A program made the position numbers and the translations under genes. Shown here one piece after another: positions 1 to 64,000 of a stretch of 64,000 nt of DNA. The notes under the pieces were generated by a model that saw nothing but the letters and a program-made list of their open reading frames with translations, made no database searches and had not been told where the DNA came from. This DNA comes from Anisus vortex. Its lineage: Eukaryota; Mollusca; Gastropoda; Planorbidae. The stretch spans positions 1,116,001-1,180,000 of the forward strand of contig CASBPS010000116.1 in the NCBI GenBank assembly GCA_949126835.1, in the 5' to 3' direction. Position 1 is the first letter of the stretch, and each line of letters begins with the position of its first letter.

Positions 1-149
1 TGTACTGTGTTACTAGTTGCTCAGCGAGTAAGAAAAGATGTAAGGGAATACATTTTATTTCATTTCCACTTGCTACATAACAACAATATATTACAATGCT
101 CAGATTAACATTAACTATAATAACACTTTCGTATCTAATATGGCAGAAA

Positions 150-345
150 AAAAAGCATATCAGTACTCTTTCTTCCTGATTGGCACCTGGCATGTAATGG
201 GTTATCTGAACAAACCATGAAAACTAGTTATTTAACATCATTTAAAACACTATGCTAATCTTATTGCAAGACTAGACTCAAACCGAGGAAAGGGGAGGAC
301 GCAATCATCTTCAGTAAAGAAGGAGCGTTTGTAACTTATAAATAT
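150..345 (+). mobile_element. LINE 3' fragment (LINE family 2)
   Basis: The conceptual translation keeps a decayed version of the C-terminal LINE reverse-transcriptase motif SFFP-x-IRxWNGLP. It is followed by a 3' tail running from AAGACTAGACTC through GGACGCAAT to AAGGAGCG. The same tail recurs at 20,270, 30,905, 42,930, 50,155 and 60,440. It is 5' truncated and has many substitutions. Confidence 0.6.
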
Positions 346-940
346 ATCATGTAAGCGAACATCGAGTTAATGTAGTCCTGATTGTGTTTGTTAATAATAT
401 ATATTTTGATAATGTCATTAACAACTGTACACTTATTCAAGATAAAAAACTTAAACTACTAAGTTCATTTACATATAGTCATCCACAGTAGTATATGTTT
501 TGTTGAATGATAGCAGATATTTAGCAGCAGGCCGCATATTATCGATGATAAAATTCTGTCCCATCCTACTTTCTTATACTGTGAAATACGTCTAAACATA
601 GTAACATTTCCAGTTTTTATATTTTTCTCTCGTCACAATAACTCACTAGACATGTTGGTCAATAGTGAAATAGTCGAATTCTTTATTTGTTGACATATCT
701 AGTTAAACATTACTGCTGAATGAATTTAAAACAAATAGCTTAATTTTAACTATTAATTAGTAAATGGGAACTAATTAATTCAAATACGTTAATACCGCCC
801 ACATTCGCTTCAACGCCCCCCCCCCCTCACCTTTGCCGTCCCAAGAAACCTCCCATACCACCTTACCACCCTCGTTGAGAATCTATTTTCTAAGAGTCTT
901 CTACACGAGTCTTCAATTCATTCTACTTAAATCAAATGTT

Positions 941-1020
941 CACAACGGAAAGTTATCGCCCCGCATGGGGGCGGTGATAGTATCTTAGGGGGCGATGATG
1001 TTCACGGCAGTGGTGGGGAA
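941..1020. repeat. GC-rich hAT-like terminus
   Basis: A GC-rich palindrome (TATCGCCCCGCATGGGGGCG) follows GTTCACAACGG. The same block occurs at about 31,430, 52,470 and at the left end of the hAT-like insertion at 9,686. I infer it is a fragment of that transposon family. Confidence 0.5.
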
Positions 1021-1200
1021 TGTTGACTTTTGAACTCATCTGCTCTCAATTTTTTTTTATTCTAAAAATTATATTTGTTAACATTTTAGAAACCGTAAGC
1101 TATGTCGGTTAAGAAACAAATATTTCCTTGACTGTTCTACAAGTGACTTGAGTTTTCTGTATAATTGTGCCGTAAAAGAAATTCAAAGCACTTATTTATG

Positions 1201-1406
1201 TAAAGTATAGTAACCGTCGGACCGAATGTATCATATTTAGCGAGTGAAGCAACGTTCACCAGTTTGTTTGTGTGGCCACGGCATTCGAGGTCATGTGTGG
1301 CAAGTACAATAACCAGCCGCCTTTACTTTACCCTAGTTAATGTCAGGCACCCTGGGTAGACTCGGGTCCCGGGTATAATTCCTGCCACTCGGTCACCATG
1401 ACCCAT
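1201..1406 (-). repeat. tRNA-derived SINE, degraded
   Basis: This is a reverse-strand SINE copy that aligns by eye with the better preserved copy ending at 51,260. Shared blocks are GCGAGTGAAGCAACGTTCACC, TGGCCACGGCAT, CCGCCTTTACTTTACCC and GGGTAGACTC. The tRNA-like head (right side) is decayed: the box B region reads as a broken GTCCCGGGT-like stretch. Confidence 0.75.
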
Positions 1407-1410
1407 GTAT

Positions 1411-2067
1411 AAACTGTTTCAATATTTAGACTATTTCAATATTTAGACTATTTCAATATTTAAACTGTTTCAATATTTAGACTATTTCAATATTTAGACT
1501 GTTTTAATATTTAAACTGTTTCAATATTTAGACTGTTTCAATATTTAGACTGTTTCAATATTTAGACTGTTTCAATATTTAAACTGTTTCAATATTTAGA
1601 CTGTTTCAATATTTAGACTGTTTCAATATTTAGACCGTTTTAATATTTAAACTGTTTCAATATTTAGATTGTTTTAATATTTAGACTGTTTCAATATTTA
1701 AACTGTTTCAATATTTAGACTGTTTCAATATTTAAACTGTTTCAATATTTAGACTATTTCAATATTTAGACTATTTCAATATTTAGACTATTTTAATATT
1801 TAGGCTATTTCAATATTTAAACTGTTTCAATATTTAGACTATTTCAATATTTAGACTATTTCAATATTTAAACTGTTTCAATATTTAGACTATTTCAAGA
1901 TTTAGACTATTTTAATATTTAGACTATTTAAATATTTAGACTATTTCAATATTTAAACTGTTTCAATATTTAGACTATTTCAATATTTAAACTGTTTCAA
2001 TATTTAGACTATTTCAATATTTAAACTATTTCAATATTTAGACTGTTTCAATATTTAAACTGTTTCA
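1411..2067. repeat. 17 bp minisatellite array
   Basis: About 39 head-to-tail copies of a 17 bp unit of the form ACTGTTTCAATATTTAG, with variants at the G/A of ACTG and at TTAG/TTAA. It directly follows the SINE head. It has no coding potential. Confidence 0.97.
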
Positions 2068-2121
2068 GAGAAATATTTAGTTCTTATCACTGCCGCTATT
2101 CTTAGCGATATTGTCGTGACC

Positions 2122-2417
2122 GATGTGACATAATTAGAGACGTTGTACTACTAAATTGCCGACTTTTATTCTCTCTCCAACACAATGAATAACTCGATGT
2201 GACATAATTAGAGACGTTGTACTACTAAATTGCCGACTTTTATTCTCTCCTCAACACAATAAATAACTCGATGTGACATAATTAGAGACGTTGTACTACT
2301 AAATTGCCGACTTTTATTCTCTCTCCAACACAATGAATAACTCGGTGTGACATAATTAGAGACGTTGTACTACTAAATTGCCGACTTTTATTCTCTCTCC
2401 AACACAATGAATAACTC
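2122..2417. repeat. 74 bp tandem repeat, four units
   Basis: Units begin GATGTGACATAATTAGAG at 2122, 2196, 2270 and 2344, exactly 74 bp apart, with only a few differences. The near identity points to recent amplification. Confidence 0.97.
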
Positions 2418-3650
2418 TAACAATTCTCTTTTCCGCAAGCAATTTATTGCTATTAACAATACAAATAGTATCTAGATTTCAGTATATACCATAAGCACAT
2501 TTCCTTTCACCTTCTCTCAACATCAACCTCTATTTCACTAAACTATACTTCAGATCTCAACAACGATCTTACACACTACACCAAAAACACTCCCTTTCTT
2601 AACCGCTCGATACACATTTCATCTCTGGTCACCGTGCTGACCTCTTCCGTGTTAGGTGTTGCCAACTTCTATTATTTATTGGTTAGTGACAGTTCTTATA
2701 TTCTGGATGATCAGATTATGTATGAAATATTACGTAGAACACAAGTGCTGTTAAATATCTTATATCAAACCACAGTTCATATAATACTAACAAGAAATAT
2801 GAATCGTTCTCATTTGAAGAATTCGCGACACGAGCCAGTATACATTAAATAGATCTATCCGATCTGTTCGGCAGTCAGCGAAGTTTGATGCGCGCGTTAA
2901 TTATCACCGTTTATTAAGAATTATTCGATTTTGATATGAAATGATTGAATTAAATAAGGTTTATAATTAATATGCATTTAAAAGAAAACTATACATTTTT
3001 GTACATTTTATTGTACACCGGAACTTGTTTATAACTAGAAATATATTATTTAGATTGATAGCACTGTGATGAAACAAATCGATGTGTAGATCCAATCAAT
3101 TGTTCAATTCCACTGAGCAATTATCTAAGATCATTCACATTTTCTTTACAAATTAATAAGTTTACACAGCCAGAACGTCAAGCTGTTATTAACGAAAGAT
3201 GTTTCACCAATTTTGCATTTCAAAAAGTAAATGGCAATAAAGAAGAATCTATGTTACTTGTACTAGAAGACTTTTTAGAGAAAACGTTATTCCTATACCG
3301 GCGAAGCTATGGCGCTATAGAGAAATGATTTCATATTTAATTTTAAAGTAGTTGGCGCCAGATATATTGGCTGTTCATTGTGTATTTCACTGACAACATA
3401 TAGTTGCTAAAAAATTTCAGTTATTGTGCATCGCTAAATACAATAAATAATAACTTTAGTTAACAAGTACTAAGAAATGAATTCAATATGATATATTTTA
3501 GACAGCTTTGCTTTAAGAATGACACGGACTACAATAGTGTATTAATACATGCATGTGTAAAGGTCATCAAAAGGTGATAGTTTAAATAGATTGTATGAGT
3601 CTTTTATTTGGTGCAAGACTTTTAAAAAAGAAAATCGATTAAAATTGAAA
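2418..3650. other. AT-rich intergenic sequence
   Basis: I see no gene, recognisable transposon terminus or long frame here. The 72-codon frame at 2634-2852 has no recognisable motif, and I treat it as chance. Confidence 0.5.
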
Positions 3651-4420
3651 ACTGATATAATGTTTCAATGATCTTTTATTGTACGTCTGATCGGGTCAGG
3701 AAAGTCAAATATAAAACATCATTTAAAACTTTTTTATAATATTTTCTAAGACATGGTTAAAAACATACAAATCCTAAAACACATGATAACATTAAAAATG
3801 TGACATCCTTTGTCTTCGTTGTGGCACAAAGTAAATATCCACTAACTGTTTTAAATTATATTGAATGATAGAGAAAGTTAAAACTGATTTTCAGTGAGAA
3901 TTTTTCATATAACAAAAATAGATTATTCTAGGATCAAGTTACATTTTATTTTTTATTTTTTTATTTTTTTAATAAATATAAACCTATAGCAATACTTATG
4001 CGTATAAAAAAATAATTAAATATTTAAACAATTGATTAAAGTTTTTACTTGTAAATGTATTCTACCATACACCTCTTTAGCTACTAGCTTGTTTTCATTA
4101 ATTGGCGATTACTTAACTTAACAATATGGTCATTTACAATATTTCATAATCTTTGAACAGTCCTATTGACAAGTCTTAATGAGGTATGACCTTTTCAAAT
4201 GAAATCATGAAATTCCGGTGATAATTCCCACCATTTTCGTAAACAAAAACCATGCTTTTGGCGGTGTTTGACAATTGACTTCAAAATCGACGACCATTTC
4301 TGGTCTTTCAGGAATAAACAAAGGCTACAAGATTAGTTATCGAGACCCCGTTTTTAACATTAAAAAAATGAGTAGACGAAAACGAATACTCAAAGTGTTA
4401 GTCGCGTTAGGTTAAATTTA
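3650..4420 (+). repeat. Repeat X, forward copy (W-type)
   Basis: Collinear with 16,340-18,560 (minus its insertions) and 32,330-33,215. Landmarks are GTCTGATCxGGTxAGGAAAGTCAA, ATTTGACATCCTTT, AGTAAATATCCACTAA and TAGCTACTAGC followed by TTTTCATTA. No coding potential. Confidence 0.7.
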
Positions 4421-4529
4421 GCTTTGTTATTAAATTAATTAGTCAAGAGTTGTGTCATTGCTTTTTAAAAACACACAATGGGTAGATTCATAAAAACAAA
4501 ATATTTTGCATCGAGAAATTAGTTTGGGA

Positions 4530-4745
4530 TTATAAATAGATGATTCTTCACGTCTGACATTGACAATCCATCGTTTTTTTGGCAACATCTTTTTGGAAAT
4601 CAAATAAAATTTAATCCACTACATATGTTTTTACAACCAGTATCTCAGCACACATACATGTTTTGAATTAAATAAACGAATGGGACTCGAAATGTTTTAC
4701 AATTCGACCTTTTATGCATGCATAATCGTTAAGACTTGTCATTAC
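4530..4745 (+). repeat. Short dispersed repeat shared with 59,915
   Basis: The motifs TTCTTCACGTCTGA, a CAATCGTTTT block, CAACATCTTT and a CATGxATAATCGT-x-AAGACTTGTCA block occur in the same order at 59,915-60,145. Class unknown. It interrupts the collinearity of the surrounding X/W repeat. Confidence 0.55.
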
Positions 4746-4849
4746 AACAATGTAGGCCAGACGTGTTTCTTTTGTTTAATGTTTGAAAATGTAAAACAAT
4801 ATAAAATAATATTGTTTTAGATTCGTTATATTCTTTTCATAATGTTAAA

Positions 4850-5375
4850 TACTGGGTAATTGCAAGGAACTAGTGAATGTTCACAACTGACAAAAGTAAA
4901 ATCAATAGTTAAATCAATAAACCTAGAAACACTGGAGGGTAGAAGAGCGAAGAGTAAAGTAGTAATAATAAACATAACATCAATACACTCTAACTAAGAA
5001 ATACAAATAAAAAAATAATCTGTTCTATTGAATAATAAACATAATGAAAAAAAAAATCAAATTTAGAAATACAAAAACACTTTCCTTATCCATTACGCGG
5101 GAATAAATGCTTTTAGTACTCTTTCTTCCCGAGTAGCATACGGGCGTGGAATGGGTTGCCTGAAAACAATGGGAAAACCAGTCACTTATAATTTAAAACA
5201 TTGATCCTCAAGGAAGCTATCATATCCTACCAAGATTTAGATATAAGGGTTATCCATGAATACTTGAAATTTTAATAGAGGCCGTGGACCAACTGGTTAG
5301 CTGTTATGGTGGGTGAGGTGGGGATCTTGTGGTAGGGATAGTCTTTTATAAAAGTGCCTCATTAAATCCACGAAA
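4850..5375 (+). mobile_element. LINE family 2 RT C-terminal fragment
   Basis: The translation shows the LINE reverse-transcriptase C-terminal pattern NLETLEGRRAK followed, after a gap, by SIRAWNGLPEN-like and SFKTLI-like blocks. It ends with a tail containing AAGTGCCTCATTAAAT. Parallel fragments lie at 18,690-19,160 and 41,535-41,970. It is multiply interrupted. Confidence 0.65.
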
Positions 5376-5689
5376 TGACTGCAAAAAAGAAAAGCCAAGT
5401 ACTATAAGACTAAACCGGGACAGATGAGAATGTTAGCGAGGGATAGGAGTCATAAAGAAGAGAAAACTCCAAAACTAAATCAACTGCTGCCTTGCAGATG
5501 GTCTTGTCTGATTAAAGGCTATATAAGTATATCAAGCATACTTTACTTACTTACCGTGTCAGGTAACAATCTTAAAAAATATTTAATGAATATATTCGAA
5601 CATCAAGTAAAACAATGTTTAAACAAGTTTTAATGTGTACAGTAGTGCCTTAGAAATGCTTTAAGATATTCATGCTTAGTAAACCAAGT

Positions 5690-6475
5690 TGAAACGAATG
5701 AACTTTTTGGGACAAATTGTCCTTTTTTTTTTTCTTTTTGGGATTTAGAGTGCATTCAACAAACATAATGAAAACATAATGAATTGTATATATTATATAA
5801 AAAGGACTACATATACTTAGTTAAAGGTATATATAATAGCTTGTTACACACAAAGAGCCATAATACGTTTCAAGCTACTTAAATATAAATTTAGACGTCT
5901 GGAGTCAATTCAAAATAAAATCAAGGGAGATAATAAACCTTTTTTTTATTTCATAGGGCATTATTAATTTTTATGATTTTTTTACTACACAATTTGCATA
6001 AAGTTAATACTAAAATTTGAAAGCGTATCGCACTACCCAAATTTTGAAAACAAAATGGTAAAAAATAATGTTTGTACATTGTAAATGAAATTTTCAATCA
6101 CCTTATCAGCTACTAGAATGTTTTCATTAGTACGCATTTACTTCTTTCAATAGTATTCTTTAATCTTCCTTATGTCATTTTTTGAACAACCTTATTATCA
6201 AGGCTTAAACACTAAAATATAAGAATGCAGTGTCTTAAGAAAATACCTTCTTGACCCCCTTCCAGAACACAAACACTAACAGCCCTTCATTAACTCAAAT
6301 TTGCTCTCCGCTCCGCTTACCCCTCACACTGCCGGAATCACGCCGTTAAGAATCAGATTAAATGTAACATGAAATTTCCACACTTAGCTGTGTGTACGTT
6401 TTTATTGACAAATCTCAAGAAGAGTTGTGAATCTAAAAATGTATAGTGCACAAACATTTCCAGTCCTATTTGCTA
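5690..6475 (+). repeat. Repeat X, forward copy
   Basis: Contains AAGGGAGATAATAAACC near 5923, GCTACTAGAATGTTTTCATTAGTACGC, a poly-pyrimidine/CACCGC-like block, GCCGTTAAGAATCAGATTAAATG and the palindrome-bearing ACACTTAGCTGTGTGTACG. Other forward copies lie near 15,060, 26,020, 29,860, 49,100 and 55,690. Confidence 0.8.
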
Positions 6476-6800
6476 AATAATAAATGATAAGTTATCTTGG
6501 AATCTTCATATTGATGAAGTAATTAGAAAATCAAACAAAACATTATGATTCATAAAAAGGAATTTGTACAAATGTAATAAGGATATAAAACTATCGCACA
6601 TTAAGTAGACCTATACTAGAATATGAATCATCTGTATGGGACCCATCAACTAATGAAAACATAAAAAAAAAATTATAACAAATTAAAAGAAGAGATGCAA
6701 GGTTCATAACTAGCTAATATTCACAATTGACAAGAGTAACACCAACAGTCAAATCACTAAACCTAGAAACACTAGAGGACAAAAACATACGTTTTCCGAA
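6475..6800 (+). mobile_element. LINE family 2 reverse transcriptase fragment
   Basis: With one frameshift the translation reads KLSWNLHIDEVIRKSNKTL, FIKRNLYKCNKDIKLSHI, RPILEYESSVWDPSTN and RRDARFITS, then SLNLETLED. This is the classic thumb/C-terminal region of CR1/L2/Jockey-type LINE reverse transcriptases. In-frame stops show it is a fossil. It is the longest coding remnant of the family whose 3' tails are scattered across the window. Confidence 0.85.
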
Positions 6801-6892
6801 GGTCTTTGGCGACCCCCGCGAAATGGTCATTCGACCCCCAAGGGGGTCGCGCCCCCCAGTTTGGGAACCGCTGCTCTAGGCTCTCTTTTCTT
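6801..6892. repeat. hAT-like terminus fragment
   Basis: Ends with CAGTTTGGGAACCGCTGCTC, whose complement matches the common hAT/MITE terminal form CAGxGGTTCxCAAACTG. A palindromic GACCCCCAAGGGGGTC stem precedes it. A similar terminus occurs at 26,795-26,815. Confidence 0.6.
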
Positions 6893-7001
6893 TATTACAG
6901 TCTTTTTTTTTAAATAACTTTACTGTGCATAGTTAAATGTACATTGACAATATATATAATAAATATAATTAAAGTTATTTTTTTCTCTCCTTTTGTGCGC
7001 G

Positions 7002-8216
7002 ATGGCAACTGTGTCATTTACATTGGGAAAAAAAAAAGACCTGCAGGGTGGATTGGTGCATGCACCTGGCACCCTTGGTCTTCATTTAAGTGGCCCTGAG
7101 GCCAGAAGAGTCTCTTTGGCCACGCTGATGGCCACTCTAAAGTTAGGTGGCCAGTCGGCTTTGGCCATATACCGCTTCGAAAATCCACAGTTGTGGTATT
7201 TAAAAACAACCCAAGAAAAATATGATAGACTATTGAAAAAGAAATTTAATTTTGGGTCTGACCAAACCTTTACCATATTGGTTCTCCCTTTGGAGACCGA
7301 GAAGGTGAAGGTCACCTTCCATTGGCTATCTGCCTATAGAACCGTAAATAAGGTTACAGAGATGTTCCAGGGACTGTCTGAGCCGGGAACAACTACTCAA
7401 CTCCAGAAACTTTCAGGAGCGGCAATCAAGTAGGGTGGTCTCATAACTCCCAAAAAAGGAGTGGAGGTGCCCCACTACCTTAACCTGACCTACGAGGGAG
7501 ACCCTCGTACGTATAAAGTTCTGGTCACAGTGCCCGGACGTAGACAAAATTGCTACAAATGTGGGCTGAACACGCACTGGCCCAATCAGTGTACGAAAAC
7601 CATGAGGTCGTATGCGGGGGAGGCAATGGCGGCCACGGTCTCATTAAACCGGCCCCAGTTTCGACGCCACCACTGGCAGCGGGTAAGGGTGCGCCAGGGA
7701 ATACCATCGTAGATGATGATGTTTTTACCCTGGTTACTGCCAAAGGTGAGAAAAATACTAGCCTTCCCCTTCCCCTATCGGAAACGGGTATTGTACCCGA
7801 ATCTCCATCTAAGAATAATCACGTGGGAAGTCCAAAGATTCCCCCAAACGGAGTGAGTCAAAGAACAACTCTTCATTGGGTACTCCTTCACCCCATTTAT
7901 CCCCCATTTATCCCCTATTTCAACACCCGCTAAATCACCAAACAAAATACATCCCCTTATGTCGGTGTCGGAGGTACCTCAGGCCAACAAAGGACAATTT
8001 GAGGAAAGCGACGAAAGCCCCAAATCTCTTCCCAGTTCTCCCTCAAAACGCTTTGCTGAGTCAAGCAGGAAAAAACTGTTCCACTTCTCAGCAGAGTCCC
8101 CAATAAGTGCACTGTCCAGTGAAACTTATATCAATGATCAGCCAGAGGAGATGGATTTGATAAAATCGCCACTTCCTCTGTTTATAGACGAAGACGATAA
8201 AGACGACAAACATTAG
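7002..8216 (+). pseudogene. LINE family 1 ORF1 (zinc-knuckle Gag-like), broken
   Basis: This is the RNA-binding ORF1 of a non-LTR retrotransposon. The first ATG is at 7002; the frame is open a little upstream only through TTG. A single TAG at 7431-7433 interrupts the first part, and the same frame then continues to a zinc knuckle at 7551-7592 (CYKCGLNTHWPNQC, CX2CX4HX4C). The frame shifts near 7615 in a G-rich run and returns after 7933. The acidic C-terminus ends DEDDKDDKH at 8216. A nucleocapsid-like knuckle ahead of an APE-type endonuclease is typical of several LINE clades; I cannot fix the clade. Not functional as read. Confidence 0.85.
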
Positions 8217-8246
8217 GTTAATAATCAAACACTCTATAATTGAAGA

Positions 8247-9670
8247 ATGGCAGACATAACAATAGTCACGTTAAACATGCATAGCCTTAGGAACAAACAT
8301 AAATACTTAGTTCACCTTGCAAGGAAACAAACCCGATTTCATCTTCTTGCAAAAAACCAACATAAACAAACAATTTACTGCAGACAGATACATAACAGAA
8401 ATGGGTTTCAGATATTGCATTTTTAGTTTAGGTACATTCGCGATAGTAACAGCCATAATACAAACGTCAGATAAATACAAAGTCACACACAAGCATACAG
8501 ATAACCAGGGTAGACGCACTATAATTAGAATAGAAAACAGTAACAATAAATATACACTAGTTAACATGTACGCTCCTACACAAAGCACAGAAAAACCTGC
8601 CTTCTTCGATAATTTAAATGACATTTTAAACACAACATATCAACACAATAAATCTATAATAGGTGGATACTTTAATTATAAACATGACGAACTTGACAGA
8701 GCGATCACACTTAACAAAAACAAACAAAGTAGTCACTGGTTAGAGAATACATTTAAAACATTTACACTTGTCGACGCTTACAGGAAAATATACCAAATGG
8801 ACAGGACACGACTTTTGCCCATAATGCTCTCCCAGTTAAGTCACGGCTCGATAGGTTCTATATACCGGATGGGGATACAGTTGCCAGAGTGTGCGGTGCT
8901 AAACCAAAGCGGTGCTAGTGTCGGTGGACACAGCAGCGAGGAGCCGACACAGGCATACCGGGTCGCCTCACTGGAAATTTAATAACTCCCTCTTAAAGAG
9001 TGAGTTTTACACAAAAACAATTCAAACTCTCATTCAAAACGCAATAGACAGCAGTACCACAGACCATTATACTGACATGGGAGAGACGTGGACAGTACTT
9101 ACGCATAGCATTAAACACTTAACACAAATAATATCCAAACACATTAATACGCAGCTAAGAGAGACGGAACACTTAAAACAGCAATTAGATACACTTCCAG
9201 AAGATACTTTAGAGGCACATTCAATCAAAGCACAATTAACAGAAATACAAAAGCATAAGTACTTGGGCGCAAAAACAAGATGTAGGACACGAGGTATATT
9301 AGAAGGCCCAAACAAGGTTTTTCTCACACTAGAACAAAACACACAAAGAAGACGCATTATCACACAGATACAAGACTCTACAGGAACACTACATACAGAA
9401 AACGTAGCAATGGCAAACACTTTTACATAACATTTTAAATACATCTATTATAAGGAACACACATACGACAGGGAACAAAACGATATACTGACATACTGTA
9501 AACACCTACCAGACGAAGATAAACACTTTTAGAAACACCCATTACAGTAAAGGACATTAAATTGACAAACTGAAATCGGACAAATCCCCCGGACGAGACG
9601 GTTTGACATGAGAATTCTACAAATTTGTTTCACCCCAGTTAGTTCCCTTACTACCACTCGTGTATACACA
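8247..9670 (+). pseudogene. LINE family 1 ORF2, endonuclease half, broken
   Basis: Starts 30 bp after the ORF1 stop at the ATG at 8247 (MADITIVTLNMHSLRNKH). This is the N-terminus of an APE-type endonuclease, which nicks target DNA to prime reverse transcription. After a frameshift near 8315 the motifs DFIFLQ, VNMYAPT, IIGGxFN (8660) and VDAYRK (8770) follow in order. A further shift near 8808 leads to PVKSRLDRFYIPDG and a linker running to about 9,430. The catalytic Glu of FLQET is replaced by Lys in FLQKTN, and the Asp of GGDFN is replaced by Tyr, so the endonuclease is dead apart from the frameshifts. The ORF is cut by a hAT-like element at 9,679. Confidence 0.88.
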
Positions 9671-9678
9671 TGCACAAA

Positions 9679-11198
9679 CTAAGGCATAGGTTCACAACGG
9701 GGGCGTTATCGCCCCCCAGGGGGCGGTGACATTCCCGGGGGGGGGGGGGGGGATTGGGGCGCGGTGAAGGGCAAGTGGGCGGTATAAACGTACTTGATAT
9801 AATTTTAACACCTCAGCTATTTGAATCGATTAGTTTTTGTATGAAATATGATGTTAACGCAAGTGCGGCTAAATACCTGATGTCCCCCAACAGTGGGTAC
9901 AGTAGGTATACATAATACTATAAACTAATAAGAAATAGGATTATGTTTCTAGTTTGGCTCTTAACCTTTAATATTTTGATCTCAGTTTTTAACCGAGATG
10001 TCCTTTAATATGTTTCAATCCTTAAGTAAATTTCAGAACCATCGTAAAGCGGTATAGATACGTAGTAATCATACAAACTGGGTAGTTATTGTTGTGTTTT
10101 AAAATATACATATAGGCTAAATTTATTAGTCATTTAATAGTTATACATTTTTCAAATATTTTTACAGTTTAATTATTTTAAAGTTATAAATGGAAGCCAT
10201 TTAAAAAAAAGAAAACAGAAACATTAGAAATATTAGCTCAAATGAAACGGGTTAATTATCTCCCTTTAATTAATAAATGTTTCAACATTTGATTCAATAG
10301 TGATGCCGAACAAGTTCTGTTTTGTAATGTAACAAATATTACTGATTATTATTATTTCTTTATTAAGATTCAAAATTATGGTATTCATAACAAGATTTAA
10401 TAATTAGAGACTTAAAATAGTTTACGTTAACCAGTTGTAAATAAACATTTCCTGCATTAATTATTTTGTCCATTTAAGGAGTTTATATTTTAAACATTTA
10501 TAATTACAGAAATTACATAATATAGTGCTATTAATATTAAATAAGTCTCTTCTTATATTTGTGAATTAATAAAACAAATAAATTTGTTTTAGAAATAAAT
10601 ATATTAATGTTTAATTAAAGAAGATGAGCATAAAAACTCGTTGAGCGGTCAAGTGTAGATAACATCTTTGTATCATATAGCTTAAAACAGCTTTGATGTG
10701 CGATACGATCTGTTCACAGGTGTAAGTTAAACCAAAAGCTGAAAGTAAATGATCGAATGCTAAGAAGTTGAGAATAGCAGATGACGATATAATTTTTTAT
10801 TGTTTGCGAATTTTATAATTTTCTTGTTATGGCTTTGACTATTGCTTTATTGTTTTCATGTATTTTGTGGCAAAATAAATATTGTTTATTGACGAGGGCT
10901 ACAAGCGATGGCTACTGCACTCAGAGGTGTGTTGGTTAGCAAACGATGACTGTTTAAATATAATGTGTGAGACTTGGATTTGGTGTTCGAGTTTTTGAAA
11001 AGCAAATGCCATTCTTTGGGAGAAAATCAATCAGCTTCTCTTGGTCTGTGAGTTTTGGCAACAATTTTGTATTGCATTAAGTTGATTTTATGCTAGTACC
11101 ATTCGGTAAGTGGGCGCTAAAATTAAATTGAGGGAAGGGGGCGGTGAGCGGGAAAAGAATTAAAAGGGGGCGGTGAGCCGCAAAAGGTTTAGAACCTG
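9679..11198. mobile_element. hAT-like non-autonomous insertion in the LINE
   Basis: The 8 bp direct repeat TGCACAAA flanks it exactly (9671-9678 and 11199-11206). LINE coding resumes in sense on the right (LPRMFSEAYITVLEKK). The termini carry loosely matching GCATAGGTTCACAAC and, on the other strand, GCACAGGTTCTAAAC. A GC-rich palindrome and a run of 16 G lie near 9737-9752, and G-rich GGCGGTGAG blocks lie near both ends. The 1.5 kb interior is AT-rich and has no transposase frame. An 8 bp target duplication is the hAT hallmark; the exact ends are uncertain by a few bases. Confidence 0.75.
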
Positions 11199-11206
11199 TG
11201 CACAAA

Positions 11207-12540
11207 GGGAACCCTTCCACGGATGTTCAGTGAAGCATATATCACCGTCCTGGAGAAAAAACCTGACGACAGAATATCTGTGGGGGGCTACCGACCCATT
11301 TCATGATTAAATACAGACTATAAAATTCTCACAAAGATACTTGTACACAAACTTCAACCACACCTGCACACACTTTTACACGAAAATCAATTCTGCGGCA
11401 TACCAGGCAGAAACATAGAAACTCTCAATCACACCGTTAGGGACGTTATCATATACACACATCAAAAACACGCAAGCAGCCCTGTTATCGATAGATCAAG
11501 AGAAAGCCTTTGATAGAGTGGACAAAGCTATCTATTCAAAGTGCTGCGGCAAAACAACGCGGTAAGTCAGGTCGAAGGGTGGGTCAGGCTGCTGTACGCT
11601 TTACCATATAGTAGAATCCTTGTAAACCATACACTGACCTCACCCTTCCCAATTGAAAGATTAGTCAGACAGGGCTGTCCGCTCTCATCGCTTCTGTATG
11701 CCCAGTGTCTAGAACCGCTCAGGGAAAAAGTAAGAGCTGATGCTGGAACAACGGGCATGTCAATGCCTGGAGGACAGTTGTTGAAGGTACAGGCATATGC
11801 CGATGATACCACGTTTACATTATCATCAGAAAAAGACATTATAAACATTCTGAAACATTTTCAAAGTTTCAATGCCGCATCTGGAGGGAAAATTAACATT
11901 AAAAAATCGAAAATAATGGGCCTTGTTGCCTGGAAACGAATAAAACATTTTCCGCCCAATCTTCAAAATAACACAAAAATAAAAAATACAGGCATATTTT
12001 GGCACAACAATCCACACACTTACAATACAGAACAGTACAATGGATTATTAGAAACCACAGATAAAATAATTAACATGTACTCACAAATCTCATTCACAAT
12101 TTTTAGTCGTTCCGCAATCGTTAACACTCTCATCATACCTAAAATCATATACATAGCTTCACTTTCAGAACCTCCACCACATTTCATAACAAACATGAAT
12201 AAAAAAATTAGATCCTTCTTTATTTAAATCTTCTATTCGCTCCATCCATCATAACACACTGATACAAAATAAAAGGGATGACGGGATAGGTTTACAAGTT
12301 ATAAAAACAAAGAAACAAGCAATAAGATTAAAATATGTAGGCCAAATTGTATGTGCACCTGATAAATTTTACGGTCTAAAGCTTAATAAACTTATTCCAA
12401 TTCAAAACAATACCCCTCATTATTTTGGCAATTTTTCCTCTTCATTTTACAAGTCAATTACACACATTTTACATAACAATGAACCCTTGATACATAGCAA
12501 AACAAAGAACATTGACATATCACTCATTACAGTCTGTGCA
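11207..12540 (+). pseudogene. LINE family 1 ORF2, reverse transcriptase half, broken
   Basis: Continues ORF2 beyond the hAT insertion. Motifs in order: GGYRPIS (about 11,285), ILTKIL/LHENQF, DQEKAFDRVDKA (about 11,500), LVRQGCPLSSLLYAQCLEPL (11,660-11,720), the catalytic YADD at 11,796-11,807 and the thumb region GGKINIKKSKIMG. The longest intact stretch is 11,541-12,227. Stops and shifts lie near 11,305, 11,440-11,540 and 12,225. The RT fingers and YADD are of the L1/Tx1-like style (RPISLLxxDYKI, RQGCPLSPLLY), but the clade is tentative. The 3' end merges into repeat sequence at about 12,541. Confidence 0.88.
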
Positions 12541-12667
12541 ATGACTTAGGGCCATCATTATATTACAAATACACCTTGAGGGGAGGGTGAGTTGGGTTAT
12601 AAAATAATGCGTACGGAGTTGTGTGGGTGGGGGATTCGGGAGATGTACAGCTCAGTTAGAAGACTGG

Positions 12668-14441
12668 TTAAACCACATGATATGTATAGAACAGAATGCG
12701 CAATCCCTAGGCCTATATGCACAGTCACTAAAAGTGAAACTCGGCTTCCGCCATTTTTTTTATGCAAGGCAGCGGTCACTAGAAACGCTACTATAGTAAA
12801 TTGAGACTAAAGCAAGATTGGGACTAAAGCAAGGCTACTAATATTATGTAATATGATATGAGGTTACCACTTTCCGTTATTTATCCTTTACGAGGTCAGG
12901 AAAGCCATGTAGTTTGACATGCTTTTATGTACGATAAGCAATAGTTTTCGCATCATTGCTGCAGTTTATTACACATCAGCTTTTTTACCTTATGGCTGAA
13001 ACATTAGCTTTGGGTTTTCGAAATTGTAGATTTGATGAAAAAGACATTGTAAGTAAGCATAAATATATAGTGTAACAAGGACCGCCGCGTTTAAACTAGG
13101 GATGTTAAAACCGTTTTTTTCCAAAACCGGTTTTCGGTTATATAAAACCGGTTTAAAACCGGATTTCGGTTTCCCCCCCACACACACAATGTCATATGTC
13201 ACGGGCTGGAAAAGCCAAATGTTAATAGTTTTGTAGGTATATTTGTAAAATACTTTGTAGAGAATTCAAGGGGTAGATTTGTGTGAATACAATATGATTT
13301 TGTACTCTTTACCATACATTTCTTTAGAACTAAAAAAAATCTGGTCTTATTTATTAAAACCGATAATAGCTTTCAATTGTTCAATAGTGATAATCAAATT
13401 TGGCCTACCTATTATCGTTGACCATAATATTAACCCTTCCCGTACCTTATAAGTTTACAGACGTTCCTTCTAGATAGAAGATTATTACGTCCACTAGGCC
13501 CAAAACTCCTGCAGGGCGGCAGGGATCCGTCGGTGGCAGGGATAGAACCCGCGAGGTGTCAGTTGGATTTTGGTTGACAGTCCGGTGAACTAACCGCAGG
13601 ACCAGCCGGCTTACCCCACACTCTGCAATGCTGGTGATGTCCCGCAGGCCGAGATCACAGAGCTGATTGATTTTTAGACATTTTTTTATGGGATTTATGT
13701 TTTCCAAATATATCATTATGCGTAGCTCCCCGACCTACTTCTATCTGTCTATCTATGCTGCCTTCAGTTCCGCTATATACGCGCCCGGGACTGTAAGGGT
13801 TAAGAAGCATTTGAAGAGGCATATATGGTAACTTGTAAAATAATGTATTGAAAGGTTTCACGTAGCACAAATCAAAAGAATGTGTATTTAATAGAGCCGA
13901 TAATAATAAAGCACAGACGCGGTGTCTAGCCGAATTGTTCAGGGTCACAGGGAAGGGCTAGTTTGCGCCTTTCCATTGCCTACATCAAAGAGCAGCGCAC
14001 ATCTAAAGATGAACCGACAAGTAAAAAGTTTCATGTTATTTGTAACTGTAACTTAACTATTGGTTTGATGTTGTTTTTATCGCAAGCCATAGTTTGTATT
14101 TAGAAACACAAGAAACACAATATCTAAGACTAAATAGTGTTAGTAAGGCATTTCAGGAATAGTTTTGTGCGAATCCAACATTATTTATTTAAAGTATTTC
14201 TATTAAAACCAACAAAAAAAAAGGGTCTGCAACTTGAAGTAATGATTACCTTCCAACTTCCAACCAACAAACCAAAATCTGGTTTTGAAAATTAAAACCG
14301 GTTTTCACTTTCAAAACCGGAATCCGGTATTCCGGTTTTCGTTTAACATCCATAGTTTAAACAGTATGACGTCGGTATTACTTCCGAAAACAGAACAAAA
14401 TGCGATTGCGCATTCTGTTCTTTATTTATTCTGTGGGTTAA
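12668..14441. mobile_element. piggyBac-like non-autonomous element (with nested hAT)
   Basis: TTAA lies at both ends (12,668-12,671 and 14,438-14,441). The terminal inverted repeats are about 40 bp and end with a perfect 18 bp match AGAACAGAATGCGCAATC. TTAA target duplication is specific to piggyBac-type insertion. Copy B, near 29,335-29,350, lacks the element. The inside carries a complete 1.26 kb hAT-like element, so the original element was only about 500 bp. No transposase frame. Confidence 0.78.
13097..14354. mobile_element. hAT-like element nested in the piggyBac-like element
   Basis: The perfect 8 bp duplication GTTTAAAC (13,089-13,096 and 14,355-14,362) flanks termini TAGGGATGTTAAAACCG and, on the other strand, TATGGATGTTAAACGAAAACC. 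The subterminal regions on both sides are packed with AAAACCGGTTTT-type palindromes. No transposase frame: the minus-strand frames at 13,447-13,948 show no motifs. The interior at 13,460-13,560 includes a short block related to a LINE tail. Its position inside the piggyBac-like element gives a clear order of insertion. Confidence 0.85.
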
Positions 14442-15060
14442 ACTGCATTTCTTTTTCAAGGCAGGCAGATACATGACAAATTATTTGATGAAAAGTAAGA
14501 CGAGAAATTTTGTCGGTAGTTTTTACTTCACTTTGAATGGTTGCCAAGGGCATTCAAGACTGAATATTTAGAAACTGATGTGAAATAATTAAATATACAT
14601 GTATTCGACACAAATATTTAATTTAAGATTAAACATTCATTCTCAGTACGAAATCATTTCTACATCTAGATCTATTTGATTAAAATTTCATTTTTAAAAT
14701 CAGTTTCTCTTTTCAATTTTAATTCATTGATTAATTTTCAAAAGAAATTCTTAAAACACATTTCATTGTGAACAAACCAGATATTTGAAATAAAATAAAA
14801 TAATTAAACAAATGGCTCTTGGAGATGATTGAAAAATGTGTTTTTTTAACATGGGTGGTGGAGGGTCGATAGAATAGCTCCTAAAATGTACGAAGTGTAA
14901 ATGGAGGGAGCAATTAGAATGATAGAAAAAATTAAAACTGGTTTACAGCAAGAACTTTGCATATTAAAATGTGCATATTAAATTAGTATATTCTAGCATC
15001 AAGTAAAATAATGTTTTAAAAGCTTAAATGTGTACATTATTGCTATGGTAATACTTCAAG
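14442..15060 (+). repeat. Unclassified duplicated block, copy A
   Basis: Matches 29,350-29,880 in copy B (GACGAGAAxTTxTGTCGG, CACTTTGAATGGTTGCCAAG, ATATACATGTA). I see no coding capacity or transposon terminus. Confidence 0.6.
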
Positions 15061-15865
15061 ATTTTATAAATGCTTAGTAAACCAAGTTGGAACGAATGAA
15101 CTTTTTTTGTAAAATTGTAAATTTCGTCCTTTTCACAAACATACAAAATAGTATATATTAACTAAAAAGGACTACATTGACTTAGTTAAACATATTTATA
15201 ATAGTTTTGTACAGCAAAAAGTCATAATACATTTCAAGGTACTTAATATAAATTTGGACAGCCGGATTTAATTCAAAATAAAATCAAGGGAGATAATAGG
15301 CCTTTTTTATATCGTAGGGCTTTATTAATTGGTTATTATTCTTTTTACTACATAATTTGCATTCAAATTGATAAAAAAATGAAAAAGATTCTACCAATAC
15401 TCATATTTACATAAATACATAAAACAAACAAACAAATAACTAATGTTTTTACATTGAAAATGAAATTTCTAAAAACCTTATTAGCTACTAGGATGTTTTC
15501 ATTAGTACGCAATTACGTCTTTTAAAAGTACTTTCAATTAATTCAATTTCATTTTCAGAAAAGCCTTATCATAAAGGCTTCAATTCTGTACATAAAAGTA
15601 TAAAGAGGATATAATTTCTTGACCCCTTCCCCTCCCCCCCCCCTTTTTTTTTTCAACACACACACACACTGCCCTCCATTAACGCAAGTTTGCTCACCGC
15701 CTCCCTTCCCCTCCACCTGACGGCATTACGCCGTTAAGAGTCAGATTAAATGTAGCATGAAATTTCCACATATAACTGTGTGTGCGTTTTTATTGACAAA
15801 TCTAAAGATGCATTGTGAACCTAAAGATTGATAGTGTACCAACATTTCCGGTTTGTTACTTAAAA
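15060..15865 (+). repeat. Repeat X, forward copy (copy A)
   Basis: Contains AACCAAGTTGGAACGAATGAAC, AAGGGAGATAATAGGCC near 15,287, GCTACTAGGATGTTTTCATTAGTACGC, a C/T-rich block with CACCGCCTCCCTTCCCC, and CCGTTAAGAGTCAGATTAAATG. Same order as the other forward copies. Confidence 0.85.
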
Positions 15866-15884
15866 GTATTTCAAAGCCCTTATT

Positions 15885-16310
15885 TATTTAAAGTAATGTA
15901 CCCATTGGACCAAATTTATCATAAAGCGAGTGAAACAGCGTTTATCAGTTTCTGTGGTCACGACATTCTAGGAGATGTGTGACCAGCACCAGTGGCGTAG
16001 CTAGGGGAGGGGGAGGGGGTCCAAAATAATAAATCCCCCTGGGCCCCTACTTGAGGGGGGGCCCCAAAGGAGTGTCCAAATTGTCTTTTTTCTTATGTCA
16101 TAATGTCGAATGTCAAAATGCAGGGGCCCCTAGTGAGGCCAAGCCCCCCCCCCCCCGGGGCCAAAAATACCTTGCAACGGCATTGACCAGCATATTGCCC
16201 AGCCGCCTCTAAGTTATACCAACTAATGTCAGGTACCCCTCAGAGTAGGGTAGACCTAGGGACATCCTCGAGTAACGGGAATAAATCCTGTCGCTCTATG
16301 CTTGAATTTA
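15885..16310 (-). repeat. tRNA-derived SINE, split by a MITE (copy A)
   Basis: Matches the SINE at 31,960-32,190 of copy B (GGACCAAATTTATCATAAAG, TTTCTGTGGTCACGACATTC, CAGCCGCCTCT, GGTACCC-x-TCAGAG) but is interrupted at 15,990 by a 196 bp MITE. The tRNA-like head on the right is decayed. Confidence 0.8.
15990..16185. mobile_element. hAT-type MITE, complete, 196 bp
   Basis: The ends are CAGTGGCGTAGCTAGG and, on the other strand, CAATGCCGTTGCAAGG, an imperfect 16 bp inverted repeat of hAT type. The flanking 8 bp duplication is ACCAGCAC/ACCAGCAT (15,982-15,989 and 16,186-16,193), with one difference. The paralogous site in copy B near 32,073 is uninterrupted. The interior is G/C-run rich and non-coding. 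Confidence 0.9.
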
Positions 16311-16525
16311 AAAACAAATCGTATAAAAGTGAAAATTGATATAGCATATAACTGATCTGTTTACGTCTGATCTGGTTAGGAAAGTCAATCATAAATCATT
16401 ATTTAAAACCCTTATTCTTTCTTTAAATATTTTATTTTATTATCCAAGACATGATGAGAATTAAACAAATCCTAAAAAAAACATGTTAGCATTAGAAATT
16501 TGACATCCTTTCTCTTTATTATGGC

Positions 16526-17876
16526 TGTCACGATTCTGGACTCAATCTAGACTTATTAGCACATGTAGATAGTTAGTAGCGTATAAGTAAGATCATAGAT
16601 AGTTAAGATAGGAAGTAGGGATGTAGCCTGACGTCATTATCTCTCTCTCTAATTCTCACGCAACTGTATATCTCTAGCCACCATTCATCACACTTCCCTT
16701 AACTTCCACCTCTATTCTATTAATTCCCCGACCCAGAGTTTACTAATTAATACGACCGAAATTGGTACTTAATCTCGGTTGAATGAGTGTGAATGTGTTA
16801 GTTATATGGAAATTACACTGTATATATTTTATCATGTGTTATATTAATGTATTTATATCATGTCTTAATGTATTAATCCATGTTGCTATTTAATGTAAAT
16901 GTTTTATGTAAGCATCACGTCAGTTGACCCAAATACTCGACCCCTCGCTTCTACCCACCCCGCTTGCCCCTACCGCGCCCCCCCCACTTATCTCCCCTTC
17001 ACCCACCCAACTCACGAGCGAGCAGCGGCTTTTTAGTTATTCCATTTTGTCCCGCTGGTTCCAGGAAATTGACCAGCGGAAGTTTTCGTACATATGTAAC
17101 ATCCCTCACGGAAGACTTGACCAGAACCACTTGACATAGTGACGTCAACCCTCCGTAATGAAGATGAATCAGTTTTCTCTCCCTTGTTTCCCCGTACACT
17201 TCGACCCCCCCCCCCCCCTTCTACACCCCCACCACCCGCGGTTTGGCGGTATAATTGTTTCTCCTACCCCCACCCCATTTTCCCCTCCAATAAGTCATTT
17301 CTCTATGCAAATCTATGTTCGAACTGACCAATGAGAATCACATGTAATTAAATGTAATTAAAGGGTTACCCAACCAAATTGAGCGCGACAACGTGACTCA
17401 AGATTCACGAGGACGCTATCTCCAAAAACTTAGATTAGTCTAGAGTTGGCACTTGGCTGATACGCTGTACATTTTAGTCTTGAATATTAGACCCCTTCAG
17501 CCAAATAATACTTGTATATCTCGCCTCATATAGAAATTCACCCCGCATGTTAGATATCAATGTTCAGCCAGTAATAAAGTTCCACAGTGTTGTTACGTTC
17601 CTTAATGTTAGGATACATGCCATTACCATGCATTTGTGTTAGTTATCATTGCGCCATTTATATATATATATCACCATTAAATCATTGAAACGATAATAAA
17701 CTGTAACCAGAGACTTGCTTGCTTACCAATTAGAACTGTCTGTTGTGAGTGCATTTAACATCATTTAACGAGCCGGAGAGAACAAATAAATATTCCAGGT
17801 CAACTACAGCATCGGCGTAACATACGCCTACGACAACAAGCCATAACAATTCCAACCCCCAGTCACGTCCATGACA
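16526..17876. mobile_element. Solo LTR, 1351 bp
   Basis: Begins TGTCACGATTC and ends TCCATGACA, so it has TG...CA ends with a short inverted repeat TGTCA/TGACA. The exact 5 bp duplication ATGGC flanks it (16,521-16,525 and 17,877-17,881). Copy B has the empty site with one ATGGC at 32,503-32,507. Inside are a pyrimidine-rich stretch at 17,205-17,285, TATATATATA near 17,660 and AATAAA near 17,695 as possible promoter and poly(A) signals. No internal retroviral genes remain, consistent with LTR-LTR recombination. The family is unknown; it is unrelated to the LTRs at 33,224. Confidence 0.87.
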
Positions 17877-17881
17877 ATGGC

Positions 17882-18620
17882 AAAAGTAAATATCCGATAA
17901 TTGTTTTACATTAATTTGAATGATAGAGAAAGTTAAAACTGATGCATAGTGAGAACTTTTCATCTCTCACAAAATAGTATATTCTAGCACCAAGTTAAAT
18001 TACTTTTCAACAAGCCTAAATTTACACAGCGTTGCCATGATATTTTACATACCTAGTAAACAAATTTGGAACAAATAAATTGTGCGAAATTTTGAAATTG
18101 CTATTTTTTTTGGATTTAGATTATAGTACATTTGTAGACACACATACATATTACATTTTATATATTAGATAAAATGAGCTACATATGTCTAGATAATGGC
18201 TTATATTATAGTTAGTTACAAAAACGATACATAGCTATTATACATTTCCTTCGTCATTAATCTAAATTTAGATGATTTGAGGGCGAGATTGAATAAGGGA
18301 GATAATAAGCCTTTTGTCATCATATGGCCCTATTATTTTTTAATAACTTTTTTTTTATTTTAACATTTGTATATAAATTTAAAACAAAATAATTAAAAAA
18401 TTTTATTAATACTTATATCTATACAAATAAATAAACTATTTTTAAAATACATAAATTATTTAAACGTTTGAACAAAGTTTTACATTTTAAATGTATTCTT
18501 TCATACACCTTTATAGCTACTAGCGTGTTTTCATTAGTAGACGATTACTATAGGTATTGTTCAATAGATTGGTCTGTAATTTTTTAACAGTCATATTTTT
18601 AAGGCTAGAAGTGATTCTTG
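17882..18620 (+). repeat. Repeat X, W-type forward copy (continues from 16,340-16,525)
   Basis: Diverged relative of repeat X with AGTAAATATCC, GAATGATAGAGAAAGTTAAAACTG, TAAGGGAGATAATAAGCC near 18,294 and TAGCTACTAGCGTGTTTTCATTAGTA. Directly collinear with 32,503-33,215 of copy B. Confidence 0.8.
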
Positions 18621-18689
18621 TGTCTAATGATTGTTAGTTTAAAACAATATAAAATGTGATTGTTATAGATTCGTTTTTTTTTTAATAAT

Positions 18690-19165
18690 GTTAAATACTG
18701 GGTTCATAACTAATGAATGTTCACAACAGACAAAAGTAAAATCGATAAGCCTAGAAACACTAGAGGGTAGAAGGGCAAAGATTAAAGTAGTAAAGTTTTC
18801 GTCAGCGCATAGAACTGTCATCAACTGGATATGAGCTATACAAGCACTATTATTATTATTATTATGAGAGAACAAATACGTATAAATACTATTTCTTCAT
18901 GAGTAGCATACGGGTGTGGAATGGGTTGCCTGAACAAACTGGTAAAACCAGTAACTTTACATCATTTAAAACATTGATCCTTACGGGAGCTATCATCTCC
19001 TACCAAGCGCATCCCCAGGTGGCGGATATGGGTATCAGCTTTAGATATAAAGTTTATCTGCGAATTCTGAATAAGTCCGTGGACTACCAGGTTAGCTGAA
19101 ATAGAAGGTGAGATGGGATAAACAATTGTAATGATACTTTTTTAGTAAATGCCTCATAAATCATA
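18690..19165 (+). mobile_element. LINE family 2 RT C-terminal fragment (copy A)
   Basis: The translation gives SLETLEGRRAKIKVVKF and then SSIRVWNGLPEQTGKTS with SFKTLIL (frame from 18,899), typical of the extreme C-terminus of a CR1/Jockey-like LINE protein. The tail contains AGTAAATGCCTCATAAATC. The paralogue in copy B is at 41,535-41,970. Confidence 0.75.
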
Positions 19166-19770
19166 CGAAATGACTGCAAAAAGAAAAGCGAACATAGCGC
19201 ACTGTAGCTCTAAACCCGGACAGATGAATTAACGGCTATCCTGCAGATTATCTTGTCTGATCAAATGCTATGGAAGCACATCCAGGAATAACAACCGGCT
19301 GAAGTCGGAGGCAATGGGACTTAATGACTTTATACTGCCACGCAATTCTCAATGAATTGATAACGACAAGAAGAAGAAACAAAAAAACTAATTGAATTAC
19401 AAGAATAGACTCAGATTACGGACGAGCGTAGGACGCAATATTTTATTTATTTAAAAAAAAACATTTAAAAAAAAAGCACTTTCCAAAGATTTTGTTCTTG
19501 TTTTTTGTTTAAATAAGGCGACATTCTAGTAATTCTATTTATTAAAATATCATCTGTTAAACGTTTAAACAAAGATTCTGTAAATAGAGAAGCGTGAGGA
19601 ACTAAGATAATTGCATAAAAATATCAAATCAAAATATAGACAAAAAGCTAAGTACCAGGCACAAACGTTACAGTAATTTTTTTAAAAAACCTATTCAGTA
19701 ATTCCTAAATTATTTGTTCTTCATTATAAAAACCATTAAACAATTTATTCCGATCTATTTTTAAGCTTTA
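19166..19770. other. Unclassified duplicated sequence
   Basis: Partly shared with 41,970-42,240 (CCCGGACAGATxAATTAA, CAACCGGCTGAAGTCGGAGG), then private A-rich sequence. I see no gene. Confidence 0.45.
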
Positions 19771-20110
19771 TAAAAACATAAACACAGCTATATGTGGACA
19801 TTTCGTGTTACTTTTAATTTTGACTCTAACATGTAAAGGGAGGCGGTGAGAAATATTACTTCATTGGAAATGTACATTTTAAAAATCTTTTCAGCAAGAA
19901 GCTTGTTTTCATTTGCACGCATTCACTTCTTCCAATAGTGTATTGATTTTATTAGATCTGCCAATTTTTTTAAAGTCCTTATTAAAGCAAAATAGGAAAT
20001 GAATAAATAGTCTATCGAGTGTGAGTTAATAATATTATGGAATAGCCGCCCACTCCCCGGAAAAAGCCGCTAAGAGTAAAATGTACATTAAAAATTTAAC
20101 TTTTCATAAT
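19770..20110 (-). repeat. Repeat X, reverse partial copy
   Basis: Reverse complement of the end of repeat X: AACACAGCTATATGTGGA, TTTTGACTC, AGGGAGGCGGTGAG, AAGAAGCTTGTTTTCATTTGCACGCATT. The paralogue is 42,430-42,760. Confidence 0.65.
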
Positions 20111-20269
20111 ATAGGTAATCGCATGGATACATGTGCTATATAAATAATAGTTATTATTAAAATCGTGTTTTGTTATCCTAAATGTATATTACTAAAATTT
20201 ATATTTGTGATATTGATTACTTGTTTTAAACTAGAGAAACGTTTAGTATATACACATGTTTTATTTAGA

Positions 20270-20450
20270 TACAAGTAGCATTCGAGCATGAAATTGTTTG
20301 TTTGAACAAACCAGAGAAACCAGTAACTTAACATCATTTAAAATTTAATAAAAATGCAAGACTATACTCGGACCACGGATAAGCGTAGGAAGCAATACTT
20401 TTCTTTATAGAAGGAGCCTCTGTAATGTATAAGATAAGATATCTAACAAT
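20270..20450 (+). mobile_element. LINE family 2 3' tail
   Basis: Contains CAAACCAGAGAAACCAGTAACTT, CGGACCACGGATAAGCGTAGGA, GGAGCCTCTGTAATGTATAAG and a terminal AGATAAGATATC. A GATAAGATAAG microsatellite tail is characteristic of this LINE family here. The paralogue is at 42,930-43,120. Confidence 0.65.
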
Positions 20451-20769
20451 TTCATTAGAATCTGTGTAAAATTATGTTACGTTATCATCACTAATTATTG
20501 ATCAATTTTTAGTTTTAGTATTTACATTGTTTTCATTCTCTCTTTTTCTTTAAAACTCTAATCTTGTCATATTACATATTTCTTTTAGAGTTTGCGCTAT
20601 TTTTCTTCTCATGTTATATTTATGACATTTTATATTACACCTCTAGATTATGTATAACTTGTGCTATGTTAATTTAAAACTAAAAATATATTATATATTT
20701 AGTAAGCGTTACTTTCAAATGGTAAAATAATAAAATTGTATATATAAGAATGATAACTATTGTCTATAA

Positions 20770-20930
20770 CAAAGATCGGCAACGTACGGAACGCGAGACT
20801 TGGCACGAAGAGCGATTTCCAATGGCAAAAAATTGAGTGCTAAAGCATGATACATGTCAGCTCTTGGCACGCTGAAGGAATTAGAAATCCCACTTTGGCA
20901 CACTATCATCAAAAGATTGCTGACTCTTGG
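20770..20930. mobile_element. hAT-type MITE, about 160 bp (copy A)
   Basis: The left end AAAGATCGGCAACGTACGG and the right end AAAAGATTGCTGACTCTT form an imperfect inverted repeat resembling the hAT terminus CAGxGATCGGCAAC. Inside are repeated TTGGCAC blocks. It is present at the same site in copy B (45,261-45,418), so it predates the duplication. Confidence 0.7.
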
Positions 20931-21119
20931 TCTCTAAGACGTTAACGATTTGCTCGATTTTTCCTCCATTTTGTCCTCTCAGTCTCAAAAGTTACGAAGA
21001 AGGCAGCAGGGTTTAACCGTTACTTGACAGTTTGCAGTAGGCCTACCAGACTCAGTGGGAAGGAAGCAATGAGCGCAACAGTTCGACTCAACCCCGCCTT
21101 GGTAACACAAAATACCCAT

Positions 21120-21960
21120 TAATTGATAACATTATCGTAATAAATATTTATTCAAAGAAGTAAATGCGTACTGATGAAAACAAGCTAGTGGCTAAAAAGG
21201 TGTTTTCGAAAATTACATTTACAATATAAAAAGTTTTTTTTAATAATTTGTGCATTGTATCTATTTAAAACATTGATTATTGATATAAACTTATACAATT
21301 TTAGTAAAAGCAAAATGCAAATTGTAAATTAAAAAAAAGTTAGTAACAAAAAATATTGCCCTACAGCACAATACAAACTTAATGTCTCTCTTGAATAGAT
21401 TTTAAAGCTATGCAAACTGTCTACATTTATATTCAAGAAGCGGGAAATGTATAATATATATATATATAGTTTGTAACTAACTATTATATAAGCCAATAAC
21501 TAGGTCTATGTAACTTCTATAATATAATATATTTATGGGTTGTAAAAGACCTTTAAATCCCCAATCAAGCAATTATAAAAGTTCACTTATTTTTTTCTTC
21601 CAACTTGGTTTACTATGCATGTAAAATATCATAGTTACGCCGTGATAATTTAGAGTTTTTAAAATTTGATTTATGCTAGAAAATATATACAATTTTCAGA
21701 ATCAAGTTCTTACTGTATGTGAAATGTAACTGTTTTCTATCATTCATATTGCTGTCAAACAAATAGTCGATATTCTTTTTTGCCACAACAAAAACAAAGG
21801 ATGTCACATTTGTAATGCTAGAAATTGTTTTGGATTCTTTTATTTCTGATCTTGTTTTAGCTAATAAAATACGGTATTGTTTCTTTTTAATAAAAGTTTT
21901 AAAGGATGTTTAGTGGTTGATTTTCTTGACATGATGAGAAAATCTATTATATGGCGTAAC
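21120..21960 (-). repeat. Repeat X, reverse copy (copy A)
   Basis: Reverse-complement landmarks: GAAGTAAATGCGTACTGATGAAAACAAGC, CTTCCAACTTGGTTTACTATGC, TATCATTCATATTGCTGTC and AGGATGTCACATTTGTAATGCTA. The paralogue is 45,640-46,330. Confidence 0.8.
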
Positions 21961-22169
21961 GTCACATGGAAAAGACAGAAGCATTTATAATAAAAGTACA
22001 TACATATATTACGTACACAGTTACATTAGTATTTCTATACCCCCCTCCCAGTAGCACTTAGTACATTTTGTACCCCCCCTCCCCGAAGCGTACGTAGAAA
22101 TTAGCTTAGTATGTTATTACACGTTTAAACAGAAATTCTGCGAATAGAGGCGCAAATAAAAATATAGAA

Positions 22170-22390
22170 AACTTATAACTTGACTCCAGGCACAAACTTT
22201 CTAGTAACTTTTGTTAATATCTCATGTGTGAATAATTTCTAATTTTAGTTGTTCTCGTTTATAATAAATGTTTTTATGCCTCTTTAAAACGTAAACACAG
22301 CCACGTGTGGAAAGTTTATGTTACATTTAAATTTGACTCTTAGCGGCTTATTCTGGGAAGGGTTAAAGGGGAGGTGGTGAGAACAATTAT
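22170..22390 (-). repeat. Repeat X terminal piece, reverse
   Basis: CAGCCACGTGTGGAAAG, TGACTCTTAGCGGCTTATTC and GGGGAGGTGGTGAG correspond to the reverse complement of the 3' part of repeat X. Copy B at 46,500-46,755 matches up to TGACTCTTA and is then interrupted by a Harbinger-type insert. Confidence 0.65.
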
Positions 22391-22424
22391 GTTAGTTAAA
22401 AGAGTTATGAACGTATGTCCCCTA

Positions 22425-22655
22425 GGCCAGAGTACGGCAACATTTGGATAGTAGTGTGCCAGAGTAGGATCTCTTATTCATTCATAGTACCAATAGCCTA
22501 AATTTATCCTGCCCTTTTCTTTCAGAAGAGGCCTGCACTGCATTTTATGGGCTATTTCGCGTGCCAATACATATCGCTCTGCATGCCAAGTGTTGCGCGC
22601 TCTGCGGCCAAGTGTGTCACGCATGTCGTAGGTTGCCGACCACTGCTCTAGGCTC
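22425..22655. repeat. hAT-type MITE remnant
   Basis: GGCCAGAGTACGGCAACATTTGG on the left and GTAGGTTGCCGACCACTGCTC on the right are the two inverted termini of a common hAT family (CAGxGGTCGGCAACCT). Between them are repeated GTGCCAATAC/GTGCCAAGTG blocks. Parts recur at 47,360-47,470 and 56,480-56,590. Confidence 0.7.
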
Positions 22656-22674
22656 TTTATTCTTATATTTACAA

Positions 22675-23260
22675 TCATCAAGCCTTAATTATAAGGCTGT
22701 TCAAAAATTACACTGTATAAGATAGAACACCTTTACTATTAAAAGAATTAAGTGCGTACTAATGAAAACAAGATAGTAGCAAAAGAGGTGTTTAAAATTT
22801 ATATTTACAATAAAAAAAATAGTTTGTTAATTTTAAAACTAGTTTATTAATTTGATTAGCAAAAACTTGTATACTTTTTTATACTAATTTGACGGCAAAT
22901 TATAAAGAAAAACAAATAATTAACAAATAAATATCCTTACGACATAAGAAGCCAAATTATCTCCCCTCATAAAATTTGTAAGTTACTCGGAATTTATACA
23001 AATTTAAAAGTAGCTGGAAATGCAAAAGGGCTTTTTTTTAATTAACAAATTAGTCTATGTAGTCTCTGTTGTTATCTAATTTGTGCAATGCTCGTTGTTT
23101 GCAATGTTTGTTGTAAGGAATTTAAATCACAATAGAAAAAAATTTTCAGCACCGTCTCAATTTAGTTTTGTTTAAATATAATTTAATTTGCTGCCAGAAC
23201 ATAAAATTTGTTTAATGCAAAGTTTTCACTGTACGTCAGGTTTAACTTTCTCTATTATTC
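22675..23260 (-). repeat. Repeat X, reverse copy (copy A, second)
   Basis: GCCTTAATTATAAGGCTGTTCAAAAATTA, GTGCGTACTAATGAAAACAAGATAGTAGC and AAATTATCTCCCCTC (near 22,967) are reverse complements of repeat X landmarks. The paralogues are 47,490-48,090 and 56,620-57,780. Confidence 0.85.
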
Positions 23261-23676
23261 AAATTGTTCCCTCCAACTGCACCCCGTAAACTTTTTATTT
23301 AATATCAGGTTTGTTCTTGTTGAATTTTTTTTTTCTAGAAGTATTATAGAACGTCGAACCAAGGTCAAACCACGTCTTCAAGGCGACTATAATACTGACC
23401 CTTAACTGTCCTTTTGAGTCCAAGGAAAGGGTGAAGTACTTTTCTCAAACGTTCTGTTGAGATAAATATTTTGATAAAATACTTGGTGTATGGCGCTCAT
23501 TTTTTATTGGTTTTCCTACTTAATGAATGCATAACAATTATATATACCCCGTTCATTTAAATAAATATAACTGTTTAGATCAGCTTTTGATTTCGTTGTC
23601 CAAATAAAGAAACGTATTTATATGTCTGTTGTTGTAGTAAACAATATATTTATCTTTACCTACTTATCTAATCTAG

Positions 23677-24543
23677 TCTTAATTGATACAAGTACATGAA
23701 ACAAGTCTTAATTGATACAAGTACATGAAACAAGTCTTAATTGATACAAGTACATGAAACAAGTCTTAATTGATACAAGTACATGAAACAAGTTTTAATT
23801 GATACAAGTACATGAAACAAGTCTTGATTGATACAAGTACATGAAACAAGTTTTAATTGATACAAGTACATGAAACAAGTCTTAATTCATACAAGTACAT
23901 GAAACTAGTTTTAATTGATACAAGTACATGAAACAAGTCTTAATTGATACAAGTACATGAAACAAGTTTTAATTGATACAAGTACATGAAACAAGTCTTA
24001 ATTGATACAAGTACATGAAACAAGTCTTAATTGATACAAGTACATGAAACAAGTTTTAATTGATACAAGTACATGAAACAAGTCTTGATTGATACAAGTA
24101 CATGAAACAAGTTTTAATTGATACAAGTACATGAAACAAGTCTTAATTCATACAAGTACATGAAACTAGTTTTAATTGATACAAGTACATAAAACAAGTC
24201 TTAATTGATACAAGTACATGAAACTAGTCTTAATTGATACAAGTACATGAAACAAGTTTTAATTGATACAAGTACATGAAACAAGTCTTAATTCATACAA
24301 GTACATGAAACTAGTTTTAATTGATACAAGTACATGAAACAAGTCTTAATTCATACAAGTACATGAAACAAGTCTTAATTGATACAAGTACATGAAACAA
24401 GTCTTAATTGATACAAGTACATGAAACAAGTTTTAATTGATACAAGTACATGAAACAAGTCTTAATTGATACAAGTACATGAAACAAGTCTTAATTGATA
24501 CAAGTACATGAAACAAGTTTTAATTGATACAAGTACATGAATT
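23677..24543. repeat. 29 bp minisatellite, 30 units
   Basis: Thirty head-to-tail copies of a 29 bp unit of the form TCTTAATTGATACAAGTAC + ATGAAACAAG, with TTTT/TCTT, CAAG/CTAG and ATTG/ATTC variants arranged in interspersed patterns. The paralogous site has 17 units in copy B (48,493-48,985) and only one unit at 55,118 and at 58,600. Confidence 0.97.
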
Positions 24544-24839
24544 TAATTTTAATTTATACATAAGAGACACTTATCTACCGTTTCTCTCTCCTGAATTACT
24601 TCATTTAAAACGTGGACATCGGTTTCAGAGGAAATCATTTATCGAATTCGTTTTATACGCTCAAATTTTAGTAATATAAATTCTTCTTTGGTTAATATTT
24701 CAATCATCCCTCCTACCATTCTAAAAAAAGGTGTGCTTTTTTACTGTACATATGTATAACAAGATTCTTAACCGAAACGGGAATTTGTATTTGATACTAT
24801 TTTTAAATTTTTTGTTGAAATCATTATTAAGTCCATCAA

Positions 24840-25015
24840 GGTTGTATCTTTCTTCCCAAGTGGCATCAGGGCATAAATGGGTTGCTGCACCAACCATGAA
24901 AACAAGAAAGATGACATCATTTAAAACAGTCATCAAAACGCAAGGCTACTCTGTCGTCAGAAGCAATACTTTTCTTTACAGAATGAGCATTTGTAAAAAT
25001 ATTAGATAGTGACAG
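24840..25015 (+). mobile_element. LINE family 2 3' fragment
   Basis: The frame contains SSQVASGHKWVAAP and then SFKTVIKT, a decayed form of the SSIRxWNGLP...SFKTLI motif. It is followed by the AGAAGCAATACTTTTCTTTACAGAA tail. The 92-codon frame at 24,731-25,009 runs through this remnant and is not a gene. Confidence 0.55.
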
Positions 25016-25489
25016 CGCGTCAGTTTTCATTGCCCACAACCTACTAAGTCATTTTATTGCAAAAACTTTTTCAATTCAATACTTTTACCTTTGGTTGTAT
25101 GCCAATGAAGAATAAATTATCTGGAATTAACATTTCTATATTAGCTTCGTAAAACTTTTTTTGTATGTGTGTATGTGATAATAGCGACATCGCTACTTAT
25201 GACTTGCAAAAAAAAAAAAAAAAACATTTTCACGGAATGTGGGCATTGTCAAAAAATGTACAAAAAATTTATGTAAATATACCTAGTTAATAGTGGTCTG
25301 TTATTAAACGTTTAAACAAATATTCTGCAAATAAACGAAGAGCGATGAACTGCGTTTTTTTTGCTGGTTTAGTTATTGGTGGTACTCTAGACAGTTGTAC
25401 AAAATATTTAAAATTATTTGCTAGTAATAAATCTTGTAGATCTTTTCTGAATTTTATAATTTAAAATGTTTTTTTTTTAGTTGACGGGC

Positions 25490-25615
25490 CCATACAGTTG
25501 ATGCATAGTCTAGTATAGGTGTGCCTACGATGAGAATAACTAAACCAGTAAACCTAGAAACAATAGAGGACAGAATGGCAAAGGGTAAAGTAGTAATGAG
25601 GTCTTAGTGCTTATA
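25490..25615 (+). mobile_element. LINE family 2 short RT remnant
   Basis: AACCAGTAAACCTAGAAACAATAGAGGACAGAATGG-type sequence encodes the NLETIEDRMAK block of the LINE C-terminus. About 120 bp are recognisable. Confidence 0.5.
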
Positions 25616-25734
25616 CTTTAATTTAGAAATAAAACACAATAACAACCTATTACAATGCTCAAATAAACATAAGTATAAAAAACACTTTTCTTATTTCTTA
25701 TGCAAAAACAAAAACATATAACTTTTTTGACTAA

Positions 25735-26700
25735 ATGCCCTCAAATAGATTGTGTTTACTCACCGCCTCCTTTTCCATGTTGAGAATCAGATTTAAATGT
25801 AACTGGAAATTTCCACACAAAGCTGTGTTTACGTTTTTATGAAGCTTAAAAACCGGTTTTTATAAACAAATACAAAAAAAAAATTAGAAATTACTCACAC
25901 ATGTGATATTAAACAAACATTTCTGTCTAGTTTGTGCCTGATGTCATAATACTAGCTTTGTATATTTTGATTTGATATTTGGGTGCAAAAAAAAAGGCAG
26001 TTTCTCGCTCTTCGTTTATAATAGTTTGTTACACACAAAAAAGCCATAATACATTTCAAGCTACGTAAATATAAATTTAGACATCTAGAATCAATACAAA
26101 ATATAATCAAGGGAGATAATAGGATATTTTATGTCGTAGGGTTTTTGTTTAATTGTTAATGATTCTTTTTACTACACAATTTTTTATTCAAATTAATACA
26201 AAAAAAAGTTTAAAAGTTAATACCAATACTCATATTTAGAAAAAAACATAAAACAGACAAAAAATGTATTAATGTTTTTACATTGTAAATTAAATTTTCA
26301 AAACACCTTATTAGCTACTAGGATGTTTTCATTAGTACGCATTTACTTCTTTTAATAGTGTTATTCAATATTTCTTTTTTATATTTTTTGAACAGCCTCA
26401 TTGTAAAGGCTTCAATCATGTAAATAAAATAATGTAGTGTCTTGAGGAAATACCCCCGTCCATTAACGCAATATGCTCACCGCCCCCATCCCCCTCACCC
26501 TGCAGGCATTACATCGGTAAGAGTCAGGTAAAATGTAACATGAAATTTCCACATGTAGCTGTGTGTACGTTTTTATAGACGTTTTTATAGACAAATCTCA
26601 ATATGCATTGTGAACCTAAAAATGGATAGTGAACCAACATTTTCAGACCTCAGATATTTACATTACAATTCATAATAGTCGCAAAAATTATTATTATTAT
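25735..26700 (+). repeat. Repeat X pieces, forward
   Basis: A terminal piece at 25,735-25,850 (TTTACTCACCGCCTCC, GAATCAGATTTAAATG, CACAAAGCTGTGTTTACG) is followed, after a short reverse piece, by a forward copy at 26,020-26,640 with AAGGGAGATAATAGGAT near 26,109 and GCTACTAGGATGTTTTCATTAGTACGC. Confidence 0.75.
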
Positions 26701-26739
26701 TTTATTTTTATTTTATTTTTTTTTTATTTTTTTTTTTGG

Positions 26740-26820
26740 GGGCGGACGTCGCCAAAGCATGAGAAACTGTATAAAGGGGTCACGGCCTAAAAACGTTTGA
26801 GAACCACTGGTCTAGACTCT
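26740..26820. repeat. hAT-like terminus
   Basis: ACGTTTGAGAACCACTGGTC is the reverse of a hAT terminus CAGTGGTTCTCAAACG. It is preceded by a GGGGGCGG block. The other end is not found. Confidence 0.55.
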
Positions 26821-28500
26821 ATAGTGTTGTATATAATCTTTGGATATGTTTTTGATATTAGACCAAGTAACATTGAATTTAAAATACTAGAGCTTTATTC
26901 AATGCTTACATAAACAATGGATCACTGCATGACAAGATTTATATATTCAGTTTTTTAACCTTACTAACTAATGCATGCAATCACACCAACAATTGTAATA
27001 TATCTAGTGTGGACATGCCTGTAGTTATGTATTAGGCTACTGTTTTTTCTGTGAATAAGTATCTGTACATATTATACATATAGAGATATTAGCTGCTTAA
27101 TTAAGATTGAAAAAAAATTAAAACAAAGACGGCAATAAAAGTTGGACGTTTAAAAACGGTATGTTTGTTAATAGTTCAGTCAAATTTTAGGACACTGCTT
27201 ATAATACAAAGTATTAGTTGTTTTAAATATCTACATGTATTTCACAATTGCCGTGGAAATAAGGTTATTTAAAAAACATATTTTTAAACGATTAATGCAT
27301 GGTGCCTTCTGACGTTATTTTCATGACTGGGATCACATGTTGAACACTTAAACTGAACCGTTACATACATTACAAATACTTATACTGCACACATTTGTTG
27401 TATTTTATCTGCAAGCAAATCAAGACAATGAATTATATATAGTGATCCTAGATGAATTGGGCTGCAGAAGAACCTTGAAATACGACTAAAAGAGTTGATA
27501 TATGTGACATAAGAGTTAAGAATTGACTATGTATTGTTCAAAGACAACTTGACAACATCTACAGTTATTACAATGAGTCTAATTGTCCAATTCAAAATTT
27601 TATTATTATTTTTTTAATTGTGTAAATGTAATCATTCAATGTTACGGTAATATTTTAAAGTGCTTTTCATTTTTTAAGTGTTTCAATATTACATTTGTTA
27701 ATGTCCATATTATTAGGACTTAGATTTAAGATAATAACTACGAATACGACCAACTTCATAAGAAGGACGAAAGTAAATTTGCTAAAAATTGCTAAAAGTG
27801 GGGCCTTTACCTAAAAGTTCACCCCGCTAACGTAAAAAATCTGGCTACACCACTGTTGAGAACAGCCAAGTCAAATTAATATTTCAGTTCAACATGTCCA
27901 TTAAATGTTTGTATTTTTACGTAGTTTTCACTCTCCCCCCCCCTCTCTCAGAATTTCACAACCCAATGCACCCGCATCATGGTCTAGTAGTCATACTAAG
28001 CCTGACTATAACGTTTAATTTGTTGTTGAAATATTATGTTTATATAGTCAAAGTCAATTATATGGAATTTATTGTTGTAGCTGTGTTAAAGGATGGTTCG
28101 GACAGCATTGTCAATACCGTAAGTAGATATCTATTCATTCACTATTAAATTCAAATTAGGCATATTGTGTTTTTAATTTTTATATAAGTGTAAAACAATA
28201 ATTAAAACGTTTTATATGTTAACTAAGTTATTTTTATTATATCTGTAACTAAGAGGATCTCTGCGTTATGCAAGATGCTACAGTGACTAACTTACCAACA
28301 CCTTGGTTGACTGATGGAGATGATACAAAATGTAATAAAGATCCTAACCTTCAGTCAGTAAAAATTTCATGGAACATTTCCTATCCTTTTACCTGGCTCA
28401 GATTTTTAGTTAATAATATATGTAAGTGTGAGTCAATCAAAATTTAAAATTGTAACTTTTATTTTCTTAAGAAGGGTACATTTCATAGTTTTAATTACTG
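26820..28500. other. AT-rich sequence without recognisable genes
   Basis: I see no gene. A hAT-like end (CTGGCTACACCACTG, complement CAGTGGTGTAGCCAG) lies at 27,841-27,856. The 84-codon frame at 27,894-28,148 is hydrophobic and has no recognisable motif. Confidence 0.45.
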
Positions 28501-28514
28501 TTTACAAATTGTAG

Positions 28515-29150
28515 AGCCATTAACTACATTTGACGTTTAACGCAATCTCTGGAGATATTCCACTTCAACCCAATAACTACATTTGACGTTTAACGCAAAC
28601 TCTGGAGATAGTCCACTTCAACCCATTAACTACATTTAACATTTAACAAGATCTCTGTAAATATTCCACTTCAACCCATTAACTACATTTAACATTTAAC
28701 AAAATCTCTGTAAATATTGCACTACGACCCATTAACTACATTTGAGGTTTAACAAAATCTCTGTAAATATTCCACTACAACTCATTAACTACATTTAACA
28801 TTTAACATAATCTCTGTAAATATTCCACTATAACCCATTAACTACATTTGACGTTTAACAAAATATCTGTATATACCACTACAACCCATTAACTACATTT
28901 AACATTTAACAAAATCTCTGTAAATATTCCACTACAACCCATTAACTACATTTGAGGTTTAACAAAACCTCTGTAAATATTCCACTACAACTCATTAACT
29001 ATATTTAACATTTAACATAATCTCTGTAAAAGTTTCCACTTCAACCCATTAACAACATTTGACGTTTAAATAAATATCTGGATATATTCCACTTCAGCCC
29101 ATTAACTGCATTTGACGTTTAAATAAATCTCTGGAAATATTCCTAATCTG
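28515..29150. repeat. 53 bp tandem repeat, about 12 units
   Basis: Units of about 53 bp carry CCCATTAACTACATTTxACxTTTAAC followed by AxAATCTCTGTAAATATTCCACT. Substitutions are frequent and unit length varies slightly (one unit lost several bases near 28,870), so it is older than the 74 bp array. Confidence 0.95.
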
Positions 29151-29859
29151 GACTAGGCACAGAAGTCAACAAAAACCGATGTTTAGAAAAAAGTTGTATT
29201 GTCTATGAAATGACTTAGGGACCATCATTATATTACATACTCACATTGTGGGGAGGGAAGTGTTGGGTTTTAAAATATTGTGTACGGAGTTGTGTGGGTG
29301 GGGAATGGTGTACAGCTCAGTCAGAAGACTGGTAGAACAGAATTACTTTCTCTAGGGCAGGCAGAGATATGAACAAATTATTTGATGGAAAGTAAGACGA
29401 GAAGTTATGTCGGTTGTTTTTACTTCACTTTGAATGGTTGCCAAGGACATTCAAGACTGAATATTTAGAGACTGATGTGAAATCATTAAATATACATGTA
29501 GTCGACATTTTTATTTTAAGACAAAACATTCCTACTCAATACTAACATTTCTACATCTATTTGATTGAAATTTCATTTTTAAAATTAGTTTAATTTGTTC
29601 GTTTTTACTTTGATTCATTGATTAATTTTCAATTGAATTTCTTAAGACAAATTTCCACGTGAACAAAACCAGGTATTTGAAAAAAAAAAATTAAACAAAT
29701 TACTATTGGATATGTTTGAAAAAATCGTTTCTTTAAAAACATGGTTGGGGGAGGGGCGATAGAGAATCTCCAGAAAATGTACATGACGCAACTATAGAGT
29801 GAACTTAGAATGAAATAAAAAAAATAAAACTGACGTATAGTAAGAACTTTACATCTTAA

Positions 29860-30722
29860 AAACATTAGATTAGTATATTTTAGCATCAAGTAAAATAATG
29901 TTTTAATAAGCTTAATGGTTACAATATTGCTATGAAAATCCTTTAAGATATTATATATTTTTAGTAAACCAAGTTTAAACAAAATGAACTTTTTTGCAAG
30001 ATTGTAAAGTTTTTCCTTTTGAGAACAAACATAATGAATTGTATATATTAGATAAAAAGGACTGCATAGACTTAGTTGAGGGTATATATAATAGTTTGAT
30101 ACGCACAAAAAGCCAACATTCTTTTCAAGCTACTTAGATCAATTTTTATATATTTGGAGTCAGTTCAAAATATAACCAAGGGAGATAATAAACATTTTTA
30201 TGTCGTAGGGTTTTATTATTTGTTAATTATTCTTTTCACTACGTAATTTCTATTCAATTAAAACTAAATTGTAAAAGTTTATAACACTACTCAAATGTTT
30301 TTAAAAGTACATAAAACAGTACAACAAATACTAAATGTTTTTACATTGTTAATCAAAATTTTCAAAACACCTTATTAGCTACTAGGATGTTTTCATTACT
30401 ACGTATTTTCTCAATTTAATAGTGTACAATTTAATTTATCACCAAATATTTTTGAACAGCCTTAGTATAAAGGCTTTAATTCTGTAAATAAAAGAACGCA
30501 GTGCCTAGAGGAAATACTCCCCTTCACAAACAATAACTACCCTCTATTAACGCGAATTTGCTGAACGCCTCCCTTCCCCGTCCCCCTGTCGGAATTACGC
30601 CGTTAAGAGTCAGATTAAATGTAACATGAAATTTACACGCATAGCTGTGTGTACTTTTTTATTGAAAAATCTCAAGATGCATTGTGAACCTAAAAATTGA
30701 TAGTGTACCAATATTTCCGGTC
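29860..30722 (+). repeat. Repeat X, forward copy (copy B)
   Basis: Has AAACCAAGTTTAAAC, AAGGGAGATAATAAAC near 30,178, GCTACTAGGATGTTTTCATTAC, ACGCCGTTAAGAGTCAGATT and GCATAGCTGTGTGTAC. Equivalent to 15,060-15,865. The 159-codon minus-strand frame at 29,629-30,108 lies across this repeat and has no homologous motif. Confidence 0.85.
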
Positions 30723-30724
30723 CT

Positions 30725-31965
30725 ATCCGTTCATTTACTGACAAACAATGTATGTGTACTGCGTTACTGGTTTTTCGGCGAGTATGATAAGATGTAAGTG
30801 AATACATTTTATTTCATTTCCACTTGCTACATAACAACATTATATTACAATGATCAGATTAACATAACTATAATAACACTTTCGTATCCAATATGGCAGA
30901 AAAAAAAACATATCAGTACTCTTTCTTCCTGATTGGCACCTGACATGTAATGGGTTATCTGGACAAACGAGTAAAACTAGTAACTTAACATCATTTAAAA
31001 CACTATGCTATTTGAAATAAGCGTAGGTCGCAATCACCTTCAGTAAAAAAGAGTGAATGTAACTTATCAATATATTATGTGAGCGAACATCGAGTTAGTG
31101 TAGTCCTGATTATGTTTGGTAATAATTTGAATATGTATTTCGACAATGTCATAAAAAAAAATGTACATTTATTCAAGATCAAACACTTTAGACTACATAT
31201 TTCATATACATATAGTCATCCACAGTAGTATGTGTTTTTTGTTAAATGATAGTAGATATTTAGCAGCACGCCACATTTTATCGGTATTAAATACCGCCAT
31301 CGCCCCCTTTCATACAATGTGAAACCTCAGCAACCCCACCCCCTATCCATACCCCTTTACCGCCCTCGTTGAGAATCTATTTTCTAGGTCTTCTACACGA
31401 GTCTTCAATTCATTCTACTTAATCATAGTTTTACAACGGAACGTTATCGCCCAGCAAGGATCCGTGAGAATATGAAAGGGGGCGCTGATGATGCCTGCAG
31501 TGGTTATGGGGGGGGGGGGGGGGCGTTTAAACACATCTATGTCGAATTCTTTGTTTTTATTTCAAAATATAGATTTGCTTTAATTTGTATAACGGTAATC
31601 TTTAGCTATGGCAGTTAAGTGAGAAATAAATATTCGACTGTTCCAAAAGAGATTCAGCCCATTGTGTCGGCAACCTACGGCACGGAGATTTTTAATGGCA
31701 CGCAGAAGACCTCCAAAATTGCCGTTCGAGTCTCTTATGCAAGAAATTGAATGCTAAAGAAAGATGACTGTTTGGTAGTTGGCACGCTGAATGAATAAGC
31801 AGTCCCACTTGGCACGCTGCTATTACAATATTGCCAATCCCTGACTAAGATACAAAGAATTACTCGACTGATCTACAAGTGACTTAGCCTATGTGTCTAC
31901 TGTGTCTACCGTGTCTACTGTGTCTACTGTGTCTACTGTGTAATTGTGACTTCAAAGTAATTCAA
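30725..31965 (+). repeat. Segment Y, second copy
   Basis: Collinear with 1-1200. It includes a LINE family 2 tail at 30,905-31,090, a single CATATAGTCATCCACAGTAG unit at 31,205, the GC-rich hAT-like block at 31,430-31,530 with a long G run, and a hAT MITE remnant at 31,665-31,850 (GTCGGCAACCTACGGCAC ... ATTGCCAATCCCTGAC). Confidence 0.8.
31886..31945. repeat. 10 bp tandem repeat
   Basis: Five copies of GTGTCTACTG-type decamers. The corresponding place in segment Y copy 1 near 1,150 has no array. The 60-codon frame MCLLCLPCLLCLLCLLC is a by-product of this repeat. Confidence 0.85.
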
Positions 31966-32195
31966 AGCCCTTATTTATTTAAAGTAAAGTACCCATCGGA
32001 CCAAATTTATCATAAAGCGAGTGAAACAGCGTTCATCAGTTTCTGTGGTCACGACATTCTAGGAGATGTGTGACCAGCACAATGCCCAGCCGCCTCTATG
32101 TTATACAAACTAATGTCAGGTACCCTTCAGAGTTGGGCAGACCTAGGGGCACACTCGAGTAACGGGAATAAATATTGTCGCTCGATGTTTGAATT
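31960..32195 (-). repeat. tRNA-derived SINE (copy B)
   Basis: Uninterrupted counterpart of 15,885-16,310: GGACCAAATTTATCATAAAG, TTTCTGTGGTCACGACATTC, GACCAGCACAATGCCCAGCC, GGTACCCTTCAGAG, GGGCAGACC. Its tRNA-like head is decayed. Confidence 0.8.
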
Positions 32196-32209
32196 TAAAA
32201 ACAAATCGT

Positions 32210-32338
32210 ATAAAAGTGAAACTTGATATAGCATATAACTATAAAAGTGAAACTTGATTTAGCATATAGGCCTAACTATAAAAGGAAACTTGATATAGCA
32301 TATAACTATAAAAGTGAAACTTGATATAGCATATAACT
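32210..32338. repeat. 31 bp tandem repeat, four units
   Basis: Four copies of ATAAAAGTGAAACTTGATATAGC + ATATAACT. Copy A has a single unit at 16,322-16,352. Confidence 0.93.
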
Positions 32339-33223
32339 GATCTGTTTACGTCTGATCTGGTTAGGAAAGTCAACCATAAATCATTATTTAAAACCCTTAT
32401 TCTTTCTTTAAATATTTAATTTTGTATCCAAGACATGGTGAGAATTAAACGAATCCTAATAAACATGTTAGCATTAGAAATTTGACATCCTTTCTCTTTA
32501 TTATGGCAAAAGTAAATATCCACTAATTGTTTTACAATAATTTGAATGATAGCATGATAGAGGGGGAATGGGACTGAAACATTTAATTTAAAACTGATGT
32601 ATAGTGAGAACTTTTCATCTCTCACAAAATAGTATATTCTAGCATCAAGTTAAATTACTTTTCAACAAGCCTAAATTTTACAGCGTTGTCATGAGATTTT
32701 ACATACCTAGTAAACAAAGTTGGATCAAATGAATTGTACCAAATTTTATAATTGCTCGTTTTTTTGGATTTAGACTATAGTACATTTGTAGACACACATA
32801 CATATTAAATTTTATATATTAGATAAAACGAGCTACACATGTCTAGATATATGTTTATATTATATTATAGTTAGTTACAAAAACGATACATAGCTATTAT
32901 ACATTTCCTTCTTCTTAAATCTAAATTTAGATGATTTGAGGGCGAGATTGAATAAGGGAGATAATAAGCCTTTAATAAGCCATATTATATTTTAATAACT
33001 TTTTTTATATTTAAACATTTACATAAAAATTTGAAACCAAATATTTAAAAACTTGTTTCAATACTTATATTTATAAAAAATATGTAAACTATTTTTAAAA
33101 TACATACAATATGTAAACGTTTGATTAAAGTTTTACATTTTAAATGTATTCTGTCATACACCTTTATAGCTACTAGCGTGTTTTCATTAGTAGACGATTA
33201 CTTCTTTAAATAGGTAATGTACT

Positions 33224-33766
33224 TGCTAGTATGCACTAACATGGTCAAAGGGAAATGACTCAGTAAATAGTCAATAGTCAATAGTATAGTACAATAGTTA
33301 TGGGCCCTGGGAAGAATGTGAATATCACAATCTAGTTGGTTCTACTGCGTCGTAGCTATACAAAGCATGCTTTGCACGTTGTACATGTCTCAGTCTGATC
33401 ACGGGGTTTTACATGTCTCAGTCTGATCACGGGGGGTAAAGGACCGGAGAATAGTCAGTCGACTCAAATATCTAGAAGCGTATGGACGCATACGTTAGAC
33501 TCGGAACTATACCACATTTTATCAGAATACTATTTCATTTCTTGGACTTATATTATATTATATGATTGTTGGATGTACTGTGAATAATGTATTGTGAGTA
33601 TTAATAAATAGATATATATTGCTGCAAAGATTTGAATTATCAAGTGTGTTAAACATACTGTGAAAATAATATTAAAGAAACATTTAACTCAACTCAAGCA
33701 ACTCAATCAACTCATGATTCTATTAGCCTACGAAGAACAATAATAATTAAAATAGAGTCAATAACA
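33224..33766 (+). repeat. 5' LTR
   Basis: Starts TGCTAGTATGC and ends AGTCAATAACA. It contains a direct duplication of ACATGTCTCAGTCTGATCACGGGG (33,383-33,436), a palindromic AAGCGTATGGACGCATACG block and AATAAA at 33,603-33,608, a possible poly(A) signal. It is near-identical to the 3' LTR. Confidence 0.97.
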
Positions 33767-33829
33767 GTGGTGGCAGCGGTAAACAGCAGCGGTAAACGGC
33801 AGCGGTGAACGGCAGCGGTGTACGGCAAC
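33767..33829 (+). promoter_or_regulatory. Putative primer-binding region, tandemly repeated
   Basis: TGGTGGCAGCGGT starts two bases after the LTR, the normal position of a tRNA primer-binding site beginning TGG. From 33,772 the 13 bp unit GGCAGCGGTAAAC is repeated four times (33,772-33,823) with small changes. I could not match it to a specific tRNA 3' end from memory, so the primer is unassigned. Confidence 0.55.
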
Positions 33830-35624
33830 TACTAAACTACAACATAATGAAATGCTTCCACAAAAACAAATATTAGAAGGTAAAGTCTGATTTTCAAATT
33901 GTCAACTCTCTCATGCAAACTATTCGGCAAACTATTCAACCAGTCAACCTGGTCATAAAATCGTTAGAGAGAACGCTAAAACATCTCTCAGAAAATATAT
34001 GATTTGCTGGTGGATGGCAGAATTTAATGGACGATTTCTAAAGATATTAATCAAGATTTAATCAGCACGGTATAAAGCCATATTCAGGGTAACAGGAAAC
34101 AGAGACACTGCAGCAAGACTTGTAAAAGTCAGTAGATACATAGGCGGCACAACAGGCAACAAAAAGGTGGGTGCACGTGGCGCTCTACATCTCAACCCAC
34201 ATTACATTTTTCAAAGGTGCCGACGCTGGAATTAATAAATTTTTTTCAAGATTATATTTGGATTACGTGGAACGTTGAGAGCTGTCGTATGAATTTCTTT
34301 GTGATCAATCGTTGATCATGAAAAATTGAATTATCACGCATGAAACATTTTTAAACAAAACAGCTTCTGAATCGAGACTCTGTAATATTTTACAAAACGC
34401 TATGAAGTGAAGCAATGACGTCACACAAGATGGCGGACACTAGATACACAAGATGGCGGACACTAGATAAACAAGATGGCGGACACTAGTTCAACTAGAG
34501 GTCAACACGTGTGTGTGTGAGATCCGAAGGTAACAAGGCAATCATCAACGCATAGTATTCACTTAGTCATACTTTGTGGAATACCAAGACCTTATTGAAG
34601 ACAGATTGTACTCTAACGTACATCAATTCAAGAGATTCGTTTACATTATGCGAATTATACCTATCTCGCTATACAGTAAAGTTAATTTGAATTAATGTGA
34701 TGGAGATTGTGTTAATTAATTTAAATCATTCGTACCTGGATTAACGTCATGAAGTATGTGTTAGTTAAAATTTAAGCTACTATTAGACCATTCACTTGGA
34801 TCAAATGGATTAACTTCGTCGTCAAGAAGATTCATTGTGTTACTTAAATACTATTTAAGTTTGATATAATTAACATTTATTTTAATATTATACATGTTAA
34901 ATGATTCTTTGATAGGGTAATTTCTGTTAGCTGTATTGACTTGTTTGTTTTTGTTCAAATATTGAAGTAAAATTATTGTCTTTGTCAATGTTGATAAATA
35001 TTGTGATTCTAGTGTGAACATTTCCTCTATCACTGTTGTCCATGCAGCATTTGTGTCCTTAATTAAGATTGTGTTGTGTTTCATTTATTTTAGTTATACA
35101 TAATTGTTGTGTTGTGTTTCATTTATTTTAGTTATACATAATTGTTGTTTTGTTTTGTTTTTTAAATATAATTAATATTATTGGTTCAAGATAACCACTA
35201 TTATTTCTGATAGATTCTTGATAGTAACAATAACTATCAATTGTTTATAAATATAATTTATGCAATGGTAAATATTTATGTACACACTATAGAAAATAGT
35301 AAATAAGGCATTTTTTCAAATATAATAATTGACAATAGTCAACATTTACATACAAGTAAAGTAAATTGAAAAATAAGAAGAGAAAATAATTTATCAATCA
35401 AAATATTATGCTTTGCATTGTTCCAATTCCAAAATGCTTTCAATTATAATAGCATAGTGAATAGAAATAATAGTATTACAAGTGTTTAGCTTCAACTTAA
35501 TAATACATGGTCTACATAATAATTATAAGAATTACATTGTGAATGTACACTCTATAAATAATAATAAATAATAGCATTGTCCTGTACATAATAATATTTT
35601 ATTGTTAATGATCAAGAATTAAAT
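33830..35624 (+). other. Retrotransposon leader region
   Basis: About 1.8 kb between the primer-binding region and the gag start. It is AT-rich and has no frame of note. It holds the CRE/YY1-like cluster at 34,416-34,494 and a 34 bp direct duplication at 35,069-35,150 (GTTGTGTTTCATTTATTTTAG). Confidence 0.8.
34416..34494 (+). promoter_or_regulatory. CRE palindrome plus three YY1-like sites
   Basis: The full CRE/ATF palindrome TGACGTCA lies at 34,416-34,423. It is followed by three 23 bp tandem units starting at 34,425, 34,448 and 34,471, each ACAAGATGGCGGACACTAG. AAGATGGCGG fits the established YY1 consensus. YY1 sites drive or position transcription in mammalian L1 and in some retroviral LTRs. 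That they act as an enhancer or internal promoter here is inference. Confidence 0.6.
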
Positions 35625-38600
35625 ATGGATGTAAAAGTTAAATTAATGTATGAAGAAGCTAAAGCTTTAGCTAAGGAATTTGAAATAACAGAAAAAAAAG
35701 AATTGCAAGAATTTATAGAAAAGAAAGTAAAAGAGTTAAAAAAGGAATTATCTGATAAAGAAAGAGATGAGCGTGCAGAAAGTAGGTCACATGAACTTAA
35801 ACAAAAAGAATTAGACAATGAACTTAAACAAAAAGAATTAGAATTAGAACTAGAACTTAAACAAAAAGAAATACAACTAAAACTAGATCATGAATTAGAA
35901 CTAGCTAAATTGCAACAAAATAAGGTTGAGCATTCAACTAATTCATCTAATAAACATGGCGTTAGATTTAAAATGCCACCATTTGATGGAAAAGAAAAAA
36001 ATTTAGATTTTTTAACTCTCTTTGAAACAACATGTAAAGGGTATAACATTCCGCAATCGGAATGGTATATTCATTTAATTCCTCAATTGAAAGACAAAGG
36101 AAGGGAAGCATTAGCTCATATTGATAAAGAGATTACTGATTACACAATAATTAGAGAACAGTTGATAAAATTTTTTATCCATTCAGAGGACTATTATAGA
36201 CAAAAATTTCATTCTTTTTTATTAACTGATAAAATAGAACCAAGAGCTTTTGTCTCTGAAGTGAAATCATTCTTATTGACTTGGTTAGAACTAATCAAAA
36301 TAGACACAAAAAATCCCAATGAAATTATTGAGATGATAGTAGTAGATAAAGTGTTACAAATGGCTTCCAAACCTTTGTTTACACATATTATGGAGAGGAA
36401 AGTAAGAAATATTGAAAATTTAATAGATGCTATCTCCAATTTTAAAGATAGTAATCCCAATGTAGAACTTACTAAACAGACTCAAACAGTAAATACCATG
36501 CAAAATAGAAGACATAGGAGCTATTCACCTCCTAGAACAAATAGTCAATATGGTAGAAGACAAAACTATGGTAATGAAACAAATACAAACAGACAAAATC
36601 TTAGATGTCAATTTTGTAATCGTTATGGACATATAGAAAGATTTTGTGGTTTCAGAATAAAATATGTAAGTAACAGGTATAGACAAAATGAAAATAGACA
36701 AAATAATCAAAATTTTCAAAACAAAAACTTTCCAAGACAGAATTTTCCACAAGGAAATCAAAATCAAAATTTTACAAGACAGAATTTTCCACAAGGAAAT
36801 CAAAATCAAAACTTTACGAGACGGAATTTTCCACAAGGAAATTCTACAAATCAGCATGTTACCAATCAAAATTCTGAAAATCAAAATTTTCAGAATAGAA
36901 ATAAAGGCAATACAAATAATCCCACTACTCACAGAAACAATGTAATATTTGAGAATAAAGGTCAACTGATCTTATTCCCTGCATATGTTGAGGGAATACG
37001 TACCTATTGTCTAAGGGATACTGGTTCATCTCTCACTTGTGTAGATGAGAGAATTATTCCTCCTCATAAAGCCAAAAATATCTTAAGGATAGAAACAATT
37101 AAACTAGGTAATGGATCTATGGTTAGTTGTCCAATCACTACCATACAAATTGATACTCCTTGGCTTACAGGATATACTGAAGCAGCCATTTTAAAAAATT
37201 GTGTTGCTCCCCTAATAATAGGTAATACATATGGAGTCAAACAGGACAATAGTTTTGAAATATTTCAACAATGGATGGATCTTAAATCCACAGATTTAAA
37301 CTTAAAACCTGTAATTTTGTTAGAAAATAATCAACTGGGAGATTTATCACAAGATGAATTCGGCCCTGCCTTGCAAACTGTCAGTTTTTTACAAACACTA
37401 GGCAAGTCAGACAGTAGCATTATTAATGACACACCTAATATAGATATACCTATAAACAAAGTGAAAGAAAATCTAATGCCTAAATGGAATGGTACAGAGA
37501 AATTGAATCAATATATTGAAAGGTTTGAAGAACAATGTGAAATAAATAATATACCTAAACAATTGCATGCCATATCACTGTGCAAACATTTAGAAAATCA
37601 CAAAGCAATATACAATATTGCAGAGAAAGAAATCAATGACTTTCAAACATTGAAAACAAACATTTTAGCATATATTGATACTACTCAAAAGAAAACTGAA
37701 ACACAAATGAAAAAACGTGAACAGATTAGCTTAAATAGTATGCCTTTTGATGAACAAACTTTGAAAAATGAACAAAAACAAGATGAGTATATAAACAAAA
37801 TTGTGTCACAACTTGGTAAAGAAAATTTTAAACAAGGACAAATGAAATTAATTAATGGAATTCTTTGTAGGATAGAAACAAAATCTGATATAACTCAAAT
37901 AGTTGTGCCAAAATCTTTGACAGTGCAAATAATGAAAATTTCGCATGATAATGCATTAGCAGGTCACTTAAGTACAAAAAAAACTTGTAACAAAATCAAA
38001 AACAACTTCTGGTGGCCTAATTTAGAAAAGGATTTGAAAACGTTCATAAAAAGTTGTTCAACATGTCTGATACATAATCAGAAAAATTCAAAACATAAAG
38101 CACCTTTACAAAAAACAGATACTGTAGACAAACCTTTTGTAAAGATAGCCATTGATATTATTGGACCTATGAAAGAAGCTAGGAATTCAAAAGCAAAATT
38201 TGCATTAACACTCATAGATATGGGTAGTAGATGGGTGGAAGTAATCCCTCTAAGAGAAATAACCGCAGATAGAGTATGTAACTCACTATTGCCAATATTC
38301 TGCAGATTTGGATTTCCTAAAACTATATTAAGTGATAATGGTACCCAATTCAAATCCAAATTGACTCAAGCTTTTACTAAAATGCTCAACATAACACAAA
38401 TTTTTAGTTCAATCTACCACCCAGAGTCAAATGGTATGGTTGAAAGGGCAAATCAAACTATAAAACAAATGTTAGCTAAGGTTTGCGAAGAACACCCTTA
38501 TGAATGGGATGAATTCCTACCAGCCATTCTCTTTGCTTATAGACAGGCAAAGCATGAAAGCACTGGTTACTCACCTTTTGAGTTAATCTTTGGTAGAAAT

Positions 38601-39665
38601 GCCAATGGTCCATTAGAGAATTTTAAAGCAGAATTACTAAAAACCAAAGAAACAAAAATGTCACCTTTTGATCTAATAAATAAGACAGAAAAACATATGA
38701 AAACAGCATATCAATTTGCTGTGGAAAAAAACCAAGAAATTAAAGAAAAAACCATACTTAGAGAAAACATGAATAAAAACTTAAGAAAGTTAGAAATAGG
38801 AAACAAAGTACTTGTATATTTACCCATTGGTTCTGGTAATACCATGCAATGGAAAGGTCCTTATGACATTATACATAAATTGTCAGATGTTACATATAAA
38901 ATTGACATAAATGGTAGTGAAAAAATTGTTCACATCAACAATTTAAGACATTATGAAGAAAGCAATATAGTTGATACTACATCAAAAACTAATGACAAAA
39001 TAGAAAACAACAATGTTATCATCGTTGAAGATGAAAATATTAAAGACATTCCAAGTAATGTTAACTACTTGTGTGGCATGACCGCAAATACAACTAATGA
39101 ATTAGAGCAAATTAACTTAGATCATATTCAAAGTGTAGAAACTAAAAATAAAATTGTGAAAATATTAAACAAATTTAAAGATACAATCACAGAAACACCT
39201 GGTTTGACTAATGTCATTGAACATACAATAGAATTAACTGACAAAAAAGAGTTTAGATCAAAAGCTTATAGAATTCCACAAATGCTAGTTGACAAAGTGG
39301 ATAAAGAATTGGACCAATTAATTGAAAATAAGATTATAAACAAATCTATGTCTCAATACTCTTCACCAATGGTAATAGTAAAAAAAAAAAATGGTTCAAT
39401 TAGACTTTGCTGTGACTATCGCAAATTAAATAAAATCACAAAAATTGATCAAGAAGGGTTACCTAACATAGACAATATCATCAATACTATGGCAACTGGG
39501 AAAATATTTTCCACTATAGACTTGACCAGAGGTTTTTGGCAAGTACCTCTAGATAAAAATTCTAAAGATTACGCAGCTTTTATCACACATAGAGGTGTGT
39601 TTAACTGGAATGTAATGCCATTTGGTCTCATAAATAGTACTGCAACTTTCACTAAATTAATGTGA
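35625..39665 (+). CDS. Gag-Pol polyprotein: capsid, zinc knuckle, protease, integrase, RT N-terminal half
   Basis: A 1,346-residue frame from ATG 35,625. Residues 1-105 form a Lys/Glu-rich coiled coil with ELKQKEL repeats. Residues 117-270 are capsid-like. There is a zinc knuckle C328-C331-H336-C341 and a 14-residue Asn/Gln repeat (RQNFPQGNQNQNFT, three copies) at about 370-410. The protease has DTGSS at 465-469 and LIIG at 530-533. Residues 618-684 resemble the first capsid domain again. The integrase has the zinc finger H774-H781-C811-C814, catalytic D844-D904-E940 (D-x59-D-x35-E) and GPY at 1078-1080. The RT begins near 1243 (SSPMVIVKKKNGSIRLC) with motif-A Asp1299 in DLTRGFWQ. The frame stops at TGA 39,663-39,665 just before the RT YVDD motif. 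No frameshift separates gag and pol. Confidence 0.95.
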   Translation: MDVKVKLMYEEAKALAKEFEITEKKELQEFIEKKVKELKKELSDKERDERAESRSHELKQKELDNELKQKELELELELKQKEIQLKLDHELELAKLQQNKVEHSTNSSNKHGVRFKMPPFDGKEKNLDFLTLFETTCKGYNIPQSEWYIHLIPQLKDKGREALAHIDKEITDYTIIREQLIKFFIHSEDYYRQKFHSFLLTDKIEPRAFVSEVKSFLLTWLELIKIDTKNPNEIIEMIVVDKVLQMASKPLFTHIMERKVRNIENLIDAISNFKDSNPNVELTKQTQTVNTMQNRRHRSYSPPRTNSQYGRRQNYGNETNTNRQNLRCQFCNRYGHIERFCGFRIKYVSNRYRQNENRQNNQNFQNKNFPRQNFPQGNQNQNFTRQNFPQGNQNQNFTRRNFPQGNSTNQHVTNQNSENQNFQNRNKGNTNNPTTHRNNVIFENKGQLILFPAYVEGIRTYCLRDTGSSLTCVDERIIPPHKAKNILRIETIKLGNGSMVSCPITTIQIDTPWLTGYTEAAILKNCVAPLIIGNTYGVKQDNSFEIFQQWMDLKSTDLNLKPVILLENNQLGDLSQDEFGPALQTVSFLQTLGKSDSSIINDTPNIDIPINKVKENLMPKWNGTEKLNQYIERFEEQCEINNIPKQLHAISLCKHLENHKAIYNIAEKEINDFQTLKTNILAYIDTTQKKTETQMKKREQISLNSMPFDEQTLKNEQKQDEYINKIVSQLGKENFKQGQMKLINGILCRIETKSDITQIVVPKSLTVQIMKISHDNALAGHLSTKKTCNKIKNNFWWPNLEKDLKTFIKSCSTCLIHNQKNSKHKAPLQKTDTVDKPFVKIAIDIIGPMKEARNSKAKFALTLIDMGSRWVEVIPLREITADRVCNSLLPIFCRFGFPKTILSDNGTQFKSKLTQAFTKMLNITQIFSSIYHPESNGMVERANQTIKQMLAKVCEEHPYEWDEFLPAILFAYRQAKHESTGYSPFELIFGRNANGPLENFKAELLKTKETKMSPFDLINKTEKHMKTAYQFAVEKNQEIKEKTILRENMNKNLRKLEIGNKVLVYLPIGSGNTMQWKGPYDIIHKLSDVTYKIDINGSEKIVHINNLRHYEESNIVDTTSKTNDKIENNNVIIVEDENIKDIPSNVNYLCGMTANTTNELEQINLDHIQSVETKNKIVKILNKFKDTITETPGLTNVIEHTIELTDKKEFRSKAYRIPQMLVDKVDKELDQLIENKIINKSMSQYSSPMVIVKKKNGSIRLCCDYRKLNKITKIDQEGLPNIDNIINTMATGKIFSTIDLTRGFWQVPLDKNSKDYAAFITHRGVFNWNVMPFGLINSTATFTKLM

Positions 39666-40535
39666 AAAATTCTTCCTCAAAGAAACAACATAATTCACTA
39701 TGTGGATGATGTGTGTATATATACAGAAACTTGGGATGAACACTTGACTATTTTAGAAGAAGTCTTACAAATACTAAAAGATAACAATTTAACTGTATCC
39801 CCAACTAAATTAAAGATAGGACAAACAGAAATTGAATTCCTGGGACATACATTTTCTAATGGCCAAGTCAAGCCAACAGAACAATTACACAAAAAGATCT
39901 TAGAAATAAAGACACCTAAAACTAAGAAAGAAGTTAGAGCACTCTTAGGTTTATTCAATTATTACAGCAAGTTTATTCCAAAATACAGTCAAATAGTTAG
40001 ACCTATCATAGATCTTACAAAAAAATTTCAACCAAATTATGTAAATTGGAATAATGAATGTGAACAATCATTCAGACAACTAGTTAATGAGTTTTCTAAA
40101 GAACCAATTCTGGAAACTATTCAGAAAAATGATGAAATTATTTTAGCCTGTGATGCCTCAAAAATAGGACTAGGTGCTTGTATTTTTAAGAAAGTAATGA
40201 TAGATTCAGAAATGGTGTACAAACCAGCATTCTATATAAGCCGTGCATTAACAAATAGTGAAAAAAATTTCAGTATATTGGAATTGGAAGGTTTATGCAT
40301 AGCTTATGCTGTATTGAAATTTCAATACTATTTGTTAGGACGTAAGTTTACAATTCTCACAGATCACAAACCATTAGTAAATTTTAATGTGTCAAATGTA
40401 AATAACAAACGCATAAACAAATATGCATTATTACTATCTGATTATCAGTTTCAGATCAAAAGCATAGTTGGAAAAGATAATCATTTGCCAGATGTGTTAT
40501 CAAGATTATCCATTTATATCCCAGATATTGAATAG
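39666..40535 (+). CDS. Gag-Pol continuation: RT C-terminal half and RNase H
   Basis: Same reading frame as the preceding polyprotein, separated only by the TGA at 39,663. The frame has no ATG at the right place (the first candidate is GTG at 39,702), so it is not an independent gene. It contains HYVDD with the two catalytic Asp codons at 39,705-39,710, then EFLGHTF and the connection EVRALLGLFNYYSKFIP. RNase H follows with CDASKIGLGA (Asp codon 40,152), the Glu in LELEGL (near 40,284), LTDHKPL (Asp codon 40,362) and the C-terminal DVLSRL. It ends at 40,535, about 330 bp before the 3' LTR. No integrase follows, which confirms the unusual order. Confidence 0.93.
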   Translation, partial: KILPQRNNIIHYVDDVCIYTETWDEHLTILEEVLQILKDNNLTVSPTKLKIGQTEIEFLGHTFSNGQVKPTEQLHKKILEIKTPKTKKEVRALLGLFNYYSKFIPKYSQIVRPIIDLTKKFQPNYVNWNNECEQSFRQLVNEFSKEPILETIQKNDEIILACDASKIGLGACIFKKVMIDSEMVYKPAFYISRALTNSEKNFSILELEGLCIAYAVLKFQYYLLGRKFTILTDHKPLVNFNVSNVNNKRINKYALLLSDYQFQIKSIVGKDNHLPDVLSRLSIYIPDIE

Positions 40536-40847
40536 ACAATACTGAAAGATAATTGTCTAGGACTAATGTAAAACTTGAGACTTCAGATTTTTGGTCTCAT
40601 AGTTAATCTCATGGTGTATAACTTCTGTAAGACACCGATGTAAATTGTTTTTATGATGATTATTTATGTTTTTATGATGATTATTTATGTGTTTTTTTTG
40701 TACTATGATTACATGAATATTACGTGACTTAATTAGATACGTTAACTATTGATATGCAACTAAATATTTTATTGATTTTTTAACAATAATTTATGTTCCC
40801 TATATATGTAATTATGCAAAAATAATAATGAATTATTATTTTTTTCC

Positions 40848-40862
40848 GGGAGGGGTGAGTAA
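40848..40862 (+). promoter_or_regulatory. Polypurine tract
   Basis: GGGAGGGGTGAGTAA lies directly against the 3' LTR, after a T run. It is purine-rich in the usual position for plus-strand priming, with one T in the centre. Confidence 0.8.
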
Positions 40863-41404
40863 TGCTAGTATGCACTAACATGGTCAAAGGGAAATGACTC
40901 AGTAAATAGTCAATAGTCAATAGTATAGTACAATAGTTATGGGCCCTGGGAAGAATGTGAATATCACAATCTAGTTGGTTCTACTGCGTCGTAGCTATAC
41001 AAAGCATGCTTTGCACGTTGTACATGTCTCAGTCTGATCACGGGGTTTTACATGTCTCAGTCTGATCACGGGGGGTAAAGGACCGGAGAATAGTCAGTCG
41101 ACTCAAATATCTAGAAGCGTATGGACGCATACGTTAGACTCGGAACTATACCACATTTTATCAGAATACTATTTCATTTCTTGGACTTATATTATATTAT
41201 ATGATTGTTGGATGTACTGTGAATAATGTATTGTGAGTATTAATAAATAGATATATATTGCTGCAAAGATTTGAATTATCAAGTGTGTTAAACATACTGT
41301 AAAATAATATTAAAGAAACATTTAACTCAACTCAAGCAACTCAATCAACTCATGATTCTATTAGCCTACGAAGAACAATAATAATTAAAATAGAGTCAAT
41401 AACA
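40863..41404 (+). repeat. 3' LTR
   Basis: 542 bp, matching the 5' LTR throughout by my reading except for one missing base (CATACTGTAAAATAAT against CATACTGTGAAAATAAT, near 41,300). It is followed at once by the target duplication GTACT. Confidence 0.97.
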
Positions 41405-41534
41405 GTACTATAACTTTTTTTGTGTAATTTTTTAACAGTCTTATTTTTAAGGCTAGAAGTGTTTATTATGTCTAATGATTGTTAGTTTAAAACAAAATAA
41501 AATTTAATTGTTATAGGTTCGTTTTGTTTTTGTT

Positions 41535-41970
41535 GATAATGTTAAATACTGGGTTTATAACTAGTGAATGTTCACAACAGACACAAGTAAAACCGATAAG
41601 CCTAGAAACATTAGAGGGTAGAAGGGCAAAGATTAAAGTAGTAAAGTTTTCGTCAGCGCATAGAACTGTCATCAACGGCATAAGAGCTATACAAGAACTA
41701 TTATTATTATTATTATGAGAGAACAAATACGTATAAATACTCTTTCTTCATGAGTAGCATAAGGGTGTGGAATGGGTTGCCTGAACAAACTGGTAAAACC
41801 AGTAACTTTACATCATTTAAAACATTGATCCTTAGAGAAGCCATCATCTCCTACCAAGCGCATCCCCAGGTGGCGGATATATAAGTCCGTGGACTACCAG
41901 GTTAGCTGTTGTAGAAGGTGAGATGGGATAAACAATTGTAATGATACTTTTTTAGTAAATGCCTCATAAA
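41535..41970 (+). mobile_element. LINE family 2 RT C-terminal fragment (copy B)
   Basis: Paralogue of 18,690-19,165 with a small internal deletion after GGTGGCGGATAT near 41,880. SLETLEGRRAKIKVVKF and SSIRVWNGLPEQTGKTS-like coding remnants are visible. It is a fossil. Confidence 0.75.
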
Positions 41971-42429
41971 TCATACGAAACGACTGCAAAAAGAAAAGCG
42001 AACATAGCGCACTGTAGCTCTAAACCCGGACAGATAAATTAATGCTATCTTGCTGATTGTCTTGTCTGATCAAAGACTATGGTAGCACATCCAGGGATAA
42101 CAACCGGCTGAAGTCGGAGGCAATGGGACTTAATTACTTTATACTGCCACGCAATTCTCAATGAATTGAGAACGAGAAGAAGAAGAAACAAAAAATTAGT
42201 CGAATTACAAGAATAGACTCAGATTACAGGATGCGCAAAAGCAAAGCCACGATCGTGGCTTCATGCATTTAAAAAAAAATGCGCAATCGTTATAATTAGA
42301 TATGTATTTGCCGACATTACCGATTCGAAATTTTAGTTTTGTAGTGAAGTGGAAATGGTAAACTTAGTTTACAAAGAAAGGGAGTATAATAGAAAAAAAC
42401 TGTGTTTTTATGGTTTTCTTGTTAAGGTT

Positions 42430-42760
42430 GATAAAAACATAAACACAGCTATATGTGGAAATTTCTTGTTACTTTTAATTTTGACTCTTAACATGTAAAG
42501 GGAGGCGGTGAGAAATATTACTTCATTGGAAATGTACATTTAAAAAATCTTTTCAGCAAGAAGCTTGTTTTCATTTGTACGCATTCACTTCTTCCAATAG
42601 TGTATTGATTTTATTAGATCTGCCAATTTTTTTAACGTCCTTATTAAAGCAAAATAGGAAATGAATAAAAAGTCTATCGAGTGTGAGTTACTAATATTAT
42701 GGAATAGCCGCCCACTCCCCGGAATAAGCCGTTAACAGTAAAATTTACATTTAAAATTTA
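42430..42760 (-). repeat. Repeat X, reverse partial copy (copy B)
   Basis: Near-identical to 19,770-20,110, including AGGGAGGCGGTGAG and AAGAAGCTTGTTTTCATTTG. Confidence 0.7.
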
Positions 42761-42929
42761 ACTTATCATAATAATATAGGTAATCGCATGGATACATGCG
42801 CTTTATAAATAATAGTTATTATTAAAATCGTGTTTTGTTATCCTAAATGTATATTACTAAAATTTATATTTGTGATATTGATTACTTGTTTTAAACTAGA
42901 GAAACGTTTAGTAGTTACACATGTTTTAT

Positions 42930-43120
42930 ATAGATACAAGTAGCATTCGAGCATGAAATGGGTTGCCTGAACAAACCAGGGAAACCAGTAACTTAAAATC
43001 ATTTAAAATTTAAAACATTAATAAAAATGCAAGACTAGACTCGGACCACGGATAAGCGTAGGAAGCAATACTTTTCTTTATAGAAGGAGCCTCTGTAATG
43101 TATAAGATAAGATATCTAAC
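42930..43120 (+). mobile_element. LINE family 2 3' tail (copy B)
   Basis: Better preserved than its copy A partner: GAAATGGGTTGCCTGAACAAACC, CGGACCACGGATAAGCGTAGGA and the end TAAGATAAGATATC. Confidence 0.7.
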
Positions 43121-43224
43121 AAATTCATTAGAATCTGTGTAAAATCATGTTACGTTATCATCACTGTTTGTTGATCAAATTTTAGTTTTAGTATTTACAT
43201 TGTTTTTATTCTCTTTTTCTTTAA

Positions 43225-44320
43225 CTCTTTTGCTACCAGCGGCCTGTGGGAAAGGCCGATAGGTTTCCACGTTTAGCCCAGCGGCCTGTGGGAAAGGCCA
43301 GTATAGTTAGCTCTATATTTTTTCAATTTCTTTTCAAAAACAAGTTTTTAAACGCTTATTTTCTATTTACTTCCATTCTTTATATAAATAGCTCACTATT
43401 TTAAGTGGTTTTAGTCACTAGTTACTCTGGATAATAGTTTTATTGTATTTGTAAGTAAATGTATTGAGTAAAGAGTCACCACCTACAGAGTTCGGGTGAA
43501 GTAGGCTTTAGATGTTTGAGGCTTAGTTAGATGAACTAATAATAAAACTCTAGATGAAGACATTGAAGTAAATAAATAAATGTTACATGATGATTATACA
43601 GTTTTTGAAAGGCTATATGACGAGTATCACTGAATATAAGTAGATACAAACAATGAGTCAAGTTGTGATAAAAATGGGGGGGGGGGGGCGTTACCCCCAG
43701 TTGATCAACGACCTGGGACCAGTCCGTCAACTTCACAAAAACAAGCCAAATTAGACCTTATTTATTTAAAAACTGTGTGATAAACAAATAGTGAACTCAA
43801 GACATTTGTATTTTATCAACAAAATGACTATTTGACTGATTTGGGTTGTTATATCTTAGAGTCATCATAAATAATGGAGAAAAAAAATATTTGTGTTACT
43901 TTCATAGACCGTAAAAAAAAATTATTTAAAAAAAAACTATTTAATATTTCTTAAAAATTCTTTCTTCTGTACATCTAGAATAAGATATATTTTAATAATA
44001 ATATGTTTGTGTGTAGATATTATATTTAATAAACAAACAAAGTGCTAGTGAGTTCAAGTTTTTCAGTTATTGTTTACTTGTATTGTGTTTCCACATTATT
44101 ACATAATCTGACCTTGCTACTAAAACTTAATTTATTTCTACTTAAAACACAGACATTAATGTTGTGCTATTATTGCCATTTATTTTAATGTATAATACAT
44201 GGATAAAATATCAAAAGTAATAGCACTTTTAGTTAATTTTAAGACACCCCTTTAACCAAAAAGTTGAGTGGTCAACTGGGGTCATGTCTAAATGTGGAAA
44301 ACCCTATGGTAGCGAATGAG
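43225..44320. mobile_element. piggyBac-like non-autonomous element, 1.1 kb
   Basis: TTAA lies on both sides (43,221-43,224 and 44,321-44,324), with terminal inverted repeats CTCTTTTGCTACCA and, on the other strand, CTCATTCGCTACCA. Copy A has the exact empty site with a single TTAA near 20,552. Subterminal GCGGCCTGTGGGAAAGGCC is present twice on the left (43,240 and 43,281). No transposase frame. Confidence 0.88.
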
Positions 44321-44463
44321 TTAAAACTCTAATCTTGTCATATTCAATATTTCTTTTAGAGTTTGCGTTATTTTTCTTCTCATATTATATTTATGACATT
44401 TTATATTACACCTCTAGATTATGTATAACTTTTGTTATGTAAATTTAAAATTAAAATATATTA

Positions 44464-45183
44464 CCCTAATAGCACACTGCCTTTGGGCCAAAATCGGCAA
44501 GAGCTCGGCAAAAACCTCGGGCGCATGTCGGCAGTGAGGTCCGTTCCAGTTGCCATTTTGCTAACTCGAAAGCGTCCGGGCAGAGCTCGGCTACAGATTG
44601 AAAATGATCGGCAACAGTAGCAAAACCAAATGTTTGCCGAACCGTATCTGCTTATAGCCGCCCCTCGCCGAAACTAAGCTGCTTATAGCCGCTTCTCACC
44701 CACAAGTGGCCCGAATTAGATTTATCATAAAATTAGCATACATAATATTGTACATTCAGCATTTCAAAACACATAGTCATACAGACACGTTGACATATAG
44801 TGATAAAAAAAGGTCAGAACAAAATATTGCAAGCAAATTTTTTTTATTGAAAATCAAAAGCATTTGTTTCTTTATTTAGAAGTGCCTCTTTGGCGCGTCT
44901 TTTTCTGCCACCCTCTCGGTCAGCAGCACAGTGAAACCACCGTCTAATGGCTTTTCTGATGTCATCCTCTGTTTCATTTTTATGGTTTCTTCTAACAGCA
45001 TCTAAAAGCAATGGAAATGGAAACATATATAACATTTAAATATTTAGATTATATTTGAAATACAGTAAGCCCTCCTATAACGCGATGGGTTCTGTGATAA
45101 TTGATATAGTGTATAATTTTAGTAGAAAATTGTAAAGCGCTTAGAGCTGTAAGGTAAGCGCTATATAAAAATGCCTCAATAAT
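44464..45183. mobile_element. Unclassified insertion private to copy B
   Basis: Copy A is continuous across this point (AATATATTATATATTTAG near 20,685). The insert starts CCCTAATAGCACACTGCC with several TCGGCA/CTCGGC motifs to 44,660. It ends with GTAAAGCGCTTAGAGCTGTAAGG + TAAGCGCTATATAAAAATG, a 3' tail form widely seen in animal LINE/SINE elements. It contains a minus-strand coding remnant. Whether it is one element or two nested ones is open. Confidence 0.6.
44844..45001 (-). pseudogene. Possible terminal exon of a transposon-borne basic protein
   Basis: The reverse strand reads DAVRRNHKNETEDDIRKAIRRW, then FHCAADREGGRKRRAKEALL, ending at a stop. It is preceded by a pyrimidine-rich tract and TTTTAG at 45,002, a good splice acceptor. 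The pattern (helix, IRRW, DREGGRKRR) reminds me of C-terminal DUF4806-like regions found in invertebrate proteins and transposons. That match is from memory and weak. No upstream exon is seen in the window. Confidence 0.35.
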
Positions 45184-45260
45184 ATATATTTAGTAAGCTT
45201 CACTTTCAAATGGTAAAATAATAAAATTGTATATATAAGAATGATAACTATTGTCTATAA

Positions 45261-45418
45261 CAAAGATCGGCTACCTACGCAACGCCAGACTTGGCACGAT
45301 TAGCGATTTCCAATGGCAAGAAATTGAGTGCTAAAGCATGATACATGTCAGCTCTTGGCACGCTGAAGGAATTAGAAATCCCACTTTGGCACACTATCAT
45401 CAAAAGGTTGCTGACTCT
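45261..45418. mobile_element. hAT-type MITE (copy B)
   Basis: Counterpart of 20,770-20,930 at the same site, ends AAAGATCGGCTACCTACG and AAAAGGTTGCTGACTCTT. Confidence 0.7.
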
Positions 45419-45639
45419 TAGTCTCTAAGACGTAAACGATTTGCTCGAGTTTTCCTCCTTGTTGTCCTCTCAGTCTTAAAAGTCACGAAGAAGGTAGCAG
45501 GGCTTAAACTTTACTTGACAGTTTGCAGTAGGCCTACCAGACTCAGTGGGAAGGAAGCGATGAGCGCAACAGTTCGACTCAACCCCGCCTTGGTAACACA
45601 AAATACCCATTAATTGTTTACATAATCATAATAAACATT

Positions 45640-46330
45640 TAATCAAAGAAGTAAATGCGTACTGATGAGAACAAGATAGTGGCTAAAAAGGTGTTTTTCG
45701 AAAAATACATTTACAATATAAAAACGTTAACAAAATTACTTATGTTTTTATCAAGGCCACACAAGATATATATGTATATGCAATTAAAAATCATTTTGGT
45801 CCAGTAATAACTGAATTAAATCTTTCAGTCCCATTCCCCACTATATATATAGTTTGTAACTAACTTTTTTTTTTTATTATATAAGTTAATAACTAGGTCT
45901 ATGTAACTTCTATAATATAATATATTTATGGGTTTGTAAAAGAACTTTAAATCCCAGAACGAGCAATTATAAAAGTTCACTTATTTTATTTCTTCCAACT
46001 TGGTTTACTATGCATGTAAAATATCATAGTGACGCCGTGATAATTTAGAGTTATTAAAATTTGATTTATGCTAGAAAATATATACAATTTGTAGAATCAA
46101 AGTTCTTACTGTATGTGAGTTTAAACTTTTTCTATCATTCATATTGCTGTCAAACAATTAGTCGATATTCATTTTTGCCACAACAAAAAAAAAGGATGTC
46201 AAATTTGTAATGCTAAAAATAGCTTTGTATTTTTTTATTTCTGATCTTGTTTTAGCTAATAAAATAAAGTTTTGTTTCTTTTTAATGAAAGTTTAAAATT
46301 ATGTTTAGTGGTTGATTTTCATTGACCGTA
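45640..46330 (-). repeat. Repeat X, reverse copy (copy B)
   Basis: Counterpart of 21,120-21,960; GAAGTAAATGCGTACTGATGAGAACAAG, CTTCCAACTTGGTTTACTATGC and AAAGGATGTCAAATTTG are visible. The block between about 45,725 and 45,850 differs from copy A. Confidence 0.8.
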
Positions 46331-46755
46331 GGAGAAAATCCAGTGTATGGCATAACGTCACTTGGAAATGACAGGAAAATTTAGAATGAAGGTCGATACA
46401 TAAATTACGTACACAGTTACATTAGTATTTCTATACCCCCTCCCAGTAGCACTTAGTACATTTTGGACCCCCCCCCCCACCCCGAAGTATTCGTAGAAAT
46501 TAGCTTAGTATGTTATTACACGTTTAAACAGAGATTCTGCGAATAGAGGCGCGAATAAAAATATAGAAAACTTATAACTTGACTCCAGGCACAAACTTTA
46601 GAGTAACTTATGTTAATCTCTCATGTGTGAGTAATGTCTTATTTTAGTTGTTCTCGTTTATAATAAATGTTTCTTCAGCTCGATTTTTATGCCTCATTAA
46701 AACGTAAACACAGCCACGTGTGGAAAGTTTATGTTACATTTAAATTTGACTCTTA

Positions 46756-47355
46756 AGGCTAAGCCACACTATACTCAATAATCACGTTTTGACTGTAATC
46801 ATGTTTCAGCGAATCACTATAATTTGTTTCAGAGCGAATAAGAAATACGCTGTTTCAGAATCAGCCATGTCACACCTAAAGCACTATTGACAGAAAAACA
46901 AAGACGCGCAATTTTATTTTCAAAAGAATCAAGAAAGTGTTGAGAGTGACTGTTCTTGACGCCCTATTTTATGTTCACGACTCATGAATTCTAGCAGTGA
47001 CGACGAAGTAAACTTGGTTTGTCCCACTGCGTCTGTTCTACTTAAAGCAAAAAGAAATCGAAAACGAAAATGGTGGGTTAAACCTTTGATCGAAAGAAGA
47101 AAGATTTATGGAGCTTACAATGTTCTTTTAAGCGAACTGGACGATTTAATAGCAGCCATCTTTGTTTACTTTTTTTAACTAGGCTAATTATCACATGATC
47201 TAATTCCGCTTCTCATTGGCTGACACGCTTGAATCAAGAATCCAAATAATTTTAGAACATGCTCTAAATCTGTGAATCATCGGGAATCACTACTGAAACT
47301 GACTTGTTTCGCGCTATGCCACATTAGAAACGGGGAGAATCATCGTGATTTTTTA
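46756..47355 (+). mobile_element. PIF/Harbinger-type fragment
   Basis: Inserted in copy B after TGACTCTTA, where copy A continues with GCGGCTTATTC. It begins AGGCTAAGCCACACTATAC. A related GCTATGCCACATTAG lies at 47,314 in the same, not inverted, orientation, so a proper right terminus was not found. It carries the transposase N-terminal frame at 46,984. Confidence 0.65.
46984..47178 (+). pseudogene. Harbinger transposase N-terminus, truncated
   Basis: A 64-codon frame from ATG 46,984. Residues 26-51 read RKRKWWVKPLIERRKIYGAY, then NVLLSEL. This is the conserved N-terminal signature of PIF/Harbinger (HARBI1-like) transposases, usually (R/K)RWWVxPxxxxRxxxGAYxxLxxEL, which lies before the catalytic DDE nuclease. 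Here the protein diverges right after SEL and stops at 47,178, so the whole nuclease domain is missing. Non-functional remnant or MITE passenger. Confidence 0.75.
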
Positions 47356-47489
47356 ATTTCAGAAGTGGCCTGCACAGCATTTTATGGGCTATTTCGCATG
47401 CCAATACATATACGCACGCTCTGCGGCCAAGTGTGGCACGCATGTCGTAGGTTGCCGACCACTGCTCTAGGCTCCTTATTCTTATATTT

Positions 47490-48110
47490 ACAATTTTCAA
47501 GCCTTAATTATAAGGCTGTTCAAAAATTACGTTGTAGGATATATATACTTGTACATTATTAAAAGAAGTAAGTGCGTACTAATGAAAACAAGATAGTAGC
47601 AAAAGAGGTGTTTAAAATTTATATTTACAATAAAAAATAGTTTGTTAATTTTAAAACTAGTTTATTAATTTCATTAGCAAAAACTTGTATACTTTTTTTA
47701 TACTAATTTGACGGCAAATTAAAAAGAAAAACAAATAATTAACAAATAAATATCCTTACGACATAAGAAGCCAAATTATCTCCCCTCATTAAATTTTTAA
47801 GTTACTCTAAATTTATACAAATTTAGAAGTAGCTGGAAATGCAAAAGGGCTTTTTTAAATTAACAAATTAGTCTATGTAGTCTCTGTTGTTATCTAATTT
47901 GTACAATGCTTGTTGTTTGCATTGTTTGTTGTAAGGAATTTAAATCACAATAGAAACAATTTTCAGCAACGTGTAAATTTAGTTTTGTTTAAATATAATT
48001 TGATTTGCTGCCAGAACATAAAATTTGATTAATGCAAAGTTTTCACTGTACGTCAGGTTTAACTTTCTCTATTATTCAAATTGTTCCCTCCAACTGCACC
48101 CCGTAAACGT
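47490..48110 (-). repeat. Repeat X, reverse copy (copy B, second)
   Basis: Counterpart of 22,675-23,260 with GCCTTAATTATAAGGCTGTTC, GTGCGTACTAATGAAAACAAG and AAATTATCTCCCCTC near 47,775. Confidence 0.85.
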
Positions 48111-48492
48111 TTTATTTAATATCAGATTTGTTCTTGTTGAATTTTTTTTTCTAGAAGTATTATAGAACGTCGAAACAAGGTCAAAACACGTCTTCAAGAC
48201 GACTATAATACTGACCCTTAAATGTCCTTTTGAGTCCAAGGAAAGGGTGAAGTACTTTTCTCAAACGTTCTGTTGAGATAAATATTTTGATAAAACACTT
48301 GGTGGATGGCGCTGATTTTTTTTGGGTTTTCCTACTTAATGAATGCATAACAATTCTATATGTCCCGTACATTTAAATGAATATAACTGTTTAGACAAGC
48401 TTTTGATTTCGTTGTCCAAATAAATAAACGTATTTGTATATCTGTTGTTGTAGTAAATAATATATTTATCTTTACCAACTTATCTAATCTAG

Positions 48493-48985
48493 TCTTAATT
48501 GATACAAGTACATGAAACAAGTTTTAATTGATACAAGTACATGAAACTAGTTTTAATTGATACAAGTACATGAAACAAGGTTTAATTGATACAAGTACAT
48601 GAAACTAGTTTTAATTGATACAAGTACATGAAACAAGTCTTAATTGATACAAGTACATGAAACAAGTCTTAATTGATACAAGTAAATGAAACTAGTTTTA
48701 ATTGATACAAGTGCATGAAACTAGTTTTAATTGATACAAGTACATGAAACAAGTTTTAATTGATACAAGTGCATGAAACTAGTTATAATTGATACAAGTG
48801 CATGAAACTAGTTTTAATTGATACAAGTGCATGAAACTAGTTATAATTGATACAAGTGCATGAAACTAGTTTTAATTGATACAAGTACATGAAACAAGTC
48901 TTAATTGATACAAGTACATGAAGCAAGTCTTAATTGATACAAGTACATGAAACAAGTCTTAATTGATACAAGTACATGAAACAAG
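48493..48985. repeat. 29 bp minisatellite, 17 units
   Basis: Same unit as the array at 23,677. Here GTGCATG and AACTAG variants are common, giving a different mix of unit types from copy A. Confidence 0.97.
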
Positions 48986-49099
48986 TGTTTAATTATACAT
49001 AAGAGACACTTATCTATCGTTTCTCTCTCCTGAACTACTGCATTAGCTTTCGGTTCATTGTTGCTATAGGCCGATGCATTTTATCTCTTTGCAACGCCG

Positions 49100-49965
49100 G
49101 GAATTGGTCTTGTATTTAAAAAAAAGACTACATAGACTTAGTTTAAGGTATATATAATAGTTTGTTACTCACAAAAAAGCCATAATACATTAACAAGAGA
49201 CTTAAATCTAAATTTTAACATCTGGAGCCATCTTAAAATTAAATAAAGGGAGGTAATAGGCTTTTTTTTATGTCGTAGGGTTTTATTAATCGTTAATGTT
49301 TTATTTTACTACACAATTTGTATTCAAATTTAAAAACAAAATGGATATGCTTATACCAATATTCAAACTTAGAAACAATGCATAAAACAAACCAATAAAT
49401 AAGTAATGTTTTTACATAGTAAATGACATTATCGAAACACGTATTTAGCTACTAGGTTGTTTTCATTAGTACGCATTTACTACTTTTAATAGCTGACATA
49501 TATTTCCCTATTTGTAATTCTTGAACAGCCTCTTATAAAGGCTTAATTATGGTAAAAAAAAAAAGAAAAGCAGTGTCTATAGCAAAAGTGTGCAACAGGC
49601 GGCCAGCGGGCCACAAAACGGCCCGCCAAGTCTTTTAGTGTGGCCTCCGAAGATCTTCTAACGGCATTTTTTTTTTCGTTGCGTTTATAATGCAAATAAA
49701 TTTTCAGACTGAGTGGCCCGTCTAGTTGTATAAAATTTCATATGCGGCCCAAAGCAGAAAAATGTTGCACACTCCACTAACCGCCCTCCACTAACACAAA
49801 ACTTGTCACCGCCTCCCTTCCCCCTCTCACTGCACAGGTTTACGCCGTTAAGAGTCAGATTAAATGTAACTTGAAATTTCCACACATAGCTGTGTGTATG
49901 TTTTTATTGACAAATCTCAAAATGCACTGTGAACCTAAAAATTGATAGTATACCAACATTTCCAG
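49100..49965 (+). repeat. Repeat X, forward copy with MITE
   Basis: Has AAAGGGAGGTAATAGGC near 49,242, GCTACTAGGTTGTTTTCATTAGTACGC, ACGCCGTTAAGAGTCAGATT and ACACATAGCTGTGTGTATG. Interrupted at 49,588-49,772 by a MITE. Confidence 0.8.
49588..49772. mobile_element. Short MITE with GTGTGCAACA inverted ends
   Basis: GTGTGCAACA at the left and TGTTGCACAC at the right are perfect inverted 10-mers. GGCCxGC-rich blocks (GCGGCCAGCGGGCC, GCGGCCC) lie inside both ends. It is absent from the other repeat X copies. Target duplication not resolved. Probably hAT type. Confidence 0.65.
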
Positions 49966-50304
49966 TCATATCCGTTCATTTACTGACAAACCATGTATGA
50001 GTACTGCGTTACTGGTTGTTCGGTGAGTAAGAAAAGATGTAAGGGAATATATTTTATTACATTCCCACTTGCTACATAACAACAATATATTACAATGGTC
50101 AGATGAACATAACTATAATAACACTTTCGTATCCCATATGGCAGAAAAAAAACAACATATCTCAGTACTCTTTCTTCCCGATTGGCACCTGGCATGCAAT
50201 AGGTTATCTGGACAAACTAAGAAATCTATTAACTTAACATCATTTAAAACATTATGATAATCGAATTGGAAGACACTCCAATCCTCAAACCGAGGATAAG
50301 CGTA

Positions 50305-51262
50305 AGTAAAAAAAAGTACCCGTCAGACCGAGTTGATCCGTGAATCACTGTAAATTTGGCAACGTTATTTTCGTCAACGGTATTTTCGGCAAGATAATTT
50401 TGGCAAAGGTAAATTTGGAAAAGGTAATTTCGGCAAAACTATTAAAGCGGTAATATTGGCAACGGTAAATTTGGCAAACTTAACATATCCACTGTCCTAC
50501 GTAATATCGTAGGGGAGACAAACGTATGCTTTGATGCGTAAAGTTAGTTTCGATACCTTACACACATAGGCCTACCTTTACATTTGCCGAGGCGTAACTT
50601 TAGGGGGGGGGGGAAAGAAACGCCGGGGCTGGGGAAGGGGTACATTTCGCGCCTGCTTAAAATTGTTGTCTTTGATCATTAGATGACGTTAAATTAAATA
50701 ACGTGCCAAAGTGCTCCTTAATGTTATCATGCTCTTTTCACCCTTTTGGTGGTCTTTCATGTACCATTTAAAAATACTCTGTGTGCCAAGTATGGCACGC
50801 ATTGCATAGGTTGCCTATCCATGGACTAGAGTGTAGTCTAGCCAATACTTTTAGTAAAAACAGTGGATATTATATGATTGCCAATTTTACCGTTGCCAAT
50901 TTTACCGCTTTGCGTGTTTTGCCGAATTAACCTATTCCGAAATTACCTTTGCCAAAATCCCCTTGCCTAAAATACCGGTTCCGAATTAACCATTGCCAAA
51001 TTTACCGAGCACTTGATCCGTAGGTCCGATGAAGCAGCGTTCACCAATTTCTGTAGGCCACGGCATACTAGGTGATTGTGTGTCCAGAACTATGCACAAC
51101 CGCCTTTACTTTACCCCAACTAAGTTCAGGTACCCATCAGAGCTGGGTAGACTCAGGGACACCCTCAAGACCCTGAAAAGCATCCTAGCTTGCACCAGGA
51201 TTCGAACCCGGGACCTTTGGCTCGCCAGTCCAACGCGCTGCCGCTCGGCTACCATGCCCCAT
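50305..51262 (-). repeat. tRNA-derived SINE, best preserved copy, split
   Basis: On the minus strand the head reads GGGGCATGGTAGCCGAGCGG, with box A TAGCCGAGCGG (51,241-51,251) and box B GGTTCGAATCC (51,198-51,208). These are RNA polymerase III promoter elements of a tRNA-like gene. The body follows (complement of GGGTAGACTCAGGG, CCGCCTTTACTTTACCCC, GGCCACGGCATAC), and the 3' end has a T-run/A-tail at 50,308-50,316. It resembles mollusc SINEs with a conserved central domain; the family name is not assigned. A 671 bp element interrupts it. Confidence 0.88.
50342..51012. mobile_element. Long-TIR element with 9 bp target duplication (MULE-like?)
   Basis: The perfect 9 bp duplication TTGATCCGT (50,333-50,341 and 51,013-51,021) lies inside the SINE. 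Both ends carry about 110-130 bp of degenerate GGCAAxGGTAAATTT/TTCGGCAA sub-repeats in inverted orientation, starting CACTGTAAATTTGGCAACGG on the left and CTCGGTAAATTTGGCAATGG on the other strand. The interior includes a hAT-like fragment (50,760-50,825) and a G run at 50,604. A 9 bp duplication with long repetitive TIRs suggests a Mutator-like element; no transposase is present. Confidence 0.78.
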
Positions 51263-51271
51263 GTAGGACGC

Positions 51272-51700
51272 AATTATCTTCAGTAGACAAGGAGCGTGTG
51301 TAGCTTATAAAATTATCTTCAGTAAACAAGGAGCGTGTGTAGCTTATAAAATTATCTTCAGTAGACAAGGAGCGTGTGTAGCTTATAAAATTATCTTCGG
51401 TAGACAAGGAGCGTGTGTAGCTTATAAAATTATCTTCAGTAGACAAGGAGCGTGTGTAGCTTATAAAATTATCTTCAGTAAACAAGGAGCGTGTATAGCT
51501 TATAAAATTATCTTCAGTAGACAAGGAGCGTGTGTAGCTTATAAAGTTATCTTCAGTAGACAAGGAGCTTGTGTAGCTTATAAAATTATCTTCAGTAGAC
51601 AAGGAGCGTGTGTAGCTTATAAAATTATCTTTAGTAGACACGGAGCGTGTGTAGCTTATACAATTATCTTCAGTAGACAAGGAGCGTGTGTAGCTTATAA
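51272..51700. repeat. 39 bp tandem repeat, 11 units
   Basis: Units start AATTATCTTCAGTAGACAAGG every 39 bp from 51,272. The unit is a piece of the LINE family 2 tail, single-copy at about 310-345 and 31,030-31,070. Because 39 is a multiple of three, one minus-strand frame (51,249-51,680) stays open as a 13-residue repeat; I do not regard it as a gene. Confidence 0.96.
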
Positions 51701-51838
51701 AATTCTCTTGTAAGCGAACATCGAGTTAGTATAGTCCTGATTGTTTTTGTTAATAATTTGAATATGCATTTGGACAATGTCATTAAAAAAAAACAACTGT
51801 AAACATATTCAAGATAAAAAACTTAAACTACATTGTTC

Positions 51839-52050
51839 ATTTACATATAGTCATCCATAGTAGTATGTATTTTGTTGAATGAAAGCAGATATTTACATAT
51901 AGTCATCCATAGTAGTATGTGTTTTGTTGAATGAAAGCATATATTTACATATAGTCATCCATAGTAGTATGTGTTTTGTTGAATGAAAGCAGATATTTAC
52001 ATATAGTCATCCACATTAGTATTTGTTTTGTTGAATGAAAGCAGATATTT
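51839..52050. repeat. 52 bp tandem repeat, four units
   Basis: ATTTACATATAGTCATCCA recurs at 51,839, 51,891, 51,943 and 51,995, exactly 52 bp apart. Single-copy in the other two segment Y copies (about 468 and 31,200). Confidence 0.96.
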
Positions 52051-52640
52051 CGCAGCACGCCGTATTTTATCGGTAATAAATACCGCCACCTCCCCCTTTG
52101 TTATTACGTGAGATAAATATAGTATCATTTCTAGTTGGTATGATTTTCTCTCACCACAATAACTTACTAGACATGTTGATCAATAGTGGAACAGCTGATT
52201 TCTTTATTAGTCAACTTATCGAGTTAAACATTACTGTTAAATTATGTATTTCAAACATATATTAATATCTAAACTTTAATTTTTAATAAGTAAATGTTAA
52301 CGAATTCATCCAAGTAGGTTCTTAATGTCCACTTTCGTTTCAACGCCCCCACTCCCAAGAAACCTCAGCAACCCCAACCCCTTCCCATACATCCTTACCA
52401 ACCTCGTTGAGAATCTATTTTCTAAGAGACTTCTACACGAGTCGTCTATTCATTCTACTTCAATCAAATGTTCACAACGGAAAGTTATCGCCCCGCATGG
52501 GGCGGTGAGAATATGTTAGGGGGCGCTGATGTTCCCGGCAGTGGTTGGGGGGCGTTTGAACTTATCTGCTGTCTATTTATTATTTGTTTTATTCTGAAAT
52601 ATAAATTTGCTTTAATTTTAATGAGGTAATCTTTGACTTG

Positions 52641-53530
52641 AAAATAAACTTTTTATGACATAAACAATATTACTTGATTCGTTAATTTATTATTTTTAAT
52701 AAACTTAGGCCTATAACTAATCACCGTAAGTTAAGGATCTAAACTGATCGCCATTTTATATTGATGTCTCTTTAAAATGCTTTCGCTATGTTGAACGCGA
52801 GATCTTATCGTGTTTTCAGAAGGATCTTCCTTTAAAATGCTTTTAATAAAAAAATAACACAAACTAAATACCAAAATATACTTTCTCACTACAGTTTTTA
52901 TTTTAATAGTGTTATTTGTTGTTTTTTTTATATCTTTTAGCAAAACACATTGTAATCATTAATTTCACCGTCATTTTGACGGGCATAACCACTAGTTGTA
53001 AATAATGTTGATGATACCATTTTTGCATTATAATTAACCAGTATGATTACATCATTTTACATTGACTCTTTTAATTTTACTTATTAGGTTACAAAAAGGA
53101 ATTATCGCTTAAATTAAAAACAAAAGCTTAATAACTACTTTAGTAGCCTACAACCAGACAATTGAGAATGCATAATTATTTTTTAAATGTCAACATTTCA
53201 AGTGAACGGATTACAACACTATATATTTAATTGACAACATATAAATGATATAGGCCTTAAGAGGGAAGAATGCTTAAGTGAAACAGTTGTACGATTGTGA
53301 AGTTAAAATGTTACAATGTAATCCTTAGTAACTATTATCTTTACTTATAGGCGGATCAATACTTTCAGTATTGGGAGAAAGGGGCGATAGACAGGGGGAG
53401 GGGAGAATTACTAAGTGTCCCCTCAATCCGGTTAAGGAATCCAGATTTTTTTAGTGAGCGCACCGTATGGCCCATCTCTAAATGTGGACTATGCCCTCAG
53501 GGCTCTCCATTCGTTTCTTTGCAATCTTCA
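52641..53530. other. AT-rich sequence without recognisable genes
   Basis: Nothing recognisable. The 70-codon minus frame at 52,731-52,943 contains a short internal duplication (TCCTTTAAAATGCTTT) but no domain. Confidence 0.45.
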
Positions 53531-53542
53531 AGCCTTAATTCT

Positions 53543-53764
53543 TTTTTTTAAATTTCCGGTAGGAGGCACGGCGGAGTTTGATCTCCTTGCCCCTCCTTTG
53601 GGCCTACTAGGCATCGTATAGTTATGAGAGCCGTAGCTCGGAGGGTGGGGTAACTCAGACCTCCTACACAGTTGTGAAAAATCTAATCGCACAAGGCGGA
53701 GAAGATCTACACATTGTGTGAGGAAGCCAGAGTGATCGAACTTAGCCAAAAGGCCGAGAAGCGA
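53543..53764 (-). mobile_element. Retroposon headed by the 5' end of U2 snRNA
   Basis: On the minus strand it begins TCGCTTCTCGGCCTTTTGGC + TAAG, the first bases of U2 snRNA from nucleotide 2. About 195 bp of unrelated sequence follow, then an A-rich tail (AAATTTAAAAAAA). The perfect 10 bp duplication CCTTAATTCT flanks it (53,533-53,542 and 53,765-53,774). The empty site is visible in related repeat X copies as GCCTTAATTATAAGGCTGTTC (22,684; 47,502; 56,625). It is therefore a genuine LINE-mobilised insertion: either a snRNA-headed SINE or a one-off U2 chimera made by template switching. The 73-codon frame inside looks incidental. Confidence 0.85.
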
Positions 53765-54480
53765 CCTTAATTCTAAGACTGTTCATAAATTTTATTTACA
53801 AACTCTCTAACGGGTACGAGTAAATGCAAACTAATGAAAACAAGATAGTAGCTAAAGAGGTGTTACATATTGATATTTACAATTTATAAATATTAATAAC
53901 AATTTTTTTAAATAATTTAATGTATATTTTTAGAAATATGAGCGACAATCTAAATTTGAACAAAACGGTTTTTAATTTAATGCAAATTAAGAAGTAGATC
54001 TAAACAAATCATGAACAAATAGGATTGCTCTACGACATACAATGGCATATTATCTCCCTTGATTAGATTTTGAATTTACTCTAGATGCCTAAAAAATTAA
54101 GGTAGACGGAAATGTATCGTGACTATAACAAATTAATTAATATGCCATTCACTTAGTCTATGTAATATTTCGTATCTAATGTGCACAATTCAGAACGTTT
54201 GTAGTAAATAATTTAAATTACAAAAGTAACAATTATAACATTTTCCCAATGTTTTCTTCCAACTTGGTTTACTACGCTTGTATAATATCTTAAACCATTT
54301 CCATGGCGACGGCATGTACATTTATGCTTGTTTAAATATAATTTAACTTTATGATATAATATAATCAATATTTTAGTTGTATAATTCTCTCTGTAAGTGT
54401 TTTAACTTTCTCTGTCATTCTACTTGTATTTTCCAACTGCATACCGTAAGCATTGAGAATACTAAATGTAATGGAAAGAA
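53765..54480 (-). repeat. Repeat X, reverse copy
   Basis: AAATGCAAACTAATGAAAACAAGATAGTAGC, ATATTATCTCCCTTG near 54,050 and CTTCCAACTTGGTTTACTACGC are reverse-complement landmarks. Confidence 0.8.
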
Positions 54481-55100
54481 GCAATATAATATACATAATA
54501 ATTATTATTTATATCGTGCAGCGTTTTATTCTAAATGAATAATTCAAAAATTTGATTCATTATATTCTTTTAAAGTTTGCAAAGTCTTTCATCTCTTGTT
54601 ATAATTAAGATATTTAATGTTTCAACATTTCATATAACACCTCTAGATTATGTTTGTTTGTGTTGTGTGAATTTGAAAAAAAAAAGTTTTAGTACGCTTT
54701 ACTTTTACATGGTGACAAGGATAATAAATAAAAGAACGGTAACTATTGTCTATGAGATGTTAACGTTTCGTTTCAGTTGTATCCCTAGTATTTTTCTCAG
54801 TCTTAAAAGTTATGAAGAATGCTGTAGGGTTAAAACCTGACTTGGTAGTTTGGAGTAAACTTTCTAAACTCACAACCAGCATACAATTATGCTAATAGAA
54901 AAAATATACCATATTAATGAAAAGTGTACAATAACATTTGAAAATTTTTAATTTAGTATAAGTGTTACTTATAAACAGGGGCGAAGCCACGAGGGCAGGT
55001 GGGGGGGGGGGTTCAAAGTTTCGACTAAAAAAAAAAATTAAATTAAATATGTACTATCTTTGCGAAAATAATGATCTATGTTTGTCACGCGAGAGTTTCG
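54481..55100. other. Mixed repeat remnants
   Basis: Includes CTCAGTCTTAAAAGTTATGAAGAA and GTAGTTTGGAGTAAAC, which match 20,970-21,050 and 45,465-45,540. A hAT-like end AGGGGCGAAGCCACGAGGG with a G run lies at 54,976. The 87-codon frame at 54,577 has no motif. Confidence 0.45.
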
Positions 55101-55117
55101 CCCACTCTTGAAATCTA

Positions 55118-55175
55118 GTCTTAATTGATACAAGTACATGAAACACGTTTTTAATTTATACATAAGAGACACTTA
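55118..55175. repeat. Single unit of the 29 bp minisatellite with its right flank
   Basis: TCTTAATTGATACAAGTAC + ATGAAACACG, followed by the same flank as the big arrays (TTTATACATAAGAGACACTTATCTACCG). Unamplified allele of the repeat. Confidence 0.85.
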
Positions 55176-55689
55176 TCTACCGTTTCTCTCACCTGAAGTA
55201 CTTCATTTATAATGTTGACTTTGATTTTAGAGCAGACCATTTATCGAATTCAGTTTATACGCTAAAATTTTACTATGTATTTAGTTAATACAATTTTTAA
55301 TCTATTATACGGTTGGGCTGTAAAAGTTCTCAATTAAAAATTTAAAAAAGGTATAAATTGAAATATGTTTTTTTTTTGTTGACCAGTAAATTAGTATAAC
55401 TTTATAGTTATCGTGACGTAATATAGAAATAATGGTAACCATATTTTAAGCCATTTTAAGTCGTTAAAGTCTGTGCATACCTAAACATCATACCTAATTT
55501 ACCAAATTTATATGCTAATTTGAAGCTAAATTTCTGGGCTTAAAATTTAAATTCTGATTAAAGACTAATTTCTGTCGCATTTTAAATTCTGCTTAAAGAT
55601 TACTTTCTGTAGTAATTTATAGACTGTTTTAATACGAGTTTTTGTCGAAATATATAATGTGATTTTAAGCTCACAGTCGTCATTGAATG

Positions 55690-56330
55690 CTTTTCTGAAT
55701 GTATATGAAATAAATAGGACTACATAAACTTAGTTGAGTTAATTTATTTAGTTAATATATAATAGTTTGTTAAATATAAAAAAAGTCTTATCTTAGACAT
55801 TACAGACGCTCTTTCTATAGAGAAGATTACTGCGTCCTCTGGTTATCCGTGTTCCGAGTCTAGTCTTGGAAGTGATAATACATTTCAAGCTACATAATGT
55901 AAATTAATACATATTGATTCTCTTCAAAATAAAATCATGGGAGATAATTGGCTTTTTTATGTCGTAAAGTTTGTTAATGATTCCTTTTACTAAACAATTT
56001 GCATTCAAATTTAATTTGAAAATGAATAAGCTAATAACAATATTCAAATTTTAAAAAATACATAAAACAAATTAAAAAATAATTAAAGTTTTTTATATTT
56101 TAAATGAAATTTGTGAAACACTTTTTTTTAGTGAATATGCTGTTTTCATTAGTTTTCATTATTCTTTTCAAATAGTAAACTTAGTTATCTTGTTATCCAT
56201 TTTTTGACCAGCCTAATTATATAGGCTTTAGTTCTGTAAATTACAAAAGAGTAGGCTAGTGTCTAGAAGAAATACATTCTGACTCTCTCCCCCAAAACAC
56301 ACACTAATTGCACTCCATTAACACAAGTAT
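55690..56330 (+). repeat. Repeat X, forward copy with inserted LINE tail
   Basis: ATGGGAGATAATTGGC near 55,938, TTTATGTCGTAAAG and TTTTCATTAG landmarks. At 55,785-55,880 a reverse-strand LINE family 2 tail is embedded (complement GACTAGACTCGGAACACGG, AGAGCGTCTGTAATG). Confidence 0.7.
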
Positions 56331-56479
56331 TCAATTATTCAAAATAATTATTATTAAAATCATTTTTTTTTTAATCCTAAATGTTTATTACTAAAATGTG
56401 TGTTTGTGTTATTGATTACTTGTTAAAGACTAGAGAAACGTTTAGTATTTACATAAGTTTTAGACTAGAAAAACGTTTA

Positions 56480-56595
56480 ATATTTTATGGGCTATTTCGC
56501 GTGCCAATACATATCGCTCTGCGTGCCAAGTGTCGCACGCTCTGCGGCCAGGTGTGACACGCATGTCGTAGGTTGCCGACCACTGCTCTAAGCTT
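56480..56595. repeat. hAT-type MITE remnant
   Basis: GGGCTATTTCGCGTGCCAATACATATCG followed by GTCGTAGGTTGCCGACCACTGCTC, the same half as at 22,545-22,655. Confidence 0.7.
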
Positions 56596-56609
56596 TTTAA
56601 TTCTTATAT

Positions 56610-57960
56610 TTACAATTTGCAAGCCTTAATTATAAGGCTGTTCAAAAATTACCATTAATGATTAAAATAGGACACTATTAAAAGAAGTAAGTGCGTACAA
56701 ATGAAAACAAGATAGTAGCAAAAGAGGTGTTTAAAATTAATATTTACAATAAAAAAAATAGTTTGTTAATTTTAAAACTAGTTTATTTATTTGATTAGTA
56801 AAAACTTGTTTACTTTTTTATACTAATTTGACGGCAAATTATTTTAAAAAAAACAAATAATTAACAAATAAATATCCTTACGACATAAACAGCCAAATTA
56901 TCTCCCCTCATTAAATTTTTAAGTTACTCCAAATATATACAAATTTAGAAGTCGCTGAAAATGCAAAAGGGCTTTTTAATTAACAAATTAGTCTATGCAG
57001 TCTCTGTTATCTAATATGTACAATGAAGTATGTAGTCTCTGTTATCTAATATGTACAATGCAGTATGTAGTCTCTGTTATCTAATATGTACAATACAGTA
57101 TGTAGTCTCTGTTATCTAATATGTACAATGAAGTATGTAGTCTCTGTTATCTAATATGTACAATGCAGTGTGTAGTCTCTGTTATCTAATATGTACAATA
57201 CAGTATGTAGTCTCTGTTATCTAATATGTACAATGCAGTATGTAGTCCCTGTTATCTAATATGTACAATGCAGTATGTAGTCTCTGTTATCTAATATGTA
57301 CAATGCAGTATGTAGTCTCTGTTATCTAATATGTACAATGCAGTATGTAGTCCCTGTTATCTAATATGTACAATGCAGCATGTAGTCTCTGTTATCTAAT
57401 ATGTACAATGCAGTATGTAGTCTCTGTTATCTAACATGCACAATACAGTATGTAGTCTCTGTTATCTAATATGTACAATGCAGTATGTAGTCTCTGTTAT
57501 CTAATATGTACAATGAAGTATGTAGTCTCTGTTATCTAATATGAACAATGCAGTATGTAGTCTATGTTATCTAATATGTACAATGCATTAAGTTTGTTGT
57601 AAGGAATTAAAATGACAAAAGAAATTATTTTCAACGCTGTGTAAATTTAAGCTTGTTTAAATATAATTTGACTTGATGCCAGAACATACAATTTTTTTTT
57701 AATGCAAATTTTCACTGTACGTCTGTTTTAACTTTCTCTATTATTCAAATTGTTCCTTCCAACTGCACACCGTAAACTTTTTATTTAATATAAGGTTTGT
57801 TATTGGTAAAATAAAATTCTAGAAGTATTATAGAACGTCGAACCAAGGTCAAACCACGTCTTCAGGGTGACTAAATAGTGACCATTAACTGTCCTTTAGA
57901 GTCCAAGGAAAGGGTGAGTACTTTTCTCAAACGTTCTGTTGAGATAAATATTTTGATAAA
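56610..57960 (-). repeat. Repeat X, reverse copy expanded by a 35 bp array
   Basis: GCCTTAATTATAAGGCTGTTC, AGTGCGTACAAATGAAAACAAG, AAATTATCTCCCCTC near 56,896, then the array, then GAACGTCGAACCAAGGTC. Same order as 22,675-23,480. Confidence 0.85.
57001..57594. repeat. 35 bp tandem repeat, 17 units
   Basis: TCTCTGTTATCTAATATGTAC + AATGCAGTATGTAG every 35 bp from 57,001 to 57,561. Copies A and B have one unit at this place (23,060 and 47,880). Variants such as AATGAAG and AATACAG recur in a patterned way, suggesting blocks of several units were copied together. Confidence 0.96.
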
Positions 57961-58027
57961 ACACTTGGTGTAAGGCGCTCATTTTTTATTGTTTTTTTTT
58001 ACTTAATGATTGCATAACTATTTTATA

Positions 58028-58440
58028 AGATACGATAAGATAAGATTGCTTTATTGATCAAAATGAAGGGAAATTTGAATTTGATTACATAAATTCCGTC
58101 TTTCAGCATACCGGTAATTAAAACAATATTAAATAACCATTTGTACTCAAACACAATAGACATTTTCGCACACTATTATACCATTTATCATACAATAAAA
58201 AAAAAAGTATCATTTAGAATTGAGCTATTGAGCCATTGTATTTCCTGGGTTACTGATGATTCTTTAGCAATATTCTCACTGATAGTGGAACAAATGAGTT
58301 CTTCAATCGCTCTGTTCTTACCCTTATCGACAGAAGCCGACAATATATGATTTAACTACTGCGAAGCGGGTGTGCAAGATCTTGGAGGATTTTACCAATC
58401 ATAGACATGCACCTTGAACTGAATAGATCTGCAAGATATG
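58028..58440 (-). mobile_element. LINE 3' end, reverse strand
   Basis: Begins with the microsatellite tail ATACGATAAGATAAGATTGC + TTTATTGATC, the complement of a GATCAATAAAGCAATCTTATC end. It is followed by ACATAAATTCCGTCTTTCAGCATA, shared with 59,330-59,372. The rest (complement of GACAGAAGCCGACAATATATG, GATCTTGGAGGATTTTACC) looks like decayed coding or 3' UTR sequence of the same LINE group. Confidence 0.65.
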
Positions 58441-58599
58441 GTAATTTTGTCTGTGTAGTGTGTGAATATGTCCCGTACATTTCAATGAATATAACTGTTT
58501 AGATCAGCTTTTGATTCCGTTGTCCAAATAAAGAAACGTATTTGTATGTCTGTTGTTGTAATAAATAATATATTTATCTTCACCTACGAATCTAATCTA

Positions 58600-58670
58600 A
58601 ACTTAATTGATACAAGTACATGAAACAAGTTTTAATTTATACATAAGAGATACTTATCTACCGTTTCTCT
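58600..58670. repeat. Single unit of the 29 bp minisatellite with flank
   Basis: ACTTAATTGATACAAGTAC + ATGAAACAAG followed by TTTATACATAAGAGATACTTATCTACCG. Unamplified copy. Confidence 0.85.
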
Positions 58671-59286
58671 ATCCTGAATTACTTCATTTAAACGCAAACA
58701 TTGGTTTCAGAGGAAATCAATTTCACGTGTTACTTTCAAAATTTAGTATGTATTATGTATTTAAAATTTTTAATTCATTATATGGTTGAACTTTAAATTT
58801 TCGCAATTAAAAATAAGAAGTTATAATTTGAAATACGTTTGTTTTTTGGCCAGTGAAATGACTTTTCAGAGAAATTTTAATATTACAACGATAACTATAA
58901 CAATATGTTAAATGATTTAAATAAATGTTGACTTTAGATTTGGTCTCCCTTTCTCTTAGAGTCATTTGAAGCCGTTAAAGTTTGTGCTAAGCCAAAGAGC
59001 ATGACTAATTTAAATAGTGATTTGAAGCTCAATTGCAGTCGTAAGTTTAAGGCTATTTTATACTAATTTCTCGCGCAATTTAGAGGATTTATAGTTAAGC
59101 CCACACATAGGCATAATTTAAAGCCTCTTGTGAAGGCTTATTTCTTAAATAATGTAAAGGTTTCATTAAATCATCATTTCAGTATTATTTTAAAAGTTGT
59201 TTCGAAGCCCAATACAGTTTTCCCAGCTGTGCCTTCTTCTATAATATAGTTTACTATTACAGCCGTCAATGTCGTATGACGTCACT
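58671..59286. other. AT-rich sequence without recognisable genes
   Basis: Partly related to 55,190-55,690 (the sequence after each 29 bp unit). No coding signal. Confidence 0.4.
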
Positions 59287-59590
59287 CTAAGATAAGATAA
59301 GATAAGATAAGATTGCTTTATTGATACAAATGAATGGAAAATTGACTTGATTACATAAATTCCGTCTTTCAGCATAGCTAAACAATATTAAAGAACCATT
59401 TGTACTCAAACACATTAGACATTCACGCACAAGCAGATATTTATGTTTGTGTCCACATACAAGTGGTCCGCCACTGTCGATGTTGTAAACACCTGTATGA
59501 AGGTCATCGTTGTCTATGAAACAAAAGTGTAACACTTTTATTAGATTTGACCATAGTAACTTTCTCAAGAGCATGCAGGGTTATGAGAAA
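59287..59590 (-). mobile_element. LINE 3' end, reverse strand
   Basis: Starts with (GATAA)n and TTGCTTTATTGATACAAATG. The minus-strand frame across it (59,287-59,574) reads through KVLHFCFIDNDDLHTGVYNI and CGHKHKYLLVRECLMCLST. I take this as 3' UTR/tail of a repeated LINE rather than a gene, because the start of this block recurs at 58,028. Confidence 0.55.
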
Positions 59591-59914
59591 ATATTGTTAA
59601 ATCTAAATTAGGGCTGACCTTTTGGGTTAAATAAATACATTAACGTCCGGTTTATATTCGGCTTTTTCAAGTATAACTTTTACAAATATTATAGAACGGC
59701 TACAATACTAGATATAAGGAATCCGTTATTTACATCAAAAGTGAGTATGCGATTGTTAATAGTAAACATGTTAGTCTCGTTAAGTTTAATTAAAATATGT
59801 TAGTTTACAACTAGCCTACACTAAACTGAACTATATAGGTCAGGTTCAATACATACATGTACTTCCTTTTTTTCCGCTTAAATTAAATGTTAAAATATAT
59901 TACATTCAGAATAA

Positions 59915-60205
59915 ATGTATTCTTCACGTCTGATGTTCAAAATCAATCGTTTTCTTTCGACAACATCTTTGAATATGATTTTATCCTCTACATCTTTTAT
60001 TAATTGCAGAACATTCAGGAACGCAGCACTTTTACATGTAATATGTGAATTAGTAAATTACTCAATAGGACCGGAAGTGTTGGGAAGTATCGAACTTTTA
60101 GGTTCACCGTGCATGTATAATCGTGAAGACTTGTCAATTGGATGGAAAGTAAGACAAGAAGATGTGCCAGTTGTTCTAACTTGGACATTTAAAACTGACT
60201 AATTC
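59915..60205 (+). repeat. Short dispersed repeat, second copy
   Basis: Counterpart of 4,530-4,745. It also contains GGACCGGAAGTGTTGGG, the complement of repeat X-like sequence. The 95-codon frame shows no known domain; I do not call it a gene. Confidence 0.45.
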
Positions 60206-60323
60206 AATACGGATACGCAATAATTAGTTATAACCCACACCAAGTGGAGCCGGAGTAACAACACCTCGTAATTGACATAGAGAAAACAAACAGTTAAATA
60301 AAACAAACTAACACAATTTGAAG

Positions 60324-60440
60324 ATGACAGATATACAAGTAATTACACTCAACATTAGAAACATTAGAAACAAAGTACATAGTACACCTTGTAAGAAAAC
60401 ATAAGCCAGATTTCTTCTTCTTACAAGAAACCAACATAAA
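60324..60440 (+). pseudogene. LINE family 1 endonuclease N-terminal fragment
   Basis: ATG at 60,324 reads MTDIQVITLNIRNIRNKVH, followed in another frame by VHLVRKHKPDFFFLQETNI. This is the start of an APE endonuclease and a sister to the ORF2 start at 8,247. Unlike that copy it keeps the catalytic Glu in LQETN. About 120 bp remain; at 60,441 it is joined abruptly to a LINE family 2 tail. Confidence 0.8.
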
Positions 60441-60550
60441 TACACTAGACTCAGACACGGACGAGCAATAATATTCTTTACGAAGGAGCGTCTGTAATAT
60501 ATAATATAATATAAAGACAGCGAGTCCGTTTTGAGTGCTAACAGCCTACT
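60441..60550 (+). mobile_element. LINE family 2 tail
   Basis: CTAGACTCAGACACGGACGAGC, TTCTTTACGAAGGAGCGTCTGTAATATATAAT. Confidence 0.65.
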
Positions 60551-61195
60551 AAGGGATTTTAGGGCAAACACTTGTTCACTCCAAAGTTTATCTTATTAAC
60601 TAAATTATTATTCAATACAATACAGTCAACGAGTCAACAGTTACAGGAAGACAAAATCAATTTGATAAAAACACAGCGAATTATGTAGACATTTTAATAT
60701 ACAGAAGCTCTATAGTACAAACGGAAAATTTGATTTTGAAAACTGTACCAGTTTCTGCAATTTGTTCTATATAAGAAAACTGGTAAAGACATATAATTAC
60801 TAACACGTTGACACACTTTACGATTTTCAACTGACGATTTCAAGATATTATCAAATGAAATTTCCTGTTTGGTTTTTGGATACGTTAACAAATATTGATG
60901 CATTACTAGCAAGTTTACATTTTACAACTGCTAGAAAAATGATTGCAAAATCAACCAACAACAAATAACTAACATTTTAATTTCAAATAATGGGTCTATC
61001 GCAACAGCTGGATTCGAAAAATAAACTTTCTCTTAAACCATGAGCTTTGGCAAAGATTTTAAAAACATTGGGCTACATTTATGTAATTCTATTTAGTAAA
61101 ACGATATCTGTTATTAAAAATTAAAACAAAGATCCTGCTAATAGAGAAGTGCAAGGAAGGGAAGTTATTCTATACAAATATCAAATCTAAATATA
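60551..61195. other. AT-rich sequence without recognisable genes
   Basis: No gene seen. The 72-codon minus frame at 60,694-60,912 has no motif. Confidence 0.4.
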
Positions 61196-62060
61196 GAAAA
61201 TGAGTAACCTGACATCAGGCACATACTTTACAGTAACAATTGTTAATATCTCATGTGTGAGTAATTTCTTATTTTAATTTTTTTTGTGTATAAAAAAACA
61301 ACAACAGTAAACTTATTATTTGAGCTTGATTTTTAAGCCTCATCAAAACGTAAACACAACAATGTGTGGAGATTTCATATTACATTTAAATTGTTCTCTT
61401 AACGACGTATTCCAATTAGGTTGGAAAAGGAGTCTGTGAGCCAATATATGTTATTTCAGTGTAGTTAGTCAAAAAGTTTAGAAACCTTCACCTTCTAGGC
61501 CCTCTTTTATTTTCTTACAGTATTTTTTTTAATAACGTTATTGTGCATAGTTACATGTACATTAGCAATGTTATATACAAAATAAAATTAATGTTATTAA
61601 CATTCAACCTTTCTTATTTGCTTTTATTTGCATTCTTACAGCCCAAATGATAAAGGCGTTCAAAAATTGTCAAAGAAAATCATCAGTACGCACAATTAAA
61701 AGAAGTAAATGGGAACTAAAGAAAACAAACTTGTAGCTTAAAAGGTGTTTAATAAATTATTATTCAATTTAAAAGTCATAATTTCTCATTTGTCCATTTT
61801 ATGTTTTTATTACATTTATGAGTAAAAATATAATTTTCTACGGTTTATTTTTAATTTCAATGTAAATTGTAAAATAAAACAAAAGTATATACCTACGACA
61901 TAAAAAGGTCTATTATCTCCCTTGGTTATATTATGAAGTTATTCCAGATGTTTTAAATTTAGATTTAAGTAGTTGGAAATGTATAATGGCTTTATTTTAG
62001 TAATAAATTAGTATGTCAGTCATTAACTAAGTCTATGTACAATTAAATATTATGTTTGTC
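61196..62060 (-). repeat. Repeat X, reverse copy
   Basis: AAAACGTAAACACAACAATGTGTGGA, CTATTATCTCCCTTGG near 61,911 and ATGTATAATGGC. Its middle (61,480-61,600) matches 6,870-6,975, the sequence flanking LINE family 1 on its left. Confidence 0.75.
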
Positions 62061-62395
62061 TGCGAAAGTCTATGTAATCCATGTTATCTAATATTTACAA
62101 TTTAATATGTTCTGTCTGCAAAAGTCTATGTAGTTCATTTTATCTAAAATTGACAATTTAATATGTTTGTTTGACTGCAAAAGTCTATGTGGTCCATTTT
62201 ATCTAATTTTTACAATTTAATAGGCTATGTTCTGTCTGCAAAAGTCTAAATAGTCCATATTATCTAATATTTACAATTTAATATGTTCTGTCTGCAAAAG
62301 TCTATTTAGTCCATATTTTCTAATATTTACAATTTAATATGTTTGTTTGTCTGCAAAAGTCTATGTAGTCACTTTTATCTAATATAAGTAAAGTA
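62061..62395. repeat. 56-61 bp tandem repeat, six units
   Basis: TGCAAAAGTCTATGTAGTCC recurs at 62,061, 62,117, 62,176, 62,237, 62,293 and 62,352. Each unit continues TATCTAATATTTACAATTTAATATG. It lies at the same place within reverse repeat X as the 35 bp array at 57,001, with a different unit length. Confidence 0.93.
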
Positions 62396-62645
62396 CCCTT
62401 CGGACCAAACTGATCATAGCGCAAGTGAAGCAGCATTCACCAGTTTCTGTGGCTATGGCGAACTCGGTGATTGTTTTGCCAGTACAATGCCCAGTCATAT
62501 TTGCTTTAATTCAACTAAGGTCAGGTACCCAACAGAGCTGGGGAACCATAGCCTCGCAAACAAATCCTAACCTTTACCAGGAATGGAACCCATGACCTTG
62601 TTACGCCGGCGGAACGCACTGCCGCTCGTCCAACGTGCCTTATAA
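62388..62645 (-). repeat. tRNA-derived SINE
   Basis: AGTAAAGTACCCTTCGGACC, GTGAAGCAGCATTCACCAGTTTC, GGTCAGGTACCCAACAGAGC and a decayed head (GGAATGGAACCCATGACC; CTGCCGCTCG). Orientation as in the other four copies. Confidence 0.8.
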
Positions 62646-62944
62646 CACTTAGTGTATGGCACTCATTTTTTATTGTTTTTTCTACACACTACTTGTATTT
62701 TATTCGGGTATCCGTTTTTAGCATATTGTTAATTGGATTTCGATTGAAACTTTATTCTTATGTGCGATACTTACAATCAACATAACAATTCTATATGAAT
62801 GCAATTTGTCTGTATCAATTAATGTGAGCCTTGCTTAAACGTCAAGATTTAGGCGACTTTCTTATGGGATAAAAAAAAGTTTAATTGAATGAGGAAATCT
62901 GTTTACAAGTGCAAGGTGAGGCAATAGACGTACGTTAAACGAAT

Positions 62945-63840
62945 GCAACTTTTTTCAAACAAATTTAATGATTTAAGTATAGCTGACGACCTTTCTAAGC
63001 AGCTTTCTATCATATTGTTTCTCGATTCGGCTAATTTTGATGTCCATAAATCGGATGTTTTAAATTCAATAGGCCGAATTGCTGCTGAGAGTCAACACCC
63101 TTGCCCCTTATACAAGTCAATCTTATATACCGTAATTGTAAAGATCGCTGCTGAGAGTTAACACCCTTGCCCCTTATACAAATCAATATTATATACCGTA
63201 ATTGTAAAATGGGCAAGGGTGTTAACTCTCAACAGCAATATGACCCATTTTCTGCATTTCAAAATATACTTCTGCCAGACAACTCCACTTTGAGTGGTTT
63301 AATGTACTTCTTAAGTTCATCTTTATGTAATGTATATAAAGCTGAATGAGCTTAAACATTAGGGAAGTACTTCAATGTCAAAGAGTTAATATCAAGGACA
63401 AATATGTCCAGTTTCAATCCTAATTCTTTCCAGTAAAAATGAGTAACCAAACAGTTCATGAAATGTTTGATCCTGTCCTTGTAAACGCAAGTTCAACTCA
63501 TTTAAATGAGTCTGTCAAAAACATCAGCTTCATCAGGCATTTTTATCTATCAATTCCGAAAAATAATGTTTCATCAAGCATCATCTTAACTGCTTGCAAA
63601 CACGAAACGAATCTATTCAACACTTCACCTTGACTAAGCCAGTGAACACTGCTATGCATTAGAAGATCTTCATATTCACTTTCAATTTCTTGTAGTAAAG
63701 ATTTGAATTGTCGGTGAATCAACGAAGAGTGTGGGAAATTATAAAGTTGACTATTTTAACAACAGTTTCCAATCAAGATAATCTTTGCACACAAACTTTA
63801 ATGGTGTATAATGCAATGGAAGCTTAACATCAGCCTCCCA
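62945..63840 (-). pseudogene. hAT-family transposase fossil (ZBED5/FAM200-like)
   Basis: Reverse-strand reading, with frameshifts and stops, gives VVKIVNFII, HRQFKSLLQEIESEYEDLL, MHSSVHWLSQGEVLNRFVSC, then HLNELNLRLQGQDQTFHELF and, past 63,240, a weaker SDLWTSKL block. This order (HRQF...VRWLS-x-G-x-VL-x-RF...HLNxLNxxLQG) is the C-terminal half of the hAT transposase group that gave rise to vertebrate ZBED5 and FAM200 proteins. The expected Arg in RWLS is His here. It is disrupted by a short MITE-like palindromic repeat at 63,064-63,240. A non-functional relic. Confidence 0.82.
63064..63240. repeat. Tandem plus inverted short repeat (MITE-like)
   Basis: GCTGCTGAGAGT-x-AACACCCTTGCCCCTTATAC + TACCGTAATTGTAAA occurs twice in tandem (63,078 and 63,150). 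The inverse GGGCAAGGGTGTTAACTCTCAACAGC follows at 63,211-63,236, so the block can fold into a hairpin. Class unclear. Confidence 0.7.
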
Positions 63841-64000
63841 ATGTGGTTTACAAGAAATTTGACAAATCTTTTTTGTTTGCCAACCATCGCAGCAGCCATT
63901 TTGTCATTTTCGGCCATACTTATACCTTGATATATCGCCGCATAATATAACATTTAGAAAAAATTTTAAAGGTTTTCTATATATAGACATATAGATATGA
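63841..64000. other. AT-rich end of window
   Basis: Possible upstream part of the minus-strand hAT fossil (MAENDKMAAAMVGKQKRF is readable) followed by AT-rich sequence. Confidence 0.35.

Follow-up and report, generated by a model that had tools for sequence, protein, structure and literature searches.

A young SINE family with a U2 snRNA head in the snail Anisus vortex, and a LINE that occupies the same hAT-like target

How did the 5' end of U2 snRNA come to stand at the front of an otherwise unrelated insertion in a snail genome, and is that insertion a solitary accident or one member of a multiplying family? The window, by which we mean the whole stretch of 64,000 nucleotides analysed here (C92:1116001-1180000 of the 863-Mb, 159-contig genome), carries the element on its minus strand, from 53764 down to 53543, as read from the sequence and confirmed by genome matches. 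It opens with TCGCTTCTCGGCCTTTTGGCTAAG, which is U2 nt 2-25 (53741..53764, minus strand), continues into a body, and closes with the A-rich tail AAATTTAAAAAAA (53543..53555, minus strand). A perfect 10-bp duplication, CCTTAATTCT on the plus strand, lies at 53533-53542 on the 3' side of the element and at 53765-53774 on its 5' side. The sequence-only reading that singled out this locus had described a U2-headed element with an A-rich tail, a perfect duplication and unoccupied relatives of the site nearby, and all of these are present, the last as six diverged copies of the surrounding repeat within the window that lack the insert. The hAT-type terminal repeat GGTTGCCGACCACTG abuts three such unoccupied relatives, at window positions 22631, 47450 and 56571.

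The assignment of the head to U2 is based on a shuffle test and on the genome's own U2 gene. With up to three mismatches allowed, a 21-mer of the head has a single match in the window, and none of 100 shuffles contained one. The Rfam model of U2 aligns the head at 16.4 bits (E 0.37), far under the cut-off of 46, which may be expected because the head represents 25 of the 192 nt of U2. At gathering scores Rfam found no matches in the window, nor did ARAGORN, and the exact 24-nt head was absent from the viral contigs. Weak Rfam matches to the molybdenum riboswitch and to mir-254 were set aside as chance, the second of them overlapping a real 81-nt hairpin that is described below.

Copy number answers the question of family or accident. 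A first look across the genome returned 591 candidates, and all 40 that were scored proved 96-100% identical; a 35-mer spanning the U2/body junction occurs with up to three mismatches at 189 places and a 33-mer of the 3' end at 245, the reversed control giving none in either case. Had the element been a single template-switch chimera of U2 RNA and another RNA, with no family behind it, it would have had precedent in the small-RNA chimeras known for mammalian LINE-1 (PMC13174262). The U6/LINE-1 and other chimeras described there resemble our element in that a small RNA has been joined to another RNA by LINE machinery, but the chimera in A. vortex became a multiplying family. The recurrence of one junction throughout the genome, the near identity of the scored copies, and the flanks and duplications that differ from copy to copy refute the single chimera, to which we assign a negligible probability; the first copy may still have originated by a switch. 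The sequence-only reading had proposed just this count as the way to tell a SINE family from a one-copy chimera, and with head and body common to many copies, not one, the outcome is that the element is a young SINE family with a U2 head. It is short and non-coding, with many dispersed copies and defined ends, the inspected loci have A-rich tails, and target-site duplications exceed the 95% null in 11 of 37 loci.

Those 37 distinct loci were drawn from the 40 best matches and thus represent the youngest end of the family. The window insertion is present four times in duplicated segments, three of them on C92 and one on C2, and since these (L001-L004, with the window copy as L002) constitute one insertion, L001, L003 and L004 were taken out before counting. 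Pairwise identity among the 37 has a median of 98%, and each differs at 0-10 positions from a consensus that is 213 nt long when the tail is taken only as far as its first As; L005, L006 and L010 are identical to that consensus. More diverged and truncated copies exist beyond this set, among them 5'-truncated copies in the series L083-L090, where L090 shows a duplication visible by eye. When a LINE sharing the SINE 3' end was sought at eight 3'-end places for which no head was among the matches listed, all eight turned out to be diverged, rearranged or 5'-truncated SINEs. We also observed head-to-tail SINE arrays with a spacing of 236-240 bp, including five 3' ends in a row at C8:29025711-29026694 and further examples at C5:37063888/37064125, C16:23143843/23144079 and C1:5804173/5804413; they stem either from successive insertions into the same target or from a satellite in its early stages.

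The family consensus opens with ATCGCTTCTCGG, at U2 nt 1, and follows the U2 gene of this genome without a mismatch for exactly 25 nt (25/25 from nt 1) before diverging; the body has no similarity to the rest of U2 (58 of 300 shuffles were as good). Thus, an earlier placing of the start at U2 nt 2 is correct for the window copy, in which a G stands where U2 nt 1 would be, but does not extend to the family. TCGC is found at nt 2-5 in 26 of the 37 loci, 24 of these with A at nt 1, and the other 11 are truncated or changed in the head. In the one pattern test made for an alternative head (exact 17-mer body start, non-U2 letters at two head positions), no clear case emerged; the pattern occurred at four places, all reading AAG at U2 nt 23-25.

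At the RNA level, the consensus folds better than its shuffles (z -4.3, 0/200 as good), and positions 33-113 form an 81-nt hairpin that none of 200 dinucleotide shuffles equalled (z -5.3); these values belong to the family consensus, and the stretch that matches the hairpin in the window copy is 53653..53733 on the minus strand. The head lengthens U2 stem-loop I, with ATCG pairing with CGAT past the junction (z -2.1, 7/200 shuffles as good).

It seems appropriate to ask whether the U2 head by chance created an A-box, so that every copy of a pol III SINE would travel with its own promoter, as the resemblance noted from the sequence had suggested. The string TGGCTAAGTTCG at consensus 18-29 does agree with the A-box consensus at 11 of 12 positions. 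However, the best B-box-like strings reach 8 of 11 and overlap the A-box-like string, and in 24 of the 37 copies the first nucleotide is precisely U2 +1, where pol II natively initiates. Runs of TTTT or TTTTT may terminate pol III inside an element, and the SINE consensus has TTTT at 15 and TTTTT at 85-89. The proposed promoter is therefore unproven and doubtful, mainly because TTTTT lies within the body and there is no good B-box, and we regard pol III transcription of this kind as improbable. We also abandoned the separate notion of a U2-type promoter provided by the target, as the similarity between the U2 promoter region and the target 5' flank was equalled by 345 of 500 and 162 of 500 shuffles.

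The SINE inserts preferentially in one hAT-like repeat family, beside a hairpin motif. The 5' flanks of 33 of the 37 loci match this family, against a background coverage of 3.9% in a 100-kb sample composed of the window and the distal parts of eight loci; the four loci outside it are the window insertion, L009, L015 and L062, and in L015 the 5' flank is itself a LINE that ends at the target. Measured copies of the target are about 1.3-2 kb long, with ends like TAGAGCAGGGGTCGGCAACC...GGTTGCCGACCCCTGCTCTAG whose motif is hAT-like, the terminal inverted repeats being of the CAGGGGTCGGCAACC type. Among eight long loci searched with up to three mismatches, such repeats were found at both ends in five, at one end in two and at neither in one. 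The target thus appears to be an old, diverged, hAT-like DNA transposon family. Within it, the SINE sits roughly 400 bp from one end. A conserved block was matched in 31 in-family loci, and in 29 of these the SINE follows it by 36-76 bp, although the criterion was a loose one, tolerating up to 8 errors in 24, and also placed the block in the four loci outside the family. The hairpin beside the insertion, GGACATCTCGGTAAAACTGAGATCAAAATAT, exceeds the 99th percentile of the background near 19 of the 37 insertions and fails to do so near the other 18. Its 28-mer, with up to two mismatches, occurs at 2,087 places (1042 + 1045; reversed control 0). The window also holds part of an unoccupied target copy at 9972..10785 (minus strand, 73.6% identical to the L077 copy), whose hairpin motif GGACATCTCGGTTAAAAACTGAGATCAAAATAT matches at 9971..10003 (minus strand).

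One could argue that this preference is illusory, and that a SINE already resident in a transposon was hitch-hiking when its host later multiplied. A real case of such copying exists in the four-fold window insertion noted above. In the remaining 32 loci compared (L002, L009, L015, L018 and L062 excluded), the flanks have a median identity of only 65%, and thus differ by about 35% where the SINEs differ by about 2%, and wherever duplications are clear they differ between loci. It follows that the target is old and that the insertions are separate, and hitch-hiking strikes us as very improbable as a general account.

What, then, moves the SINE? A young LINE also sits at its hAT-like target. An A-run followed by the target motif was found at 16 places, of which six were examined: one is a known SINE locus, three are LINEs and two are neither. 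The letters upstream of four such places show that L092 and L094 carry one LINE 3' end and that two do not, and at a further place, C4:5759593, a LINE 3'UTR match is found 0.8 kb upstream. In L015 and L005/L081, relatives of the L092/L094 3' end stand next to the SINE at that target. The 3' end has many young copies (661 candidates; the 40 scored reach 98-100%), and the longer 3'UTR from L015 gave 261 candidates, 40 of them scored at 97-100%. A reverse transcriptase lies 910-924 bp upstream at 29 of the 40 scored L015 3'UTR places, in a pairing that used 61 of 151 reverse-transcriptase places, many of them chosen for their nearness to 3'UTR places. An open frame of 1118 aa was found at 16 places among the matches listed, three of which belong to the 29, and the C-terminal piece of L096 weakly resembles a zinc-binding domain (zf-RVT at E 0.006, which does not reach the cut-off); in a stretch upstream of one LINE copy no coding frame was seen.

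A relative of this LINE is present in the window, where a reverse transcriptase (RVT_1) at 11517..12227 on the plus strand shares 74-83%, mostly about 82%, amino acid identity with that of the hAT-site LINE. An endonuclease-like part at 8311..8982 (plus strand; Exo_endo_phos_2, E 0.0011, below the Pfam cut-off) probably belongs to the same LINE. Long gag-pol-like open frames at window 35595-40535 mark an apparent LTR retrotransposon.

We consider it probable that the hAT-target LINE moves the SINE. Because the 3' ends of the two are unlike, with no detectable similarity between the SINE 3' end or body and the LINE 3' end or 3'UTR (81/100 shuffles as good), the pairing of partners rests on a shared target and on poly(A). 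From the window relative we infer that the helper has an AP-type endonuclease; such a LINE would use target-primed reverse transcription, starting at the A-rich tail of the SINE RNA, to copy that RNA after a nick that would fall beside the hairpin motif inside the old hAT-like transposon. The 5' end of the SINE may often be joined through a few bases common to the target and the U2 head. At 11 loci these shared bases number 0, 3, 3, 0, 2, 6, 0, 1, 5, 2 and 0 (mean 2.0 nt), where the values for L002, L011 and L015 count only U2-matching letters and all are raw counts. The set comprises ten loci with above-null duplications plus L019, from an attempt on 14 loci in which L021 and L069 yielded no duplication and L070 yielded an unrelated one. 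In L015, for example, the TCTCGG of the target and the TCTCGG of U2 are fused. Many other loci show no clear duplication despite sitting in the target.

Relatives of the likely helper are found in U2 genes themselves. The 46 U2 genes scored form arrays on C8 (32) and C9 (14), and reverse-transcriptase relatives with 40-62% identity occur at these arrays. Junctions of poly(A) with U2 nt 34 number 14 (13 on C8 and one on C9, control 0), all at U2 arrays, and a hand comparison of coordinates places a listed reverse transcriptase with 45-62% identity 3.0-3.7 kb upstream of each. Both junctions were read for one of the 14 insertions, on C9, where the LINE is bordered by U2 nt 43 on one side and nt 34 on the other, and GTAGTATCTG forms a 10-bp duplication. 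The 3' ends of the U2-gene LINE and the hAT-site LINE are alike (3/2000 shuffles as good). Keno is an AP-endonuclease LINE in U2 genes, and the 3' flanks of Utopia and Keno start at U2 nt 39 (PMC4640811). The U2-gene LINE in A. vortex is Keno-like in being poly(A)-tailed and inserted at one site in U2 genes near the same place, but its 3' flank starts from U2 nt 34 (33 in human numbering), about 6 nt upstream of the exact Keno/Utopia position. The interrupted U2 units seem to have been amplified as tandem units, mostly of about 10.3 kb (C8:11784851-11877194), and a related LINE 3' end with an A-tail sits in U2 spacer DNA, with a U2 gene about 1.4 kb downstream (L034:1-118).

The presence of related LINEs at one nucleotide inside U2 genes suggests how the head could derive from U2-initiated RNA. 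An element put into a U2 gene by a U2-targeting LINE lineage, and transcribed from the U2 promoter, would give an RNA that starts at U2 +1, just as the RNA of a LINE in a U2 gene would carry the U2 5' end; the source of the head would then be a lineage living in U2 genes and transcribed from the U2 start site. This hypothesis of U2-initiated co-transcription, whose odds we place below even and at best approaching them, gains support from three observations: the family starts exactly at +1, no internal promoter is convincing, and related LINEs occur in U2 genes. It is weakened because no SINE was found in U2 arrays among the places listed (100 of 189 junction and 100 of 245 3'-end places), so that a promoter-bearing master copy was not seen. 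The same result is in keeping with another origin, in which reverse transcription of an older body switched template to U2 RNA and so gained the head, with no connection to insertion in a U2 gene. The sharp junction at nt 25, with no 3' part of U2, agrees with such a switch, to which we give a substantial chance, if still a minority one; against it stand the U2-gene location of the likely helper's relatives and the failure of the one test made to reveal a headless parent family.

A more elaborate version of the co-transcription hypothesis, and an unlikely one in our view, would have the SINE born as a U2-gene co-transcript, with the lineage later retargeted to a U2-like hAT hairpin (TCTCGG...CTGAGATCAAA) and the head aiding 5' closure by homology. 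In an analogous way, upstream rRNA helps R2 to close its 5' junction by homology. The resemblance of the hAT motif to U2 is only suggestive, as its likeness to U2 nt 7-31 was matched by 7 of 1000 shuffles in one test and by 358 and 228 of 5000 in a second, and the reverse complement of one motif scores nearly as well against U2 as the forward strand (22.5 versus 23.5). Taken as a whole, the explanation that joins a young, U2-headed family and its preferred target, used by a LINE as well, to target-primed reverse transcription and a U2 RNA origin of the head has, in our estimate, a probability of roughly 80%.

To our knowledge, snRNA-headed SINEs had previously come only from crocodilians. There, work by Kojima in 2015 (GBE) reportedly describes SINEU families with a head derived from U1 or U2, a Mariner target and a helper called Tx1-Mar. 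These are the closest known relative of the A. vortex SINE, and both combine an snRNA head with a DNA-transposon target that is also used by a LINE, reportedly of the Tx1 clade in crocodilians. The target is said to be Mariner in crocodilians, whereas it is hAT-like here; in addition, the A. vortex SINE has a single 25-nt U2 head with no re-heading seen, and its LINE relatives sit in U2 genes themselves. By the defining feature, an snRNA-derived head, the A. vortex SINE is of SINEU type, although shared descent with the crocodilian families seems unlikely. SINEU is a recognised class (PMC8010984, PMC5753468). No snRNA-headed SINE outside vertebrates appeared among the titles and abstract openings of the open-licence literature matches listed, which is weak evidence of novelty.

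With this second, young case of an snRNA-headed SINE, whose probable helper LINE has relatives in U2 genes, the acquisition of an snRNA head by a SINE becomes directly testable. The findings further suggest that one non-LTR lineage has members with two distinct specific targets, and that this SINE may be able to do without an internal promoter.
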